64,000 nucleotides of DNA from Haliscomenobacter hydrossis DSM 1100 (GCF_000212735.1 NC_015510.1:1364001-1428000), one strand, 5' to 3'. Shown: positions 1 to 64,000, counted from the stretch's first letter. Numbers and translations are program-made. The notes: generated by a model not told the origin, from the sequence alone.

Positions 1-538
1 TGATAAACAAAAATAGCGCTTGCTGTTTGGCCGCTGCTATGATGTCGGCTGCTTTTGCAAATTGATAGCTTGTTGATCGTTTTTCGATCACGCCATACTG
101 TTCCGTCCAATAACTTTTTTCAAACAAATCTGGTAAAACATTGCCCAAAGCAGTTTTTTTATTGAAAAACCCGACGCCACCGATGCAAACCGTCTTATAT
201 CCCTTTTGTCGGAAGCCTGAAACAATATCGGGTGTATCAAAAACCAAGGTTTGAGCCGTTGTGGTTTCGCTGCCTGCAAAATTAGCAGCAAATAGCCTTG
301 GGTGGCGACCCCCGGTAGCAGGAGTGGGCAAAAAACCTGCAAAAAATGCCTGATGTGAGGCAAAAGTAAAACTGCCTGGTGCATGGCATTTTTGCCAACC
401 TTGTGGAAAATACTGGGCAAAATTAGGTGTCTGTCCTTCCCGAAATAGCCTTTCGGCAACATCGTACCGCAAAGTGTCCAATGTCATGAACAGGATATCC
501 ATCTGTTCGGCTATTTCGTTCATGTTGTATGGATTCAT
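1..538 (-). CDS. STM4013-family sulfatase-like hydrolase (partial, C-terminus outside window)
   Basis: The minus strand stays open from an ATG at 538 to the window edge (179 codons), so only the N-terminal part is visible. The translation begins MNPYNMNEIAEQMDILFMT, followed by LDTLRYDVAERLF and then APGSFTFASHQAFFAGFLPTP. These blocks are those I associate with the STM4013/SEN3800 family, members of the alkaline phosphatase/sulfatase fold whose DTLRxD segment sits at the metal site. The start is supported by an ATGA overlap with the stop of the upstream STM4014 gene, which suggests translational coupling. A second in-frame ATG lies five codons later. It is the third gene of a STM4015-STM4014-STM4013 operon. 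The natural substrate of the family is unknown to me. Family assignment is fairly sure; catalytic function is inference. Confidence 0.8.
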   Translation of the reverse strand, partial: MNPYNMNEIAEQMDILFMTLDTLRYDVAERLFREGQTPNFAQYFPQGWQKCHAPGSFTFASHQAFFAGFLPTPATGGRHPRLFAANFAGSETTTAQTLVFDTPDIVSGFRQKGYKTVCIGGVGFFNKKTALGNVLPDLFEKSYWTEQYGVIEKRSTSYQFAKAADIIAAAKQQALFLFI

Positions 539-1656
539 ATACCTCTATTGTAACCATTTTGAACACTTGCTTTGATTTGAGCTTGATAAATATTTTCACC
601 CGCATCGGTCAGATTGGGCAATAAATCGCCAAAAGCGTTTACCTCTAACACCATGATCTGTTTTAGATTGGCTGAAATCAGCACATCAACGCCCATGTAC
701 AAGCAGTCGGGAAAACAAGCGGCTGTTTGCTCGGCTACGTTTTTGATGGCTTCAAATTTGGAGATGCCGATGTGCGCCATGATTGCGGATAAATCCCCCC
801 TCGAATTGCCCAAATGAAGATTGGTAATCGGTGATTTGCTGGTTCGCGCTACGATGTGACGCGCTTTTCCAGCGATGACTACCATTCTGAAATCATAGGT
901 CAACCCATTAAAAGCGGCTTTTGGAATCCATTGTTCAATGCTGGTTTTGCCTTTCAAAACGCTATTGATGAGCGCGGTGACAGTCGCCTCGTCCGTGTAA
1001 GTGCGCACTTTTAAGGAATTGTATAAGGCAAGCGTCTCCTTTTCTTTGACCAATTCAACGGGACTAATGGCTTGAACCCGTTTGCCATCCGTCCGAAAAG
1101 CCACCACACCCGAAGCGGATGAACCATGGGCAGGTTTGATAAAAACGCTATTGATGCGCCGCGCTTGCATCTGACTTCTTAATGCTTCATAATCGCGGAC
1201 ATTTTCCAATGCAAGCGGTGTTGGGATGTCATTTTTGGTCAAAATGGCTTTTGTAGCAACCTTATCAAATAGGGTCAAAATTGAATCTATGCCGTTCATC
1301 AAGTGTACATCGAAGGGAAGCAGCCGCGTTTTTAGGTCTGATAAGAACCTGCAAAAACCTTGATACCATTCATCTTGGTAAGCTATTCTACCAAAATCGG
1401 CTAAAAAAGCGAGGTTGGTGGTGTGCGATAAAGCCGCACCATATTCAATCAAACCTTGTCGGACGGCACTGTTTTCGCCCGGGGATTCAATTTTTACAAT
1501 CGTATTGGGGTGAATGTGCGCTTCAAGATCAACGGTATTGTCCAATAAGTCTTTGTAAGCAATAACAGCGAAGCTGTGTGCTTTTGAAGCCTCAATTTCG
1601 GCAACAAAAGCAGACATCCGCCTATTTTCGGGATTGCCAATGAGTAAAAAGTGCAT
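535..1656 (-). CDS. STM4014-family ATP-grasp protein
   Basis: This 373-residue protein starts MHFLLIGNPENRRMSAF, the usual N-terminus of the STM4014 family. It has an ATP-grasp layout: a nucleotide-binding lysine loop (FIKPAHGSSASGVVAF, about residues 172-187) and a late metal/ATP segment (VLEVNAFGDLLPNLTDAG, about residues 337-354) whose E and N normally ligate Mg. ATP-grasp enzymes activate a carboxylate as an acyl-phosphate and join it to an amine or thiol; which acceptor is used here is not known. It lies 9 nt after the STM4015 gene and overlaps the STM4013 gene by 4 nt, so the three are almost certainly co-transcribed. No radical-SAM partners (STM4011/STM4012) are in view; they may lie beyond the left edge. 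Confidence 0.85.
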   Translation of the reverse strand: MHFLLIGNPENRRMSAFVAEIEASKAHSFAVIAYKDLLDNTVDLEAHIHPNTIVKIESPGENSAVRQGLIEYGAALSHTTNLAFLADFGRIAYQDEWYQGFCRFLSDLKTRLLPFDVHLMNGIDSILTLFDKVATKAILTKNDIPTPLALENVRDYEALRSQMQARRINSVFIKPAHGSSASGVVAFRTDGKRVQAISPVELVKEKETLALYNSLKVRTYTDEATVTALINSVLKGKTSIEQWIPKAAFNGLTYDFRMVVIAGKARHIVARTSKSPITNLHLGNSRGDLSAIMAHIGISKFEAIKNVAEQTAACFPDCLYMGVDVLISANLKQIMVLEVNAFGDLLPNLTDAGENIYQAQIKASVQNGYNRGI

Positions 1657-1665
1657 TGTCTCGAA

Positions 1666-2589
1666 TTATTCGCTGACTTCTACATATCTGTCATCTTCGT
1701 CGTCGTAATTGCCTTGATCTTCCATCGAAACGGCAATCCCCAAATCTTTTATTTTTGCCATCATGCTGTCTGTCATAAAATGATGGTCTAAATTCAAAAA
1801 CACGAGGTTTTTGATATTGGGGCTATCCAACAAAGCCTGTGCGCCGGTATCGGACAAAACACCCATTGACAAATCCAAGGTATGCAACTGCTTTAGTAGG
1901 GGCGATTTTGCGACAGCGATGGCAATATCGTCTTGAATGTTGCTATTTTTGAGCCCTAAATAAGTCAATTTGGGAAATTTACCTCCATTGATAATCGCGT
2001 CAAAATCTTCAATGTTGGATTCAAAACCATAATTATCGTCACCAAGCCAAACCTCTAATTTTTCCAAATTTGGCAAATGTGCGTTGGCGATTTCTTGAAC
2101 AACATTGGGAGGCAAACCGCCCGTTTGAAGGATAAGCGTTTTCAGGTTTTCATGTTTCAATTCACTTAAACTTAAACCATCCCCGCCTCTTGCCTGGAAA
2201 AATTCAAGCTTGGGAAAGGCTGCTAATAAAGGACTTAAGTCGCTTTGTTGAATCCACGAAATTTCTTGCTCTTCAGCAGTAATATCGCCGATGAAGAGTG
2301 CTTTTAAGTTTTTGAAAGCGTCTTTTAGTTCGACCAAAGTTTGGACTAAACCATCAGCCTTGCGTGAGGAATCGTAATCCCATTGACCAATGATTAGTTC
2401 CTGACATTCAGCGTTGGCAGGTACTTCAGCAAAAGAGCGAATCAGGTCTTCCATTTTTTGGTCACTGTCTATGGCTTCATAGTCTAATCGCAGGCGATAA
2501 ACGTAGTGATTTAAGTCTTTTAATGCTTCGTCTGGATTGAAATCAATAACAGATTTCCCATTGAATGAATTGAGGTTTTCGCTGATCAT
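1666..2589 (-). CDS. STM4015-family leucine-rich-repeat protein
   Basis: This is a 307-residue soluble protein without signal peptide. Residues from about 95 onward show irregular leucine-rich repeats (for example FKNLKALFIGDI, LPNLEKLEVWLGDDNYGFE, FPKLTYLGLKNSNI, LHTLDLSMGVLS, NLVFLNLDHHFM), giving a curved scaffold. The C-terminus is strongly acidic and ends DDEDDRYVEVSE, a tail I recall as typical of the STM4015 family. It is the first gene of the operon with STM4014 (ATP-grasp) and STM4013 (sulfatase-like). The conserved pairing of an LRR protein carrying an exposed tail with an ATP-grasp enzyme raises the possibility that it is a scaffold or a substrate of the ligase; that is inference only. 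Confidence 0.85.
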   Translation of the reverse strand: MISENLNSFNGKSVIDFNPDEALKDLNHYVYRLRLDYEAIDSDQKMEDLIRSFAEVPANAECQELIIGQWDYDSSRKADGLVQTLVELKDAFKNLKALFIGDITAEEQEISWIQQSDLSPLLAAFPKLEFFQARGGDGLSLSELKHENLKTLILQTGGLPPNVVQEIANAHLPNLEKLEVWLGDDNYGFESNIEDFDAIINGGKFPKLTYLGLKNSNIQDDIAIAVAKSPLLKQLHTLDLSMGVLSDTGAQALLDSPNIKNLVFLNLDHHFMTDSMMAKIKDLGIAVSMEDQGNYDDEDDRYVEVSE

Positions 2590-2698
2590 CTTGAGTTGAT
2601 ATTTATAATGTTAGGATAAGAATGGTCAAAACTGCGTAGTAAAGATAATGAGTTCCATCTTTCTTAAACGTGATAAAATTAAAATCTTTTACCATCCC

Positions 2699-3628
2699 TT
2701 ACACCCACTTCCAGCGCTCCTCCACCTGCCGAAACAACTGCAACCTCTCCGGCGTCTCCATAAAGTCTGCAATGCGATCCAGGTGATCAAACATGGGCTT
2801 ATCCGCCCAGCCGTGGCCACCCACGATGCCACTGATGAGGATGTACGGTTTGTTTAAGGCTTTGAGTCGCTGCGCAATGGCCCCCGCGCCGTACAAGGGC
2901 AGGTAGCCTGGCTGATCGGGGGTACAATAATGGTGCGAAGCCTGTCCATGCGGCACCAAGGGGTCATTTTCACCGTGAAACATCAAACTCGGGAGGGCAT
3001 TTTCCGCCGTAATCCAGTTGAGGTCCAGTAAAGCACCCGCCATCAGCAAAATGCCAGCGTAACGGAACCCGGCAGGCAAATCCCGTTTTTCCAGTCCCAA
3101 GGCACCTTCTGGCCAATACGCAGCGTTGACTACCGCTTCGGCGCCCGCACTGCTGCCCGCCAGGAGGATGCGTGAAGGCGAAATGCCCAGTTCATCGGCG
3201 TGTTGAAGCACGTAGCGCGTAGCCGACCACACATCTTCAGCAGCACTGCGAAAAGCTGCAATCTTCACGGCCTGCTGCTGATCGCAACTCATCGAACGGC
3301 CACGCATACTCAAGTGGTAAGCACAAGGAATGGCCACCAAACCCAGGCGTGCCAGTTTTTGGGCAAACTGCACATAACGCACTTCCATCCGGCTTCCTTC
3401 GGAAAAACCGCCACCATGAAAATACAGTACCGCGGTGCGCTCTTTGGTCTGGCTTGCATCGGCCAACTGGTACACATCCAATTCCAGGGTCTGGCCCTCT
3501 TTCTGGCCATACACAAAGGTCTGCTTCAGTACTGGCCGTTGATCGGCTTTGCTGCTTTTGCCTTTTTTTCTCACAAAAATGGTGGATACACGGCGCCAGG
3601 TAGTGCGGATCCAGTTTGGGTTCGCCAT
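2699..3628 (-). CDS. Alpha/beta-hydrolase, hormone-sensitive-lipase-like esterase
   Basis: Numbered from the ATG at 3628 (MANPNWIRTT) the protein has 309 residues. An earlier in-frame ATG at 3685 would add 19 residues without a signal peptide, so I prefer 3628. The oxyanion-hole motif HGGGF is at 71-75, the nucleophile elbow GSSAG at 158-162 (Ser160), the probable acid Asp222 in HGENDPLVPHG and the base His272 in GGHGWADKP. These define a carboxylesterase/lipase of the HGGG class, probably cytoplasmic. It lies 109 nt upstream of the STM4015 gene on the same strand, so co-transcription is possible but unproved. The substrate cannot be read from sequence. Confidence 0.85.
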   Translation of the reverse strand: MANPNWIRTTWRRVSTIFVRKKGKSSKADQRPVLKQTFVYGQKEGQTLELDVYQLADASQTKERTAVLYFHGGGFSEGSRMEVRYVQFAQKLARLGLVAIPCAYHLSMRGRSMSCDQQQAVKIAAFRSAAEDVWSATRYVLQHADELGISPSRILLAGSSAGAEAVVNAAYWPEGALGLEKRDLPAGFRYAGILLMAGALLDLNWITAENALPSLMFHGENDPLVPHGQASHHYCTPDQPGYLPLYGAGAIAQRLKALNKPYILISGIVGGHGWADKPMFDHLDRIADFMETPERLQLFRQVEERWKWV

Positions 3629-3789
3629 TGGTAAATCAACTGTTTGCTGAGAAGCGAAGGTAGGAAAAGCTCGGATAGAAAACAAAAGGGCAGTTAAACA
3701 GCGCAGTATCTACTGCTTTTAATCATAGGCAAGCTCCATTTTTTTCCGATAACTTGCTTATCACTTTATTCCAAGCAAAATATAAAAAA

Positions 3790-5244
3790 ATGAAGCTCAA
3801 CGTCCTAACCTTTTTTCTACTGCTCTTCACCGCTTGCACACCGAAAACAAGCAGCATAGATTCGGAAAAAACCGGCAACATCGATCGAAAAACTGTTGCC
3901 ATTTTCACTACTGCGGACAGCACCAAACTCCGGCTGAGTCCGGGAGAGGCATTGATTTTTTCTCCATTTGGCCAGCCGTTCGAAAATCAACCCTGCGTAT
4001 TCGTCGATCCAGCTCATCAGTTTCAAACTTTTGTCGGCATCGGCGCAGCACTTACGGATGCAGCAGCAGAGACCTTTGCCAAACTCCCTCCAGCCAAACA
4101 AACCGAACTTTTACAGGCCTACTTCGACCCCCAAAAAGGCATTGGTTATACTTTAGCCCGCACCAACATCAACAGTTGTGATTTTTCGAGCGATATGTAT
4201 ACCTATGTTGATGATAATGATCGGGAATTGAAATCGTTTACCCTTGCACACGACGAACGATACAAAGTTCCGTTTATCAAAAAAGCAACCGCCGCAGCTG
4301 GAGGAAACTTACCCCTATTGGTCAGCCCCTGGAGCCCTCCAGCATGGATGAAGGACAACCAGAACATGCTGCAAGGTGGAAAATTGAAACCCGAGTTTTT
4401 TGATTCCTGGGCAAATTATTATGTGAAATTCATCCAAGGATATGAAAAAATGGGAATTCCGATTTGGGGGCTTTCGGTACAAAACGAACCGATGGCCAAG
4501 CAAACCTGGGAATCTTGTATTTTTACGGCGCAGGAAGAAACCGATTTTATTAAAAATCATCTTGGCCCTACCCTGAAAAAGAACGGGCTTGCCGACAAAA
4601 AACTCATCGCATGGGACCACAACCGCGACCTAATTTACCAACGTGCATCCACTTACCTTAGTGACCCTGGTGCCGCAAAATACATCTGGGGCATTGGTTT
4701 TCACTGGTACGAAATTTGGAATGGTGGTCGGCAGTATGAAAATGTGAAACGGGTTGCAGAAGCCTTCCCTGATAAAAATCTGCTCCTTACCGAGGCTTGC
4801 AATTATCCTTTTTCGTGGCAAACCTTTGACCAATGGTCTTGGGGCGAACAATACGGGGAAAACATGATCCATGATTTCAACAATGGAGCTGTTGCCTGGA
4901 TTGACTGGAATATTTTGCTCGACGAAACAGGTGGCCCCAACCACGTAAAAAATTTCTGTTTCGCTCCAGTCCATGCCAAAACCCAAGCGGGTAGCCTGCA
5001 CTACATGAATTCTTACTACTACATTGGCCATTTTTCAAAATTTATCCGCCCTGGAGCAAAGCGCATCATCAGTTCATCAAGCCGGGCACAATTGCTCACT
5101 ACGGCATTCCTCAATCCTGATGGCAGCATTGTCTTGATCGTAATGAATCAGCGTAAAGAAAAAATAAGCTACCATCTGTGCCTGGGAGGACAAGCTGTGG
5201 AAACAGTTAGTTTACCACATTCCATCGTTACAATGGTGTTTTAA
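3790..5244 (+). CDS. Glycoside hydrolase family 30 lipoprotein (probable beta-1,6-glucanase or related)
   Basis: The ATG at 3790 (MKLNVLTFF) gives 484 residues beginning with a lipoprotein signal (LLLFTAC at about 10-16), so the enzyme should be membrane-anchored and possibly surface-exposed. An upstream ATG at 3754 would bury this signal. The acid/base motif SVQNEP has Glu233 and the nucleophile segment LLTEAC has Glu335, the 4/7 pattern of GH30. Blocks such as IAWDHNRDLIYQRAST and SYYYIGHFSKFIRPGAKR recall GH30 subfamily 3, whose characterised members cut beta-1,6-glucan; glucosylceramidase activity is the alternative. It opens the glucan locus that continues to SusD at 19.2 kb and is followed by a hairpin terminator. 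Confidence 0.88.
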   Translation: MKLNVLTFFLLLFTACTPKTSSIDSEKTGNIDRKTVAIFTTADSTKLRLSPGEALIFSPFGQPFENQPCVFVDPAHQFQTFVGIGAALTDAAAETFAKLPPAKQTELLQAYFDPQKGIGYTLARTNINSCDFSSDMYTYVDDNDRELKSFTLAHDERYKVPFIKKATAAAGGNLPLLVSPWSPPAWMKDNQNMLQGGKLKPEFFDSWANYYVKFIQGYEKMGIPIWGLSVQNEPMAKQTWESCIFTAQEETDFIKNHLGPTLKKNGLADKKLIAWDHNRDLIYQRASTYLSDPGAAKYIWGIGFHWYEIWNGGRQYENVKRVAEAFPDKNLLLTEACNYPFSWQTFDQWSWGEQYGENMIHDFNNGAVAWIDWNILLDETGGPNHVKNFCFAPVHAKTQAGSLHYMNSYYYIGHFSKFIRPGAKRIISSSSRAQLLTTAFLNPDGSIVLIVMNQRKEKISYHLCLGGQAVETVSLPHSIVTMVF

Positions 5245-5263
5245 AGTACGGTACAAATGGTTT

Positions 5264-5316
5264 AAAAAAAAGCACACCTCGAAACAAGGCATAGTCTTGA
5301 AGTGTGCTTTTTCTTT
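5264..5316 (+). terminator. Rho-independent-like terminator after GH30 gene
   Basis: A stem with AAAAAGCACAC on the left (around 5267-5277) and GTGTGCTTTTT on the right (5302-5312) encloses a loop of about 25 nt and is followed by a T-rich run. It lies 20 nt after the GH30 stop and before the regulator gene, so the regulator probably has its own promoter. Confidence 0.6.
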
Positions 5317-5406
5317 TATTACCTTTATCTTCCTTTAATTAGGCTACGCCCATTCTTTGGTTTATCGGTCAGAAATCGAAGTCGTCTATAACTTAATCAA
5401 AAACAT

Positions 5407-8160
5407 GTGGATAACAAACTTGTGGCTTTTGTTTTTTTTCTGATTTTTAGTAGCCAAATATGGGCCGCAGATACTCCTTTGATCCTAAATTTTCAAAAAG
5501 CACAATACCAGGCCGACGATCAAAACTGGTCGATCACCCAAGACCCTCGTGGCATCGTGTACATGGGCAATACCAAGGGCTTATTGGAATACGACGGGGC
5601 CAATTGGGAATTGCACCCCTTGCCCAATGGCCAAACCGCCCGCGCCGTCGCTGCTGATCAAAAAGGGAGAATCTACTGTGGTAGTTACGGCGAGTTCGGC
5701 TACTGGCAACGCGACCTGCTCGGAAACTTGTATTACACCTCGCTCAGCAAAAATCTGCCGCGCGAAGAAATCCGTAAAGAAGAATTTTGGCACATTTTGG
5801 TGAGCAAACGCGGCGTTTTTTTCCAATCTTTTGGCGTCATGTACCGCTACGATGGACAAAAAGTACAGCGTGTACCTGCTTTTTTTCCCTTTATGTTTTT
5901 GCGGGAAATCAATGGCAGATTGTTATTGCCCGCCATCCGTGGGCCGATTTATGAATTGAGCTCCGACAACAAAGTTACCGAGCTCCCCGGTAGCGCGTAC
6001 TTCGCCGAACATACCATTACGGCGATATTAGCCGATCCGGGGGGGCTATTGGTGGGTACCAGCCACAACGGGATCTTTCAGCAAAAAGGAGACAAGTTTG
6101 TGCCCTGGGAACACCCCGTCAACGCCGAACTAAAGCGACATCAACTCAATAAGGCCATTCGTTTGCGCGATGGTCGCCTGGCACTGGGCACCATCCTCAA
6201 CGGCGTGTTCATCATCAAAGACCAACAGATCCAGTACCACCTCAACAAGAACAATGGCCTGCAAAACAACACCACCCTGGCCCTTTTTGAAGACCAGGAC
6301 CAGAATCTTTGGACGGGTTTAGACAAAGGACTTGACCTCGCTGCCCTCCACGATCCGATGCTGTATTATACCGACCGGGAAGGCATCATTGGCGCGGTGT
6401 ACTCCGCCGCCATCCACGCCAATCGGCTGTACATTGGCAGCAATCAGGGCGTTTTTTTCCGCAGTTGGCCGCTTAAAAAAGACGAAGCTTACCAACTTTT
6501 GCCGGGTTCTCAAGGACAAGTCTGGCAGTTGGCCGTTTTTGACCGGCAATTGCTCTGTGGCCACAATGAAGGTACTTTTGTCATTGAGGGCAATCAAATC
6601 CGACGCATTTCCAGCGTTACCGGGGGCTGGTGTTTTAGGTCCATTCCCGGGCAGCCCGATTATTTGCTACAGGGTACTTACACCGGGATGGTGGTGTTTC
6701 GGCGCGATCAAAAAGGGCAATGGGCGTTTAGCCACCAAATCGAGGGTTTGAAGGAACCCCTGCAAAAACTGGTCTATGCGTCGCCCAACCATTGGTGGGC
6801 GGTCAATCCTTACGAAAGCATTTACCACCTTACCCTGGATCCTGCCTTGAAAAAAATTGTCAAGATCGATACGATCAATACCGATGACGGTCTGCCCGGT
6901 AATTTCAATTTGGACGTAAACATAAAAAATCGGCAAGTTTGGATTTGGTCAAAAGGCAAACAGTTTTTGTACCAGGCACCTAAAAAACGGTGTGTACCTG
7001 CGCCATTGCAAGGAGAGGTGCAGCCTAAACTTTCCTTGTCAACCAATGGTGAGGTATTTGAAATTTTTCCTCAGCAGGTTCGGATCAAACAGGGACAAAA
7101 GGTGAAAGCGCTCATTAAAACTGCTGTAGCCACCCATTATGATCCCATTGTTTCCTTACAAAAAGGAACTTATTTGCTCTGTTTGGACAATGGGTACGCC
7201 TTATTGGATGACATTGGTTTGCTCCGCAAGGCTGAAGAATCAACCTTGCGGGTCAAATCCATTGCCTCGTTTAATCCCAGAAATCGGAAGAAAATTTATC
7301 TTCAAGATGGCGTTTACCATTTCCCGGCAGGTACCAATCAACTCCGCTTTACCTTCTCGCTCAACACATTTACCCGTGGTAAACTGTTCCGCTATCGTTT
7401 GAACGGGGTACAAAACCAGTGGTCCGAATGGAGCAGAGTGGCTGAACGTGAATTCAGCAATTTGTCACCTGGATATTATACGCTGGAGTTGCAGAGTGAT
7501 TTGGATGAAAAAATCAGCACTTGTACTTTCGTCATTGCGCCGCATTGGTACCAAAGCTCCTGGATGTATTTGCTGTATTTCCTGATTCTGGCCAGTTTGT
7601 ATGGCCTCTTGCACCAGATGCACCAAAAAAGGTTGAAGTTCCAACGCCGCAAGCTCCTGCTGGAAAAAGAACGGGAACTGCACCAACAACGCATTCAAAC
7701 CCGCAATGTCCAATTGCAAAATGACGTACTCAACAAGTCAAAAGAGTTGGCCAGTTCTACCTTCCACCTGATCCGTAAAAATGAGGCGCTGCTGCAAATT
7801 CGGGAAGAGTTGATGCGGTTCAAAGCCGAAAGTGGCGACAGGCCGGCGGCCAAATACTACCAAAAAATGTTGCGCCTGGTGGATGAACACCTGGGCAACG
7901 AACAAGACTGGCAAGTTTTTGAAGACAATTTTAACCAGGTGCACGATGAATTTTTTAAAAAACTAAAATCACTGTTTCCTTCCATTACACCGGGTGACTT
8001 GCGGTTAGCCGCCTATTTGCGCATGAACCTGAGTTCCAAAGAAATCGCTCCCCTACTCCACCTCTCCATTCGGGGCATCGAAAACAAACGCTACCGCTTA
8101 CGCCGAAAACTGGAATTGGAAGGTGATGACAATCTGGTGGAATATTTGATGAATCTTTAA
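5407..8160 (+). CDS. Membrane-tethered beta-propeller sensor with C-terminal LuxR-type HTH
   Basis: This 917-residue regulator has an N-terminal signal sequence (FVFFLIFSSQIWA), a long periplasmic region with two-component-regulator propeller repeats (for example DPRGIVYMGNTKGLLEYDG, DQNLWTGLDKGL), a Y_Y_Y domain (about 645-710), one transmembrane helix (WMYLLYFLILASLYGLL, about 722-738), a basic coiled coil and a C-terminal helix-turn-helix (TPGDLRLAAYLRMNLSSKEI to the end). There is no histidine-kinase domain, so it probably transduces a sugar signal directly to DNA from the membrane. Its place inside the glucan locus suggests it controls it. The start is a GTG; an ATG two bases earlier runs into a stop after a T8 tract (see findings). 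Confidence 0.88.
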   Translation: MDNKLVAFVFFLIFSSQIWAADTPLILNFQKAQYQADDQNWSITQDPRGIVYMGNTKGLLEYDGANWELHPLPNGQTARAVAADQKGRIYCGSYGEFGYWQRDLLGNLYYTSLSKNLPREEIRKEEFWHILVSKRGVFFQSFGVMYRYDGQKVQRVPAFFPFMFLREINGRLLLPAIRGPIYELSSDNKVTELPGSAYFAEHTITAILADPGGLLVGTSHNGIFQQKGDKFVPWEHPVNAELKRHQLNKAIRLRDGRLALGTILNGVFIIKDQQIQYHLNKNNGLQNNTTLALFEDQDQNLWTGLDKGLDLAALHDPMLYYTDREGIIGAVYSAAIHANRLYIGSNQGVFFRSWPLKKDEAYQLLPGSQGQVWQLAVFDRQLLCGHNEGTFVIEGNQIRRISSVTGGWCFRSIPGQPDYLLQGTYTGMVVFRRDQKGQWAFSHQIEGLKEPLQKLVYASPNHWWAVNPYESIYHLTLDPALKKIVKIDTINTDDGLPGNFNLDVNIKNRQVWIWSKGKQFLYQAPKKRCVPAPLQGEVQPKLSLSTNGEVFEIFPQQVRIKQGQKVKALIKTAVATHYDPIVSLQKGTYLLCLDNGYALLDDIGLLRKAEESTLRVKSIASFNPRNRKKIYLQDGVYHFPAGTNQLRFTFSLNTFTRGKLFRYRLNGVQNQWSEWSRVAEREFSNLSPGYYTLELQSDLDEKISTCTFVIAPHWYQSSWMYLLYFLILASLYGLLHQMHQKRLKFQRRKLLLEKERELHQQRIQTRNVQLQNDVLNKSKELASSTFHLIRKNEALLQIREELMRFKAESGDRPAAKYYQKMLRLVDEHLGNEQDWQVFEDNFNQVHDEFFKKLKSLFPSITPGDLRLAAYLRMNLSSKEIAPLLHLSIRGIENKRYRLRRKLELEGDDNLVEYLMNL

Positions 8161-8386
8161 ACGAAAGCAGCGCTAGCCTCCTGCGGCCATTTTAATCTCG
8201 CCAAAAACTGACATTTAGGTGTTTTTTTCATTTCAGTCCTTTTCACTTAATCATTTGATTTTTAAGCGCAAAAAAGTTACTACGACGGTGATTTTTCGCA
8301 ATGGCGTAGTAATGGTGAGGTATCAATACTGGACATTCTAGCTTAAATAAGATAAGATTGCATTTGTATTTTTATAGATCGTGAGC

Positions 8387-10810
8387 ATGAAGTACCGCTA
8401 CCTACATTCATTGGGTTTGTTTTTCCTATTCCTTTTGGCTTTTTTACCCATCCAATGCCAAGAGGTATACTTTTTCAACGACAGCAATAACCCGGGTTAT
8501 TACGATACCGGACTGGCCTTCAAATCCGGAAACAGCTTCATTGAACAAGCTGGAGGCAGCGGCGACAAAATTCCTACCGACGCCACTGCATTTCAAGGCC
8601 GCAACAGTTTGCGTTTGCGTTGGAATTCGCGCAGTGGTGGTGATTGGTCAGTATTGGTCATCGCTCCAGGATTTCCGTTCCAGGACATCAGCAACACCGA
8701 TACCCTGGCTTTTTGGGCTTACGCCCCCAACGGACTAAAACAGGCCGACTGGCCCAATCTATTCCTTGAAGGCGCTCCTGGGGCTACCAAAACCAGAAAA
8801 TACAGTCTTGCCAATTATGCCCCGGGTTTGGATGCCAAAGTGTGGACCTTAATCAAAATGCCCACCCGTGTTTTTTTTACCGATCCCAACCAAACCGCCA
8901 TCAATTTTAAGCAAATCAAAGCCGTGATTTTTGGCCAAAATGCCGCCGATGCGCAGGAGCATACCTTGCTCATCGACGAAGTACGTACCTACAAAGCCTC
9001 GGCCAATACCGTGTTGCTGAGGCCCGAGCAATTCCGTGCCAAAGGTTACGACAGCCACATTGAATTGCGCTGGAAAAATACGGGCAACCTCGGCGGTTCG
9101 GCATTCCGGGTTTACCGCTCTTTGGATGAAGGCAAAACCTTTAGTTTAATTGGTCAGACGGGTAAAAATGATAGCATTTACCTCGATTTTGTGCGGCCAT
9201 TGGGCCTCAATGTCAAGGCCAGTTACCGCATCACCAGCACCAGTGGCAGCGGCCAGGAAAGTTTGCCCAGTGCCATAGCCAGTACCGCTAGTTTCCCCAT
9301 GAGCGACGATCAATTGCTGGATATGGTTCAGGAGTATACCTTCCGCTATTTCTGGGATTTTGCCCATCCACAATCTGGTCTTATCCGCGAGCGGAATACT
9401 TCCGGCGATATCGTGACCATTGGAGGAACCGGATTTGGGGTCATGGCCATTCTGGTGGCCATCAAGCGTGGCTTCATTTCCCGGGAACAAGGTCGGGATC
9501 GCTTGTTAAAAATGCTCAGTTTTTTGGAAAAATCCGATCGTTTTAAAGGTGCTTTTCCCCATTGGATGAATGGCGCTACGGGAAAAACCGTCCCGTTCAG
9601 CCCCCGCGATGATGGCGGTGACCTGGTGGAGACTTCATTTTTATTTGAAGGATTACTCACTGCCCGCGAATATTTCTCTGGAGCAGGAACCATTGAAGAG
9701 CAACAATTGCGCGACAAAATAACCGGACTTTGGGAAGCCATCGACTGGAATTGGTACCGCCAGTATTACCAAAACTTCCTGTACTGGCATTGGTCACCCA
9801 CCCACCAGTTTGCCATGAATTTCCCGGTACGGGGTTGGAACGAAGGCATGATGGTTTATTTGCTGGCCATTGCGTCGCCTACACATGGAGTACCCGCAGG
9901 GCTTTATGAAAAAGGTTGGGCAGGCAACAGCAACTACGTCAACAACAATCTATATTACAGTGTTCTATTACCAGTGGGGCCTCCGCTGGGGGGGCCCCTA
10001 TTTTTTGCACACTATTCTTTCATGGGATTTGATCCACGTCCTGTCATCGATAGATACACCAATTATTTTACTCAAAACCGCAACCATACCCTCATCAACC
10101 GAGCCTACTGCATTGCCAACCCCAAGGGATTCAAAGGTTACAATGAAAATTGCTGGGGTCTTACGGCCAGCGACGATCCGGTACAAGGTTACCTGGCCCA
10201 TGAACCCAATGCCGGACCACAAGACAATGGTACCATCGCGCCTACTGCGGCCCTCGGTTCTTTCCCCTATACCCCAACGGAGTCTTTGGCTGCGCTTAAA
10301 CATTTTTACCGCGAATACGGAGCAAACTTATGGGGTCCCATGGGTTTTTATGACGCGTTTAACCCCCAACTCGATTGGTACGCCGACAGTTATCTGGCCA
10401 TCGACCAGGGTCCAATCATCAACATGATTGAAAACCAACGGAGTGGCCTGTTGTGGCAAGCTTTCATGTCTAACCAGGAAATCCTACAGGCTTTGAGTAA
10501 AATGGGGTTTTCAAGAGATGTGAGTAAGGTCAGTAGCATCAGTGCACCGAAATTACAACTCGTGGTTCACCCCAACCCGGTGGGAAATACCTTACATCTG
10601 GATTTTGTACAGCCCAACTCCGAAACCGTAAAGATTGACTTAGCCGATTCGGCTGGCCGTATCGTACATCGATTATTGGAACCTACCCGACTGAGTCCCG
10701 GACCTCAAAACAAACAGTTTTTATTGCCCGCACTGCCAGCAGGTGCCTACTTTCTGCAAATCAGTTCACCAACATATAAAACAGCTTATCCACTGGTCAT
10801 TTCGCAATAG
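8387..10810 (+). CDS. GH144-like (glucoamylase-domain) glucanase with T9SS sorting domain
   Basis: The ATG at 8387 (MKYRYLHSLGLFF) gives 807 residues; the GTG two codons earlier is less likely. After a signal peptide ending near LPIQCQ, residues to about 200 form a jelly-roll-like carbohydrate-binding region, followed by a fibronectin-III-like domain. From about residue 305 (DQLLDMVQEYTFRYFWDFAH) begins the (alpha/alpha)6 domain of Pfam PF10091, with FGVMAILVAIKRGFI, DDGGDLVETSFLFEGLL and MNFPVRGWNEGMMVYLLA. Characterised members (GH144, GH162) degrade beta-1,2-glucan. A T9SS C-terminal domain starts near 726 (VVHPNPVGNTLHLDF). It is followed after 32 nt by the seven-module protein and probably shares its transcript. 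Exact linkage specificity is inference. Confidence 0.85.
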   Translation: MKYRYLHSLGLFFLFLLAFLPIQCQEVYFFNDSNNPGYYDTGLAFKSGNSFIEQAGGSGDKIPTDATAFQGRNSLRLRWNSRSGGDWSVLVIAPGFPFQDISNTDTLAFWAYAPNGLKQADWPNLFLEGAPGATKTRKYSLANYAPGLDAKVWTLIKMPTRVFFTDPNQTAINFKQIKAVIFGQNAADAQEHTLLIDEVRTYKASANTVLLRPEQFRAKGYDSHIELRWKNTGNLGGSAFRVYRSLDEGKTFSLIGQTGKNDSIYLDFVRPLGLNVKASYRITSTSGSGQESLPSAIASTASFPMSDDQLLDMVQEYTFRYFWDFAHPQSGLIRERNTSGDIVTIGGTGFGVMAILVAIKRGFISREQGRDRLLKMLSFLEKSDRFKGAFPHWMNGATGKTVPFSPRDDGGDLVETSFLFEGLLTAREYFSGAGTIEEQQLRDKITGLWEAIDWNWYRQYYQNFLYWHWSPTHQFAMNFPVRGWNEGMMVYLLAIASPTHGVPAGLYEKGWAGNSNYVNNNLYYSVLLPVGPPLGGPLFFAHYSFMGFDPRPVIDRYTNYFTQNRNHTLINRAYCIANPKGFKGYNENCWGLTASDDPVQGYLAHEPNAGPQDNGTIAPTAALGSFPYTPTESLAALKHFYREYGANLWGPMGFYDAFNPQLDWYADSYLAIDQGPIINMIENQRSGLLWQAFMSNQEILQALSKMGFSRDVSKVSSISAPKLQLVVHPNPVGNTLHLDFVQPNSETVKIDLADSAGRIVHRLLEPTRLSPGPQNKQFLLPALPAGAYFLQISSPTYKTAYPLVISQ

Positions 10811-10842
10811 GTTCAGTACTTGAACCCAAAAAACGCAACAAC

Positions 10843-13800
10843 ATGAAAAAACATCTGCTCTTTTTTGCTGTGCTATTGTTCCCCTTATTGGGCATGGCTC
10901 AAGTCGTACTCGAAGACTTCGAGGGAGGCGCCAAGCTTCCCTGGACCGCCTTGGATGGTACATACTCAAGCATCGACAACCCTGCGGGGGGCAATACATT
11001 TGGGGTCAACAGCAGCGCCAAAGTAGGCTCCTACACCAAAAAAGCCGGGGCTGGCTATAGCCTTTTCCTGGCCGAGTTGCCAACCGCATTGGACCTCAGC
11101 ACCAATAACCTGTTCAAAATTCAGGTAAAAGCTGCGGTAGCTTCGGCTTTTATCCTGAAACTTGAAGGTACGAGTGGTTTTGTTGAAGCCACCAAAAACA
11201 TTGCCATCGCCGGTGAATGGATCGAGTACTCTTTTGATTTTAGCAAGGCGGCGGCTACGCCCAACCTGAAAAAAATCATTTTGTTTTTTGATCCAGGTGT
11301 TGACGCCAGTGCTGATACCTACCTTTTTGACAACCTTACCGTAAGCCCTGCCGGCCCTTGTGCGGGCGTTGCTCCTAGTGCCAATATCCTGGACGATTTT
11401 GAGTGCCAACGCAACATCGCCTACGGCCTTCCTGGCTTCGCCGACATCAGCGCGGTAGACAACCCGGACAAAACGGGAATCAACACCAGCGCGTCGGTAG
11501 GCCGCTACAAAGACACTGGAGGCGAATTCCACGCCATGGTCCTGGATTGGGGTGGCGCAATGCCCCTTGCTACCCGCAACGTCGTCAAAATCAAGGTGTG
11601 GGCTCCGGTGGCGGGCAATATGCTGGTAAAAATGGAAGCAGGAACCTCTCCTCAAAAAGAGTTAACTGTACCGATCACTGAAATCAACAAATGGGTAGAA
11701 TACACCGTCGACTTTAGCAGCCAGGCTGCGGCTAACCACACCAAACTGGTGTTTTTCTTCAATGCCGGTAAACTCCCTGGTGCCGACGACATTTATTACA
11801 TCGATGACATTTCACTGGATCCTGCCCCAACTTCACTGGTCTATGAAGATTTTGAAGGCGGCGCCAAACTGAACTGGAACCCAATCGATGGTTCGTTTGT
11901 GGTGGTTCCAAACCCTCCTGGTGGCGATACGCTCAAGATCAACAGCAGCACACAAGTAGGTGCTTACACCAAAAAAGCGGGTGCTGGTTATAGCCTTTTT
12001 CAGGCCGAACTGGCTCAGCCCATCGATTTGTCGATCTACAACGTGTTCAAAGTTCAAGTGAAAACCGCAGCGCCAACATCGGTATTGCTCAAATTGGAAG
12101 GTCCAAATGGCTTTGTTGAAGGGACCAACAACATTGCGGTCAAAGACCAATGGGTAGAATACTCCTTCAACTTCAGTAAATCGGCTGCCCTGAAGGGCCT
12201 AAACAAAATCATCCTGTTTTTCGACCCAGGAGTTGACGCCAGCGCGGATACCTATTTGTTCGACAACCTGATCGCCGTTCCAGCCGGAGCTTGCGCCGGG
12301 GTTGAAAAAAATCCAGACATCCTGGACGACTTCGAATGCCAGCGCAACATCGCCTATGCTCAACCTGGTTTTGACGACATCACAGCGGTTGACAACCCCG
12401 ACAAATTTGGCGCCAACCTGAGCGCCAAAGTGGGTCGTTACAAAGATGTAGGTGGGGAATTCCATGCCTTGGTGATGGATTGGGGCGGAAGTATTCCACT
12501 GAAAGACCGCAACCAGGTGAAAGTAAAAGTATGGGCTCCCGTTGCGGGCAACCTCTTGTTCAAACTGGAAGGAGGTACTTCTGGTGGAGAAGAAGAATCC
12601 ATTGCCATTACTGAACTAAACAAATGGGTAGAATACACTGCCGATTTCAGCAGCCAGGAAAATGCCAACCACACCAAAATTGTCTTCTTTTTCAATGCCG
12701 GCAAGTTGCCTGGTGCCAACGACATCTACTATGTTGACGACATCAGTCTGGTCGCTAAAGAGAAGAGCAGTGCCCTGGAAGATTTTGAAGATGGTGCCAT
12801 CTTGGGCTGGGAGTCCTTGGGCGCTGACGCAGTTTTTGGCAAGTACAATGGTGATATTCCCAACCCGGATAAAGTGGGGAACACTTCCTCTTTCGTTGGC
12901 TCATATACCAAAGGTAGTTCCAAACTGGGCGGTTTGAAAGCACTGTTGCCACAAGGTTTTACTTTGGCCGATTTGCCACAAGTTAACCTGCAAGTTTGGG
13001 CACCTACTGGTGCGAAAAATTTGACCCTGCGTTTGATCTCAACCGCAGAAGGGGTAAAAGAAATCATTCGTCCAATTGATGCAACTGGCAAGTGGGTGGA
13101 TTTGAATTTCAACTTCAGCAATTTCAAAAACATCACCGACTTCGAACGCGTAGAAATCGTATTTGATGCTGATTTGACTTCTACCGCAACCTGGTACTTT
13201 GACAACCTGACCCAAACGGTTTCTACGGTGAATCTTTGTGAAGGAGTTGTTGCTGTTGCGGGACAAGTAGACGACTTTGAATGCCAACGCAATTACTCCA
13301 AAGTTTCTACTACGGGCGGTGATTTCCTCAAAGTGATCAACAACCCTGATCCTAGTGGAATCAACGCTTCAGCTAGCGACAAAGTAGGGGCATACACCGA
13401 TCCCAAGGATGAATACTCGGCTATTGTGTACGAGTTCGGCCAGCCCATCGATTTGTCTGTATTGAATCAGTTGCAGATCAAAATCTGGTCACCGAAAGCT
13501 GTACCTCTTTTGTTCAAACTCGAAGGAGGCACCCAAGTGGAAGTATTTTCGGCAGTTGCGGCTGGCGATACCCGCAAGTGGGTACAATACTCCATTGACT
13601 TGAGTGCAGGAATAGGCAAAGGAAATACCAAATTGACCATTTTCTTCAATGTGGCCCAATTGCCTACTGAAAATGATGTGTACTACATCGATGACCTGGA
13701 ATTCCGCAGAGCACCTTATACTTCTTGTATTTCCAACTTCGAAACTGCACTGGACAACCTGGGCGGCTGGCAATATTTTGCCAACGGCACCCTCGATGGA

Positions 13801-14502
13801 CAAAAGGTAAATGTCATCGTGGACAATCCAAGCAAAACAGGCATCAACACCAGCAACAAGGTAGCCGAATTCATCGAACGCCCTGGAGGTGAACCTTTCG
13901 CAGGCTACTTCAACGATGCCCTTCCCGCATCTATTTCGATGGGAACCAACAAGAAGGTCACCATGAAAGTGTTGATGGATCACGAGGCTGATGTAGTGCT
14001 CAAATTGGAGCGTAGTTTCCCTGCAAATACCGCTCCCAACACCGGAGATACCAAGGTAAAATACACCACTCCAAATCAGTGGCAAGAATTGACCTGGGAT
14101 TTCACTACGCTGAACATTCCAAACGGTGCTGTTTACACCACCTTGTCCATAATTATGGATTTCGGCACCGTACCAACTACCGAAAAACGCTACTACTTTG
14201 ATGACCTCGCCATTGGCGACAAGTCTTGTAGTGCTGTCCCTGTAGGTGTACGCGATGTGGTGTTGGCGAACCTGAAAGTTTATCCAAACCCGGTGATCAG
14301 CGAGTTGATCATCGAAAATGGCAGCGAACTGTATGGCTATGACGTTTTTAATGCACTCGGACAAAAAGTGTATTCACTGCGCACCAGTGGCCAAAGCAAT
14401 GTCAATCTGAATACCTCCAACCTGGAGCACGGCATGTACATCCTGGCTGGATACGATAAAAATGGCTTGATGAAGGCCAAGACGAAGTTTGTTAAGCAGT
14501 AA
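10843..14502 (+). CDS. Seven-module secreted carbohydrate-binding-like protein with T9SS domain
   Basis: This is a 1219-residue protein with a signal peptide (MKKHLLFFAVLLFPLLGMAQ). The body consists of seven beta-sandwich modules of about 155-165 residues, each opening with a DFE motif and closing with a FDNL or IDDI strand. They alternate in type: A (EDFEGGAKLPW, EDFEGGAKLNW, EDFEDGAILGW) and B (DDFECQRNIAY twice, DDFECQRNYSK), then a divergent seventh (SNFETALDNLGGWQYF). B modules carry two conserved cysteines. The fold resembles galactose-binding or CBM modules, so glycan binding is inferred. From about residue 1144 (LKVYPNPVISELIIENG) there is a T9SS sorting domain, so it should be exported and surface-attached. 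It lies between the GH144-like enzyme and SusC. Confidence 0.8.
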   Translation: MKKHLLFFAVLLFPLLGMAQVVLEDFEGGAKLPWTALDGTYSSIDNPAGGNTFGVNSSAKVGSYTKKAGAGYSLFLAELPTALDLSTNNLFKIQVKAAVASAFILKLEGTSGFVEATKNIAIAGEWIEYSFDFSKAAATPNLKKIILFFDPGVDASADTYLFDNLTVSPAGPCAGVAPSANILDDFECQRNIAYGLPGFADISAVDNPDKTGINTSASVGRYKDTGGEFHAMVLDWGGAMPLATRNVVKIKVWAPVAGNMLVKMEAGTSPQKELTVPITEINKWVEYTVDFSSQAAANHTKLVFFFNAGKLPGADDIYYIDDISLDPAPTSLVYEDFEGGAKLNWNPIDGSFVVVPNPPGGDTLKINSSTQVGAYTKKAGAGYSLFQAELAQPIDLSIYNVFKVQVKTAAPTSVLLKLEGPNGFVEGTNNIAVKDQWVEYSFNFSKSAALKGLNKIILFFDPGVDASADTYLFDNLIAVPAGACAGVEKNPDILDDFECQRNIAYAQPGFDDITAVDNPDKFGANLSAKVGRYKDVGGEFHALVMDWGGSIPLKDRNQVKVKVWAPVAGNLLFKLEGGTSGGEEESIAITELNKWVEYTADFSSQENANHTKIVFFFNAGKLPGANDIYYVDDISLVAKEKSSALEDFEDGAILGWESLGADAVFGKYNGDIPNPDKVGNTSSFVGSYTKGSSKLGGLKALLPQGFTLADLPQVNLQVWAPTGAKNLTLRLISTAEGVKEIIRPIDATGKWVDLNFNFSNFKNITDFERVEIVFDADLTSTATWYFDNLTQTVSTVNLCEGVVAVAGQVDDFECQRNYSKVSTTGGDFLKVINNPDPSGINASASDKVGAYTDPKDEYSAIVYEFGQPIDLSVLNQLQIKIWSPKAVPLLFKLEGGTQVEVFSAVAAGDTRKWVQYSIDLSAGIGKGNTKLTIFFNVAQLPTENDVYYIDDLEFRRAPYTSCISNFETALDNLGGWQYFANGTLDGQKVNVIVDNPSKTGINTSNKVAEFIERPGGEPFAGYFNDALPASISMGTNKKVTMKVLMDHEADVVLKLERSFPANTAPNTGDTKVKYTTPNQWQELTWDFTTLNIPNGAVYTTLSIIMDFGTVPTTEKRYYFDDLAIGDKSCSAVPVGVRDVVLANLKVYPNPVISELIIENGSELYGYDVFNALGQKVYSLRTSGQSNVNLNTSNLEHGMYILAGYDKNGLMKAKTKFVKQ
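10904..12771 (+). repeat. Tandem duplication of a two-module (A-B) coding unit
   Basis: The A1-B1 segment (10904-11838) and the A2-B2 segment (11839-12771) are very similar at both DNA and protein level, for example KKAGAGYSLF and FFDPGVDASADTYLFDNL in both copies. The third pair (12772-13725) is clearly more diverged. This indicates a recent in-frame duplication of a pair of modules rather than of single modules. Confidence 0.85.
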
Positions 14503-14503
14503 A

Positions 14504-14588
14504 GTTCGAGGGTTCGGGGGTTCGAAGGTTTGGGAGTTCAAGGGGTAACCTTCGAACCCCCGAACCTTCGAACCCCCCGAACCCCTAA
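14504..14588. repeat. Intergenic inverted repeat built of 8-bp GTTCGRGG words
   Basis: Immediately after the stop of the seven-module gene come five 8-bp units (gttcgagg, gttcgggg, gttcgaag, gtttggga, gttcaagg), then an inverted set of the same word. A perfect 20-bp stem pairs 14511-14530 with 14547-14566 around a 16-nt loop. The right arm ends 12 nt before the SusC ATG. It could fold in the mRNA between the two genes. Confidence 0.85.
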
Positions 14589-14599
14589 AAAAACATGGT

Positions 14600-17563
14600 A
14601 TGCGACTCCTATACACTCTGCTCCTACTCAGCGCCACTTGTTTTACCCAAGTACTGGCTCAGGTTACCATCACCGGGAAGGTAACCGACGAAAAAAAAGA
14701 GGCGCTCATCGGCGTCAATATTTTAGTAAAAAACTCTACCCTTGGCGGGGTCACTGACCTTGAGGGTAATTACAGTTTTGAAGTTCCGGACGCAGAGGCC
14801 ACACTGGTTTTTTCCTATACTGGTTTTCAAACCCAAGAAATTTCCATCAAAGGCCGCAGCAGCCTGGACGTGGTGATGAGTGAAGCCACGCTGATGATCA
14901 ACGAAGTGGTGGTCGTCGGCTACGGCACCCAACGCAAAAGCGACCTCACCGGCTCGGTCGGTTCCATCAAATCAAGTGAATTACAAAAAGTAGCGGCTTC
15001 CAATGTAACTCAGGCGCTACAAGGAAAAATCGCAGGTGTCAACGTAAGTTCGGCCTCTGGTCGCCCCGGCGAAGGGCCGGTTATCCGCATCCGTGGCACC
15101 GGAACCCTGAACAATGCCAATCCCATTTACGTAGTCGATGGCCTCATCCTCGACAACATCGACTTCCTCAACCCCAGCGACATCGAGAGCATGGAAGTAC
15201 TCAAAGATGCTTCTGCTGCGGCAATTTATGGTACCCGTGGTGCCAATGGTGTGGTGCTCATCACCACCCGCAAAGGTATTCGTGGCCAAAAAGCCCACTT
15301 CAGCTTCAATGCTTACAATGGAATCCAGCAAGTGGGTAAAAGAATTGATTTGGCCAATGGTACAGAATACGCCAGTTTGGTCAATGAATTTTACCGCAAT
15401 GTGGGTGGTGCGCCACCTTATGCCAATCCCGAAGCTTTTGGAGAAGGCACCGACTGGCAGGACATCATTTTCCGCGATGCCTCCATCCAAAACTACAACC
15501 TCAGTGTGCGGGGCGGCTCCGAAGCGATGACGTACAGCATCAGTGGTGACGCCTTTTTGCAGGACGGGATCATCCGCACTTCTAATTTCAACCGCTATTC
15601 CTTGCGGGTCAACAACGAATACAACCTCGTCAAAGGGGTAAAACTGGGACACAACCTGGCCTTCATCTCCAGCGCCAGCAACCGCGAACCCGGAGGAATT
15701 GTGTTCAACTCCTACGCCGCCGATCCTACCGTAATTGCCCTCGACGAAAACGGCAAATTCGGCAGCACCTCTACCAACTCCAACGTCAGCAACCCCGCCG
15801 CCCAGTTGCGCTACAACAGCTACAACCGTGGTTACGGCCAACAACTGAATGGAAACGCCTACATCGAAATTTACCCCATTAAAAACCTGACTGCCCGCAG
15901 CAGTTTTGGCTTCAACAGCCTCAACAACCGCGGTAAGGGCTACGAACCGCAATTTGAAGTAGACGACAAACAGCGCAACCCCCAAAGCCGTGTCTCCGCT
16001 GAGTTTTCGCGCTACAACGACTGGCAGTGGGAAAATACCCTGAACTATTCCCGCGAAATTGGCGTCCATCGCTTCAGTATACTGGCCGGTTACACCCAAC
16101 AAGCCCGCAGTGGAGAGCGCATCGGTGGCTCCCGCCAACGCCTGATTGGCGATACCGAAGAGTTCTTTTACCTGGATGCGGGCGATGTTGAAACCGCCAC
16201 CAATTACAACATTGGCAACAACCCCGAACGTTACCAATCCGTACTGTTTCGGGCCAATTACAACTTCAAAGAGCGTTACCTCTTTACCGCTACTTTCCGC
16301 CGGGATGGATCTTCCAAGTTTGGCTCCGAAAGACGTTACGGCAATTTCCCCGCCTTTGCCGTGGCCTGGCGGGTGATCGAAGAGCCATTTATGAAAAACC
16401 AGAACTTCCTCGACAACCTCAAGCTGCGCGCCAGCTGGGGTCGTTTGGGCAACGATAAATTTCCTTCCGATGCGGCCATTCCCACGGTCACCAATAACCT
16501 GAGTGCGGTATTTGGCAATACCGAAAGCCTGAATTTTGGCGCGTCGCTGATTTCGTTGGCCAACCCATTTTTGCAGTGGGAAGAAACCAATAGTACCGAC
16601 CTGGGTGCAGAATTGGGTTTTCTGAACAATCGACTGACTTTGGAAGTGGAGTACTACCAGCGCAATACCAACAAAATTTTGGTGCCCGTACCCATCCCCG
16701 ACTACGTGGGCTCGGCCTCCAACCCTTTTGTAAATGCCGCTGATGTGCGCAACTCCGGATTTGACTTTACCCTGAATTACCGCAACACGGTGGGTAAACT
16801 CACTTACCGTGTTGGCGCACTGGCTTCAACGCTGAAAAACGAAGTACTTTCCCTGGGAACTGGAAACGAGGCACTCTTTGCCACCGCTACCCGCACCATT
16901 GTAGGTCAGTCCATTGGTTCATTCTACGGCTTTAAAGTTGTCGGGGTATATCAAAACGCGGAAGAAATTGCGCAAAACCCGACGCGTGAAGCTGTTGCTC
17001 CCGGCGATTTGCGTTTTGAAGATACCAATGGGGATGGCATTGTCGATTCACAAGATCGTACCTATCTGGGTAGCTCCATTCCGAACTTGATCTATGGTTT
17101 CAATTTTGGGGTTGACGTCTATGGATTTGATTTTTCCGTAGATTTCAATGGATTAAGTGGCAACAAAATCTACAACGGTAAAAGGGCTGCCCGTGGTTTT
17201 GGCATTCCCAACTACGAAGCGTCCTTCCTCGAGCGTTGGACGGGGCCTGGCACTTCCAACTTTGAACCACGCATCACCAATGGTGGTTATAATTACCAGG
17301 TGTCGGATCGCTTCCTGGAAGATGGTTCGTTTTTCCGCCTGCGCAGTGCCGTACTGGGATACAGCTTGCCCAAAAAGTTGGTTGAGCGCATCAAACTGAA
17401 CAGCTTGCGGATCTACGCCAGCGGGAACAACATTTTTACCTGGGCAAAATACAGTGGTTTTACACCCGAAATCTCCAGTGACAACGTATTACAAGTAGGG
17501 ATCGATGGTGGTGTGTATCCGCTGTCGCGTACCTGGTTAGCTGGAATCAATATTTCTTTTTAA
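14600..17563 (+). CDS. SusC/RagA-type TonB-dependent outer-membrane receptor
   Basis: This is a 987-residue protein with a signal peptide ending near VLAQ, a carboxypeptidase-regulatory-like domain (VTITGKVTDEKKEALIGVNI, about 21-105), the SusC family linker MINEVVVVGYGTQRKSDLTG, a plug domain with GVNVSSASGRPGEGPVIRIRG and NPIYVVDG, and a long beta-barrel ending in the aromatic C-terminus WLAGINISF. It should import oligosaccharides with its SusD partner, powered by TonB. It lies downstream of two glucanase-type genes and upstream of SusD, separated from SusD by a 119-nt gap holding a strong hairpin. The likely ligand is a glucan oligosaccharide, inferred from the neighbours. Confidence 0.95.
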   Translation: MRLLYTLLLLSATCFTQVLAQVTITGKVTDEKKEALIGVNILVKNSTLGGVTDLEGNYSFEVPDAEATLVFSYTGFQTQEISIKGRSSLDVVMSEATLMINEVVVVGYGTQRKSDLTGSVGSIKSSELQKVAASNVTQALQGKIAGVNVSSASGRPGEGPVIRIRGTGTLNNANPIYVVDGLILDNIDFLNPSDIESMEVLKDASAAAIYGTRGANGVVLITTRKGIRGQKAHFSFNAYNGIQQVGKRIDLANGTEYASLVNEFYRNVGGAPPYANPEAFGEGTDWQDIIFRDASIQNYNLSVRGGSEAMTYSISGDAFLQDGIIRTSNFNRYSLRVNNEYNLVKGVKLGHNLAFISSASNREPGGIVFNSYAADPTVIALDENGKFGSTSTNSNVSNPAAQLRYNSYNRGYGQQLNGNAYIEIYPIKNLTARSSFGFNSLNNRGKGYEPQFEVDDKQRNPQSRVSAEFSRYNDWQWENTLNYSREIGVHRFSILAGYTQQARSGERIGGSRQRLIGDTEEFFYLDAGDVETATNYNIGNNPERYQSVLFRANYNFKERYLFTATFRRDGSSKFGSERRYGNFPAFAVAWRVIEEPFMKNQNFLDNLKLRASWGRLGNDKFPSDAAIPTVTNNLSAVFGNTESLNFGASLISLANPFLQWEETNSTDLGAELGFLNNRLTLEVEYYQRNTNKILVPVPIPDYVGSASNPFVNAADVRNSGFDFTLNYRNTVGKLTYRVGALASTLKNEVLSLGTGNEALFATATRTIVGQSIGSFYGFKVVGVYQNAEEIAQNPTREAVAPGDLRFEDTNGDGIVDSQDRTYLGSSIPNLIYGFNFGVDVYGFDFSVDFNGLSGNKIYNGKRAARGFGIPNYEASFLERWTGPGTSNFEPRITNGGYNYQVSDRFLEDGSFFRLRSAVLGYSLPKKLVERIKLNSLRIYASGNNIFTWAKYSGFTPEISSDNVLQVGIDGGVYPLSRTWLAGINISF

Positions 17564-17565
17564 AA

Positions 17566-17675
17566 GTTGAGAAGGTTGAGAGAGGTTGAGGAAGGTTGAG
17601 GCTGCCGCAAACGACGTTGACAGAAGCTCGCGGCAGCCTCAACCTTCCTCAACCTTCCTCAACCTCCCTAAACCA
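17566..17675. repeat. Inverted repeat of GGTTGAGGAA words in the susC-susD gap
   Basis: Tandem words of about 10 bp (GGTTGAGGAA type) form a left arm, mirrored on the right. The stem 17584-17608 pairs perfectly with 17630-17654 (25 bp) around a 21-nt loop, and partial pairing extends outward on both sides. The element starts 3 nt after the SusC stop and ends 8 nt before the SusD ATG, so any polycistronic message must contain the hairpin. Confidence 0.88.
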
Positions 17676-17682
17676 AAAACTT

Positions 17683-19176
17683 ATGCGCAATCAATATTTC
17701 TTTCGGATGACGGCAAGCGTGATGCTGGTTTTTATGTTCGCCAATTCTTGTCAAAACGGGGATTTTTTGGAAGTAAAACCACAAGGTGTCATCAACGCCA
17801 ACAATTATTTCCAAACCAAAGACCACGCCATTTGGTCGGTGAATGCCACCTACAACGCCTTGCGTGATTGGAACCTGACCTCCTTACCCTGGCTGGCCAT
17901 GACCGACATCGTGACCGATGACGCCGTCAAAGGCAGCTTTCCTGCCGATGCGCAGCGCCTTACCGCCTTTGACGATTTCAGTTGGGATCCCGGTTTTCCG
18001 GAAGACATTCGGGGCTCCTGGAGAGGGCATTATCAAGGAATTTTTCGTGCCAATGTGGCCATTGACGGTATCCCCAAGGTTCCGGTCATGGATGAAACCC
18101 TGCGCAAACGTTTGATTGCTGAAGCTAAATTTCTGCGTGCCCATTTCTATTTCAACCTGGTGCGTTGGTTTGGTGATTTGCCCCTGATCACGCGCCCACT
18201 CACGCAAGACGAGTTTTACACCCAAACCCGAGCCTCAGTAGCCGAAGTGTACCAGCTGATCGTGGGTGATTTGACCGAAGCGGTCGCCAGTTTGCCCGAA
18301 AAATCGGCCTATGCACCTGAAGAATTGGGACGCGCAACCAAAGGCTCGGCCAGAGGGCTTTTGGCCAAAGTACACCTGACCCAAAAGGATTATGCCAACG
18401 CGGAAAAATATGCACTGGAAGTCATCAACTCCAATGAATACGCCTTGCTGACCGATTATACCAAAATCTTTTTGCCCGAAGGGGAAAACTCCAGCGAATC
18501 GGTTTTTGAAGTGCAGGCCACCGCTCTGGAAGCTTCTTACGCGGGGGCTACGGCCTGGAACATGGTACAGGGTGTACGCGGTACGCCCAACCTGGGCTGG
18601 GGCTTCAATTTGCCTTCCGATGATTTGATGAAAGCCTTTGAATTCGGCGATCCGCGACGTGACGCCACGGCGCTGTTGGTTGGCGAAGCACTCCCCGATG
18701 GTTCAGCCCTGGTAGAAGATAATCCACAAATCGAAAACGAGCGTTACAACCAAAAAGCCTGGACACCCGCCCACGCCCTGCTGCAGGACAACGGCCCCAG
18801 CAACATCCGCATGTTGCGCTACGCCGATGTGCTGCTGATTGCCGCAGAAGCGCTCAATGAAAATGGCAAAGCGCAACAGGCGCTGACCTACCTGAACGCG
18901 GTGCGTGCCCGTGCCCGTGGCACCCGTCGCAATATTTTACCCGACGTGACCGTAACGGACAAAGATGCCCTCCGCCAACGCATTTGGCAAGAGCGCCGTG
19001 TAGAATTGGCCATGGAACAACAGCGCTGGTTTGACCTCGTGCGCACCGGACAAGCCGAAACAAGAATGAAAGCCGTGGGCAAAAACTTCCTCAAAGGGAA
19101 ACATGAATTGTTCCCGATCCCACAAACTGAGATTGATTTGGGTGGGGGAAATTTACAGCAAAATCAGGGGTATTAA
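17683..19176 (+). CDS. SusD/RagB family glycan-binding outer-membrane lipoprotein
   Basis: The chosen ATG at 17683 (MRNQYFFRMTASVMLVFMFA) gives 497 residues with a lipoprotein box (MFANSC) and cysteine near residue 21. The longer frame from 17596 would translate the intergenic hairpin and is rejected. SusD features are the TPR-like repeats with RLIAEAKFLRAHFYFNLVRW, RATKGSARGLLAKVHLTQKD and the C-terminal segment RIWQERRVELAMEQQRWFDL. SusD caps the SusC barrel and captures glycan. It is the last gene of the locus on this strand and faces the DUF3298 gene tail to tail across a GTTCGRGR word array. Confidence 0.95.
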   Translation: MRNQYFFRMTASVMLVFMFANSCQNGDFLEVKPQGVINANNYFQTKDHAIWSVNATYNALRDWNLTSLPWLAMTDIVTDDAVKGSFPADAQRLTAFDDFSWDPGFPEDIRGSWRGHYQGIFRANVAIDGIPKVPVMDETLRKRLIAEAKFLRAHFYFNLVRWFGDLPLITRPLTQDEFYTQTRASVAEVYQLIVGDLTEAVASLPEKSAYAPEELGRATKGSARGLLAKVHLTQKDYANAEKYALEVINSNEYALLTDYTKIFLPEGENSSESVFEVQATALEASYAGATAWNMVQGVRGTPNLGWGFNLPSDDLMKAFEFGDPRRDATALLVGEALPDGSALVEDNPQIENERYNQKAWTPAHALLQDNGPSNIRMLRYADVLLIAAEALNENGKAQQALTYLNAVRARARGTRRNILPDVTVTDKDALRQRIWQERRVELAMEQQRWFDLVRTGQAETRMKAVGKNFLKGKHELFPIPQTEIDLGGGNLQQNQGY

Positions 19177-19180
19177 GAGG

Positions 19181-19309
19181 GTTCGGGGGTTCGAGAGTTC
19201 GAGGGTTCGAGAGTTCGGGGGTTCGAGAGTTCGAGAGTTCGAGAGTTCGGGGGTTCGACACCGGTCGCCGAGCGAAGTCGAGGTGCCCGATGTCGAACCC
19301 TCGAACCCC
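19181..19309. repeat. Ten-unit GTTCGRGR array with inverted right arm between convergent genes
   Basis: Ten exact 8-bp units run from 19181 to 19260 (GTTCGGGG, GTTCGAGA or GTTCGAGG, the last GTTCGACA). A spacer containing CGGTCGCCGAGCGAAGTCGA follows, then TGTCGAACCCTCGAACCCC at 19291-19309, which pairs with the last units. The array starts 4 nt after the SusD stop and ends exactly at the stop codon of the convergent DUF3298 gene. Confidence 0.88.
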
Positions 19310-20401
19310 TTATTTCAAAACCGTTTTCAGCTCCGTGAACGGTACAAAAAACTTCAACTCCCCCGCCGCGTAAGAGCCAATTTCGTAGGGCACGTAATTG
19401 AAACAAATGCCCTTTCCGGTCAGGAAGAAATTGCCATTGGGTTCCACTTGTTTTACGAACAAAACTTCCTCCAAATCCTGCACCTTGAATTTCTTTTTGG
19501 CCGCTGCCGTCAGTGCTTTGGTCAAGGCCGCTTCATGGTTGGGTTTGAATACATCTTCCAGACTTACTTTTTTCTTTTTCGCCAGGTCAAAAGTTGCACA
19601 GGCTGAGCCATAGTTTCCGTGCGCTCCTCCCGCGTAGGAATAATCTACGGTAGCAATACTCAAGAGTTTATCCTGATTAAAAAGCACTTCCATACTTTTT
19701 TCAAAATCGTAATTCAGGAATGCGGCATCTTGATCGTCCTCCAGCATACCCTCCACCTCAGCGTGGTAATCTGTAAAGAATTTCTTTTGTTCCACCACAT
19801 AGGCCTTCTCTGGATTTTTGTACACTTGCGCCAGGGAGTCACCAACCATTTCTTTTAAAAATGCGTCTTTCAACCAGGTTTCTTTGGGGATAAAATATTC
19901 ATAAGCAAAGTGGCCTTTGGGGGAATCTTTTGCATCTTTTTTGGCGGGTTCCGTAGCTTCTATGCGCACTGCGGAGAATTGTTGGGTGCCTTCCGGGAAG
20001 GAGTAAGTGAGGGTAAATGGCGATTTTTTGCCTGCTGCGCTGGTGTATTCGCCGCTGTAAACTCCCTTTTCCAATTTCCCCCTGAACAAGCCGTAAGGTT
20101 CATCCGTTACAGCAAACTCCGTCAAAATGAGTTGTCCCTGGCCCGTAGAATCCATGGAAGAGTAAAATCCCAGCGGCTCTTGTATTTCGTCGTAAGTATA
20201 ATAGCCAGTGTACCAGGGATTTTTGTCGTAGTCTAAGTCCTGGATGAGGTTCATGTGCACCGGAGCATCACCAATTGTGCCAATCAGGTGCAAGTACGCG
20301 TAATCTTTGGCATCTGGCATTTTTTCGTCAGTATTGGACTCTTTTTGTTCGCAAGCACAAACTGCGCTGCATAGGAACAAGGCAAAAAACAGTTTTTTCA
20401 T
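19310..20401 (-). CDS. DUF3298 (RsiV-like) domain lipoprotein
   Basis: This is a 363-residue protein starting MKKLFFALFLCSAVCAC, a lipoprotein signal with cysteine at residue 17. The C-terminal third carries the DUF3298 pattern: VDYSYAGGAHGNYGSACATFD, then KKVSLEDVFKPN and a final ICFNYVPYEIGSYAAG. In RsiV this fold binds a protein ligand (lysozyme); here the ligand is unknown. The N-terminal half (about 30-200) describes a small beta-rich domain I do not recognise. It is convergent with susD and divergent from the FKBP gene, so it is probably a single transcription unit. Confidence 0.82.
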   Translation of the reverse strand: MKKLFFALFLCSAVCACEQKESNTDEKMPDAKDYAYLHLIGTIGDAPVHMNLIQDLDYDKNPWYTGYYTYDEIQEPLGFYSSMDSTGQGQLILTEFAVTDEPYGLFRGKLEKGVYSGEYTSAAGKKSPFTLTYSFPEGTQQFSAVRIEATEPAKKDAKDSPKGHFAYEYFIPKETWLKDAFLKEMVGDSLAQVYKNPEKAYVVEQKKFFTDYHAEVEGMLEDDQDAAFLNYDFEKSMEVLFNQDKLLSIATVDYSYAGGAHGNYGSACATFDLAKKKKVSLEDVFKPNHEAALTKALTAAAKKKFKVQDLEEVLFVKQVEPNGNFFLTGKGICFNYVPYEIGSYAAGELKFFVPFTELKTVLK

Positions 20402-20532
20402 AAATGCTTATTTAGGCGTTTAACTATTGAGCGACCAAAATAAAGGAATAATTGCCTTATTTTTCGCCCCAAATAATTACTGGTTGAGTACAAACACACC
20501 GGAGGGTGTCTTTTCAACTAAAACAAAGCACG

Positions 20533-21393
20533 ATGAGACAAAAAATGTTATGCTTTTTTCTGCTCTTGAGTTTGATCCTGCCCAGCGCATGTGTCAACCT
20601 GAATTCTAAAGAGGAAGAACGACTGGAAGAGCAACTTGCCACCATTGAGAAGTACATCAGCGATAAAGGACTCAGCGCGGTAAAGGATCCTGCGGGGATG
20701 TATTACATCAGCACCGTTGAAGGAACGGGAAAGTCCATTCGTTTTGATTCTGTTCAATTGGTTACCTTCAATTACCGAGGCTATCTGCTGGATGGCACAG
20801 AGTTTGACAAATCTGATGCGGGTAAACCCATCACGACTTCCTTACAAGGTTTGATTCCCGGTTTTCAGGTAGGCATTGCCAAAATGAAAAAAGGTGGAAA
20901 AGCAACCTTCATCATCCCTTCGGCTTTGGCTTATGGCTCCAATCCACCCTCGGGAATTCCCGCCAATGCCATCGTGTTATTCGATGTGGAGTTGGTCGAT
21001 TTTGGCACCCAAGCCGAATTTGATGATACCGTTATCCAAAAGTACCTACTGGACAATAGTCTGACCGCCGAGAAACATTCTTCGGGACTGTATTACATCA
21101 TTTCCGAACCGGGCACTGGCGAGAATCCAAGCTCCAGCTCGATTGTGACGGTCAAGTACAAAGGTTATTTTACCGATAAAAAGGTTTTTGATGAAACCAA
21201 AGCGGATGCGACTGCGCAGTTTCCTTTGACCAACCTCATCGAAGGCTGGAAGATTGCCATCCCCCTCTTGAAGAAAGGTGGAAAAGGTACCTTCCTGATT
21301 CCTTCCCGATTGGGCTACGGGCCGAGTGGAAGTGCTGGAGGTGTACCGGGCAATTCGGTGATTATCTTTGATATTGAGTTGGTGAGTTTTTAA
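20533..21393 (+). CDS. Lipoprotein with two FKBP-type peptidyl-prolyl isomerase domains
   Basis: The ATG at 20533 (MRQKMLCFFLLLS) gives 286 residues with a lipobox (LPSAC, cysteine near residue 20); the upstream GTG at 20506 would add nine residues before it. Two FKBP domains follow: domain 1 with VTFNYRGYLLDGTEFDKS and IPSALAYGSNPPSGIPANA, domain 2 with VTVKYKGYFTDKKVFDET and IPSRLGYGPSGSAGGVPGNS. Each is preceded by a short segment of the type KYISDKGLSAVKDPAGMYYI. It should assist folding of exported proteins in the periplasm or at the outer membrane. The family identification is clear. Confidence 0.92.
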   Translation: MRQKMLCFFLLLSLILPSACVNLNSKEEERLEEQLATIEKYISDKGLSAVKDPAGMYYISTVEGTGKSIRFDSVQLVTFNYRGYLLDGTEFDKSDAGKPITTSLQGLIPGFQVGIAKMKKGGKATFIIPSALAYGSNPPSGIPANAIVLFDVELVDFGTQAEFDDTVIQKYLLDNSLTAEKHSSGLYYIISEPGTGENPSSSSIVTVKYKGYFTDKKVFDETKADATAQFPLTNLIEGWKIAIPLLKKGGKGTFLIPSRLGYGPSGSAGGVPGNSVIIFDIELVSF

Positions 21394-21436
21394 GTACAGT
21401 GTTTTATTGCGCCTTTGGCGCTGAGCGACATCAATA

Positions 21437-21674
21437 GGAACGCGGATGACGCGGATTTGGCGGATTTACGCGGATTTTTGCTTCGCCTGCGGCGAAATTA
21501 GAGTTGCCACAAATTGCACAAATTTTCACAAATTGGGTCACAAACTTCGTTTGTTCCCTCTGCTGGTGCGAAATGATGTTACATCAATTTGTGCAATTTG
21601 TGGCAAAAAACAACTCTGCCATAGGCAGGACCCTAATCCGCGTAAATCCGCCAAATCCGCGTCATCCGCGTTCC
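21437..21674. repeat. 238-bp multi-arm palindrome with perfect 40-bp terminal inverted repeats
   Basis: The outer arms, 21437-21476 and 21635-21674, are perfect 40-bp inverted repeats made of tandem GCGGATTTG-like words. A second perfect stem of 18 bp lies inside (21507-21524 with 21586-21603, CCACAAATTGCACAAATT). Two further small hairpins are TTCGCC-TGC-GGCGAA near 21482-21496 and CTGCC-ATA-GGCAG near 21616-21628. No ORF is supported. It starts 43 nt after the FKBP stop and ends 20 nt before the open frame of a truncated SUMF1 gene. Apart from this element the 21394-21694 gap holds nothing I recognise. Confidence 0.9.
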
Positions 21675-21724
21675 CATTATTGTCGCTTTGGTAATTTTGT
21701 AAAAAGCAGCGGGAGCAGCAACGC

Positions 21725-22498
21725 TTGGAAGCCGACCGTAAAAAACGAGCAGCTGAACAAGCTGAGCAGGAACGTAAAAAGCAGGAAGCTGCCCGCCTTG
21801 CTGAACTCCAAAAACAAAAAGAAGTCGAAAAAAGACTACCCGAAATGGTGCTCGTACGTGGCGGCACCTTCCAAATGGGCAGCAATGACTTCGATGCAAC
21901 AAAACCCATCCACAGCGTAACCCTTCCCGATTTTGAAATCGGAAAATACCCGGTGACCCAAAAGCTCTGGCAGGAAATCATGGGCAGCAATCCTTCCTAT
22001 TTCAAAGGTTGCGACGACTGCCCGGTGGAAAAAGTCAGTTGGGACGATGTGCAGGAATTTTTGAAAAAACTCAACCATAGACACCCAGGAAAAAACTACC
22101 GCCTTCCTACTGAGGCCGAATGGGAATACGCGGCTCGTGGAGGAAACCAAAGCAAGGGCTACACCTATGCGGGCAGCAACGATATTGACGAAGTGACCTG
22201 GTATGATAAAAATTCTGGTGGGAAACCCCAGCTGGTGGGCGGCAAAAAGGCCAATGAGTTGGGCATATATGATATGAGTGGCAACGTGTGGGAATGGTGT
22301 CAGGATGTCTGGCACGACAATTATCAGGGCGCACCCACGGATGGTAGCGTCTGGACCCGCGCCGGTCAGCATGGGAGACGAGTATTGCGCGGCGGTTCCT
22401 GGTACTCTGATCCATTCTACTGTCGGGCTGCCAACCGCTATAGGGCCTTTCAGTCTTATCGATACAACTACTACGGTTTCCGATTGGTCCGGCACTAA
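21725..22498 (+). CDS. SUMF1/FGE-sulfatase-domain protein, apparently 5'-truncated
   Basis: A SUMF1 domain of about 215 residues is intact: MVLVRGGTFQMGSN, YPVTQKLWQEIMG, VSWDDVQEFLKKL, YRLPTEAEWEYAARGG, GNVWEWCQDVW, RVLRGGSWY and a C-terminal FRLV. It is preceded by a charged coiled-coil (REQQRLEADRKKRAAEQ). There is no ATG: the frame opens after a TAA at 21692 and the coiled coil already runs upstream of the TTG at 21725, so the natural N-terminus is probably missing. The cysteine pair used by true formylglycine-generating enzymes is not present; only the single Cys of FYCRAANR follows RGGSWY. It is best seen as a remnant of a larger SUMF1-fusion protein. Confidence 0.7.
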   Translation: MEADRKKRAAEQAEQERKKQEAARLAELQKQKEVEKRLPEMVLVRGGTFQMGSNDFDATKPIHSVTLPDFEIGKYPVTQKLWQEIMGSNPSYFKGCDDCPVEKVSWDDVQEFLKKLNHRHPGKNYRLPTEAEWEYAARGGNQSKGYTYAGSNDIDEVTWYDKNSGGKPQLVGGKKANELGIYDMSGNVWEWCQDVWHDNYQGAPTDGSVWTRAGQHGRRVLRGGSWYSDPFYCRAANRYRAFQSYRYNYYGFRLVRH

Positions 22499-22765
22499 CC
22501 CTTTATCTCTTTTACCTTTTTAACCTTTAGCTGTCGCTTTAGCAAGGAGGGCGCGTAGCGCCGAAATTTTTGGGAAATAAAAACTTGCAAGCAATTGAAG
22601 AATTGGTGAGGTGGGGTGACAATTTTCTATTACTCTGTCGCTCCACTGTAGTTTCATTCGACCGTTAATCCTTTCAGTGTGATACCATTGCCAATTTTTA
22701 ATAAGAGCAACTTTTACCCTTGAATCCTAGTAATAAAAGCCCTATTTTTACCTCAAAAGTTATTT

Positions 22766-23014
22766 ATGACCAAGTCAACCAGTGCTTACGATAGCCTCGC
22801 CGAATTCATGGCTATGTTGGATCCAGTTAAAGTGCTGGCTTTTCACGCTCCCGAAGCTTTACAAGAACGGGTAGAAGCGCTTTTGGAAAAAAAACAGGAA
22901 GAAGGACTTGCCGATGCTGAACAGGAAGAGTTAGATCATTACCTCATTTATGAGCACATCGTTCGTTTGGCTAAATCCAGAGCGAGGTTGCACCTTTCTA
23001 AGGCGAGTGCATGA
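22766..23014 (+). CDS. Small acidic helical protein paired with HNH nuclease
   Basis: This 82-residue protein (MTKSTSAYDSLAEFMAML) is rich in Glu, Ala and Leu, predicted helical, without signal peptide or known domain. Its stop overlaps the start of the HNH gene by 4 nt (ATGA), so the two are translated together. The size and overlap resemble toxin-antitoxin or immunity-nuclease pairs, but I know of no characterised relative, so its role as a partner or inhibitor of the nuclease is inference. Confidence 0.75.
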   Translation: MTKSTSAYDSLAEFMAMLDPVKVLAFHAPEALQERVEALLEKKQEEGLADAEQEELDHYLIYEHIVRLAKSRARLHLSKASA

Positions 23015-23421
23015 GCAAAAAAATACCAGAAGCTTTACGGCGAGAAGTGGCAATAAGAGCAGGATATCGTTGTGAATATTGTCGACGACCAGAGGTGGAT
23101 TCGTTTATTCGGTACCAATCTGATCACATCATTAGCCGAAAACATGGTGGAAGGACAGAATTGAGCAATCTTGCACATACTTGTCCCATCTGTAACAATG
23201 CCAAAGGTAGCGACTTGGCTACAATATTAGATGACGAAGAAAAATTGATCCGTTTGTTTCACCCCAGAAAAGACAACTGGTTTGATCATTTCGAAGTGCT
23301 TGAGGGCGAAATTATGCATAAAACAGAAATTGGAGAAGCTACGATCAAGCTGCTTAAATTGAATGATATTGATCGAATTCTGGAAAGAGTAGATTTGATT
23401 GCTGCGGGATTGTTTCCTTGA
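23011..23421 (+). CDS. HNH endonuclease
   Basis: This is a 136-residue protein with a full HNH motif: the zinc ligands Cys21 and Cys24 (RCEYCRRPE), the catalytic DH at Asp38-His39 (SDHIISRKHGG), Asn53, and the second zinc pair in HTCPICNNAKGSD (Cys58, Cys61). The C-terminal 60 residues are helical and charged. Such small HNH proteins cut DNA with metal help; the target here is unknown. It overlaps the 82-residue upstream gene (ATGA). The next gene begins 151 nt downstream. Confidence 0.88.
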   Translation: MSKKIPEALRREVAIRAGYRCEYCRRPEVDSFIRYQSDHIISRKHGGRTELSNLAHTCPICNNAKGSDLATILDDEEKLIRLFHPRKDNWFDHFEVLEGEIMHKTEIGEATIKLLKLNDIDRILERVDLIAAGLFP

Positions 23422-23433
23422 ACCACCTATTAG

Positions 23434-23471
23434 TTCAAGTCTGGAGATTTGTGCCAGCGACGAGACTTGTA
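23434..23471. repeat. Short hairpin after the HNH gene
   Basis: GTTCAAGTCT (23434-23443) pairs, with one mismatch, with AGACTTGTAC (about 23463-23472), enclosing GGAGATTTGTGCCAGCGACG. It lies 13 nt after the HNH stop. No T-run follows, so it may be a small repeat rather than a terminator. Confidence 0.45.
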
Positions 23472-23572
23472 CGAGCGATTCAAAGAAGCAGGCAAAAAAA
23501 TTGCAAAATCTTACCAATCAAACCTTTCCAAAACCAATACACCCCTACCTTGTTTCATCCAAAAACACCCAT

Positions 23573-24055
23573 ATGCCTTCACCCATCACCTCCCAAAATT
23601 GGCCAAGCATCCGCCAGAACTTCCGGCATGGTTTTGCTACCAACCTGCATGTTTCCATCGCAACTGCGGATGTTGAAGGGCAACCAAACGTTACACCCAT
23701 CGGTTCGTTCTTTCTCAACCGGGATGATTTTTCGGGGTTTTACTTTGAAATTTTCACCCAAAACATCCCCCGCAATGCCGTGACCAACCCCAAAGTGTGC
23801 ATCATGGCCGTGAACAGCGGAAAGTGGTACTGGTTGAGTAGCCTGTTTTTCGGCAAGTTCAAAACCCCGCCAATGACCAAAATCTATGGCACCATCGGCG
23901 AGCGCCGAGCACCCACCCCAGCCGAAATAGAACGGGGAAATCGGCGCTTAGGTCGCATGAAAGCGCTGCCCGGAGGCAAAAAATTGTTCGGCAATATGAG
24001 CTTTGTACGGGACTTGCATTTCCATACTTTCGAGCTGGCGAAAGTGCCGATGTGA
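23573..24055 (+). CDS. Pyridoxamine 5'-phosphate oxidase family (split-barrel) protein
   Basis: The ATG at 23573 (MPSPITSQNWPSIRQNF) gives 160 residues. The core fits the PNPOx-like flavin split barrel: HVSIATADVEGQPNVTPIGS, a strand with FTQNIPRNAVTNPKVCIMAV and the helix APTPAEIERGNRRLGRMKAL. Such proteins bind FMN, F420 or heme; the cofactor cannot be decided. The longer open frame from 23399 runs through non-coding-looking sequence and the upstream hairpin and is rejected. It is convergent with the propeller gene at 24192. Confidence 0.75.
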   Translation: MPSPITSQNWPSIRQNFRHGFATNLHVSIATADVEGQPNVTPIGSFFLNRDDFSGFYFEIFTQNIPRNAVTNPKVCIMAVNSGKWYWLSSLFFGKFKTPPMTKIYGTIGERRAPTPAEIERGNRRLGRMKALPGGKKLFGNMSFVRDLHFHTFELAKVPM

Positions 24056-24191
24056 GGGGTTTGCTAAATCATATCACCAGGCCAAATGAGTTACGAGTCG
24101 TTGAATATCTATTCTTATCAATATCGCACAAAATAAAATCACCTTACGCTGCCGCATAATCTGGATACGGCCTCATCTCTGGCGAATGAGA

Positions 24192-25490
24192 TCATCTACG
24201 TTTCAAATCAATAATTTTTACCACTCCCGGACTAAAAGCCCCTGCTGAAAAAGTATTTTTCTTTGAAATGTTGTAAATGGTTTGTTTTGCTGGCAACCGA
24301 ATCTGCCCGATCAGGTTGTTGTCCCAAAGTGTATAGTACAAGATTCCATTTGCTGCATCTACTTCCACTGCACTCGGTCTTTGACTCAGTCGTATCCAAT
24401 GCGGAGTTGGGGAAGAGAGATGCGCCCAGCCAATCTCTTTGCCTCCATTGACCGCCCAGTAAATTTTGTTGTGGATGGTATCCAAGGACAAGCCATCGGG
24501 ATACTTGCCTGGTGAGCGAATAAAATCTGGCTCAATCCGGCCACTTTCTAAAAAAATCCGGCCAATTTTATGGCTAACAACATCTGTCCAATAAAGGATT
24601 TGTCGCTTCGTGTCGAGTTCAACCGAGGAGGGGCCCGATAATTTACCGACCAAAGATGAATCCAAAAGCTTTCCTTGGTAATTGTACTTCACAATTATTG
24701 AATCCATGTAATCGGCGCAATAAATAAATTTATTTTTGGTATCCAGGGCGATACCAGCAGGATATTTCATCCGCTTGGTCAGGCGATTATTTAAGGTTAT
24801 TTCTTCTATGCCTGTAAAAGAGCTATTGATTCGTGCGGAAGAGATAGATTGGTAATTGTCATGGGCATTTGCCCAAAAAAGTGTGTTGGTGTTAGGGTCA
24901 AAATCGATCCCAATGACAAAAGGGCTGTGGTCGACTATTTGAATTAAGCGCTTGTGTTTAAGATTTATCCAGGCAATTCCTCGCTCATTTCTTACGATCA
25001 TATGCCTAGCTTCTGAATTAGAAAAAGCGCATTTGATCAAAAGCAGCAAGATAATAATGATCAGTGTAGTCAGGATGGCCAGCCAAGGCCTACGACCAGG
25101 CTTATTTGGTGGTGGCGTTTCGCTTGTCTGCGAACGGGGTTCTTCGACAATCCCTCTTTTGGTCATTAAATCATGCGCAGAATCGTAGCCAAAATAGATG
25201 GCGAACATTTCCCGGGTAGTGCGGTTGCCGGAGCTTTCCTTGGTGATGAAGATGCGGCGAAAAGAATGGTAGGTTGTAGTAGGTTTAGGCGTATCTCCCG
25301 TTTTGGTTGGCCTCACACCACAAAGTTCGGCCTTACGGGGGTCGTTTTGGCAAATAGCTTCCAATTTTGCATGAAAAGCTTCAAGGAACAGGCTGATTCT
25401 GTACTTATCCCAACTTGCTGGATGCCCATTCCCAAATTCGCCTTTGATTAATTCCGCAATCTCTTCCCAAAATTTTTCTACGGCATTCAT
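24192..25490 (-). CDS. Single-pass membrane protein with cytoplasmic domain and extracytoplasmic YWTD-like propeller
   Basis: The ATG at 25490 (MNAVEKFWEEIAELIKGE) gives 432 residues; the upstream ATG at 25553 adds only an untypical stretch. The first 110 residues are a soluble helical domain I do not recognise (YHSFRRIFITKESSGNRTTR, MFAIYFGYDSAHDLM), followed by a Pro-rich linker, one transmembrane helix (WLAILTTLIIIILLLLIKC, about 134-152) and a six-blade propeller of LDL-receptor YWTD type (NTNTLFWANAH, NKFIYCADYMDS, RQILYWTDVVSH, NKIYWAVNGG). The topology suggests a sensor with an inside effector and an outside binding domain. It follows the T9SS gene by 95 nt on the same strand. Confidence 0.7.
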   Translation of the reverse strand: MNAVEKFWEEIAELIKGEFGNGHPASWDKYRISLFLEAFHAKLEAICQNDPRKAELCGVRPTKTGDTPKPTTTYHSFRRIFITKESSGNRTTREMFAIYFGYDSAHDLMTKRGIVEEPRSQTSETPPPNKPGRRPWLAILTTLIIIILLLLIKCAFSNSEARHMIVRNERGIAWINLKHKRLIQIVDHSPFVIGIDFDPNTNTLFWANAHDNYQSISSARINSSFTGIEEITLNNRLTKRMKYPAGIALDTKNKFIYCADYMDSIIVKYNYQGKLLDSSLVGKLSGPSSVELDTKRQILYWTDVVSHKIGRIFLESGRIEPDFIRSPGKYPDGLSLDTIHNKIYWAVNGGKEIGWAHLSSPTPHWIRLSQRPSAVEVDAANGILYYTLWDNNLIGQIRLPAKQTIYNISKKNTFSAGAFSPGVVKIIDLKRR

Positions 25491-25585
25491 TTTAAGCCAG
25501 ATCTTGATCTTGTAATTAACGTTACAATAATATCTGTGCTCAAGATAATCCAACTGCGCTGATTGACAAACTCAGTTGCTGTAGA

Positions 25586-27409
25586 TTATTTTCTCACCTT
25601 AAAAAACTGGGCCGAGGCGATCCTTCTATTATTGGCTTTGATCACCAACACATAGTTACCCGCAGGCAGAAGATTTATTTCTAAACCTTGCGTAAACGTA
25701 CCGCTACTGAGCTTACCCATTGCTCCTTGTTGAACCAATTTCCCTTTGGTATCTTGAACAAACCAATTCAGATGAGCGGATTGCCTTAAATTGAATTGTA
25801 CATTCAGCCATTGTTCAGCCGGATTGGGGAACAGACTAAACGATTGTATAAAGTTGGGGTCGATGGTACTCACCGATCTGCTGATTTTTACAGAATCTGT
25901 ACTTCTGCACCCATTTTGATCGATCACCGCCAGGGTGTAGGTTCCAGGTGAAGTGACCACAATACTGGAGCTACTCGCTCCGGTTGACCACTGGTACTTT
26001 AGCCCAGCTGTTTCTTTACCACTCAATACCAGAGAATCTCCTTGCAACAATTGCCGGTCAGCCCCAAGTTCTACCCCTGGAGCACTGAAAAGGCTAAACC
26101 TACCAGAATTGGCCACAAAACGGTCGTCGTCCAAAGAGCGAATTTGGATAAGGGCATTGTTACTTTCCGTAAGGTCGCGTGGAGTAAACCAGGCAAATGT
26201 GTTTCCAGTACTCACTTCAGGCTGAATCAAGCTGAAGGTCTTGCCCTCGTCGGGTGAGTAATAAAGGGCAAAACGTTCGCCCGCATTGCTGGCTTGCCAC
26301 TGGATGTGCAAGGTATCGCCAGCACAATAACTGCTACCCAGGCGCGGTGAAGCAAGCGCCAAACTGCCCACTACGCCCAGGGTAGTGATGGCTTCTGGTA
26401 GCGTTTTTGGTGCTTCGGTATTGCCAACGTGGTCGCTTGCGCGGATGTAAAAAGCATATTTGGCCAGATTCTCGCCAGCAAACAAATAAAAGGTCGTATC
26501 GATATCTTCTTTATACAAATAAAAAGGACCCTCGTTTTTGGAGACATACAGGTCGTAGTGGGCCAATCCTGACCCTTGGGGATCGTCTGCGGCAGTCCAT
26601 TCCAGTAGGACGGTATTGGCAGGACTGGCTTTGGGCAATGCCTTGAGCTTACTTTGGGGGGGAAGTGCGTCTACAGTATTGGTCCAGACATTTGTGGGGA
26701 TCGGCGGATTGATGTCAAAAATGATGGCAGCCTGGGCTTTGCAGGTATCACCGCTGGCAATGCCCTGCCGGGGCAGTAAGGTAAAGGTGGTAAAACCTTC
26801 GCCGCGTTTGGTGAGGGTATCGTTGAAACGGGTAACAGCAGTATCGTTGACGGGCAAAAAGCCAGTTAGTGCGTCTTCTGGCCGAAGACCTGTCGTGGGA
26901 TCGATGGATTCAAATATCCAGAAAGCTTCGCTTTTTTGGACATCTATCCCCGCGGTCAAATCCACATACACCCCCAGCGAATCCAGGGTATTGGTGATGC
27001 GCGTGCGGTAGAAAGATTGATCATTGGGTACCTGATACCGAAACTGCCCAAAGCCAAACTCCCCCAAGCGGAACGAGTACAAATCATAACGATCATCTAT
27101 GGGCATCCGGATGACTACTTTTTGAGCAGGAGCCGTGGCAAAATCGGGGTCGTTTTCGAAGCGGATCATGTAAGACAAACTACTCTTGGCCCGGACGAAA
27201 CGAGAATCGGCATACCCCACGGGACCCAGGATGTCGTTGGGGTCAAAAGGTGTAACAATGGGTACATCCCAGGGCATTCCTGGCAGAGGAAAGGGGATTT
27301 CATCGCAATTGGGACAACCGTGTTGCTTATTTTGGTCGCCGCCGTCGCAGGATTGGGCGTGGCTAATATTTACCAGCAAACAAAATATTACTATCCAGAA
27401 CGCTTTCAT
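25586..27409 (-). CDS. T9SS-exported surface protein following the RHS gene
   Basis: This is a 607-residue protein with signal peptide (MKAFWIVIFCLLVNISHAQS), a Cys-rich N-terminus (CDGGDQNKQHGCPNC), a domain opening FDPNDILGPVGYADSRFVRA and SYMIRFENDPDFATAPAQKV, fibronectin-like segments, an Ig/PKD-like segment ending in VTSPGTYTLAVIDQNGCRS, and a T9SS sorting domain (FSLFPNPAEQWLNVQFNL to the end). I know the FDPND/FENDP block only as a common part of large Bacteroidota surface proteins; its role is unknown. The ATG lies 18 nt after the RHS stop and in the same reading frame, so the genes are probably one operon. Confidence 0.78.
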   Translation of the reverse strand: MKAFWIVIFCLLVNISHAQSCDGGDQNKQHGCPNCDEIPFPLPGMPWDVPIVTPFDPNDILGPVGYADSRFVRAKSSLSYMIRFENDPDFATAPAQKVVIRMPIDDRYDLYSFRLGEFGFGQFRYQVPNDQSFYRTRITNTLDSLGVYVDLTAGIDVQKSEAFWIFESIDPTTGLRPEDALTGFLPVNDTAVTRFNDTLTKRGEGFTTFTLLPRQGIASGDTCKAQAAIIFDINPPIPTNVWTNTVDALPPQSKLKALPKASPANTVLLEWTAADDPQGSGLAHYDLYVSKNEGPFYLYKEDIDTTFYLFAGENLAKYAFYIRASDHVGNTEAPKTLPEAITTLGVVGSLALASPRLGSSYCAGDTLHIQWQASNAGERFALYYSPDEGKTFSLIQPEVSTGNTFAWFTPRDLTESNNALIQIRSLDDDRFVANSGRFSLFSAPGVELGADRQLLQGDSLVLSGKETAGLKYQWSTGASSSSIVVTSPGTYTLAVIDQNGCRSTDSVKISRSVSTIDPNFIQSFSLFPNPAEQWLNVQFNLRQSAHLNWFVQDTKGKLVQQGAMGKLSSGTFTQGLEINLLPAGNYVLVIKANNRRIASAQFFKVRK

Positions 27410-27427
27410 ATCGATGCTATTTTACAA

Positions 27428-30400
27428 TCATCCACGTTCATTCAATCCAAAAGGATTGTCAGGATGTTTGACAGGATTACCTAAGTTATTACCATTAGGA
27501 TCTCTTTTTGGATTTTCTTCGGATGGGCGCCTTCTGTCTCTTTTACGAGGTTGGTCTTGATTTGGGTTGCGATCACCTCCGGGGTTACCAGGTCCTGATG
27601 CCGGAGGTACATTACATTTAGAGATATTGTATGTTCGGGATTGGTTTTGATTTGCGATATGATCGTGTAACGCGGTGGCACCGATACCAATAGCAGCGCC
27701 AATACCAATAGCAGCAACACCTACACCCAAAGCGGTGAGTACTGCCGGAGCAGTAACTGTTGCTATGACGGGACTTAATGCAGCAGCAGTTCTAGCAATC
27801 ATCAGCCCTACAGAACTAAATTGAAGTGCGCCAGCAGCAGCGTTCCCTCCCTTTGGATCAACAAAATTCACAGGATTATTGACCACATAAGTATACACAT
27901 TCAACCCATCCACAAATCCCAAGGGATCCCTTTGCCCAAACCGTCCCAACTCTGGTGAAAAGCTCCGCGCCCGATAATGGTACATCCCGGTCTCTCCATC
28001 GTACTCCCGCCCGGTAAACAAAAAGGCATTACCTATTGCCGAAGCGCTGAGCAACTGCCCGCTGGCATTGTAAACGCGCGCCTGCCCGTAAGCGTCGTAT
28101 TCGTACTGCTCTACTACTTTGCCTGCCTCGTCGCTGATTTTGCGTACCGAGCCCAGGGGGTCGGTGTGGTAGTAGTAGTTTTTGCCATTGCGCTGCATGG
28201 AGAGTATCTGGTCGATGTTGTTGCCGTACACGAAGCTGGCTTTGAGCAAGCCCCTGTTGCCGCGTTCTTCGATCAAGTCCAGGCCGTTGTAGAGGTAAAA
28301 GGTGGTATCCTGTTTGATGATTTTTTGGATGCGACGCCCCAGGGCATCATAGCGATAGAGGGCGGTATTGCCATTGTCTACTCTGGTGAGGCGGTTTTCG
28401 GGGTCATAGCCCAGGTTGAACTGGCCGTCAAAGGTTAGGTTGCCATTTTTGTCGTAGGTCAGGCTACGGGTTGTGCTGCCTTGGCTGATGTTGGTATATT
28501 GGTTGAGGGTATTGCTGGCGTAGGTCTTGCTTTGTTGTTGCTCTTCTGCGGTTTTGCGGTTGCCAATGGCATCGAAGGTGTATTTAGCCTGGCGCAGGGG
28601 GTTCACGATGGTATTGCTGCCACTGATGACACCTTCTTGTACTTGCACCAGACGGTCGATGGCATCGTAGGCGTACACACGCGAGCGGTCTGTTTGGGTG
28701 TTATTGAGTTCCCGGGTACGGTTGCCCAGTTTGTCGTAATTGTACTGGTAGCTTTGGTTTTGGTTGGTGAAGGCAGATTTCAGTTCCAGGATACGGGCAT
28801 TGGCATCGTAGTTCATATTGTTTTCCGTGGCATTGGCGTAGCTGAGTTTGCTGAGCTGTCCCAGTGGATTGTATGCAAAGCTGGCTAAGGGGACTGCTCC
28901 AAGCAAAGGATCCTGGACTTCCTGGAGCCGATTGCGTTCGTCCAGATTCAGGTTTAGTTTGCGTCCACTGGGATAGGTGATGCTGCGCTTGCGGTTTTTT
29001 GTATCGTACATTAAGGTGCTTTGGTAAGCATTCAGGGATTCCGAACTGCGCCGGTGCAGGGCGTCGTAGGTGAAACGCAGCAGTGCGTATTGATTTTGTG
29101 CGCTCAATAGATTTCCTCGGGCATCATAGCTGAAACTTTCCTGGCTGCCGTCGGCGTAACTGCGTCCAATGAGCCGAAAGAGGGGATCAAAGGTATAAGT
29201 CGTGATTTTGCCATTGTTGTCGGTACGGCTGATGACCTGATTGGTCGGATTGTAGCGGTACTGCCTGGTGCTGCCATCAGGGTACAATTCTTCCACCAGT
29301 CGATCCAAAGCATCGTATTTGTATTGGGTTTGATTGCCATTTTGGTCGATTACGGCGATGGGGTTTCCGATGGGATCGAAGAGGTAGCTGGAGGCAGAAT
29401 TGACGGCGTCTTTGATGGCAATGCGGCGATTCAGCTGATCATATGTGTAGAAAGTACTGTGCCCGTTTTGATCAGTTAACATACTGAGGTTGCCATTTTT
29501 ATCGTAACTGAGGTTTAGCTCTCCCCCCAGTGGATCGTGGTGTTTGATCAAACGATTGAGGGCATCGTAACTGAAGGTATAAGTATTGTTGCTGGCATCG
29601 GTAAAGCTGATGCGGTTGGAATTTTTATCGTAACCCATTTGCGCGAGCAGCCCGATTTTGTCCTGAACAGCACTGAGGCGATCCAGTTTATCGTAACTCA
29701 AAGTCACTTCATTGCCATTGGGCAAGATGATCGCCGTGAGGTTGCCATTGTTGTCGTAGTCAAAAATGGTACGCTCTCCCAGCGCATTTTTGACTTCCGC
29801 CATCCGGTTTAGTAAATCGTAACTGTACTGCGTAGCGTTTTTGTTTTCATCGACCCAACGACGAACGTTGCCGCGCGCATCATATTCAAAAAGCTGGGTG
29901 CCGCCCAGCGCATTTTTGACCAGGGTAAGGCGATTCAGGGCGTCGTAGGTATAAAGGGTTTGGTTGCCGTTTTTGTCTTTCAGGGAAAGTAGGTTCCCGA
30001 CGTTGTCGTATTCAAAAGTTTGCTGTTGGCCCAATGCATCAATTGAGGTAAGGAATCGATCCAGATCGTCATAGATCCATTGGGTTTTGCGCTGATTGGG
30101 GTCGGTTCGAGCCAGTAAATTGCCCACTTCATCGTACTCATTCAGGGTAATTCCTTGCTTGGGATTGGAAATTTTGGTCAGATAGCCAAAAGAATTGTAG
30201 TCATAACGGGTGGTATGGCCATTACCATCCGTATAAGTGAGTAAGTTGCCAAATTCGTCATAGCTGAATGATTCAATAATGCTCAGGGGATGGATGATTT
30301 TGGTTAAATTTCCCCGGGCATCGTATTCATAGCTGCGGACATTGCCATTCTTGTCGGTCATTTTGGTTACCTGATTAAAAACAGGCTCGTATTGCCATTG

Positions 30401-31495
30401 CTCGATTTGTTTCAGGGCATCTACCGCTTGGCGCATATTGCCTTTTCCATCATAGGTATACAACATTTCATGGACATTGGCGTCAATCCGCTTGGTGATG
30501 TTTTTTTGTGCATCGTAGAAGAAGCGCATACTGTAGCCACAGCAGTTGCCAGTTTGAGCCTGGAGCAGCCCCAGGGCGTCATAGGTATAAGTGGTCAGTT
30601 GTAATTCGTTGGCTACGCGTTCGGTAACGTGGGTTTTGTATTGTCCATAATCATAGAAAATATTTTGTGTGCCAAAGCAGGAACTGATTTTGGTTACTGC
30701 ATCCAGGCTGTTGTAATCGATATTGACCGGATTGCCGTTTTCATCGATTGCGGTTACGATTTTACTTGCTTCATCATAGCGATACTCGAGGGTACCTCCA
30801 GCGGGATTGATGACCTGGATGGGATTGCCACTTCTGTCATACTGGAATTGGATAAGCCGGCCGGGTTTGGTATTGGTGCTGATTTTTTGCAAACGTCCTT
30901 GTGCCCAGGAAAAGCTTAACTTACGGCCAGCCGCGTCGGTGACCTCTGCCAACAAAGTATCGGTGTAACTGAGCTGTAAGGTATTGCCATTGCGGTCGAC
31001 AATTTTGGTAAGTCGATGGTGAGCCGGGTTTTCAAAGAAATAGACGGTGCCATTTTTACTCAACAACTTAAATTTTCCAGCTTCGTATTCTTCCAGGGTT
31101 TCGAATACCCCCGCCGGGGCATCAATACTGCCGCTTTTACGGCTGAATACATCCCGCCGACCATCCATGCGCTCCAGTACGATCCCTGCGGTATCGGGCA
31201 TACAGGCCAGGCTATAATTCATTGTCCAACCACGCCCAAAACCCCAATTCCTGGTTCTGCGTGAACTATTGTAGGCGAAAACGATTTCCAGGTTTAAACC
31301 TCTGCCCGGGATGAACAAATCGCTGCGTTTGAGAAAAAGATTACCTGAAAAACTATTGACACTCACGCCATTAGGGCCTAAAATATTGGGTTTGGTATTG
31401 TTGATGTCTTGAGCCACCCCCCCTTTTTGTCCCAGCATCAAGATGATCCAAATCAGGAAGCTGAGGATATGCTGCGCCTTGTTCTTGGTCTGCAT
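27428..31495 (-). CDS. RHS/YD-repeat polymorphic-toxin-like protein
   Basis: This is a 1355-residue protein with a signal peptide (near LGQKGGVAQD), a DUF6531-like entry (FIPGRGLNLEIVFAYNS, RNWGFGRGWTMNYS) and about 40 YD repeats of the form YDALNRLxxxxDxxGNxxxY. The RHS core ends in the classic FTGREYDGETGMYHYRARSF, FGQRDPLGFVDGLNVYTYV and NPVNFVDPKGG. RHS proteins fold into a hollow beta-cocoon that encloses a variable C-terminal domain. Here the variable tail has a long alanine/glycine-rich hydrophobic stretch and then a very basic, Pro/Asn-rich end (PRKRDRRRPSEENPKRDPNG); I recognise no nuclease or peptidase. No T9SS domain is present. It sits between a giant beta-helix gene (12-nt gap) and a T9SS gene (18-nt gap). 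Confidence 0.9.
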   Translation of the reverse strand: MQTKNKAQHILSFLIWIILMLGQKGGVAQDINNTKPNILGPNGVSVNSFSGNLFLKRSDLFIPGRGLNLEIVFAYNSSRRTRNWGFGRGWTMNYSLACMPDTAGIVLERMDGRRDVFSRKSGSIDAPAGVFETLEEYEAGKFKLLSKNGTVYFFENPAHHRLTKIVDRNGNTLQLSYTDTLLAEVTDAAGRKLSFSWAQGRLQKISTNTKPGRLIQFQYDRSGNPIQVINPAGGTLEYRYDEASKIVTAIDENGNPVNIDYNSLDAVTKISSCFGTQNIFYDYGQYKTHVTERVANELQLTTYTYDALGLLQAQTGNCCGYSMRFFYDAQKNITKRIDANVHEMLYTYDGKGNMRQAVDALKQIEQWQYEPVFNQVTKMTDKNGNVRSYEYDARGNLTKIIHPLSIIESFSYDEFGNLLTYTDGNGHTTRYDYNSFGYLTKISNPKQGITLNEYDEVGNLLARTDPNQRKTQWIYDDLDRFLTSIDALGQQQTFEYDNVGNLLSLKDKNGNQTLYTYDALNRLTLVKNALGGTQLFEYDARGNVRRWVDENKNATQYSYDLLNRMAEVKNALGERTIFDYDNNGNLTAIILPNGNEVTLSYDKLDRLSAVQDKIGLLAQMGYDKNSNRISFTDASNNTYTFSYDALNRLIKHHDPLGGELNLSYDKNGNLSMLTDQNGHSTFYTYDQLNRRIAIKDAVNSASSYLFDPIGNPIAVIDQNGNQTQYKYDALDRLVEELYPDGSTRQYRYNPTNQVISRTDNNGKITTYTFDPLFRLIGRSYADGSQESFSYDARGNLLSAQNQYALLRFTYDALHRRSSESLNAYQSTLMYDTKNRKRSITYPSGRKLNLNLDERNRLQEVQDPLLGAVPLASFAYNPLGQLSKLSYANATENNMNYDANARILELKSAFTNQNQSYQYNYDKLGNRTRELNNTQTDRSRVYAYDAIDRLVQVQEGVISGSNTIVNPLRQAKYTFDAIGNRKTAEEQQQSKTYASNTLNQYTNISQGSTTRSLTYDKNGNLTFDGQFNLGYDPENRLTRVDNGNTALYRYDALGRRIQKIIKQDTTFYLYNGLDLIEERGNRGLLKASFVYGNNIDQILSMQRNGKNYYYHTDPLGSVRKISDEAGKVVEQYEYDAYGQARVYNASGQLLSASAIGNAFLFTGREYDGETGMYHYRARSFSPELGRFGQRDPLGFVDGLNVYTYVVNNPVNFVDPKGGNAAAGALQFSSVGLMIARTAAALSPVIATVTAPAVLTALGVGVAAIGIGAAIGIGATALHDHIANQNQSRTYNISKCNVPPASGPGNPGGDRNPNQDQPRKRDRRRPSEENPKRDPNGNNLGNPVKHPDNPFGLNERG

Positions 31496-31507
31496 GTTCG
31501 ATTCAGG

Positions 31508-34500
31508 TTATTCTGTTAATAAAAACCGCAATAGTGCAACTGCTTTGGTGTATACCACGATGGAACCACTGCTTCCAGGCCGCAGGATGCCAGGAGGCCC
31601 GTCTTTGTCTACAAATTCCAACAATAACTCATGGGTGTTTTGTGCCAGGCCATTGGTGGTAAAAGAAATGGGCGCTTTTTCCAGGCTGAACAGGAAGCGG
31701 GTGGGGGTAGGTATATCTACGTTTCCGACATTAGCGTATTGAATACGCATGGTTACTACCCGATTCAGACGGGTATTGGGTGGATGTAGAGCCGCGGTAC
31801 TAATGAGTTCGTCCGTATCGGTGTTTTCAATGGAACAAACAAAGCCATTGTTGGGTGCTCCAATGCCGTTGCCGAGGCTTGACCCTTCCACTACTTCAAA
31901 ACCTTTGCTTAAAACAGCCAGGTCTCCACTGGCTTTTTGCGCTTGTACGTCGTATTGCCCCAAGGCCACGCCCCGGAGGTTGAAGGTGACAAAAGCCTGG
32001 GTGGAATTAACGAAGTATACATTATACGCCGTAATGATTTGTCCGGCGTCCGATTTTAAAGTCCAAATCATGGCTTCTTCAAATTTGCCGCCTTCTATTT
32101 TTACTGTTACTGTACCGGAGTTACCACCGCGATTGGACTGGATATTGCGGATTTCAAAAGGCACGATCTGGGCCAGAAAAGTAACGTTTTGCTGTTGGAT
32201 GCGTCGATTGTTTCCGAAGGCGAGTAAATAGTATGTACCGGGCTTTAAGCTAGGTACGATAATTTGTTGCTTGCTGGTGAAGGGTATACTGGAGGATGCT
32301 TCGTGATCCGAGCGGCTTGGGGTTTTTTCATAGCTGAGAAATATTTCATTGACACCACTTAGAGAATCTCCCTGTAAAGTTACCAGTAGCGTTTCGGTTG
32401 CCAATGAGTCAGGTATTTCAATTTTGTAGTAAAGATTCTGGTCGTTTTGCAATAAATCTGCGGTCAATACCTCCAATGGTAGGGTTTTCACCCCTACCTG
32501 AAGGGTCTTGCTGGATACCCCAATATTATTGGTGTCGTTACGCTCAATGATGTTATTGAGTCCATCGGTTTGTATAATTACATGATACTTGCCCGTTTCC
32601 AGCCCGGGTACGCTGACTTTTAAGTCGTGTTTACTTTGTCCACCCGGAGGGAGGCTACCTTCAATGACTTTACTGCCCAGAGCACGGTCGCTGAGATCCC
32701 ATTGATTATCTTTGGAGAGGTAAACAAAATCTTGCCAACGACCATTAACGGGATTGGTGCCGCGGTTAACGCTGATCCATTCTACGGTCAGTTCATCGCC
32801 AACCAGGGTACTGTCGGGGTGCTGAATAGCGGCAACTTGCAGATCAGCCGGGGGAGGAACCATTACATCAATGGGCAAGGATAAAGCATTGTTCTGTTCG
32901 GATGGCACTTCAAACTCATTGTTATTGGCATCTGTTTTTAGCCATAGTACATAATTCCCTTTTGCGGAAATAGGTAAGACGGCTTCCGCGTTTACTTGGT
33001 ACTCCTGCCTCGGTGCTAATGCTCCATTCCGACTGAAGGTAAAAATTGAGGGGTCAAAGTTGTCCAGGCGGATATCGGTTGAAAGATAAGCTTTATCAGC
33101 CCAAGCATTACCCAAGGTGCTGCCTTCCCCCGAGTTTTTGACCTTCCAACTCAGCTTCAAGGGTTGGCCAGCTATGGCAGTGCTATTGATCTGGTAGTCG
33201 AATAGGGTCAAATCCGCGTAATTCCGTTTTTTAAAATGAATAGCTTGGTTGCCACTAAGTGAACGTACGTTGTTTTGGGGGTTGCCATCACGAACCAGGC
33301 CAGTATGGTCACTGACCAACAACAAGAAATAATCGCCACTGATGCCGGGTGGAAGTACAAAGCTTTGCCTGTCTTCATATTCGTTTTGCTCTTCGAGAGG
33401 ACCTTGCTCCGTCCAGTCAAAGATAAATTGATCTCCCGCATCCCATTTTTGGTCTTTGGACAAATAAATACCATCGTACCAGAAATAATAGTCCCACAAT
33501 TCAGTGGAGGAGCCAGTATTTTTAACCTGCCAACGCACATTGATTTTTTGTCCGGATTGTAAAGTGTCTGTGACATCGGCTTGCACGGCAAATACTTCAA
33601 AATCTACTGGTGGTGGAGCACTAATGTTGATGGGGATGCTCCGTAAAGTATTGTTACCTTCATCCGTATGTTCATAAAGCGCATTGGTAGCATCGGCAAA
33701 AACATACAAATAATAGACCCCAGTACTGGCTATTCCTGGCAACATCGGTAAATTGAAACTGATGCTACGCATGTAGGAAGCCTGAGCGGGCAAACTTTGA
33801 ACAATGTCGAGGTCTTGCAACGGCTTGGCTAGTTCTAATTGCCAATTAGGTGATGCGGAAATATAGATCCGGTCTTTCCATACCTGATTGGTTACGTTTC
33901 CCTGGCCCTGGTTTTGCACAGTATAGGTCAGTTGAAGGAGATTTCCTGCAATCATTTTATCCGGAACTCCTTCTATTTTGGTCACTTGCAGGTCTGGCCA
34001 GGGAGCCAAACTGATGTCTAAAACAGCTTGAGCAAGATTATTAGACTCACTGCCATTTTCGAATATTTTTTGATTGGCATCGGTGAATACCCACAAGTAG
34101 TAACGGCCATCGATTCCGTCGGGTATGGTGATGTTTTTTTGGCGATTTATGCTTTGCCCAGCTTGCAACTGCCCTCCATACTCTAAGGAATCAAGCCGGA
34201 TGGCCGTTGTAAGGTCAAAAGTGCTGTTGCGACTCAAGAAAATGACATCACGCCGGGTTATATTCTGTAAAACACCCGATCCGTTATTTTGTACGGTCCA
34301 GGCTACATTGATTGACTGACCAGATATGACAGTGTTGGGGATGCTTACACGCTGTACGGTCAGGTCTGGACTCAAAATATTTACACTTTGCTCACTACGG
34401 CGAACATTATTGTTTTCCCGGTTAAATTCAAAAATAGTATTGTTGGCATCAGTGACTATAAAAAAATAGTGAGTTCCAGTGATGTTATTAGGTATGCCAA

Positions 34501-37500
34501 CTTCCAGTGTACCAATGTAATTTGCGTTTGGAGGTAACTCGCGGTTATACTGGAATTGAGAACCGATAAACATGGCTTGCTGATTGAAAACCGGGAATTT
34601 ACTGATGTATATTTCATCATTCCAATTGCCACGCGCACGTGAAGCACCTAAATTGCTCACCGTCCAGCGCAAAGTAACTCTCTCGCCATTGCTTGCACTC
34701 AACGGAGGCTGAAAACTGCTTATTTGCAGGTCGGGGGGAGGCGTGAGGGTAATTTCCATTGTATCACTGCTCCCGACGTTGTTTTCTTCATAAGCGTATT
34801 CAAAAACCCTGTTATCGAGATCTGTCCGCACATGGATGAAATATTTTCCCGCAATTCCTTTGGGCAGGGCGATGTTTTCTTTACGGGTATACGTTTGCCC
34901 CGGGAGTAAATTTCCAAAATTCGAATAGGTTCCCAGCAGAGTAGCCCGATTTGTTTCCAGTTCTGGATCAGTTGATAGGTAAATCCGATCCCGCCAAGAC
35001 ACCTCTACCGTAGGGCCTTGCCCAATGTTCTTTACAGTATAGGAGATGGGAATGAATTGTTCCGAAAATGCATTGAAGGGTGTAATGACGGAGCTAACGG
35101 TAAGATCAGGAGGAGATGTAAGCTTTATGTTTGTCTCGGCCAATCGGCGGTTGTTGTTGTCGTTAAGTTCCCTGATGTAATTGAAATAATCGGCAACTAC
35201 AAAAACATAATTCCGATTTTCCACCTCTTTAGGAAATGCAAATTGTCCCATTTGGGTATATCCTTCCCCGGGATTTAGCGCAATATCGTTATAAACTGCA
35301 CCCAAATAGTAGTCGCTATCTATATTCAATACCGAATCCTGGGACAAAAATACAGCATCGTACCAACGAACTATCCCGGTATTATTGGTGCCTTGGTTGA
35401 CCGTCTCCCAGGTTATCTCGGTAATTTGGCCTGAAAAAGGTTCATTGGGTACCTTGATTTGCCTGATGACGAGATCAGGTAAACTTTTTACAGTAAAGGT
35501 TTGGACTGAACTGGAAACACTGGTACAGGGATTATGTGCCACAATTTTCCAGCGGTACTGGGCTCCGTAGGCTAATTCCTGGCTAAATTGATAATTCAGT
35601 CCGGTAAGACCTGCCACGGTAGGTATAGTTGGCTCTGCCTGCACGGCGAGCCATACAAATAGGTCGTAACTGGTGGCGTTTTCAATTGGCGACCAGGAGA
35701 AAAAAGCTTCGATCGCTTCTACTTCGAGTTTACCATTAGCTGGTAGCAGGCTACTAAATTGCGTATTAGAGGAAATAGGACGATAATTTTCAACCGTGAT
35801 TATTTTACCGTCATTGTAAACGTTTTGATCATTGTTTAGAACAGTAAAAACCTGTAATTCATATTCCGCATAAGCCGATAAATCTATTTTAGATCGCAAA
35901 GTGTATTCGGTAGTGGTTTGGTTTACAACCTGCAACACACCTACGTTTTCACGCACCTTTTCCAGCCCGTTGACCAAAACGATTATTTCAAAGCCAGTTT
36001 GTACAACACTTCCATAGTTGGCAATGGTTACCCTGATGGTTTCTGTACTGCTCAGATTGCAACGGGTATTTGGACCCAAAATGCTGGCAATCCCTACATC
36101 GTTTTTGAAAGTGATTTTTTGTTGTTGCCATGGTTCAAACAATACGTAATTACTTACCTTATTGCCTTTGCCACTTGGGTTTTTCTGCGGATGTTGAGGG
36201 CCCGTAGAATCGCCCCACCAGTTGAGGGTGGCATCCACATCTACGGTCGTTGCGTTTTGAACTCCAAAATCGATATTTCCAAAGATGTTGCTTTCCTTGA
36301 CGCGCACGTTCCCCCCTTCTTTGTACAAGCCTATCAGATTTTTGCTAAAATCACAACTGTCTAGCGTGACCGTGGATGTGCCTGCTACCACCACGCCGCG
36401 GGTGTTACTGGTGAATTCACATTTGCTGAGAAGGGATGGAGAACTGTTGTTGATGCGTAAAACACCATATTGAGGCGACTGGGTGGAAAAACCACCGTAG
36501 CGAAATTTGCAGTATTTGAAGCGGCTATTGTTATTGTTGTTTAGGATGATGCCGAGCCAGTCGCCCCGTTCAGGAGGATTGTTTGATCCATCAGAGTAGA
36601 TATTTCCACCAAATTCGTCGTCATTGGCCGAGGTGAAAATAATAGACTCTCCCGGAGTTCCTTCTGCGCGAATAGAGCCGTTTATGATGATGCGATGGTT
36701 GTAGAATTTATCAGCCTGCTCAGCTAATTTGACAACTACCCCCGGTTCGATGATCCAGTTGAATCCTGATTCTAATTGAATAGAACCATCTATGAAATAA
36801 GGGATGTTTTTGATGCCTGCAAAGTCCACCTTTTTCAAACTAAAATCTCCTCTACTGTTATATGTACCTGGAATAAGCCCAATCGCTCCGATGCTCAATC
36901 GATCAATTTTATTTTCTTCAAAAAGAGGATTGGCAGTAAGGGCCATCGAAAGAGCAGTTCCTTCACAGTCCACAAAATTGTTACCTTTGATGCTCGGGGT
37001 TGAAAAATCCGCCGCAACGATTCCTATGGCGTTGTACTGAAAAGAACAATTGCTGATACTCGGTTTACTTTTCCCCACAGCACGCACTGTTCCAAAGCCA
37101 TTTTCATTTTCTTGATTAAAAAAGCCTCCATACCTAAAGATGCAGTTTTCGAATTTGCTATCCCTGGTTTCATTGGAGATCACCAAACCATACCAATCGC
37201 CATAATTAGGTTTGATACTAGTGCCATCATTGCCTGAATCTCCTGCGTATTCATCATCTGCCACGGAAGTGAAGACAATCGGTTCGGCAGTAGTACCTGT
37301 GGCTATGATCTGGCCATCTACCTTAACGCTGGAGTTGTCTCCCCGCACCCGAGGTTTATAAAACTTAATGACGACACCCGGTTTTATGGTGAGACTAATG
37401 TCTTTGCCCAGGGTAATATCTTGTTGAACAAAATAGGAGACATTGTCAATTCCCGCCAGGTTGAGTTTGTTCAAGGTATAATTCGCTGTTCCTGTATAAT

Positions 37501-40006
37501 CCCCAGCTACGATCCCCACTGCGTTTATGTTGTTTCTCAAAAAGATATTGTTGGAAAAGGTTGGCAGGGCGCCCAACCCCAGTGAGATAGGAGTCCAGCC
37601 ACTTGATGTAAAGGTGCAGTTACTGATGTTGGGCTTTGAGCCGTTCCCAATCATCAAGCCATGAGAATTGGCAAAAAAACTGCAATTCATCATGCTTGGG
37701 GCACTACTACCCAATGTTCGAATGGCCCCGTATTGACTGACCACAGGCCCGCGCAAGAATCCCCCGTATCTGAACTGACAGTGCTCAAAAACACTGTTGA
37801 CTCCGGCATTTGAGTTGATGATGATGCTAAACCAGTCTCCGATGGCTGGCCTCGAACTATTGCCATCATTGTGGGTATCTCCACCAAAAGCATCATCACG
37901 CGAAGATGTAAAAATAATGGGTGTTTCAGCAGACCCTCTAGCGGTTAGTTTACCATTCACAGTAATGGATACTTCACTGCCATTGGCTACACCCTTAAGT
38001 TTGATGATGACGCCAGGGTCAATGGTCAAAGAAACGTTTGAGGCTAAAATTAGGCTCTCTGACAGATAATATGCAATGTTGTTGTCATTGATCAAAGCGG
38101 TTGTTTTGGACAGGGTATAGTCACCCGCAGTAGCATAGGTGCCTCCAACTAGGCCAATGGCATTAATTGCGTTATTGCTGAAGGTGTTATTACTGAATTT
38201 GGGCTTGCTGGACAGGAAAATGGAAACCGGGGCATTGGTACACTCAGAAAAAAAACAGTCGCTAACTGTGGGTGCTGCATTAATTCCGGTAATGATAGCT
38301 TGATTCACACGGTAAAAATGACAACTTGTAACGGTCGGACTGACCCCATTCCCAATCCTGAGCGCAGCTTCAGTGCCAGTGAAATAGTAACCTCCATAAC
38401 GAAAAGTACAGAACTTGAGGCTACTCTGGTTGTTTTGGATGAGCATACTCCGCCAATCTTGAGGAGATGCCTGCGTCCCGGCTCCATCGTTATTGGTGTC
38501 TCCACCAAATTCATCATCTTTAATTGAAGTAAAAATGATTGGTTCATCAATCGTACCTTCAGCTTTGATACGCCCGTTAAAAACATATTCATCGTTTTGG
38601 TCTGCAAACTTGATGATGACCCCTGCTTCGATCGTCAAACTTACATTTTGACTCAAGGCAAGAGCATTGTCAATTACATAAGCATTGAAAGGAAACTGCG
38701 TTGAATTGATTTTATTTAAGGTGTAATTGGCTGATCCGGTATAGGTCAAAGAGATGATGCCCAAACCGTTGATTTTATTGTTAATAAAATTGTTGTTCTC
38801 AAAAGTAGGGTTAGCCGATAAGGCAATCGAAACTGGTATGGAACTGCTCTCACGGAAAGTACAATTGTTAATGCTGGGCGCAGCTCCTTGGCTAATAAAG
38901 AGACTTTTATGATTGTTAAAAAATGTACAGCTTTCAATCCTGGGATTGCTATTGCCAATATCTAAGGCAGCATCTCCTCCAAAATAATAGCCACCGTATC
39001 TGAATAAACAGTTTTTGAGGCTACTCACTGAGTTATTGACATTAATGCTTCGCCAGTCCTGATCGCTGGGCTTACTGGCCGTACCGTCATTGTTGCTGTC
39101 ACCCCCATATTCGTCGTCTTTAATCGAAGTAAAAACAATGGGTTCGGCAGCAGTTCCTTCGGCTTTCAGATTTCCCCTGAAGCTATATTCTACATACTGT
39201 GAAGCAAATTTGATGACAACTCCGGGTTCAATACTTAAATTTACGCTAGGTTCGAGGGTAATGGCACCCTCAATTACATAGGATTGGAATGGAAAACTTT
39301 GATTATTTATCTTTTTAAGCAAATAACTAGCTGTTTGTAAGTAGCTTCCACCTAAAATACCCAGCCCATTAATCCCATTCTTTACGTAGGTATTCTCAGC
39401 AAGCAGGGGTTCACTACCTAGTGATATAGTAATCGCCATAATAGTTACGTTTTCAAATCGACATTTGCTAACGCTGGGTTTGCCTCCTTGCCGAACCAAT
39501 ATTGCTTTGTTAACATTAAAAAAAGTACACTCGCTGATTGTGGCATTACTGCCTTCTATTTCAATTGTCGCACTGCTGTTGAAATAGTACCCTCCGTAAC
39601 GAAATAAACAATTGGAAAAAATACTCCCTGCCCCGTTATTCGCTTTGATCAATATTGACCTCCAATCTCGATCAGTGGGTCTGGTAGCCGTCCCGTCTTT
39701 GTTACTATCCCCACCATATTGATCATCTTTGCTAGAGGAAAATACAATGGGTTGAGCAGATGTGCCTTGTGCAACAATATTGCCATTAACGATGAAATCA
39801 TCTAAATCATTGATGAATTTCACCACAACACCAGGCTGGATAGTCAGGGTTGCCCCAGTAGCGATTGAAGCACTTGAACCAACCAAATAAGGGCTTCCCG
39901 CAGTTGTCCAAACTGTATTGTTATTGATTGTTGTATTGACAGTGGTTTGGGCTTGAAACTTCTGTACAATATAGATCATCAATAGAATAGTAACGAAAAC
40001 TCTCAT
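31508..40006 (-). CDS. Giant beta-helix plus CARDB surface protein (2832 residues)
   Basis: After a signal peptide (near VQKFQAQT), residues to about 1290 contain six right-handed beta-helix modules. Each has a GVVIKF strand, a Ca-binding-like GGDSNNDGT loop, a DWRSI strand and a CxFRYGGYY/F motif. Residues about 1290-1500 hold Ig-like segments. From about 1509 to 2500 come eight CARDB-type adhesion domains (PDLVIRQIKV, PDLTVSSVIT, PDLQISSFQP, PDLTVQRVSI, PDLQVTKIEG and similar), then a PPC-like domain and an Ig end. No T9SS domain is at the C-terminus, which stops at LLRFLLTE. It is probably a surface adhesin or glycan-binding protein. The next ATG (RHS) is 12 nt after the stop and in the same frame. 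Confidence 0.85.
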   Translation of the reverse strand: MRVFVTILLMIYIVQKFQAQTTVNTTINNNTVWTTAGSPYLVGSSASIATGATLTIQPGVVVKFINDLDDFIVNGNIVAQGTSAQPIVFSSSKDDQYGGDSNKDGTATRPTDRDWRSILIKANNGAGSIFSNCLFRYGGYYFNSSATIEIEGSNATISECTFFNVNKAILVRQGGKPSVSKCRFENVTIMAITISLGSEPLLAENTYVKNGINGLGILGGSYLQTASYLLKKINNQSFPFQSYVIEGAITLEPSVNLSIEPGVVIKFASQYVEYSFRGNLKAEGTAAEPIVFTSIKDDEYGGDSNNDGTASKPSDQDWRSINVNNSVSSLKNCLFRYGGYYFGGDAALDIGNSNPRIESCTFFNNHKSLFISQGAAPSINNCTFRESSSIPVSIALSANPTFENNNFINNKINGLGIISLTYTGSANYTLNKINSTQFPFNAYVIDNALALSQNVSLTIEAGVIIKFADQNDEYVFNGRIKAEGTIDEPIIFTSIKDDEFGGDTNNDGAGTQASPQDWRSMLIQNNQSSLKFCTFRYGGYYFTGTEAALRIGNGVSPTVTSCHFYRVNQAIITGINAAPTVSDCFFSECTNAPVSIFLSSKPKFSNNTFSNNAINAIGLVGGTYATAGDYTLSKTTALINDNNIAYYLSESLILASNVSLTIDPGVIIKLKGVANGSEVSITVNGKLTARGSAETPIIFTSSRDDAFGGDTHNDGNSSRPAIGDWFSIIINSNAGVNSVFEHCQFRYGGFLRGPVVSQYGAIRTLGSSAPSMMNCSFFANSHGLMIGNGSKPNISNCTFTSSGWTPISLGLGALPTFSNNIFLRNNINAVGIVAGDYTGTANYTLNKLNLAGIDNVSYFVQQDITLGKDISLTIKPGVVIKFYKPRVRGDNSSVKVDGQIIATGTTAEPIVFTSVADDEYAGDSGNDGTSIKPNYGDWYGLVISNETRDSKFENCIFRYGGFFNQENENGFGTVRAVGKSKPSISNCSFQYNAIGIVAADFSTPSIKGNNFVDCEGTALSMALTANPLFEENKIDRLSIGAIGLIPGTYNSRGDFSLKKVDFAGIKNIPYFIDGSIQLESGFNWIIEPGVVVKLAEQADKFYNHRIIINGSIRAEGTPGESIIFTSANDDEFGGNIYSDGSNNPPERGDWLGIILNNNNNSRFKYCKFRYGGFSTQSPQYGVLRINNSSPSLLSKCEFTSNTRGVVVAGTSTVTLDSCDFSKNLIGLYKEGGNVRVKESNIFGNIDFGVQNATTVDVDATLNWWGDSTGPQHPQKNPSGKGNKVSNYVLFEPWQQQKITFKNDVGIASILGPNTRCNLSSTETIRVTIANYGSVVQTGFEIIVLVNGLEKVRENVGVLQVVNQTTTEYTLRSKIDLSAYAEYELQVFTVLNNDQNVYNDGKIITVENYRPISSNTQFSSLLPANGKLEVEAIEAFFSWSPIENATSYDLFVWLAVQAEPTIPTVAGLTGLNYQFSQELAYGAQYRWKIVAHNPCTSVSSSVQTFTVKSLPDLVIRQIKVPNEPFSGQITEITWETVNQGTNNTGIVRWYDAVFLSQDSVLNIDSDYYLGAVYNDIALNPGEGYTQMGQFAFPKEVENRNYVFVVADYFNYIRELNDNNNRRLAETNIKLTSPPDLTVSSVITPFNAFSEQFIPISYTVKNIGQGPTVEVSWRDRIYLSTDPELETNRATLLGTYSNFGNLLPGQTYTRKENIALPKGIAGKYFIHVRTDLDNRVFEYAYEENNVGSSDTMEITLTPPPDLQISSFQPPLSASNGERVTLRWTVSNLGASRARGNWNDEIYISKFPVFNQQAMFIGSQFQYNRELPPNANYIGTLEVGIPNNITGTHYFFIVTDANNTIFEFNRENNNVRRSEQSVNILSPDLTVQRVSIPNTVISGQSINVAWTVQNNGSGVLQNITRRDVIFLSRNSTFDLTTAIRLDSLEYGGQLQAGQSINRQKNITIPDGIDGRYYLWVFTDANQKIFENGSESNNLAQAVLDISLAPWPDLQVTKIEGVPDKMIAGNLLQLTYTVQNQGQGNVTNQVWKDRIYISASPNWQLELAKPLQDLDIVQSLPAQASYMRSISFNLPMLPGIASTGVYYLYVFADATNALYEHTDEGNNTLRSIPINISAPPPVDFEVFAVQADVTDTLQSGQKINVRWQVKNTGSSTELWDYYFWYDGIYLSKDQKWDAGDQFIFDWTEQGPLEEQNEYEDRQSFVLPPGISGDYFLLLVSDHTGLVRDGNPQNNVRSLSGNQAIHFKKRNYADLTLFDYQINSTAIAGQPLKLSWKVKNSGEGSTLGNAWADKAYLSTDIRLDNFDPSIFTFSRNGALAPRQEYQVNAEAVLPISAKGNYVLWLKTDANNNEFEVPSEQNNALSLPIDVMVPPPADLQVAAIQHPDSTLVGDELTVEWISVNRGTNPVNGRWQDFVYLSKDNQWDLSDRALGSKVIEGSLPPGGQSKHDLKVSVPGLETGKYHVIIQTDGLNNIIERNDTNNIGVSSKTLQVGVKTLPLEVLTADLLQNDQNLYYKIEIPDSLATETLLVTLQGDSLSGVNEIFLSYEKTPSRSDHEASSSIPFTSKQQIIVPSLKPGTYYLLAFGNNRRIQQQNVTFLAQIVPFEIRNIQSNRGGNSGTVTVKIEGGKFEEAMIWTLKSDAGQIITAYNVYFVNSTQAFVTFNLRGVALGQYDVQAQKASGDLAVLSKGFEVVEGSSLGNGIGAPNNGFVCSIENTDTDELISTAALHPPNTRLNRVVTMRIQYANVGNVDIPTPTRFLFSLEKAPISFTTNGLAQNTHELLLEFVDKDGPPGILRPGSSGSIVVYTKAVALLRFLLTE

Positions 40007-40034
40007 TTACATACTTTTTTTCTTTTCATATTTC

Positions 40035-40042
40035 CAAAGCTA
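40035..40042 (-). promoter_or_regulatory. Candidate Bacteroidota -7 box for the giant-gene operon
   Basis: On the minus strand TAGCTTTG matches TAnnTTTG and ends 28 nt before the ATG at 40006. No good TTTG -33 box is seen at the expected spacing, so this is a partial match. Confidence 0.35.
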
Positions 40043-40261
40043 CTGGTTGATTGTAAAAACGTACAGATAAGATAATTGCAAATTTGAACTGCAACTGTTT
40101 TGCAATTTTTAAAGTGGTGGGTATTTGTGGATGCGATTCACATTCAAGGAAGTCCACTGAGCGCCTTCCACCCCATAAAGTCAACCCAACCATCCAATTA
40201 TTCTCCCCATCCGTCGAATTCCCACTGTCAGAAATTTGTAAAACCCCTCCGCTTTCCTTAT

Positions 40262-40284
40262 CATTGTGTAATTTTTACACAATG
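40262..40284. promoter_or_regulatory. Perfect 10-bp palindrome upstream of the ThuA fusion gene
   Basis: CATTGTGTAA, TTT, TTACACAATG: a perfect 10-bp inverted repeat with a 3-nt spacer, 25 nt before the ATG at 40310. It could be an operator or a 5'-leader hairpin. Between 40007 and 40309 I see no gene. Confidence 0.45.
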
Positions 40285-40309
40285 GGTTTTAGACCATAAA
40301 TTCTACATC

Positions 40310-43300
40310 ATGCACCCAATTATTCAGTCCCTCCTGCAACGGACCACTGTACTGCTTACACTACTGTTGTTTGGAGGATTTATCCAGGCACAAACACCAC
40401 GAATTCTGGTGTTCAGCAAAACGGCGGGTTTCCGCCACACTTCCATTGAACCTGGCAAAATTGCCCTCATCAAGATGGGGCAAAGCCGGGGTTTCGCCGT
40501 CGACACGACCGAAAATGCTGCAAAATTCACCGAAGCAAACTTGAAGCAATACGCCGCAGTCGTTTTTCTATGTACCACCGGAGACGTATTTGACGCTGTA
40601 CAGCAAAATGCTTTTGAACGCTACATTCAAGCCGGAGGCGGGTACGTAGGCATCCACTCGGCTACCGATACCGAATACGATTGGCCCTGGTATGGCAAGT
40701 TGGCGGGGGGGTATTTTACCAGTCACCCCAGCACGCCCAGCAACGTCCAAAAAGGGATTTTCCACATCGAAGACAAAACGCATCCTTCTACCTCCTTCCT
40801 GCCCGATCCTTGGGAACGCACCGATGAATTTTACGATTTCCGCGACATCAATCCCAATGCCAAAATCCTGGTCAGCATTGACGAAAAATCTTACTTCGGT
40901 GCCAAAATGGGCGTACCCAAACACCCCATGAGCTGGTACCACGATTACGACGGAGGCCGGGCTTTTTATACCGCGATGGGCCATACCAATGAAAGTTTTT
41001 CCGAAGACCTGTTTTTGCGCCACCTCGGCGAGGGTTTGAAATACGCCATGGGCAATAAGCCACTGGATTATTCCAAAGCCAAGTCAAAAGTAATGCCCGA
41101 AGAAAACCGCTTCACCAAAGTGGTGTTAGAAGAAAAACTCGAAGAACCGGTTGAGCTCACCATGCTCGACAACAACCGCGTATTGTTCATCCAGCGCCGT
41201 GGTGCAGTCAAACTGTTCGACCCCAAAGTAGGCAAGTCCAAAACCATTGCCACCATTCCGGTTAGTACCAAGTACCTTCCCGATGCCAAAGGCAACCAAG
41301 CCGAAGCAGAAGATGGATTGTTGGGTTTGGCCAAAGACCCCAATTTTGCCCAAAACAATTGGATTTACCTGTACTATTCTCCTCCGGGAACCGAAGCCAA
41401 AAACATCCTCACCCGCTACGAATTGCGGGGAGAAGAACTGGTGCTGGATTCCAAAAAAGTACTGCTTGAAATTCCCGTACAACGCGAACAGTGCTGCCAC
41501 ACCGGGGGCTCCATTGCCTTTGATGCCAAAGGCAACCTCTACCTGTCTACAGGCGACAACACCAACCCACACGGTTCGGATGGCATGAACCCCATCGATG
41601 AGCGCGCTGGACGTGGACCTTGGGATGCCCAAAAATCTTCGGGCAACACCAACGACCTGCGGGGCAAAATCATCCGCATCAAGCCACAGCCCGACGGCAC
41701 TTACACCATTCCAGAAGGCAACCTGTTCCCTCCAGGAACGGCCAAAACCCGTCCAGAGATTTACACCATGGGCCACCGCAACCCTTACCGGATTTCGATT
41801 GATCAAAAAACCGGTTTTGTGTACTGGGGCGACGTTGGTCCCGATGGCAACAAACCCATGGAAGGCCGCGGCCCCGAAGGTTTTGACGAAGTGGGGCAGG
41901 CGCGCAAAGCCGGCAACTTCGGTTGGCCTTATTTCATTGGCGACAACAAGCCTTATTACTACTACGATTTTGAGGCCAAAAAATCGGGCCCACTCTACGA
42001 TGTAAATGCACCGATCAACAAGTCGCCGAACAATACGGGTTTGACCCAACTGCCACCCGCACAGAAAGCTTTTGTGTGGTATCCCTACGCAGAGTCTAAA
42101 GACTTCCCACTGGTGGGCACAGGAGGCCGCAACGCCATGGCTGGCCCCGTGTATTACGCCAGCGATTTTAAAAATGCCAAACGGGCTTTCCCCGACTATT
42201 ACGACGGGAAATTCCTGCAATACGAGTGGATGCGCGGCTGGATCATGGCCGTGACGATGGATAAAGAAGGCAATTTTGTGTCGATGGAGCGCTTTATGCC
42301 CAGCCATAAATTTAGCAACCCGATCGACATGGAATTCAATTCCGATGGCGACCTGTACATGCTCGAATACGGCACGGGTTGGTTCCAGGGCAACGACGAC
42401 GCCCGCCTGATCCGCATCGAATACAATGGCGGCAACCGCAAACCGGTCATCGAAGTGGCTGCTGACAAACCCGCCGGAGCAAAACCATTGACCGTGCAGT
42501 TGTCTTCCGCTGGCACCAAAGATTACGACAGCGACCCGCTGAGCTACGACTGGAAAGTAGCCCTCAAAGCGGGTGGAGGCACACCCTTAATGTTCAAAGA
42601 AGCCAATCCAAAATTGACCCTCAAAACTGCCGGAGTGTACACCGCTACCTTGACTGTAAAAGACGGTAAAGGAGAAAGTGCGACCCGTTCAGTAGAGCTG
42701 ATCGTGGGCAACGAACCACCCAAACTCGACTTTACCTTGACCAAAGGCAACAAAACCTTCTTTTTCCCCAATAAGGACATTGCATATAAAGTTGCCGTTA
42801 CCGATAAAGAAGACGGAAGTATTGCCAATGGCAAAATTGACCCAAGCGAGGTGGCGGTAAGCATCGATTATTTGCCCGAAGGGTACGATAAAATTGCCAT
42901 CGCACAAGGACACCGCAGCGCTGACCAGAACAGCCGTTTTGCCCGGGCGATCAAACTGATTGATGGTACCGACTGCAAAGCCTGCCACAAAGCCGCTGAA
43001 AAATCAATTGGCCCAAGTTTCCGCGACATTGCCCTGCGTTACCGTGGCCAGGCCGATGCTACAGCGCTCCTGGCCGGACGCGTCATCAATGGCAGCAGTG
43101 GCATTTGGGGACAAACCGCCATGGCCGCCCACCCTGCCCTGAGCAAGGACGATTCGGAAGTGATCGTACGCTACATTCTGCGCCACGAAGATGCTTCGGC
43201 AGTGGAGATGAGTTTACCTGCCGAAGGTACGTTTACGACTACTGTTCCATCGCGGGGCGATAAAGGAGTCGGGGTGTACTTGCTACGTGCGGCGTACAAA

Positions 43301-44080
43301 GACCGGGGCGTAAAAGGTTTACCATCCCTGAGCTCTGAGCAGACTTACGTACTCCGCAACCCGAATGTGGACATGTCTGAGATAGACTACCTCGTGGATT
43401 TTAACAAAATGAAATTTGGAGCCAATCATCTGGCCATTGCTGGTGGTAATGACAGTCATATTGGCTTCAAACAGGTTGACCTGACGGGTGTAGCAGAAAT
43501 TGGGCTACGCGTCTCGGCACCTGCGCAGATGAACGCTGCGGGTGGAATCATCGAAATCCGTTTAGACAGTCCAACCGGAACCTTAATTGGAACGACGAAT
43601 ACGATTGAACCCAGTGCTCCAAGTGCCGGCTTTACCCCACCCCCACCAGCATTGGTCGCAATCAAACCGACTACGGGCGTACATGACATTTATTACATCG
43701 CCAAAAATGATAAAGCCGAAGCGGGTCGAGGGCTATTTGTGATCTCTGGCTTGATGTACAATGCGGATATAACGCCAAGTACAGGAGGAGCCAAGACGAA
43801 TACTCCACCGCCACCTGCGGCAGGAAACAAGCTGGATCAATACGCCGGAAAATACAAAATGACGGGCTTGCCTTTTGAAACCATTGAGGTGAGTGTCAAA
43901 GAAGGTAAACTCATCGTCGCTGCGGGTGACCAGGCGGGGGAAGTGACTCCCTTGGCGGAGCCGGACAAGTTTGATGCGGCGGGACAAGCAGTCTTGCACT
44001 TTGTGCGCGACGCGCAGGGTAAGGTGACGCAGATCAAACTTATTGCTTCTGGCTTTTCGTTTGATGGCGAGAAGATGTAA
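40310..44080 (+). CDS. ThuA - PQQ-type sugar dehydrogenase - PKD - cytochrome c fusion protein
   Basis: The ATG at 40310 (MHPIIQSLLQRTTVLL) gives 1256 residues with signal peptide ending FIQAQ. The order is: ThuA domain (ILVFSKTAGFRHTSIEPG to about 240); a glucose/sorbosone dehydrogenase six-blade propeller (EDGLLGLAKDPNFAQNNWIY, QCCHTGGSIAFDAKGNLYL, YTMGHRNPYRI, about 260-700); a PKD domain; a cytochrome c domain with heme motif CKACH and probable Met ligand in QTAMAAHP; a CBM6-like jelly roll; and a small C-terminal domain (YAGKYKMTG). ThuA proteins act in trehalose or keto-sugar metabolism. The fusion suggests periplasmic sugar oxidation with electrons passed to the attached heme. The substrate is unknown. 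Confidence 0.88.
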   Translation: MHPIIQSLLQRTTVLLTLLLFGGFIQAQTPRILVFSKTAGFRHTSIEPGKIALIKMGQSRGFAVDTTENAAKFTEANLKQYAAVVFLCTTGDVFDAVQQNAFERYIQAGGGYVGIHSATDTEYDWPWYGKLAGGYFTSHPSTPSNVQKGIFHIEDKTHPSTSFLPDPWERTDEFYDFRDINPNAKILVSIDEKSYFGAKMGVPKHPMSWYHDYDGGRAFYTAMGHTNESFSEDLFLRHLGEGLKYAMGNKPLDYSKAKSKVMPEENRFTKVVLEEKLEEPVELTMLDNNRVLFIQRRGAVKLFDPKVGKSKTIATIPVSTKYLPDAKGNQAEAEDGLLGLAKDPNFAQNNWIYLYYSPPGTEAKNILTRYELRGEELVLDSKKVLLEIPVQREQCCHTGGSIAFDAKGNLYLSTGDNTNPHGSDGMNPIDERAGRGPWDAQKSSGNTNDLRGKIIRIKPQPDGTYTIPEGNLFPPGTAKTRPEIYTMGHRNPYRISIDQKTGFVYWGDVGPDGNKPMEGRGPEGFDEVGQARKAGNFGWPYFIGDNKPYYYYDFEAKKSGPLYDVNAPINKSPNNTGLTQLPPAQKAFVWYPYAESKDFPLVGTGGRNAMAGPVYYASDFKNAKRAFPDYYDGKFLQYEWMRGWIMAVTMDKEGNFVSMERFMPSHKFSNPIDMEFNSDGDLYMLEYGTGWFQGNDDARLIRIEYNGGNRKPVIEVAADKPAGAKPLTVQLSSAGTKDYDSDPLSYDWKVALKAGGGTPLMFKEANPKLTLKTAGVYTATLTVKDGKGESATRSVELIVGNEPPKLDFTLTKGNKTFFFPNKDIAYKVAVTDKEDGSIANGKIDPSEVAVSIDYLPEGYDKIAIAQGHRSADQNSRFARAIKLIDGTDCKACHKAAEKSIGPSFRDIALRYRGQADATALLAGRVINGSSGIWGQTAMAAHPALSKDDSEVIVRYILRHEDASAVEMSLPAEGTFTTTVPSRGDKGVGVYLLRAAYKDRGVKGLPSLSSEQTYVLRNPNVDMSEIDYLVDFNKMKFGANHLAIAGGNDSHIGFKQVDLTGVAEIGLRVSAPAQMNAAGGIIEIRLDSPTGTLIGTTNTIEPSAPSAGFTPPPPALVAIKPTTGVHDIYYIAKNDKAEAGRGLFVISGLMYNADITPSTGGAKTNTPPPPAAGNKLDQYAGKYKMTGLPFETIEVSVKEGKLIVAAGDQAGEVTPLAEPDKFDAAGQAVLHFVRDAQGKVTQIKLIASGFSFDGEKM

Positions 44081-44107
44081 TCAGATCTTGAAATAATCAG
44101 CGGTTAA

Positions 44108-44150
44108 AAGGGTGTAAAAGCAGCGTCGCTTTTGCACCCTTCATTTTTTT
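44108..44150 (+). terminator. Rho-independent terminator after the ThuA fusion gene
   Basis: AAGGGTGTAAAAGC pairs with GCTTTTGCACCCTT (14 bp, one G-T) around a 6-nt loop, followed by seven T residues. It lies 27 nt after the stop. Confidence 0.85.
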
Positions 44151-44172
44151 GCTTAGAACATCAAAAAAATAC

Positions 44173-44203
44173 TTGACATATCAATAATTTTATTTTACCT
44201 TTG
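44173..44203 (+). promoter_or_regulatory. Bacteroidota sigma-A promoter of the marR gene
   Basis: TTG at 44173-44175 and TACCTTTG at 44196-44203 fit the -33/-7 pattern (TTTG, 19-21 nt, TAnnTTTG) with 20 nt between, 23 nt before the ATG. The palindrome TTGTACAA at 44204-44211 lies directly downstream of the -7 box and could be an operator. Confidence 0.65.
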
Positions 44204-44226
44204 TTGTACAATTAAAGTTTGAATGG

Positions 44227-44670
44227 ATGTCGAAAGCAGATTTGGAACTCAAGGATGTTATTTTTTTTTCCATCGATCAATGCCTAAAAAGGCTACGCAG
44301 TTATTCTACCCGGACATTTGCCAACGCGGGTTTCGATCTGACTGTTGATCAATGGTTGGTGCTGAAGCGGGTGTTTGACAGCAATGGTGAGGTCAATCAA
44401 ACCGATATCGCCGAAATGCTTGGCAAAGATGGGGCTTCAGTGACCCGGATTCTGGATCTTTTGGTCAAAAAAGACCTGCTTTTCCGTCAAATGAATGAAG
44501 TTGACCGGCGAAAATTTGACCTCGTGATGACCCCCAAAGGGAACACGTATATTCAGGAATTGACACCGTTGGTGCAGAGCATTCGCGCAACGGCATTGAG
44601 CAATGTATCCGAAGCAGAAGTACTGGTTTTGCGGAGTGTGCTCGAAAAAATTGCTGCCAATATGCAGTAG
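44227..44670 (+). CDS. MarR-family transcriptional regulator
   Basis: This 147-residue protein has the MarR winged helix: LTVDQWLVLKRVFDSNGEVN, recognition helix region LGKDGASVTRILDLLVKKDL and the wing LFRQMNEVDRRKFDLVMTPKG, flanked by helices for dimerisation. MarR proteins repress nearby genes and release DNA on binding small phenolics or oxidants. It is followed by an NTF2-like protein gene (51 nt) and an Old Yellow Enzyme, likely targets. A palindrome at its own promoter suggests autoregulation. The words TTGTTGTA upstream and TACAACAA (reverse complement) in the downstream gap may be related sites. Confidence 0.9.
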   Translation: MSKADLELKDVIFFSIDQCLKRLRSYSTRTFANAGFDLTVDQWLVLKRVFDSNGEVNQTDIAEMLGKDGASVTRILDLLVKKDLLFRQMNEVDRRKFDLVMTPKGNTYIQELTPLVQSIRATALSNVSEAEVLVLRSVLEKIAANMQ

Positions 44671-44721
44671 TTTTTTTGCCAAAATAATTGATACAACAAC
44701 TATTGATAAACAATATAAATC

Positions 44722-45204
44722 ATGAAACACTCGACTTTTATCACCTTGCTTTTTTGCACAGGCAGCATTGTTTGTACTGCGCAAGAATTGCAAACAAAAC
44801 CCAATTCAACAACCATGACCAGTACAGTCAATTCGAAAATGGAACCAGGGATTGAAATTGCCTTGGACGGCTTCATCAAAGGAGGCGATGAAAACGACCT
44901 CACAAAGCTGGAATCGGTACTACATGCTGATTACCGCAGTACCATTAACCAATTCATGGGGCAAGAAGGGGTAACGATCCTCGATCGAGGAACTTATCTC
45001 AGCATGACCCGTGATGGGAAAATCGGGGGTTCGCCCCGAACTTACCAGGTTGTACACCATCAATCACTTGGCCATACCGCGCATGTTCAGGTGCATATGG
45101 AAAGTGCCCAGTTGATTTTTGACAACTTTTTATCCTTTGTCCAGGACAAAACTGGCAAATGGTGGTTGATCAACGATGCGGCAACCGCAAAGCCCAAGCC
45201 CTGA
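44722..45204 (+). CDS. Secreted NTF2-like (putative lumazine-binding) protein
   Basis: This 160-residue protein has a signal peptide (MKHSTFITLLFCTGSIVCTAQ). The remainder fits the lumazine-binding-like NTF2 fold (PF12893 type): IEIALDGFIKGGDENDLTKL, a middle FLSMTR-like segment (TYLSMTRDGKIGG) and the end FLSFVQDKTGKWWLINDAA. Function is unknown; family members often sit beside redox enzymes. It is 51 nt after marR and 137 nt before the OYE gene, with a hairpin in the latter gap. Confidence 0.75.
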   Translation: MKHSTFITLLFCTGSIVCTAQELQTKPNSTTMTSTVNSKMEPGIEIALDGFIKGGDENDLTKLESVLHADYRSTINQFMGQEGVTILDRGTYLSMTRDGKIGGSPRTYQVVHHQSLGHTAHVQVHMESAQLIFDNFLSFVQDKTGKWWLINDAATAKPKP

Positions 45205-45231
45205 ACTACAACACCTAAAACCCAATGGATT

Positions 45232-45258
45232 ACAGCCTGCCTATTCTTGGCAGGCTGT
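45232..45258. terminator. Perfect 10-bp hairpin between NTF2-like and OYE genes
   Basis: ACAGCCTGCC and GGCAGGCTGT enclose TATTCTT. No T-run follows, so it may be a transcript-stabilising hairpin or a Rho-type end rather than a strict intrinsic terminator. Confidence 0.55.
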
Positions 45259-45341
45259 ACCATCCTGCAAGTTAAAGTGACTAATTTTGATCTTTTTTAT
45301 ACCTTGCTTGTTATCAGTGCAAGTAAAGTATTTTTTCTGCT

Positions 45342-46412
45342 ATGCAACCTCTATTGACGCCCTACACCTTAGGGAATTTGGAACTGAAAAACCGCGTCGT
45401 GATGGCGCCGATGACGCGCAGTCGCACTCCTGATACGGTGCCCAATGCACTCAATGTCTTGTATTATACCCAAAGAGCCAGTGCGGGTTTGATTGTAGCC
45501 GAATCCACCAACATCAACACGCACGGCATGGGCGGGCCTTTTACCCCCGGTGTTTTTTCAAGCGAACAAGCCGAAGGCTGGAAACAAGTTACCGAAGCCG
45601 TTCACGCCCGTGGTGGCAAAATCTTTTTGCAGCTCTGGCACGCTGGCCGCGTAGCCCACCCCGATAACATTGGTGGCCAACAACCCGTGGGTCCTTCCCC
45701 CCTCAAAGCCGAAGGCAAAGCTTTTACCGCTACTGGATTTAAAGAATACGTAACTCCACGTGAGTTGAGCATCGCCGAAATCCAGTCCATTATTGATGCG
45801 TACCGCCAAGCCGCCCAAAACGCTAAAATTGCGGGTTTTGATGGCGTGGAATTGCACGCTGCATTCGGGTATTTGCCCAACCAGTTTTTGAGTGATTCCT
45901 CCAACCAGCGCCAGGATGAATACGGTGGCTCCATCGAAAACCGTGCCCGCTTTGTGCTCGAAGTACTTGATGCCCTGTGCAGTGAATGGGACTCCCAACG
46001 CGTGGGCATTCGAATTGCCCCCAGCAACGTGTACAACAGCGTGTTGGACTCCAACCCGCCCGCCATCTACGGTTATTTGGTAACAAAACTCAACGAACGG
46101 AAGCTCGCTTACCTCTCGGTGATGGAGGCTTTTGTCAAAGAACATACCAACCCGAATTTTATCCACAATGTATCTGGCCATTTTCGCCCGCTTTATCAGG
46201 GTACATTGATTACCAACGGCGGCATCAACCAGGCGCGTGGAAATTTCCTGATCGAATCCGGCCAGGCTGATCTGATCGCTTTCGGGCAGTTGTACATCGC
46301 TAATCCAGATTTGGTCGAGCGTTTTACCCATGAAATCGAACTGGCAGTACCGGATCGGAGTACGTTTTATGGCGGGGATGAACGGGGGTATACGGACTAT
46401 AAATTTTTGTAA
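45342..46412 (+). CDS. Old Yellow Enzyme family alkene reductase
   Basis: This is a 356-residue TIM barrel with OYE motifs: LKNRVVMAPMTRSR at the FMN site, FLQLWHAGR (conserved Trp), VELHAAFGYLPNQFLSD with substrate-binding His172 and proton-donor Tyr177, EYGGSIENRARFVLEV and the FMN-phosphate region LITNGGIN. OYEs reduce activated C=C bonds of electrophiles with NADPH. The residue three after His172, normally Asn or His, is Phe175 here, which may change substrate polarity. The enzyme lies downstream of marR, consistent with inducible detoxification of electrophiles. Confidence 0.92.
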   Translation: MQPLLTPYTLGNLELKNRVVMAPMTRSRTPDTVPNALNVLYYTQRASAGLIVAESTNINTHGMGGPFTPGVFSSEQAEGWKQVTEAVHARGGKIFLQLWHAGRVAHPDNIGGQQPVGPSPLKAEGKAFTATGFKEYVTPRELSIAEIQSIIDAYRQAAQNAKIAGFDGVELHAAFGYLPNQFLSDSSNQRQDEYGGSIENRARFVLEVLDALCSEWDSQRVGIRIAPSNVYNSVLDSNPPAIYGYLVTKLNERKLAYLSVMEAFVKEHTNPNFIHNVSGHFRPLYQGTLITNGGINQARGNFLIESGQADLIAFGQLYIANPDLVERFTHEIELAVPDRSTFYGGDERGYTDYKFL

Positions 46413-46577
46413 TTCCAAATCTCACCACAAGCGATGTCAAAAGTCATCTGCTGGTAGTAGTTGCCAACTTACCTTTAGAAGCTACAATCAATTGAAAGCA
46501 TAATGTTATCGCTTTCCTTTTCCCCATTATTGCACCCTATACACTTGAACAGCTGTATTGTAGCTAAACAATTCAAA

Positions 46578-48380
46578 ATGAATCAAAGAACCGCGCATAC
46601 CTTCCATATTCCTGTAATGGGACTTTCTTATACCATTGATTCCCCGATCAAGGTAGCTCGATTTGGCATTTCATCGGTTGTTTCAATCATGGAAGATCAC
46701 TTGATTGAAACGATGCGCAGGTATTATTGTCGCAATACCGATAGACATTATGAGCCCATTACCACCAAAGAGCCGGACTACCGCGCCAAAAGGATTACGG
46801 CTTATTTGAATCTGATGAACGCTATTGTGGAGGAACAAATGCAAAAAATGCGCACTGAAGCATTTGTAGAAGGGAATGAAATTGTGCAATACTTTGACAT
46901 GCTTCCTGAAGATAGTCCCTTAAGAAAAAGCTATCTGGACATGGTAAAATGTACCAATGAGGAAGAGCATTTGGCAATGCAGCATTACCTGAGAACACAA
47001 TTGGTCGCTGGAAGTATACAGGTCAATATTATGACCAAGGTTGACCGCGACAACTGGGACAAACAAGGAAACATCATACCCAATGGATCAGATGCAGTGA
47101 CCGCCTTGCGTGGCTACATCAATAGCGATCTTGATCATTCTGCGATTGTTTTTTCGGCAGGGATGAATCCCCGGCTGTACACTTATCTGGAACAGGTTGA
47201 CGCTTTTGATCCAGATGAAAATATGCAGTTCCGCAAGAAAATAGTGATCAAAGTAAGCGATTACCGCTCCGCCTTGATTCAAGGCAAATTTTTAGCCAAA
47301 AAAGGGATTTGGGTGAGTGAATTTAGGATAGAATCGGGGCTGAACTGCGGAGGACATGCCTTTGCCACCGACGGTTTTTTGCTGGGGCCAATTCTGGAGG
47401 AATTCAAATCAAAACGCCAGGAACTGACCGAAGGCATTTTTGAGCTCTACAAAACAGCCATCCATCAAAAACTAGGTACGGAACTCAGCCGTAGTCCAGC
47501 CCTAGAAATTACGGTTCAGGGCGGGATTGGCACCTTTGAGGAAGATGCTTTTTTACGCGCCCATTATGACGTGGCTAGCACGGGATGGGGAACGCCATTT
47601 TTGTTGGTTCCAGAAGCAACTACCGTGGATGAACATACCTTGACCTTGCTGAGTCAGGCACGCGAGCAAGATTTGGTTTTGAGCAACAGTTCTCCGTTAG
47701 GTATTCGATTTCATTATTTGAAAGGAACAACGGCAGACATCGAGAAGCAAACTCGGATTGTCAAAGGAAAACCGGGAAGTCCTTGTACAGAAAAACTGTT
47801 GAGTTTTAATACCGAATTCACCCAAGAACCCATTTGTACGGCATCGCGTAAGTACCAAAAGTTAAAATTAGCACAAATAACCACCTTACAACTGCCCGAA
47901 GCTGAATTCGAAAAGCAAAAATCAGCAGTCCTGGAGAAAGAATGTTTGTGTATCGGCTTAAGTAATTCCGCGGCTTTAGCCCATGGGGTTACGTTTCTGG
48001 AAAAACACCAGGCGGTGAACATTTGTCCAGGCCCCAATATTGTGAATTTTTCGAAAGTAGTCCCTTTAAAAACCATGATAGACCACATTTATGGTCGGGT
48101 TGATCTGGTCAACAATCCAAGCCGCCCTCACATGTTTATTGCCGAGATGAAATTGTACATCAATTTTTTAAAGGAGCAATTGATCAGTAAATACACTGAA
48201 CTGGAGGATAGAAAAACCAGAAACTATTTCCGATCTTTTATTGGCAATTTAGCGGACGCAATCGCTTATTATCAAAATCTGCCTAAGCATGCAATGGTGA
48301 ATCGGCCCTGTTTCGATGCAGAATTGGCAAAGGCGGAAGTGGCCTTGGCGGGAATTAAGGAAACTTATTCGTTTGAGTGA
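46578..48380 (+). CDS. Large conserved protein of unknown function, possible TIM-barrel flavoprotein
   Basis: The ATG at 46578 (MNQRTAHTFHIPVMGLSY) gives 600 residues; an upstream ATG at 46503 adds 25 atypical residues. There is no signal peptide. I do not recognise the family with certainty. The N-terminus (IPVMGLSYTIDSPIKVARFG, then ISSVVSI) and later blocks (RIESGLNCGGHAFATDG, LEITVQGGIGTFEEDAFL, HYDVASTGWGTPFLLVPE) look like the glycine-rich strand ends of nitronate-monooxygenase or dihydroorotate-dehydrogenase type barrels. Several cysteines cluster late (VLEKECLCIGLSNSAALAHG, VNICPGPNIVNFS), which could bind metal. It stands alone between the OYE gene and the barrel genes. Confidence 0.6.
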   Translation: MNQRTAHTFHIPVMGLSYTIDSPIKVARFGISSVVSIMEDHLIETMRRYYCRNTDRHYEPITTKEPDYRAKRITAYLNLMNAIVEEQMQKMRTEAFVEGNEIVQYFDMLPEDSPLRKSYLDMVKCTNEEEHLAMQHYLRTQLVAGSIQVNIMTKVDRDNWDKQGNIIPNGSDAVTALRGYINSDLDHSAIVFSAGMNPRLYTYLEQVDAFDPDENMQFRKKIVIKVSDYRSALIQGKFLAKKGIWVSEFRIESGLNCGGHAFATDGFLLGPILEEFKSKRQELTEGIFELYKTAIHQKLGTELSRSPALEITVQGGIGTFEEDAFLRAHYDVASTGWGTPFLLVPEATTVDEHTLTLLSQAREQDLVLSNSSPLGIRFHYLKGTTADIEKQTRIVKGKPGSPCTEKLLSFNTEFTQEPICTASRKYQKLKLAQITTLQLPEAEFEKQKSAVLEKECLCIGLSNSAALAHGVTFLEKHQAVNICPGPNIVNFSKVVPLKTMIDHIYGRVDLVNNPSRPHMFIAEMKLYINFLKEQLISKYTELEDRKTRNYFRSFIGNLADAIAYYQNLPKHAMVNRPCFDAELAKAEVALAGIKETYSFE

Positions 48381-48507
48381 GTTAGAGCATAATGAACGAG
48401 GTGTTATGGTTTTTAACAAAACATTAGCATTTTTGCAAGCCGCAATTGTATTACCAAGCGCGTCTTGATGGAAAAGCACTATTGCTCTTCATCAGAACGC
48501 TTGTACT

Positions 48508-49125
48508 ATGTTACACCTTTCCCAAAACCTCATTTGCCTAAACTTACTCAGGTACTACTTATGGTTCATCACATTAAGTACATCAATCCCCACAGCTGCG
48601 CAAGTACAAAAAGGGCAATTTCACCTTGGTGGGGAGTTCCAAGCCAGTACTAACCTTCAGCAGCAATTTTACATTAACACCAGCATCCAAATCAGTGCAG
48701 GCTTGATGACTTCACCCAAATGGAGTATAGGACTTGGGCTGCCCATTCAATACAATGGTGGGAACGGCTACAGCAACATCGTCGTACCCGGCATTGCAAC
48801 TTTTGTAAGGCGTTACATCGATTTGAAATCCAACTTCTTTCTGATTTTTCATGCTGAATTGGGTTCTACCTTTAATTTTCAAGCATACCGCAAATCCATT
48901 GATTTTTCTGCTCGTTTCTCCCCTGCTATCAATTATTTCATTAGTCCTCGTTTTGGCGTAGAAGCCTCTTTCGCAGAAGTCAGCCATTCTTTTCATTCGT
49001 ACAACACGAATGATTCCAAGCTACAATGGCAGAATAGCAAATTTTGGTTTTACGTCAGGCCTCGTTTCAGCCTACGCTATTATTTCTTAAAAAAAGGCGG
49101 TGAAGCCATTGCGCTCAACTATTAA
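48508..49125 (+). CDS. Small outer-membrane beta-barrel protein
   Basis: This 205-residue protein has a slightly long signal peptide ending SIPTAAQ, followed by alternating strands with aromatic ends (FHLGGEFQASTNLQQQFYIN, FSPAINYFISPRFGVEASFA) and a terminal strand RFSLRYYFLKKGG. This is the usual pattern of small 8-10-stranded barrels of Bacteroidota. No enzyme function is suggested. Two related barrel genes follow directly on the same strand, the last one broken. Confidence 0.78.
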   Translation: MLHLSQNLICLNLLRYYLWFITLSTSIPTAAQVQKGQFHLGGEFQASTNLQQQFYINTSIQISAGLMTSPKWSIGLGLPIQYNGGNGYSNIVVPGIATFVRRYIDLKSNFFLIFHAELGSTFNFQAYRKSIDFSARFSPAINYFISPRFGVEASFAEVSHSFHSYNTNDSKLQWQNSKFWFYVRPRFSLRYYFLKKGGEAIALNY

Positions 49126-49158
49126 TCAACATTTTTTAGGTGATCAAAATTCATAAAA

Positions 49159-49863
49159 ATGAGACTAGTATATCTTTTAAGCATAATCTTTGGCATAATT
49201 GCGACGGCTCTAAACGCTCAAACTGGGCTAGAACTGGTCAAAGGGCAAAAGTTCATCAGTGGAGGTTTTTTCATGGATGGAGAAAGGAAAATTTTCAATT
49301 CCAATTTTAGATATGAATCCATCGACCGTCAGTTTTCCATGTCAGTATACGCTTATGGGGCTTATTTATTAGATGAACGAACCGCCCTTTTTGTTGGGCC
49401 CCGTTTCGGTTATTCTCTGTACAAAGGCAATATCAGTACTCTTGTTTTTCAGGGACTCAATACCGAAGGAGAAGAAGTATATGTACGCAAATATGGGTAT
49501 TATGAAGACAAATATACCAACATTGGATTAAGCCTAGGTCTTCGGCGCTATTGGTGGCTCAACGACCGCTTCTATGGTGCTTTAACATTAGGCCTAGCAA
49601 GCAATTATCTTTGGACCGAATGGGATGAACCTCCACTGGCGCAAGCTGGATCAACTGGAGTGTGGGGCCAAGTTCAACTGGATTTGAGTCTCAAACCTGG
49701 AGCAATGTACCTGTTGAGCAAACGTTTTGGTTTAGAGGCCGAACTAGTAGGAGTCAATCTAGGCTACAAAAGTCGACCGGAGCCCGAATACAGTTCAAAT
49801 ATAAGCTTGCAATTGAACAACTCTGATTGGTTAACCCTAGGGTTAGTGTATTTTTTACGCTAA
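49159..49863 (+). CDS. Small outer-membrane beta-barrel protein
   Basis: This 234-residue protein has signal peptide MRLVYLLSIIFGIIATALNA. The body shows repeated strands with periplasmic turns (TALFVGPRFGYSLYKGNIST, LGLRRYWWLNDRFYGALTLG, AMYLLSKRFGLEAELVGVN) and a final DWLTLGLVYFLR with the C-terminal aromatic expected for barrel insertion. It is 33 nt after the preceding barrel gene and 24 nt before a related fragment, so the three probably arose by local duplication. Confidence 0.78.
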   Translation: MRLVYLLSIIFGIIATALNAQTGLELVKGQKFISGGFFMDGERKIFNSNFRYESIDRQFSMSVYAYGAYLLDERTALFVGPRFGYSLYKGNISTLVFQGLNTEGEEVYVRKYGYYEDKYTNIGLSLGLRRYWWLNDRFYGALTLGLASNYLWTEWDEPPLAQAGSTGVWGQVQLDLSLKPGAMYLLSKRFGLEAELVGVNLGYKSRPEPEYSSNISLQLNNSDWLTLGLVYFLR

Positions 49864-49887
49864 AAATCATCAAAATCATACCTAAGC

Positions 49888-50182
49888 ATGGCACTGGTAT
49901 TGTCCGGGAATGTTGTCTCCACTTTTCAAAACAATGATTATACCGAACAAGTCACCGGAAAAGCCGAGCTAAACATCTCCACAAAACGACAGTATTATGC
50001 ACTTAAACTTAACCCAGGTTTGATCTATTTTTTGAGCCCACGTTTTGGTTTAGGAGGGTATTTTGGAGGGTTCACTTTTGCAGGTAGAACCCAAATCGGA
50101 CAATAATTCAGCTTCTAGTGTTTCCGGCAATTTTTCTACACGCAGGGTATTGGGGATTGGCTTGAATTACTTTTTCAAATAA
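49888..50182 (+). pseudogene. Truncated and frameshifted outer-membrane barrel gene
   Basis: An open frame of 72 codons from the ATG at 49888 has no signal peptide and reads LALKLNPG-like and YFLSPRFGLGGYFGGFTFA, then stops. Moving the frame by one base near 50085 continues the same family pattern (VEPKSDNNSASSVSGNFSTR, then VLGIGLNYFFK) to a TAA at 50180-50182. So both a 5' truncation and a one-base frameshift are visible. A sequencing error could explain the frameshift but not the missing signal peptide. Confidence 0.65.
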
Positions 50183-50184
50183 GT

Positions 50185-50742
50185 TTACCAGGTCCAAAGC
50201 CAATCCGTTTGCAAAGTTAAATCCAACTGCTGTGCGTACAAGGTTTCTCCTTTTTTATACACTCTGCTGTTTTGGTAGCTGCCTTCTTGGCTATCCCAGT
50301 AGGTGTGGACTTTTTGTTTGTTCAAATCGACGACCCAATATTCAGATACCCCTACGGCGGCATAAAGGTCTCGTTTCACCTTGTTGTCGTAGTTAAAAGT
50401 GGTATCAGACACTTCGATCAGAAGGAATAAATCTGTACTACGAAGCATCGCATTGACATAGTAGTCTGATCTGAATTTGGCCAAAGCGAGGTCTGGTTCA
50501 GGTTGAGTAAATTCACTCGCCATGAAAGCGCATTGGGGGAATACCAGTGCATTTTGGCCTACCTGTTCTACTAAAAAACGATTCAATTTGCTCACCATGG
50601 CGTTATGCCTTATTCCAATTGGGCTCATGTTGATGATTTCTCCGTTGATCAACTCCACCCCACGCTCAGGCAGTATTCCTGCTTCAGCCATCTTGTTGTA
50701 CTCGCTTACGGTGAACAATCGCCGCTGTATCTGAACAGACAT
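50185..50742 (-). CDS. Uma2-family (DUF820) PD-(D/E)XK nuclease-like protein
   Basis: The ATG at 50742 (MSVQIQRRLFTVSEYNKM) gives 185 residues; the longer frame from 50799 adds an unlikely leader. Uma2 motifs are VELINGEIINMSPIG, the PEPDLALAK segment with catalytic Asp, LLIEVSDTTFNYD (Glu) and KRDLYAAVGVSEYWVVDL. The PD-(D/E)XK fold suggests nuclease activity, but cellular roles of Uma2 proteins are not established. It is convergent with the broken barrel gene (2-nt gap). A second Uma2 gene of the same size lies at 57286-57843. Confidence 0.88.
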   Translation of the reverse strand: MSVQIQRRLFTVSEYNKMAEAGILPERGVELINGEIINMSPIGIRHNAMVSKLNRFLVEQVGQNALVFPQCAFMASEFTQPEPDLALAKFRSDYYVNAMLRSTDLFLLIEVSDTTFNYDNKVKRDLYAAVGVSEYWVVDLNKQKVHTYWDSQEGSYQNSRVYKKGETLYAQQLDLTLQTDWLWTW

Positions 50743-50915
50743 ATTGAATGATTTTGGAACAAGATACAATTTTTTGAGGCTTGGAGTCAAGTGGTACATT
50801 TGTTTATCAGCACAAAAATGGGGAATGAGGTGAGCAATTGCAAGGCAGTTTTGTAAGGTTTTGACCAGGGCAAATTGAGCGGATTGACCCGGTAATGATA
50901 CGATATGAAATAGAC

Positions 50916-51142
50916 TAGACTTGAGGAGAGTTGATTATCAGGCCATTGATTCACTGTCTAATGATTTTGAGTTTAGAGTTCCGAGTACATGACTTACGAG
51001 TTTAGAAGTGGGCTGCCGCAGCGACTTAGATCAAGGCTGTGTCTAAGTCGCTGCGGTAGCCCACTTCTAAACTCGTAAGTCATGTATTCTTAGCTCGTCA
51101 CTCTACTCCCAATCACCTGATAATCAACTCGTCTCAAGTCTA
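50916..51142. repeat. 227-bp nested palindrome downstream of the TonB receptor
   Basis: The outer arms 50916-50942 and 51116-51142 pair over 27 bp with two mismatches. The inner arms 50983-51030 and 51042-51089 pair over 48 bp with two mismatches around an 11-nt loop. The inner arm contains GAGTACATGACTTACGAGTT, also found at 55.9 and 57.9 kb. It begins 5 nt after the receptor stop (minus strand). The rest of 50743-51147 shows nothing I recognise. Confidence 0.88.
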
Positions 51143-51147
51143 ACCCT

Positions 51148-53784
51148 CTAGTTCTGCATCATATCCCCGCCCTGCATGTTCGTCCGGGTGTTTTTCCGGT
51201 TGAAGAGCGACATGTCCATTTTCCCAAAACGGTAGGAAAAATTCAGGCGAAGCAACTGCGGGTTCATGATGCGAGACGTTTCTTGCGAAAAGAAATCGGT
51301 CAAGGTGTAGGAACCAAACTTGCGGGTTTTAAAGATATCCGACGCACTCAAGGTCAACGTTCCCTGGTTTTTCAGCAAGTCCTTGCGGATAGAGGCATCC
51401 AAAAACCAGTAACTTTTGGTGTAGCCCTGCGCTGTGTTTTGGGCAGCGGGACCACCACCCTGGAAGGGGTCGTTGTTGGTTGAAGGCGTAAAGGAAGCCC
51501 GCGAGCGGTATTCCCCGTTGAATTGCAGCGCAAAACCTTTCGGCAATTTGATCTGTACAATCTCCTTTAAAAAACCACTGGTGCGGCTCGCTTTCAGGCC
51601 AGTCTCCACATTGCTGGCGTCCACGTCAGCTTGGAAGATGTTCAGGTTGGTCGTCAGGTCCAGCCAGCCAAAGAAGCTGTTTTTCAGGGTGAATTCTGCT
51701 CCGGTAGCCGAGGCACTGTTGCTGTTGGCAAAACTGGTGATGACCACCTCTTTATTCAAATCTGCGTTGAACTCGGTGAACTGGTAGGAAGCAATCAAAT
51801 TGCTGGCCTGCTTGTAATACACCGAGATCAGCAAGTTGTGATTTTTGGCAAAGATGTTCTGGTACGACAATTCCAGCGAGTTGGTAAATTCTGGAAGCAA
51901 AGTTGGGCTACCCCGGCGCAAGTTGAGCGAATCAGAGAAGTCAGTAAAAGGCATCGTCTGGAAAAAATTCGGCCGATTGACCCGGCGGGTATACGCCAAC
52001 TGAATTTGATCCTGATCGTTCAATTTCCGCGTCACAAACGCACTGGGGAACAAACTGATCGGGTAAGCAATGCTGAACGAAGAATCGCGATCGGTCAAAG
52101 CTCCCCGGTAAAGGCTACTTTCGGCGCGCAGACCTACCTGGAAACCCCAGTTTTTGCTCTGCTTGCTGAGTTGCAGGTATCCGGCGTACACATCATCGTC
52201 GAATTTAAAGTGATCGGACAACTGCGGAACCGCCCGCCAATCGTTGAGGTCTGCATCAAACACGGAGTTCATGTTGTCGTTGCGGTTGTTGCGCATCACG
52301 GCTTTCAGGCCACCTTCGAGTTTGAAGTCTTTTTTGAGTGGGTTGATGAAGTCTGTTTGGATGGTCATGAAGCTTCCCTGACCCAGACTTTCCTGCATTT
52401 CGCGGCTGCTGAAGCCCGAATCGTACAAAGTTTGAAAAGCGCTGCCGCCTTCAAAACGCACCTGGTTGAAGTTGAAATCCGCCGTCCATTCTGCGCCTTT
52501 TTTCGGGAAGAGATGTTTGAACTGAGTAGTCACCCCAAAGTTGCGGAAGCTACGGTCTTGCTCCGAGCTGCGTACATACTCACTGGTTACGGTATTGCCG
52601 GGATACAAAAAGTCGGTGGTATTGGTGATGGCGTCAGTGGGGCTGAATTTCCCCCGCACATAACTGCCGCTAAAAGTCAAGGTATTGCGGTTGTCCAGCA
52701 AGAGGTCTACTCCGGCCCGGCCGTTAGCGAATATCCCTTTCATCTGGCCTTCGGAAACTTGGGTCAGGTTGGAGGCAGGCTCGCCAAAGAAGTTTTCCCG
52801 CAAGGTTTCCCCTTCCATTTTGCCTCGGTTGCGCATGGCCATGAGGGAGCCAAAAACGTTCACTTTACTCCCCCGGGCGTTGATGTCGCCACCAAAGTTG
52901 ACCCCGCCCCGGGTGTCGGTTCCGGCGCGTACGCTGCCATTGTAACCCAGGCGTTTTTCTTTTTTCAAAACAATGTTGACAATCCCGGCGGTACCACCAC
53001 CCGCGTCGAATTTAGAGGAAGGGTTGGTAATCACCTCTACACTTTCAATCGCGTCAGCAGCGATTTGGTTCAAGGCGAGTGTTGTCGGGCGGCCATCCAC
53101 AAAAATTTGGGGTGAGCCATTGCGCAAGCTCACGTTACCGTCCAAATCTACGGACAGGGAAGGAACGTTTTTCAAGGCGTCCTGTGCTGTTCCACCCGCA
53201 GTGGTCAGGTCTTTGTCGATGCGGTAAGCCTTGCGGTCGAGTGCCAGGGTAGCCACCGAAGCTTTATCGGTGATGACGACTTCGCTCAAGGTTTTGGCTT
53301 CTGTTTTTAGCTTGATGTTGCCCAGGTCTTTTTCGCTGGCACCAGCACCCATGCCTGGAAAGCCGCCGCCTGCGGGCATGCCATTGGGCGCTCCAGCAGC
53401 GGGCATTTTAGGCGCAGACATGCCGAAGTTGAAACTTTGTTTGGTTTCGGCGAAGCCTAGAAAATTGATGACCAACTCGAAGTCGCCGACCATGGGCAAT
53501 TTTTCGATGTTGAAGTCTCCATTGTCGGCAGTCAGTTGACCTGCCCACATGGTATCTTTAAGGCTACGGTCGGCGGGGTTGAATTTTTTGCCAAAAATCT
53601 GGACGGTGGCGTAGCCCACGCCCTTACCCGCTTCGTCTACGACTTTGCCATAAACGCGGGCAATGTTCATTTTGGAAGGATCGAAGCCTTTGCCACCAGC
53701 AGGCGGGCCACCAGCAGGAATTTGTGCACTGATTCGGGTGATCAGCGCTAAAAAGAAAACAGTGAGGGTGATTGATTTGTGCAT
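51148..53784 (-). CDS. TonB-dependent outer-membrane receptor (OMP_b-brl_3 type)
   Basis: The ATG at 53784 (MHKSITLTVFFLALITRISA) gives 878 residues with a signal peptide. After a Gly/Pro-rich spacer comes a carboxypeptidase-regulatory-like domain (RVYGKVVDEAGKGVGYATVQ) interrupted by a Met/Gly/Pro-rich insertion (MSAPKMPAAGAPNGMPAGGG). A plug follows (LSEVVITDKASV, GTAQDALKNVPSLSVDLDGN, FVDGRPTTLA) and a large barrel ending LRLNFSYRFGKMDMSLFNRK. The end is again Met-rich. The cargo is not SusC-type and no SusD is adjacent; metal chelates or peptides are possible. It is divergent from a LytS/LytTR two-component pair that may regulate it. Confidence 0.88.
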   Translation of the reverse strand: MHKSITLTVFFLALITRISAQIPAGGPPAGGKGFDPSKMNIARVYGKVVDEAGKGVGYATVQIFGKKFNPADRSLKDTMWAGQLTADNGDFNIEKLPMVGDFELVINFLGFAETKQSFNFGMSAPKMPAAGAPNGMPAGGGFPGMGAGASEKDLGNIKLKTEAKTLSEVVITDKASVATLALDRKAYRIDKDLTTAGGTAQDALKNVPSLSVDLDGNVSLRNGSPQIFVDGRPTTLALNQIAADAIESVEVITNPSSKFDAGGGTAGIVNIVLKKEKRLGYNGSVRAGTDTRGGVNFGGDINARGSKVNVFGSLMAMRNRGKMEGETLRENFFGEPASNLTQVSEGQMKGIFANGRAGVDLLLDNRNTLTFSGSYVRGKFSPTDAITNTTDFLYPGNTVTSEYVRSSEQDRSFRNFGVTTQFKHLFPKKGAEWTADFNFNQVRFEGGSAFQTLYDSGFSSREMQESLGQGSFMTIQTDFINPLKKDFKLEGGLKAVMRNNRNDNMNSVFDADLNDWRAVPQLSDHFKFDDDVYAGYLQLSKQSKNWGFQVGLRAESSLYRGALTDRDSSFSIAYPISLFPSAFVTRKLNDQDQIQLAYTRRVNRPNFFQTMPFTDFSDSLNLRRGSPTLLPEFTNSLELSYQNIFAKNHNLLISVYYKQASNLIASYQFTEFNADLNKEVVITSFANSNSASATGAEFTLKNSFFGWLDLTTNLNIFQADVDASNVETGLKASRTSGFLKEIVQIKLPKGFALQFNGEYRSRASFTPSTNNDPFQGGGPAAQNTAQGYTKSYWFLDASIRKDLLKNQGTLTLSASDIFKTRKFGSYTLTDFFSQETSRIMNPQLLRLNFSYRFGKMDMSLFNRKNTRTNMQGGDMMQN

Positions 53785-53823
53785 GTTGCTGAAAATTTGT
53801 GTCGGCATTGCCGTGTCGGTTGT

Positions 53824-53985
53824 TAGACTTTATGAACAGAAGCTCACTTGGCCAGAACGGGGTCTTTTTGAGCTACTTTTCGGCTATTTTTTCGTCCGTA
53901 GCGCTGCTACGCACTCTAAAATAAGCCTCAACCAGCTCAAAAACACCTCCGTTCTGCTTCAAGCAGCTTCTGTTCATAAAGTCTA
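53824..53985. repeat. 162-bp near-complete palindrome between receptor and histidine kinase genes
   Basis: The terminal arms 53824-53844 and 53965-53985 are perfect 21-bp inverted repeats (TAGACTTTATGAACAGAAGC start). Internal matches continue to the centre: CAGAACGG, TTTTTGAGCT and a central GTAGCGC-type palindrome. It lies in the 335-nt divergent gap 53785-54119, which holds no gene. Confidence 0.82.
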
Positions 53986-54119
53986 TTTTAAATCCGCTAC
54001 AAAAATGCTACTTTCAATGCTATTAAAATGGGTGTCTCGATCAGCAGGAAGAATGTATCGGTGAACTGCCGGGTAGCCTATTTTTTCAGCTCGTTTTTTT
54101 CTCGACCTTTGCCGCAGAT

Positions 54120-55163
54120 ATGAAAACATCCTACGCCATCATCATACAGGCTGCCGTGTGGATCACGATTTGGGCAGTTTTTTCCTTTACTGGCAATACC
54201 GCAGATAGGTTGCCAGGCTTTTATTTGTTGAATACCTTATGGGTTTTGGGTTTTATCGTATTCTTTAATGTGTTTCATCGCATGTTGTTGCCCATTTTTT
54301 TTGCGGGCAAAAAAATGCTGTTCACCGGTATGGTTTTGCTGACACTGACGGGGTATGTGGCGTATTCGGTGGTCATCGACATCAATTTTCGCATTCCTGA
54401 AAAACTTTCTGCCGAGGCGCGTAAGGAAGTGCGCAAAAAAGCCCAAGTACCGCTCGAGTATTTGATCATCCCGAGTATTTTTCTGGGTTTGATGCTCTTT
54501 GGGGCTGCAGCATCGGTAGGAGGGCTTTCGGCCTTTGAAAAGAAGAAAAAAAGCGAAGAAGAAGCCAATCGCAGGCGCTTGGAAGCTGAAATTGCTTTGT
54601 TGAAGTCCCAAATCAACCCCCATTTTTTGGTCAACACCTTGAACAACCTCTACGTCCTCTCCCTGACCGAGCCGGAAAAAACGCCGAGTGGGCTCCTGAA
54701 GCTCTCCGAAATGGTGAGTTACATTTTATACGAGTGCGCCAAACCGATGGTTCCACTCGCGCTGGACATCGAGTTCATTGAAAATTACATCGCACTACAA
54801 CGCCTACGCTTGCCACCAAATGCCCATTTGCAGGTGGATTTGCCCAGTGTGGTGCCTCAGGAAATCGAAATTGAACCGATGATTTTGATACCTTTTATAG
54901 AAAATGCCTTCAAACACGGCCTGACGACCAAAACGTCTTGTGAGCTGTTGGTGTCGATTCAACTCCGGGGCAAACAACTGACCCTGGAAGTTAAAAACCC
55001 GGTGCTTCCACCCAAACCTGAACAAAGTGGCAATCCATCGGGCATCGGCCTGGCCAACACCCAACAGCGCCTGGAGCACTCTTACCCGCATAAGCACACC
55101 CTGAGCATCCACAACGATGGGCAAACCCACGTGGTTAAACTCCAAATAAACCTCGCGCCATGA
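54120..55163 (+). CDS. LytS/YehU-type sensor histidine kinase
   Basis: This is a 347-residue protein with four transmembrane helices in the first 145 residues, a charged coiled coil (FEKKKKSEEEANRRRLEAEI), then the His_kinase domain with H-box QINPHFLVNTLNNLYVL (His168) and an ATP-binding region with IPFIENAFKHG (N box) and SGIGLANTQQRL (G box). Most relatives have Phe in HFLFNTL where Val stands here. It overlaps the response-regulator gene by 4 nt (ATGA). The short periplasmic parts leave the signal unknown. The pair diverges from the TonB receptor gene. Confidence 0.92.
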   Translation: MKTSYAIIIQAAVWITIWAVFSFTGNTADRLPGFYLLNTLWVLGFIVFFNVFHRMLLPIFFAGKKMLFTGMVLLTLTGYVAYSVVIDINFRIPEKLSAEARKEVRKKAQVPLEYLIIPSIFLGLMLFGAAASVGGLSAFEKKKKSEEEANRRRLEAEIALLKSQINPHFLVNTLNNLYVLSLTEPEKTPSGLLKLSEMVSYILYECAKPMVPLALDIEFIENYIALQRLRLPPNAHLQVDLPSVVPQEIEIEPMILIPFIENAFKHGLTTKTSCELLVSIQLRGKQLTLEVKNPVLPPKPEQSGNPSGIGLANTQQRLEHSYPHKHTLSIHNDGQTHVVKLQINLAP

Positions 55164-55888
55164 CTTTCATCGCCCTCGACGACGAACCCCTGGCGCTAGT
55201 ACTCATTGAAAAATACGCTCGGGATATACCCGAGTGGACATTGCTCGCGACCTTTACCGATGCGACCGCCGCCGCCGAATATTTACAAAACAATACCGTC
55301 GATCTACTCTTGAGTGACATCAACATGCCCGACATCAGCGGGCTGCAATTCGTGCAAGCGCTGCCTGATGAACGGCCCATGATCATCTTTGTGACGGCTT
55401 ATAAAGAATATGCCCACGAGGGCTTCAACCTGGATGTGGTGGATTATTTGGTTAAACCTGTTGCACCTGAACGTTTCAAAAAAGCCTTGCAGAAAGCAGC
55501 TGATTTACTGGAATTGCAGCGTAAAGCTGAAGCCGCGAGCGCCCCCTCTCCTACGCCTCTGGATGATCATATTTTTGTATTTTCGGAGTATCAGAAGGTG
55601 AAAATTTTGCTCAAAGATGTGTTGTATTTGGAGAGTATGGGGGATTATGTGAAAATTTTCCTCCAGTCGCAACCCAAACCCATTTTGACTCTCGATCGTT
55701 TGAAAAATCTGGCTACACGTTTGTATGTACAGGGTTTTCGGCGAATTCATCGTTCGGTGGTGGTGAATGTGGCGAAGGTGGAAGTGGTGCAGAAGGCGCG
55801 GGTCAAAGTGGGGGGAACTTGGCTGGCGGTTGGGGAAACGTATTTGGGGGAATTGGGGGGTGAAAACTCGCAACTCATGTACTCGTAA
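55160..55888 (+). CDS. LytTR-family response regulator
   Basis: This 242-residue protein has a receiver domain with acidic pocket IALDDEPLA, phospho-acceptor Asp53 in LLLSDINMPDISG, the Thr/Lys switch (VTAYKEYAHEGF, DYLVKPVAPERF), a linker, and a LytTR DNA-binding domain from about 140 (IFVFSEYQKVKILLKDVLYL, FRRIHRSVVVNVAKV). It overlaps the kinase gene (ATGA) and surely acts with it. The last codons (SQLMYS, DNA caactcatgtactcgtaa) resemble the word of the adjacent palindromic repeat, so the C-terminus may have been altered by it. Confidence 0.92.
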   Translation: MTFIALDDEPLALVLIEKYARDIPEWTLLATFTDATAAAEYLQNNTVDLLLSDINMPDISGLQFVQALPDERPMIIFVTAYKEYAHEGFNLDVVDYLVKPVAPERFKKALQKAADLLELQRKAEAASAPSPTPLDDHIFVFSEYQKVKILLKDVLYLESMGDYVKIFLQSQPKPILTLDRLKNLATRLYVQGFRRIHRSVVVNVAKVEVVQKARVKVGGTWLAVGETYLGELGGENSQLMYS

Positions 55889-55906
55889 CTCTTCATTCCC
55901 CCTTTA

Positions 55907-56004
55907 ACTTCAAAACTCGTAAGTCATGTACTCTGCACTCGTCACTCAGATAAAGTTTTTTTTGAGTGACGAGTGCAGAGTACATGACTTACGAGTTTTG
56001 AAGT
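55907..56004. repeat. Perfect 42-bp inverted repeat downstream of the response regulator
   Basis: 55907-55948 and 55963-56004 are exact reverse complements (42 bp) separated by a 14-nt loop containing seven or more T residues. The arm contains ACTTCAAAACTCGTAAGTCA and CATGTACTC, shared with the elements at 50.9 and 57.9 kb. It starts 19 nt after the response-regulator stop. The rest of 55889-56211 shows no gene. Confidence 0.95.
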
Positions 56005-56211
56005 GGAAGGACGAATTAAGAATTTTGAAGTCGTTTACACAAAAATGCTGCCTCTCTCCTACACAGGCAAGCCATTTTCCACCAATTCTGACCAGGGCAA
56101 ATTCAGGTTATTGGGCACTTTCTGCGTCATTTTTCCCATCTTTTTTGTAACCCTCCAATCCATTTTGCTGTCTGATGATTTTACAACCCTAACACCCATA
56201 AACAAAGGATA

Positions 56212-57276
56212 ATGAGCGCAATAGACAACACCTTAACCAAGCTGGTCCAAGACGGCAAAACCCCTTCGGTACATTATACTTTTTTCAATCAGGACAGTAT
56301 CCTTCATACGTTCAAAACGGGTTTTGCGGATGTACAACATCAACAAGAAGTGTCCGATGACACCCTATACCATGCGTACTCTGCCACCAAAACCTTTACG
56401 GCTTTGGCAATTTTACAACTGGCCGAGCAGCAAAAAATAGATCTCGACCAAGCAGCAAGCACCTATTTACCCGACTTTCCTTATCCGAAAGAGATTACCG
56501 TGCGGCAGCTCTTGACCCATTCTGCGGGCATTGTTAACCCGATTCCACTAAGCTGGATCCATTTGGATACTGAACATTCCACGTTTGACGGGAACAATTT
56601 TTTTCGTCAAATCATACTCAAACATGCAACAATAAAATCAAAGCCGAATGAAAAATTTGCCTATACCAACCTCGGCTATATTTTACTCGGGTTAATGATT
56701 GAAAAGGTGTCGGGGCTAACTTACGAGGACTATGTGCGGGAAAACATTTTGCGCCGCCTGAACCTGAAAAGTGAGGAAGTAGACTTTACCGTAGCAGACA
56801 GCACCCGGCGGGCAAAAGGGTACCACAGGAAAAACAGCTTCTCCTATTTTCTTTTGGGCCTTTTTATGGATAAGCAAAAATACATGGACAAGGCTGAAGG
56901 CATATGGAAGCCGTTTAAACCTTTTTATGTAAATGGAGCGGCTTATGGCGGGCTGATTGGGACGCCAAATGCATTTGTACAATACGTTCAGGCGCTCTTA
57001 AAACCTGATTCGGTGCTCATTTCCAATGAATACAAAAAAATGTTGTTTGCGGAAAACCATTTGAACAAGCACCAGCCAAGCGGAATGGCTTTATCCTGGT
57101 TTTGTGACCACTTGAATGGAACAAAATATTGCGCACACGCCGGTGGTGGTGGTGGATATTATTGTGAAATCAGAATATATCCTGAAAAAGGACTGGGAAG
57201 TGTGGTCATGTTCAACCGAACCGGGATGACGAACGAAAAGTATTTAGATAAACTTGACCAATACTTCATTTCGTAG
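56212..57276 (+). CDS. Serine hydrolase of the beta-lactamase/penicillin-binding (class C) family
   Basis: This 354-residue protein shows no signal peptide at its N-terminus (MSAIDNTLTKLVQDGKTPS). Its catalytic motifs are SxxK at Ser57-Lys60 (YSATKTFTALAIL), YxN at Tyr151-Asn153 (FAYTNLGYILLG) and the third motif HAGGGGGYY. Class C-like serine hydrolases include esterases, D-aminopeptidases and carboxypeptidases; which applies is unclear. Lacking an export signal, it may be cytoplasmic. It is convergent with the second Uma2 gene (9-nt gap). Confidence 0.9.
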   Translation: MSAIDNTLTKLVQDGKTPSVHYTFFNQDSILHTFKTGFADVQHQQEVSDDTLYHAYSATKTFTALAILQLAEQQKIDLDQAASTYLPDFPYPKEITVRQLLTHSAGIVNPIPLSWIHLDTEHSTFDGNNFFRQIILKHATIKSKPNEKFAYTNLGYILLGLMIEKVSGLTYEDYVRENILRRLNLKSEEVDFTVADSTRRAKGYHRKNSFSYFLLGLFMDKQKYMDKAEGIWKPFKPFYVNGAAYGGLIGTPNAFVQYVQALLKPDSVLISNEYKKMLFAENHLNKHQPSGMALSWFCDHLNGTKYCAHAGGGGGYYCEIRIYPEKGLGSVVMFNRTGMTNEKYLDKLDQYFIS

Positions 57277-57285
57277 GCAGATTTC

Positions 57286-57843
57286 TCATCTAAAAATCCG
57301 CTCCACCTCCAATTCAAGACCCAAAACTTCAACATGAAGCACCTCCCCATTACTCAAGGTTTTTAGCTCCTGATACCTCCCATCAATTGGATGGGTATAC
57401 ACCTCCACTGTGTTGTTTTTCAAGTTGACAATCCACACTTCGGGAATACCTGCTTCGGCGTATAAGGGCAGTTTGATCTTACGGTCTTTTTGGAGGGTGG
57501 TATCGGCTACTTCAATTAAAAAATGGACATCCTCAGATCGCGGATGTTGATGGCGGTATTTATGGTTCTGAAATTTTGCGATGGTCAAATCTGGTTCTGG
57601 TTCAGAATATGTATCAATAGATAACGGATTTTGGCATTTTACAATTGCTTGGCCATGGAGCAACAAAACCAAGATCTCGTGTAGATCGTCTACAACACTG
57701 GAGTGAAAACTTTTTATCGGGCTCATCTGGATAATTTCACCATGGATCAGTTCAAAGCGGTCTTCTGGAGCGAGGATACCTACCTCGGCCATTTTGTAAT
57801 AATCATTTACCGTAAATAATTTTCGTTGCGTTTGAACCGCCAT
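57286..57843 (-). CDS. Uma2-family (DUF820) PD-(D/E)XK nuclease-like protein
   Basis: This is a 185-residue paralogue of the protein at 50185-50742, starting MAVQTQRKLFTVNDYYKMAE. Its conserved blocks are FELIHGEIIQMSPIKSFHSS, the PEPDLTIAK motif with catalytic Asp, FLIEVADTTLQKDRKIKLPL and the GIPEVWIVNLKN strand. It appears intact. The Uma2 role is not established. A long repeat lies upstream of its start. Confidence 0.88.
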   Translation of the reverse strand: MAVQTQRKLFTVNDYYKMAEVGILAPEDRFELIHGEIIQMSPIKSFHSSVVDDLHEILVLLLHGQAIVKCQNPLSIDTYSEPEPDLTIAKFQNHKYRHQHPRSEDVHFLIEVADTTLQKDRKIKLPLYAEAGIPEVWIVNLKNNTVEVYTHPIDGRYQELKTLSNGEVLHVEVLGLELEVERIFR

Positions 57844-57883
57844 CTAATGCTATTTTTTTACAAAGATAAATCATTTAGCGATC

Positions 57884-58063
57884 CCTCACAAGCTACGCCT
57901 TCACTTCAAAACTCAAAACTCAAACTTCTCCCTTCCACTTCAAAACTCGTAACTCAAAAAACAATTTTAACTGAGTGAAGAGTTCCGAGTACATGACTTA
58001 CGAGTTTTGAAGTGAAGGAAGGACGAGCGTTTGAATGTAGAATTAGGAAGTGCCTCACAAGCT
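57884..58063. repeat. Palindromic repeat flanked by an 11-bp direct duplication
   Basis: CCTCACAAGCT occurs at 57884-57894 and again at 58053-58063. Between them is an imperfect inverted repeat: ACTTCAAAACTCGTAACTC-type words on the left (57904-57956) and GAGTTCCGAGTACATGACTT plus ACGAGTTTTGAAGTGAAGG on the right (57981-58018). The right arm matches the 50.9- and 55.9-kb elements. The second direct copy overlaps the last codons of the GntR gene. Confidence 0.82.
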
Positions 58064-59065
58064 CCCCCGCCGTACCAAATAAAACGGATTTTTCACCTTC
58101 TCCTTCTTTCCCTCCAGCAACAACTGCGCCGCAGTCCTTCCCATGGCCTCAAAATCCGTCGTAATCACGGTGATGTCCAACACCTCCTTGAGCGTGGTGT
58201 CATTGAAAGAAATGAGGCCGATGTTTTGACCCAGTAGCAATGGCGTTTGGCGGATTTTTTTGATCAGTTCCGCCAGATCGGTTTCTTCGATAACACAATA
58301 CACCGTACCCTCGCGGACTTGCTCTTCGCTGGCAGATTCGATGATTTGGTAGGCCTTTTTGTAATTGACGCAGTAGTTGTGGAAGCCTCGGGCGATCTCC
58401 GTGGGATAGTTGCCGTCGCTGGGCATCACGAGCACCATTTGGGTGTACTTTTGCAGCAACTCATTGGCGGACAAGAGTGCATTAAAGATGTCGCGTTGAA
58501 AATCCTGATAAACGGCCAGGTGTTTGTTGGGCAGATTGGGGTAATCCTTGTCCAAAAAAACCAGTTCATCCGCCGGGATACTCTTTAACACTTCCTCCAG
58601 ATTGACCTTTTCCAAATCGTGTACAAAATGCGGCATGACCACGTAAAAATTGTATTTGCCCACATTGCGTTCGATGATGTCGGCAAAAAGTTTGGCGCTG
58701 TAGTGGTGTACCTGTAAATCCACCTGGGCACGTTCGCCCAATTGTTGCAAAAACGAATAGTAGATCAGCCTTTTGTAGGAACTGAGTTTATTAAAAATCA
58801 GCAGGATGCGAATTTTTCCATCGTTGCCCCCCGACACGTAATAGCCCTTGCCCTGCACGGACACAATGAATCCCCTTTCCCGTAGTTCGCGGTAGGCTTT
58901 TTCTACGGTATCCCGGGCCAAATCGTAATGCGCACTCATTTCACTGATGGAAGGCAACTGGTCGTTTTTTTTCAACAGCCCCCTTTCGATATCCGTGATG
59001 ACTGACTCTACGATCTGTTTGTATTTGGGCGTTTTGGACTTGTGATTGAGATGGAGGAGGTACAT
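58055..59065 (-). CDS. GntR-type regulator with LacI-like ligand-binding domain, probable rhamnose regulator
   Basis: The ATG at 59065 (MYLLHLNHKSKTPKYKQI) gives 336 residues. The open frame from 59161 only adds a translation of the intergenic repeat (LEPPNPRT-like) and is rejected. Residues 1-75 form a GntR winged helix (LLKKNDQLPSISEMSAHYDL, DTVEKAYRELRERGFIVSVQ), followed by a periplasmic-binding-like sensor domain (ILLIFNKLSSYKRLIYYSFL to LISFNDTTLKEVLDITVITT). It lies 130 nt downstream of rhaD on the same strand, which suggests it responds to rhamnose or a rhamnose intermediate; that link is inferred from context. Confidence 0.85.
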   Translation of the reverse strand: MYLLHLNHKSKTPKYKQIVESVITDIERGLLKKNDQLPSISEMSAHYDLARDTVEKAYRELRERGFIVSVQGKGYYVSGGNDGKIRILLIFNKLSSYKRLIYYSFLQQLGERAQVDLQVHHYSAKLFADIIERNVGKYNFYVVMPHFVHDLEKVNLEEVLKSIPADELVFLDKDYPNLPNKHLAVYQDFQRDIFNALLSANELLQKYTQMVLVMPSDGNYPTEIARGFHNYCVNYKKAYQIIESASEEQVREGTVYCVIEETDLAELIKKIRQTPLLLGQNIGLISFNDTTLKEVLDITVITTDFEAMGRTAAQLLLEGKKEKVKNPFYLVRRGSL

Positions 59066-59071
59066 GGTTGA

Positions 59072-59193
59072 GGGTTCACGAGGGTTCGGGGGTTCGAGGG
59101 TTCGAGGGTTCGGGGGTTCGAGGGTTTGGGAGTAGCACCAGAACCCTGGAACCCAACCCACGAACTCACGAACCCACGAACCCCCGAACCCTA
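59072..59193. repeat. GTTCGRGG word array with inverted right arm between rhaD and gntR
   Basis: Six 8-bp units (GTTCGGGG, GTTCGAGG, GTTCGAGG, GTTCGGGG, GTTCGAGG, GTTTGGGA) run from 59084 to 59131. The right side (59158-59193) is the inverted word with GAACCCACGAAC-type units. It fills almost all of the 130-nt rhaD-gntR gap and ends 2 nt from the rhaD stop. The same word family is found at 14.5 and 19.2 kb. Confidence 0.86.
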
Positions 59194-59195
59194 TT

Positions 59196-61292
59196 TTATC
59201 TTACAAACGCCACTGCCACCCCGCCATCAACGTTCAACACGTTTCCGGTGGATTTACCCAGGCTGCCGTCTACAAAAACGAGTACGGCTTTGGCGATGTC
59301 TTCCGGTAGTATTTCTTCGTTGAGCAAGGTACGGGCGGCATACATTTTGGGGAGATCTTCCACGGCAATGCCATAGGCTTTGGCGCGGCCTTCGGCCCAG
59401 TCACCTTCCCAAATTTTGCTGCCACGCAATACGGCATCCGGGTTGACGGTATTGACCCGGATCTTGTCTTTGCCCAACTCCGCCGCCAGCAATCGGCTCA
59501 TGTGCAACTGGGCGGCTTTGGCCGTTCCATACCCCACGTTGTTGGGCCCGGCAAAAAGGCCGTTTTTGCTGGCAATGTTCACAATGTCGCCGTCCAAACC
59601 CTGTGCCCGCATGACCGCTACGGCCTGCTGGCTCACCAGGAATTGTCCTTTGACCAATACATCTTGCAGGATGTCCCAATCCTTGATCTCGTGGTCCTCC
59701 AACGGCTTGGAAATGGACAAGCCCGCGCAATTGACGACAATGTCTACTCCGCCAAAAGCCAGAATGGATTGTTGCAAAGAGTCGGCAATGGCTTCGGGTT
59801 TGGTCACATCAATGGCCACAGCGATGGCGGCATCTTTGCCGTATTTTTTCTTGAGTTCGGTTTCGGTTTCTTCGAGGCGGTCGCGGTCGGCCACGATGGC
59901 TACGGCACCGTTTTGCAGGAGTAGCTCGGCAATGGCTTTGCCAATGCCACCGGTGCCACCGGTCACGTAAGCCACTTTGCCCGACAAGGTCTTGGGCTTG
60001 GGCATGCGCTGAAGTTTGGCTTCTTCCAGTAGCCAATATTCGATGTTGAATGCTTCTTGTTCGGCCAGGCCCACGTACTTGGAAACCGCTTCCGCGCCTT
60101 TCATCACGTTGATGGCGTTGGTGTAAAACTCGGCTGCTACCCGCGCGGTTTGTTTGTCTTTGGCAAACGTGAACATGCCCACGCCAGGATAGAGAATCAC
60201 CACCGGGTTGGGGTCGCGCATCGCCGGGCTATCCGGGTGTTTGCAGCGCTCGTAGTAGGCCGCGTAATCGGCGCGGTAAGCTTCAAATTGCTGTAAAATG
60301 TGTGCCTTCAGATCGGTGCCTGCGGCGGGTACGTCCAATACCATTGGGCGGATTTTGGTGCGCAAAAAGTGGTCGGGGCAACTGGTGCCCAAGGGAGCCA
60401 ACACCGCTAAATCGTTAGAATTGATGAACTCCAATACCCGTGGATCATCGGTAAAATGGCCCACCATACGGCGGTAGCTGGAAGCCAAACCCCTTAGGGT
60501 AGGCATTACAGCAGCGGCTTTTTCGGCGCGCTCGGCGGGTGCAAAGGATTCACGTTTGGCGCCACCAAAAACCGGACGGGTTTTGCCGTAATTTTTTTCC
60601 AAATACAAGGAAGCCGCTTCGATGACTTCCAGGGTATTGACATAAGATGCGTAGGAAGTGTCTCCCCAGGTGAACAACCCATGCCCACCCAGGATCAGGC
60701 CGCGCAAATTGGGATTTTCCTTGAGGGCAACTTCCAATTGCAAGCCCAAATCAAAACCCGGGCGCTGCCAGGGAATCCAGGTCATGGTGTCGCCCCAAAT
60801 TTCCTTCATGATGGCTTCACCGTCTTGGCTGGCCGCCAGGGCGATCAGGGCATCGGGGTGCAGGTGGTCGATGTGTTTGAAGGGCAAGAGGCCGTGCAAT
60901 GGCGTATCGATGGAGGGCGTTGCGCATTTGGGGTCAAAGAGGCAATGGTTGAACAGTTCCACCATCTCGTCTTCAAACTCCAGGCCACGGTAACGGCGCT
61001 TGAGGGTATGCAATTTGTCGACATAAAGGTTGGCACAACCCGCTTTGGTCAGGGTGCCGATATCACCTCCGGAACCCTTGACCCACATGACTGCTACACT
61101 TTCGCCCGTCAGGGGATCGATTTCCTGAATTTTTACAGAAGTATTGCCCCCGGCGTAATTGGTGAGGCGCAAATCCGCACCGAGTAGGTTGGAGCGGTAG
61201 ATGAACAAATCCACTTCGTTGCCCGCCAGAGCAGCGGCACGTGATTCGTCCCAGAGGTAGCTTACATGTTTAAATGCAGTAGTCATGGACAT
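59196..61292 (-). CDS. rhaD: Bifunctional rhamnulose-1-phosphate aldolase / short-chain dehydrogenase
   Basis: From the ATG at 61292 (MSMTTAFKHVSYLWDESR) the protein has 698 residues; an ATG two codons later is also possible. The N-terminal class II aldolase domain shows TNYAGGNTSVK, metal-binding HGLLPFKHIDHLHPDAL and GGHGLFTWGD. The C-terminal SDR domain shows TGGTGGIGKAIAELLLQ (about 442) and the active-site YGTAK with VNTVNPDAVL. The fused enzyme splits rhamnulose-1-phosphate to DHAP and L-lactaldehyde and oxidises the aldehyde with NAD. No other rha genes are in view, but a GntR regulator follows. This full fusion is common in Bacteroidota. Confidence 0.92.
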   Translation of the reverse strand: MSMTTAFKHVSYLWDESRAAALAGNEVDLFIYRSNLLGADLRLTNYAGGNTSVKIQEIDPLTGESVAVMWVKGSGGDIGTLTKAGCANLYVDKLHTLKRRYRGLEFEDEMVELFNHCLFDPKCATPSIDTPLHGLLPFKHIDHLHPDALIALAASQDGEAIMKEIWGDTMTWIPWQRPGFDLGLQLEVALKENPNLRGLILGGHGLFTWGDTSYASYVNTLEVIEAASLYLEKNYGKTRPVFGGAKRESFAPAERAEKAAAVMPTLRGLASSYRRMVGHFTDDPRVLEFINSNDLAVLAPLGTSCPDHFLRTKIRPMVLDVPAAGTDLKAHILQQFEAYRADYAAYYERCKHPDSPAMRDPNPVVILYPGVGMFTFAKDKQTARVAAEFYTNAINVMKGAEAVSKYVGLAEQEAFNIEYWLLEEAKLQRMPKPKTLSGKVAYVTGGTGGIGKAIAELLLQNGAVAIVADRDRLEETETELKKKYGKDAAIAVAIDVTKPEAIADSLQQSILAFGGVDIVVNCAGLSISKPLEDHEIKDWDILQDVLVKGQFLVSQQAVAVMRAQGLDGDIVNIASKNGLFAGPNNVGYGTAKAAQLHMSRLLAAELGKDKIRVNTVNPDAVLRGSKIWEGDWAEGRAKAYGIAVEDLPKMYAARTLLNEEILPEDIAKAVLVFVDGSLGKSTGNVLNVDGGVAVAFVR

Positions 61293-61319
61293 GTTGCGAT
61301 GTTTTGAAATGAGCTTTAA

Positions 61320-61327
61320 CAAAGGTA
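61320..61327 (-). promoter_or_regulatory. Candidate -7 promoter box of rhaD
   Basis: The minus strand reads TACCTTTG, a perfect TAnnTTTG, 27 nt before the ATG at 61292. No convincing TTTG is seen at the -33 distance. Confidence 0.45.
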
Positions 61328-61409
61328 AAAAAAACTCGCTCGATCGCCTTCCTGAACTCTCCTGTGGGATAGGTAGCAGAAGAATTTATGTACATGATTT
61401 TGGGTAAGA

Positions 61410-61799
61410 TTATACTTCAAACGTCCTGATCCTTAGCTTTACTTTTTCGCCATGATTTTCGCCAACAATCAAAAATGGAGCACTAATGTCTGGATCAGTT
61501 TCAAAGATGGTTTTTAAAGTTTGCACATGGGTTTCCGGAATGGCATGTCCGGGACGGAGATAGATGATGCCTAAAAATGGAACCTTGTCTCTGAATACCA
61601 GCGTTCCAAAATCGCTATCCTGGCTAATCACAACCCTTTGTTCCAAAAATGCCATTTCCAAGATAGCTCGATCTGACAAACGAAATAGCCTTTCTTCTTT
61701 GATATCAAAAACATCATAGCCATTCTCCCGCAAGAAGTCAAGCAATTCAACATCAATATTTTCATCGGTCAAAAACCGAAAATCTTTGACGCTACTCAC
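61410..61799 (-). CDS. DUF5615 PIN-like protein (probable toxin-type partner of DUF433)
   Basis: This 129-residue protein has the DUF5615 pattern of the PIN-like superfamily: FLTDENIDVELLDFLRENGY, VFDIKEER, ILEMAFLEQRVVISQDSDFG and a conserved IYLRPGHA. The acidic residues in TDEN and QDSD would form the metal site. The start is a GTG overlapping the DUF433 stop (GTGA). DUF433-DUF5615 pairs are widespread and look like toxin-antitoxin modules, though to my knowledge activity is little tested. Confidence 0.88.
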   Translation of the reverse strand: MSSVKDFRFLTDENIDVELLDFLRENGYDVFDIKEERLFRLSDRAILEMAFLEQRVVISQDSDFGTLVFRDKVPFLGIIYLRPGHAIPETHVQTLKTIFETDPDISAPFLIVGENHGEKVKLRIRTFEV

Positions 61800-62050
61800 G
61801 CGGCAGTCTGCACTTCGATGATGATTTCATTTTTGGCAAAGCGAGCCGCGTAACGAATGGCTTCCATCACCAATTCGGCATTGAGCAATGGATGTTTTGC
61901 AGCGATAGTCTCCACCGTACCTCCAGTACCTAACCACTCCATAATAAGCTCTACGCTGATGCGCGTGCCTACAATGCAAGGCTTACCATTGAGGATTTCT
62001 GGATCGGAAACGATATGTGGAAATGGGTTCTCCATGTGCAGGACAAACAT
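61796..62050 (-). CDS. DUF433 antitoxin-like DNA-binding protein
   Basis: This 84-residue protein has the DUF433 core: HIVSDPEILNGKPCIVGTRI, VELIMEWLGTGGTVETIAA and KHPLLNAELVMEAIRYAA. It resembles a small HTH. An ATG five codons in (MENPFPH) could be the true start. It overlaps the DUF5615 gene by 4 nt, typical of an antitoxin preceding its toxin. Confidence 0.88.
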   Translation of the reverse strand: MFVLHMENPFPHIVSDPEILNGKPCIVGTRISVELIMEWLGTGGTVETIAAKHPLLNAELVMEAIRYAARFAKNEIIIEVQTAA

Positions 62051-62146
62051 TTTTGTGAATGTATAGCCAAAAATAGCTAAAAATGCAATAAAAAGCTAGG
62101 AGATGTTGATATTATGTAGAAGTAAGGAATTAGAAGCCAACACGAT

Positions 62147-62190
62147 CAAAAAAAGCTGCCCGACCGGAAAGATCCAGCCAGGCAGCTTCA
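62147..62190 (-). terminator. Intrinsic terminator of ftsZ
   Basis: On the minus strand AAGCTGCC and GGCAGCTT form a stem (62181-62188 with 62153-62160), partly extended inward, followed by a T-run (62147-62154). It lies 30 nt after the ftsZ stop. Confidence 0.82.
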
Positions 62191-62217
62191 AAATGTGTCG
62201 TTAACAAATGATGGAAA

Positions 62218-63696
62218 TTAATCCACTTTATCGTCTAAAAATGAATTCTTAGCGGAGATGTCCAGTTCATCGTCGTCGCTGATGGTCCAGCGGGAGAAGG
62301 CCTGTTCATTGGCAGCGGGCACATCGTCGAGGTGGATGCCGCGGCGCATGTACGCAGGTTCACTTTCCATGTCGTTGACCAACTGTGGGTTGTTCAATTT
62401 CTGTGGATTGATTTCGCTGCGCAAACGCTCTTTTTTGCGTTGTTCCATATCCTGGCGGCGGCGGCGTTCTTCTTCCATCCGCTCGTTATCCTCCTTCACG
62501 AAGGGTTCGTCGTAGCCGTGTTTGTTGCTGCGTTGGTACTTTTCAATCGTAGAGCGGATGTTGTCAAACTCTACGGTATTCGGTTTTTTGTGCGTATCAG
62601 GATCCGATTGAGTAATTTCTTTCAACCCACTCCGTGGCGTCAAATCTTTTTTTTGGCGCACATCGTCATCGTCCAAAGAAACCTTGATCTTTTGGTCCTT
62701 ATTGGCGGGGATGGCCTCGTCCACGCTGGGTGCGTTAAAACCCGTGGCGATGATGGTCACGCTGAGTTTGTCGCCCATCCGTTCATCGAAGCAGTTACCC
62801 CAGATCAGGTCGGTACCATAACCCGCTTCTTCCTGCACAAATTCTGTGATCTCAAAGATCTCATCCATGGTCACTTCTTTGCGGCCAGAGGTGATGTTGA
62901 GCAGAATATGGCGGGCACCACGGATATCGTTTTCTTCCAACAATGGAGAGTGCAATGCTTCATCCACGGCACGACGGGCGCGGTCGTCTCCTTCGGCGCT
63001 GGCGGTACCCATGATGGCCATACCACTGTTGGCCATGACGGTGCGCACGTCTTCAAAGTCCACGTTGACATACCCCGGAACCGTAATGATCTCGGCGATG
63101 CCTTTGGCCGCGGTGGTCAGGATGTTGTCGGCTTTGGCAAAAGCGTCCGAAACCGACAGATTGCCGTAAATCTGCCGCAATTTATCGTTGGAAATGATGA
63201 TGATCGTATCCACGTTTTTGCGCAGTTCCGACAAACCCTCGATTCCTTGCATGACGCGACGGCGGCCTTCAAAGTTGAAGGGCAGGGTCACAATTCCCAC
63301 GGTGAGGATGCCCTTTTCACGAGCCGCTTTGGCAATGATCGGTGCAGCGCCAGTACCCGTACCACCACCCATACCGGCGGTAACGAACAACATTTTGCAG
63401 TCATTACCGATGTAACTCAATACCTCGTCAATGGATTTTTCGCAAGCTTCTTTACCCCTGGCAGGGTGAGAACCCGCACCAAGTCCTTCCACGCCCAATG
63501 GAATTTGAACCGTAACCGGACTTGCTTCCATGGCTTGTACATCGGTGTTGCAGATCGCAAAATCTACACCAACGATGCCTTGCTTGAACATGTGGGTGAC
63601 TGCATTGCTGCCGCCACCACCTACTCCCAGCACCTTAATGATGGAGCCTTTATTTTTTGGCATATCGAAAAGCATACCTTGCATTTTTTTGTTCAT
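62218..63696 (-). CDS. ftsZ: Cell division protein FtsZ
   Basis: The ATG at 63696 (MNKKMQGMLFDMPKNKGS) gives 492 residues. The GTPase core is complete: VLGVGGGGSNAV, AICNTDVQAM, the tubulin signature MGGGTGTGAAP, TLPFNFEGRRR and the T7 region FAKADNILTTAAKGIAE. The C-terminal part is a long charged linker (EERRRRQDMEQRKKERLRSE) and an EPAYMRRGIHL segment that probably is the FtsA/ZapA-type binding peptide, followed by a Bacteroidota-type acidic tail (NSFLDDKVD). FtsZ polymerises into the division ring. It lies 2 nt after the ftsA stop, in the usual division cluster. Confidence 0.98.
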   Translation of the reverse strand: MNKKMQGMLFDMPKNKGSIIKVLGVGGGGSNAVTHMFKQGIVGVDFAICNTDVQAMEASPVTVQIPLGVEGLGAGSHPARGKEACEKSIDEVLSYIGNDCKMLFVTAGMGGGTGTGAAPIIAKAAREKGILTVGIVTLPFNFEGRRRVMQGIEGLSELRKNVDTIIIISNDKLRQIYGNLSVSDAFAKADNILTTAAKGIAEIITVPGYVNVDFEDVRTVMANSGMAIMGTASAEGDDRARRAVDEALHSPLLEENDIRGARHILLNITSGRKEVTMDEIFEITEFVQEEAGYGTDLIWGNCFDERMGDKLSVTIIATGFNAPSVDEAIPANKDQKIKVSLDDDDVRQKKDLTPRSGLKEITQSDPDTHKKPNTVEFDNIRSTIEKYQRSNKHGYDEPFVKEDNERMEEERRRRQDMEQRKKERLRSEINPQKLNNPQLVNDMESEPAYMRRGIHLDDVPAANEQAFSRWTISDDDELDISAKNSFLDDKVD

Positions 63697-63698
63697 GT

Positions 63699-64000
63699 TT
63701 ACAAATCCGCGTCCGGTTCTGCCTCGAACCATTCCTTGGTCTTTTTGAATAAACTATCGATCCAACGTCCTCCAGGTGCGGTTCGGGAATCTTCTTCATC
63801 GTCCAGGCTCACTACTTTGGGTGTGCTGAGGTTTTCCTTGGGTACGGCCACTTCTTCGGGCAATTCTACCGGAACATTGAAACGGCCTTTTTCCCGATCC
63901 TCAATGCCCTTCATCAGCAAACCGATGGCGGTAGCATAAATCGGGCTGCTCAGGTGTTCGGCATAACCATGCGCCAGCGGCTCTATCGGAATACCAATGC
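63699..64000 (-). CDS. ftsA: Cell division protein FtsA (partial, C-terminal end)
   Basis: The minus strand is open from the window edge to a TAA at 63699 and encodes about 100 residues. They include IGIPIEPLAHGYAEHLSSP and YATAIGLLMKGIEDREKG, the conserved end of the FtsA actin-like fold, then a variable linker and a C-terminal amphipathic helix RWIDSLFKKTKEWFE that anchors FtsA to the membrane. It directly precedes ftsZ (2-nt gap), which confirms the assignment. Confidence 0.93.
   Translation of the reverse strand, partial: IGIPIEPLAHGYAEHLSSPIYATAIGLLMKGIEDREKGRFNVPVELPEEVAVPKENLSTPKVVSLDDEEDSRTAPGGRWIDSLFKKTKEWFEAEPDADL

Follow-up and report, generated by a model that had tools for sequence, protein, structure and literature searches.

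The palindrome at 50.9 kb of the window (the whole 64,000-nt stretch of the Haliscomenobacter hydrossis DSM 1100 genome analysed here) is a member of a dispersed MITE family, family A, as judged from its terminal repeats, the target duplications and element-free sister sites of the family, and its short, non-coding length. The two other hairpins that carry the same core, at 55.9 and 57.99 kb, are a different thing, namely stand-alone hairpins of the middle module. We favour with good confidence a reading in which the 50.9 kb element is a MITE-like, non-coding palindrome of a ~250-bp class, mobilised in trans by a transposase of the DDE type, with exchangeable middle and core layers, while the 55.9 and 57.99 kb hairpins are old and inherited. 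The features concerned are listed in Table 1.

Table 1. Hairpin elements, their layers and adjoining genes (window coordinates)
Feature	Position	Strand	Evidence or remarks
Uma2-family putative endonuclease gene adjoining the 50.9 kb element	50185..50799	-	Pfam PF05685
Complete family A element, nested palindromic MITE, 227 bp (TA-inclusive ends)	50916..51142	.	~22 genome copies with matching ends; RNA fold z -21
Left terminal inverted repeat GACTTGAGGAGAGTTGATTATCAGG, outer layer	50918..50942	+	Whole-genome pattern search
Middle layer, left arm, GAGTNNN words, GAGTTCCGAGTACATGACTTACGAGTTTAGAAGTG	50969..51011	+	
Inner core hairpin GCTGCCGCAGCGACTTAG...CTAAGTCGCTGCGGTAGC	51012..51060	.	Also at tip of unrelated GGTTGAG-word hairpins
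Middle layer, right arm	51061..51103	-	
Right terminal inverted repeat, outer layer	51116..51140	-	Whole-genome pattern search
Outer membrane beta-barrel / TonB-plug protein	51148..53808	-	Pfam PF14905, PF07715
Family B palindromic MITE, 162 bp, ends TAGACTTTATGAACAGAAGC...	53824..53985	.	Relatives in own genome; missing at site in G125
Response regulator with LytTR domain, upstream of the 55.9 kb hairpin	55160..55888	+	Pfam PF00072, PF04397
Extra degenerate word-module copy overlapping 3' end of the LytTR regulator gene	55858..55898	-	
Stand-alone word hairpin, middle module only, inside-out, no terminal repeats	55887..56024	.	Arms 68 nt, 88% complementary; fold z -19
Stand-alone word hairpin, decayed, left arm incomplete	57898..58024	.	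Fold z -5
GntR/LacI-type regulator; the 57.99 kb hairpin is 3' of the gene	58055..59161	-	Pfam PF00392, PF13377

The initial annotation had reported a repeated hairpin core at 50.98, 55.98 and 57.99 kb, and all three copies are present together with three inverted matches. The sequence GAGTACATGACTTACGAGTT occurs on the plus strand at nt 50983, 55978 and 57987, and inverted at nt 55914 (exact), 51070 (one mismatch) and 55865 (two mismatches), giving six occurrences in the window where none is expected by chance (dinucleotide-preserving shuffles give none). The AGAAGTG/TGAAGTG flanks of the core are readable directly in the sequence, and the second stretch described as shared by two elements is GAGTTCCGAGTACATGAC, common to those at 50.98 and 57.99 kb. 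Their reported location past a gene or in a gap was also borne out, as all three lie 3' of a gene, the 50.9 kb element lying 6 bp beyond the stop of the beta-barrel/TonB-plug gene. Self-folding is extreme at 50.9 kb (predicted RNA fold of -147 kcal/mol, z -21) and at 55.9 kb but much weaker at 57.99 kb. The inner sequences do differ, as had been stated, the reason being that only the 50.9 kb copy is a whole element, 227 bp long and with ends of its own.

The genome of the sheathed bacterium H. hydrossis comprises 8,771,651 bases (largest contig 8,371,686), in agreement with published sizes (PMC3156403). Other copies had been expected, and a whole-genome search with the 50.9 kb stretch, combined with alignment of the ends, returned about 22 copies of family A, some of them degenerate; about 20 of the matches were long and covered most of the element, and many others were short and partial. 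The 15 copies in which both ends are well preserved are 227–274 bp long and 78–95% identical (median 84%), and the elements are non-coding and palindromic throughout. The terminal repeats GACTTGAGGCGAGTTGATTATCA are common to the dispersed copies. The family is bounded by inverted repeats TAGACTTGAGGCGAGTTGATTATCAAG, which most element ends match with 0–6 mismatches, while random genome stretches never came closer than 10 mismatches of 27.

The left and right 5-bp flanks of the same family A copy agree at 82 of 115 positions against a permutation mean of 64.8 (0/5000 permutations). Flank lengths of 2–4 and 6–9 bp gave no signal in the same test, and a target duplication of 2 (TA only), 3, 4 or 6–9 bp was rejected. 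As the permutation preserves base composition, an AT-rich target preference alone cannot account for the 5-bp pairing. Perfect duplications (CATTA, TACAA and TATTG) are found in 3 of 23 copies, and most of the others are imperfect through decay. Element-free sites, which had also been sought in relatives, were found for several copies as well as for the family B element in Table 1. The copy at 6289162 has TACAA on both sides, but the sister species G125 (JAIXOO01) lacks the element and has a single TACAG, that is, a single-target AAATGTACAGG compared with AAATGTACAA...TACAATAA around the element. Copies 4862532, 7468079 and 7019459 are likewise missing at the corresponding sites in sister species. 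Such absences could partly reflect deletion or loss; together, the data support mobility of family A since the species diverged. The description of an active non-coding hairpin family therefore stands as regards a dispersed, non-coding and mobile family, but the divergence between copies and the decay of most duplications do not support the word active. For the 50.9 kb copy itself, the 5-bp flanks agree at only one of five positions and G125 keeps the outer palindrome alone, with a different loop, so that its insertion is inferred from the family; the inner layers were either gained at this site or lost in G125. In a further sister, G199, this site is occupied by an unrelated, ordinary hairpin that is rich in GC.

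A second family supplies an independent case of 5-bp flank pairing. Family B elements are palindromes of ~160 bp (~30 copies counted by their ends) with the same GACTT tip as family A, and their flanks agree at 83 of 120 positions against a permutation mean of 68.8 (0/5000). Four copies with extra length were examined, two of +20 and two of about +31 to +35; in all four the difference lies at the apex, which is occupied by another palindrome, and they probably represent only two independent events. Elsewhere (L316, C1:3638500-3641500), a stretch opening with the family B-like end TAGACTTATTGCGACGAGAG is present as two nearly identical direct copies ~2.16 kb apart.

In the proposed mechanism, a DDE-type transposase would recognise the GACTT-tipped terminal repeats and make cuts staggered by 5 bp in AT-rich targets (about YANTR). 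Family A palindromes would be moved in trans, without an enzyme of their own, carrying inside their ends two further palindromic layers, the word-built arms and the GC-rich core, as exchangeable modules; family B, which has the same tip and includes nt 53824-53985, probably depended on an enzyme of this kind. Whole-genome end-pattern searches returned mostly the paired ends of short elements and no transposase gene with family A or B ends. Inverted end pairs 0.7–3.6 kb apart, sought in 1.47 Mb, included no convincing autonomous partner, and no gene-carrying partner was seen at the three lone family B ends that were read, several other single-ended matches lying in unread stretches. A 1456-bp inverted pair was rejected as an autonomous partner because its ends extend beyond GACTT and it is thus a different element.

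The element is built of three layers (outer repeat, word-built middle arms and GC-rich core), each of which is also found alone or in other hairpins. Outer repeats without an interior occur as 37–52 bp palindromes at 551832, 2890264, 4010537 and 6975219, and the sequence of some of these junctions resembles that of internal deletions between short repeats near the hairpin base. The copy at 2890264 was considered as a case of nesting at a hairpin tip and rejected, as this outer-only copy sits in one arm of another hairpin. In the middle arms, GAGT words alternate with spacer triplets drawn from a small set, GAC, TCC, TAC and TAA accounting for 67 of 87. The core, GCTACCGCAGCGACTTAG...CTAAGTCGCTGCGGTAGC, also tops hairpins with GGTTGAG-word arms (6226128, 6287219, 7280901 and others). 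Middle arms and core are exchangeable modules, and tip modules are swappable in at least two families. The arrangement is suggestive of tip-directed growth of nested hairpins, and the layers of family A may have been added at the tip. A broader scheme, which we regard as possible though rather unlikely, is that modular word hairpins grow at their tips genome-wide, with palindromes inserted or swapped at the apex (e.g., at a nuclease-cut loop), arms re-copied, and a MITE shell occasionally capturing and dispersing the stack.

Several other word hairpins were noted. One at nt 17573-17665 has arms of AGGTTGAGGA words and a tip, GGCTGCCGC, equal to the start of the family A core. A nested hairpin at nt 21424-21687 has outer arms of CGCGGATT words (ends AGCGACA...TGTCGCT) and inner arms of CACAAATT words; AGCGACA ends are common to several other word hairpins in the genome, and these are possibly another MITE shell. 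Hairpin arms of GGGTTCGA words occur at nt 14505-14588 and 59081-59192, and CACGACG-word hairpins lie between gene ends at C1:1534923-1535059 and other places, several of them with GCGGTAGC-type tips.

Of the family A layers, the hairpins at 55.9 and 57.99 kb have just the middle one (GAGTNNN words), in inside-out order and without the family A ends. Both are found at orthologous sites in G125 and are therefore vertically inherited. Of the single three-element family described in the initial annotation, the 50.9 kb copy belongs to family A but these two do not, and inheritance at identical sites, which would have spoken against a mobile family, applies to them and not to family A. The left arm at 57.99 kb has lost a segment retained by the G125 orthologue. 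In the 55.9 kb hairpin, one word triplet differs from G125 on both arms (TGC/GCA versus GGA/TCC), and three other differences in G125 are confined to one arm. The triplet change is a single concerted event, which template switching or selection on pairing could have produced. The genes between the two hairpins (nt 55887-58024) differ by species, with a beta-lactamase-like and a Uma2 gene in H. hydrossis and ~0.7 kb of other, apparently coding DNA in G125, as if cassettes had been exchanged between the hairpins.

The elements are located at gene 3' ends, only 1 of 27 lying between divergent genes compared with 21% of spacers (P about 0.01; gene positions from simple ORF calls). This raises the question of whether the hairpins are functional RNA or DNA structures, such as terminators or mRNA stabilisers, kept by selection at gene 3' ends and alike through function rather than movement. 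Almost all are placed immediately after stop codons and they avoid divergent promoters, the ordinary hairpin of G199 occupies the 50.9 kb site, and the 55.9 kb triplet changed on both arms, all of which would fit such a role. The arms, however, have the polarity 5'-TTTT...AAAA-3', opposite to that of an intrinsic terminator; a scan for terminator-like sites gave no hit at the 50.9, 55.9 or 57.99 kb hairpins, and its total was no higher than in shuffles. The elements have no Rfam match above the gathering score, and the target duplications and element-free sites show insertion of family A. A functional origin of the resemblance is therefore considered improbable. Retention at 3' ends may be due to the target preference, YANTR being similar to stop codons, to selection against other locations, or to a combination of the two.

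Slightly less probable again is an origin in place, in which slippage during replication and template switching from one arm to the other (quasi-palindrome correction) would have produced the palindromes without transposition. The short tandem words of the arms and the concerted change at 55.9 kb are as this would predict, and family A arms match their own partner slightly better than the arms of other elements (0.839 versus 0.818, p 0.005). The excess is small, though; strong co-evolution of arms within family A elements was rejected on this ground, and most of the arm complementarity is inherited. Nor would an origin in place account for the common ends and 5-bp duplications of ~22 copies, or for their differing presence between species. 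Slippage and template switching are nevertheless a good candidate for the evolution of the stand-alone word hairpins.

Movement by an IS200/IS605-like Y1 transposase acting on single-stranded hairpins (REP/RAYT), proposed at the outset as a possible driver, is very unlikely: the genome has seven Y1_Tnp loci, some with palindromes nearby, but the family motifs lie within 1.5 kb of none of the seven, the palindromes beside L033-L035 differ in sequence, and Y1 chemistry is not expected to leave 5-bp target duplications. At L034 and L035, palindromes of the type CCCCGAAGGGGTGACATGATTATAG adjoin the Y1 transposase genes in several copies, and these are likely a separate REP/RAYT system of the genome.

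Long hairpins are abundant in H. hydrossis. Contiguous stretches totalling 1.05 Mb contain 133 long inverted repeats, or 126 per Mb, a figure resting on stretches of at least 150 kb that were themselves partly picked to include known copies (the whole census covers 1.47 Mb in stretches, partly picked around known copies). Arms clearly periodic at 7–10 nt are present in 39 of the 133, compared with 2 after shuffling, and one 404-kb stretch has 58 long inverted repeats where Markov-simulated sequence of the same composition has none. Another genus member (G018) has 3 in 110 kb, and none was found in 260 kb sampled from three other genera of the family; these genomes are drafts, in which contigs tend to break at repeats, and the contrast should be read as an upper bound. 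The exact 20-mer core, sought in 84,980 species genomes, was matched only in two Saprospiraceae/Chitinophagales MAGs (one of them G125) and in a lone Aliikangiella sequence; apart from this one gammaproteobacterial match it is limited to the genus. Plasmid and viral collections returned no match, and an incomplete literature search found no published description of these elements. Long palindromes are usually unstable in bacteria, yet ~126 long hairpins per Mb are retained here, which makes this genome a natural setting in which to study how hairpins arise, survive and nest. Sister species provide comparative sites where the same position has a full element, an outer-only element, another hairpin or no element.

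Family A is a genuine MITE family, restricted to this lineage, whose interior is unusual in being nested and modular, and the genome that carries it is rich in word-built hairpins. Palindromic MITEs are already known, and the novelty lies in the modular nesting. Prokaryotic MITEs such as QMITE and Chunjie (PMC10969869) are similarly non-coding, ~160–270 bp long, with terminal inverted repeats, target duplications, dispersed intergenic sites and no enzyme of their own; the Haliscomenobacter elements differ in an interior that is a stack of exchangeable palindromic modules and in that an autonomous partner was not found. BrickBuilt of Porphyromonas gingivalis (PMC4596501), present in 19 copies, is also an intergenic MITE of a Bacteroidota host with a tandem-repeat interior and predicted long stem loops. 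Its repeat is a 23-nt direct minisatellite, whereas in Haliscomenobacter 7-nt-type words stand in opposed arms, so that the entire element forms a single palindrome, and its core recurs in other hairpins. REP/BIME sequences with RAYT (PMC3733652) are likewise intergenic palindromes located mostly downstream of genes, but REPs are 20–40 bp with a GTAG or CGTC tag, and the elements described here show no link to RAYT and have target duplications of 5 bp. Intergenic heptamer repeats such as TAACTGA, known from Beggiatoaceae, Cyanobacteria and some Bacteroidetes (PMC4679880), resemble them in their short tandem intergenic words and patchy occurrence across phyla. In those repeats a single word is arrayed directly, and in the best-studied genome most of the arrays precede start codons, whereas the Haliscomenobacter structures are inverted-arm hairpins past stop codons and use many words.
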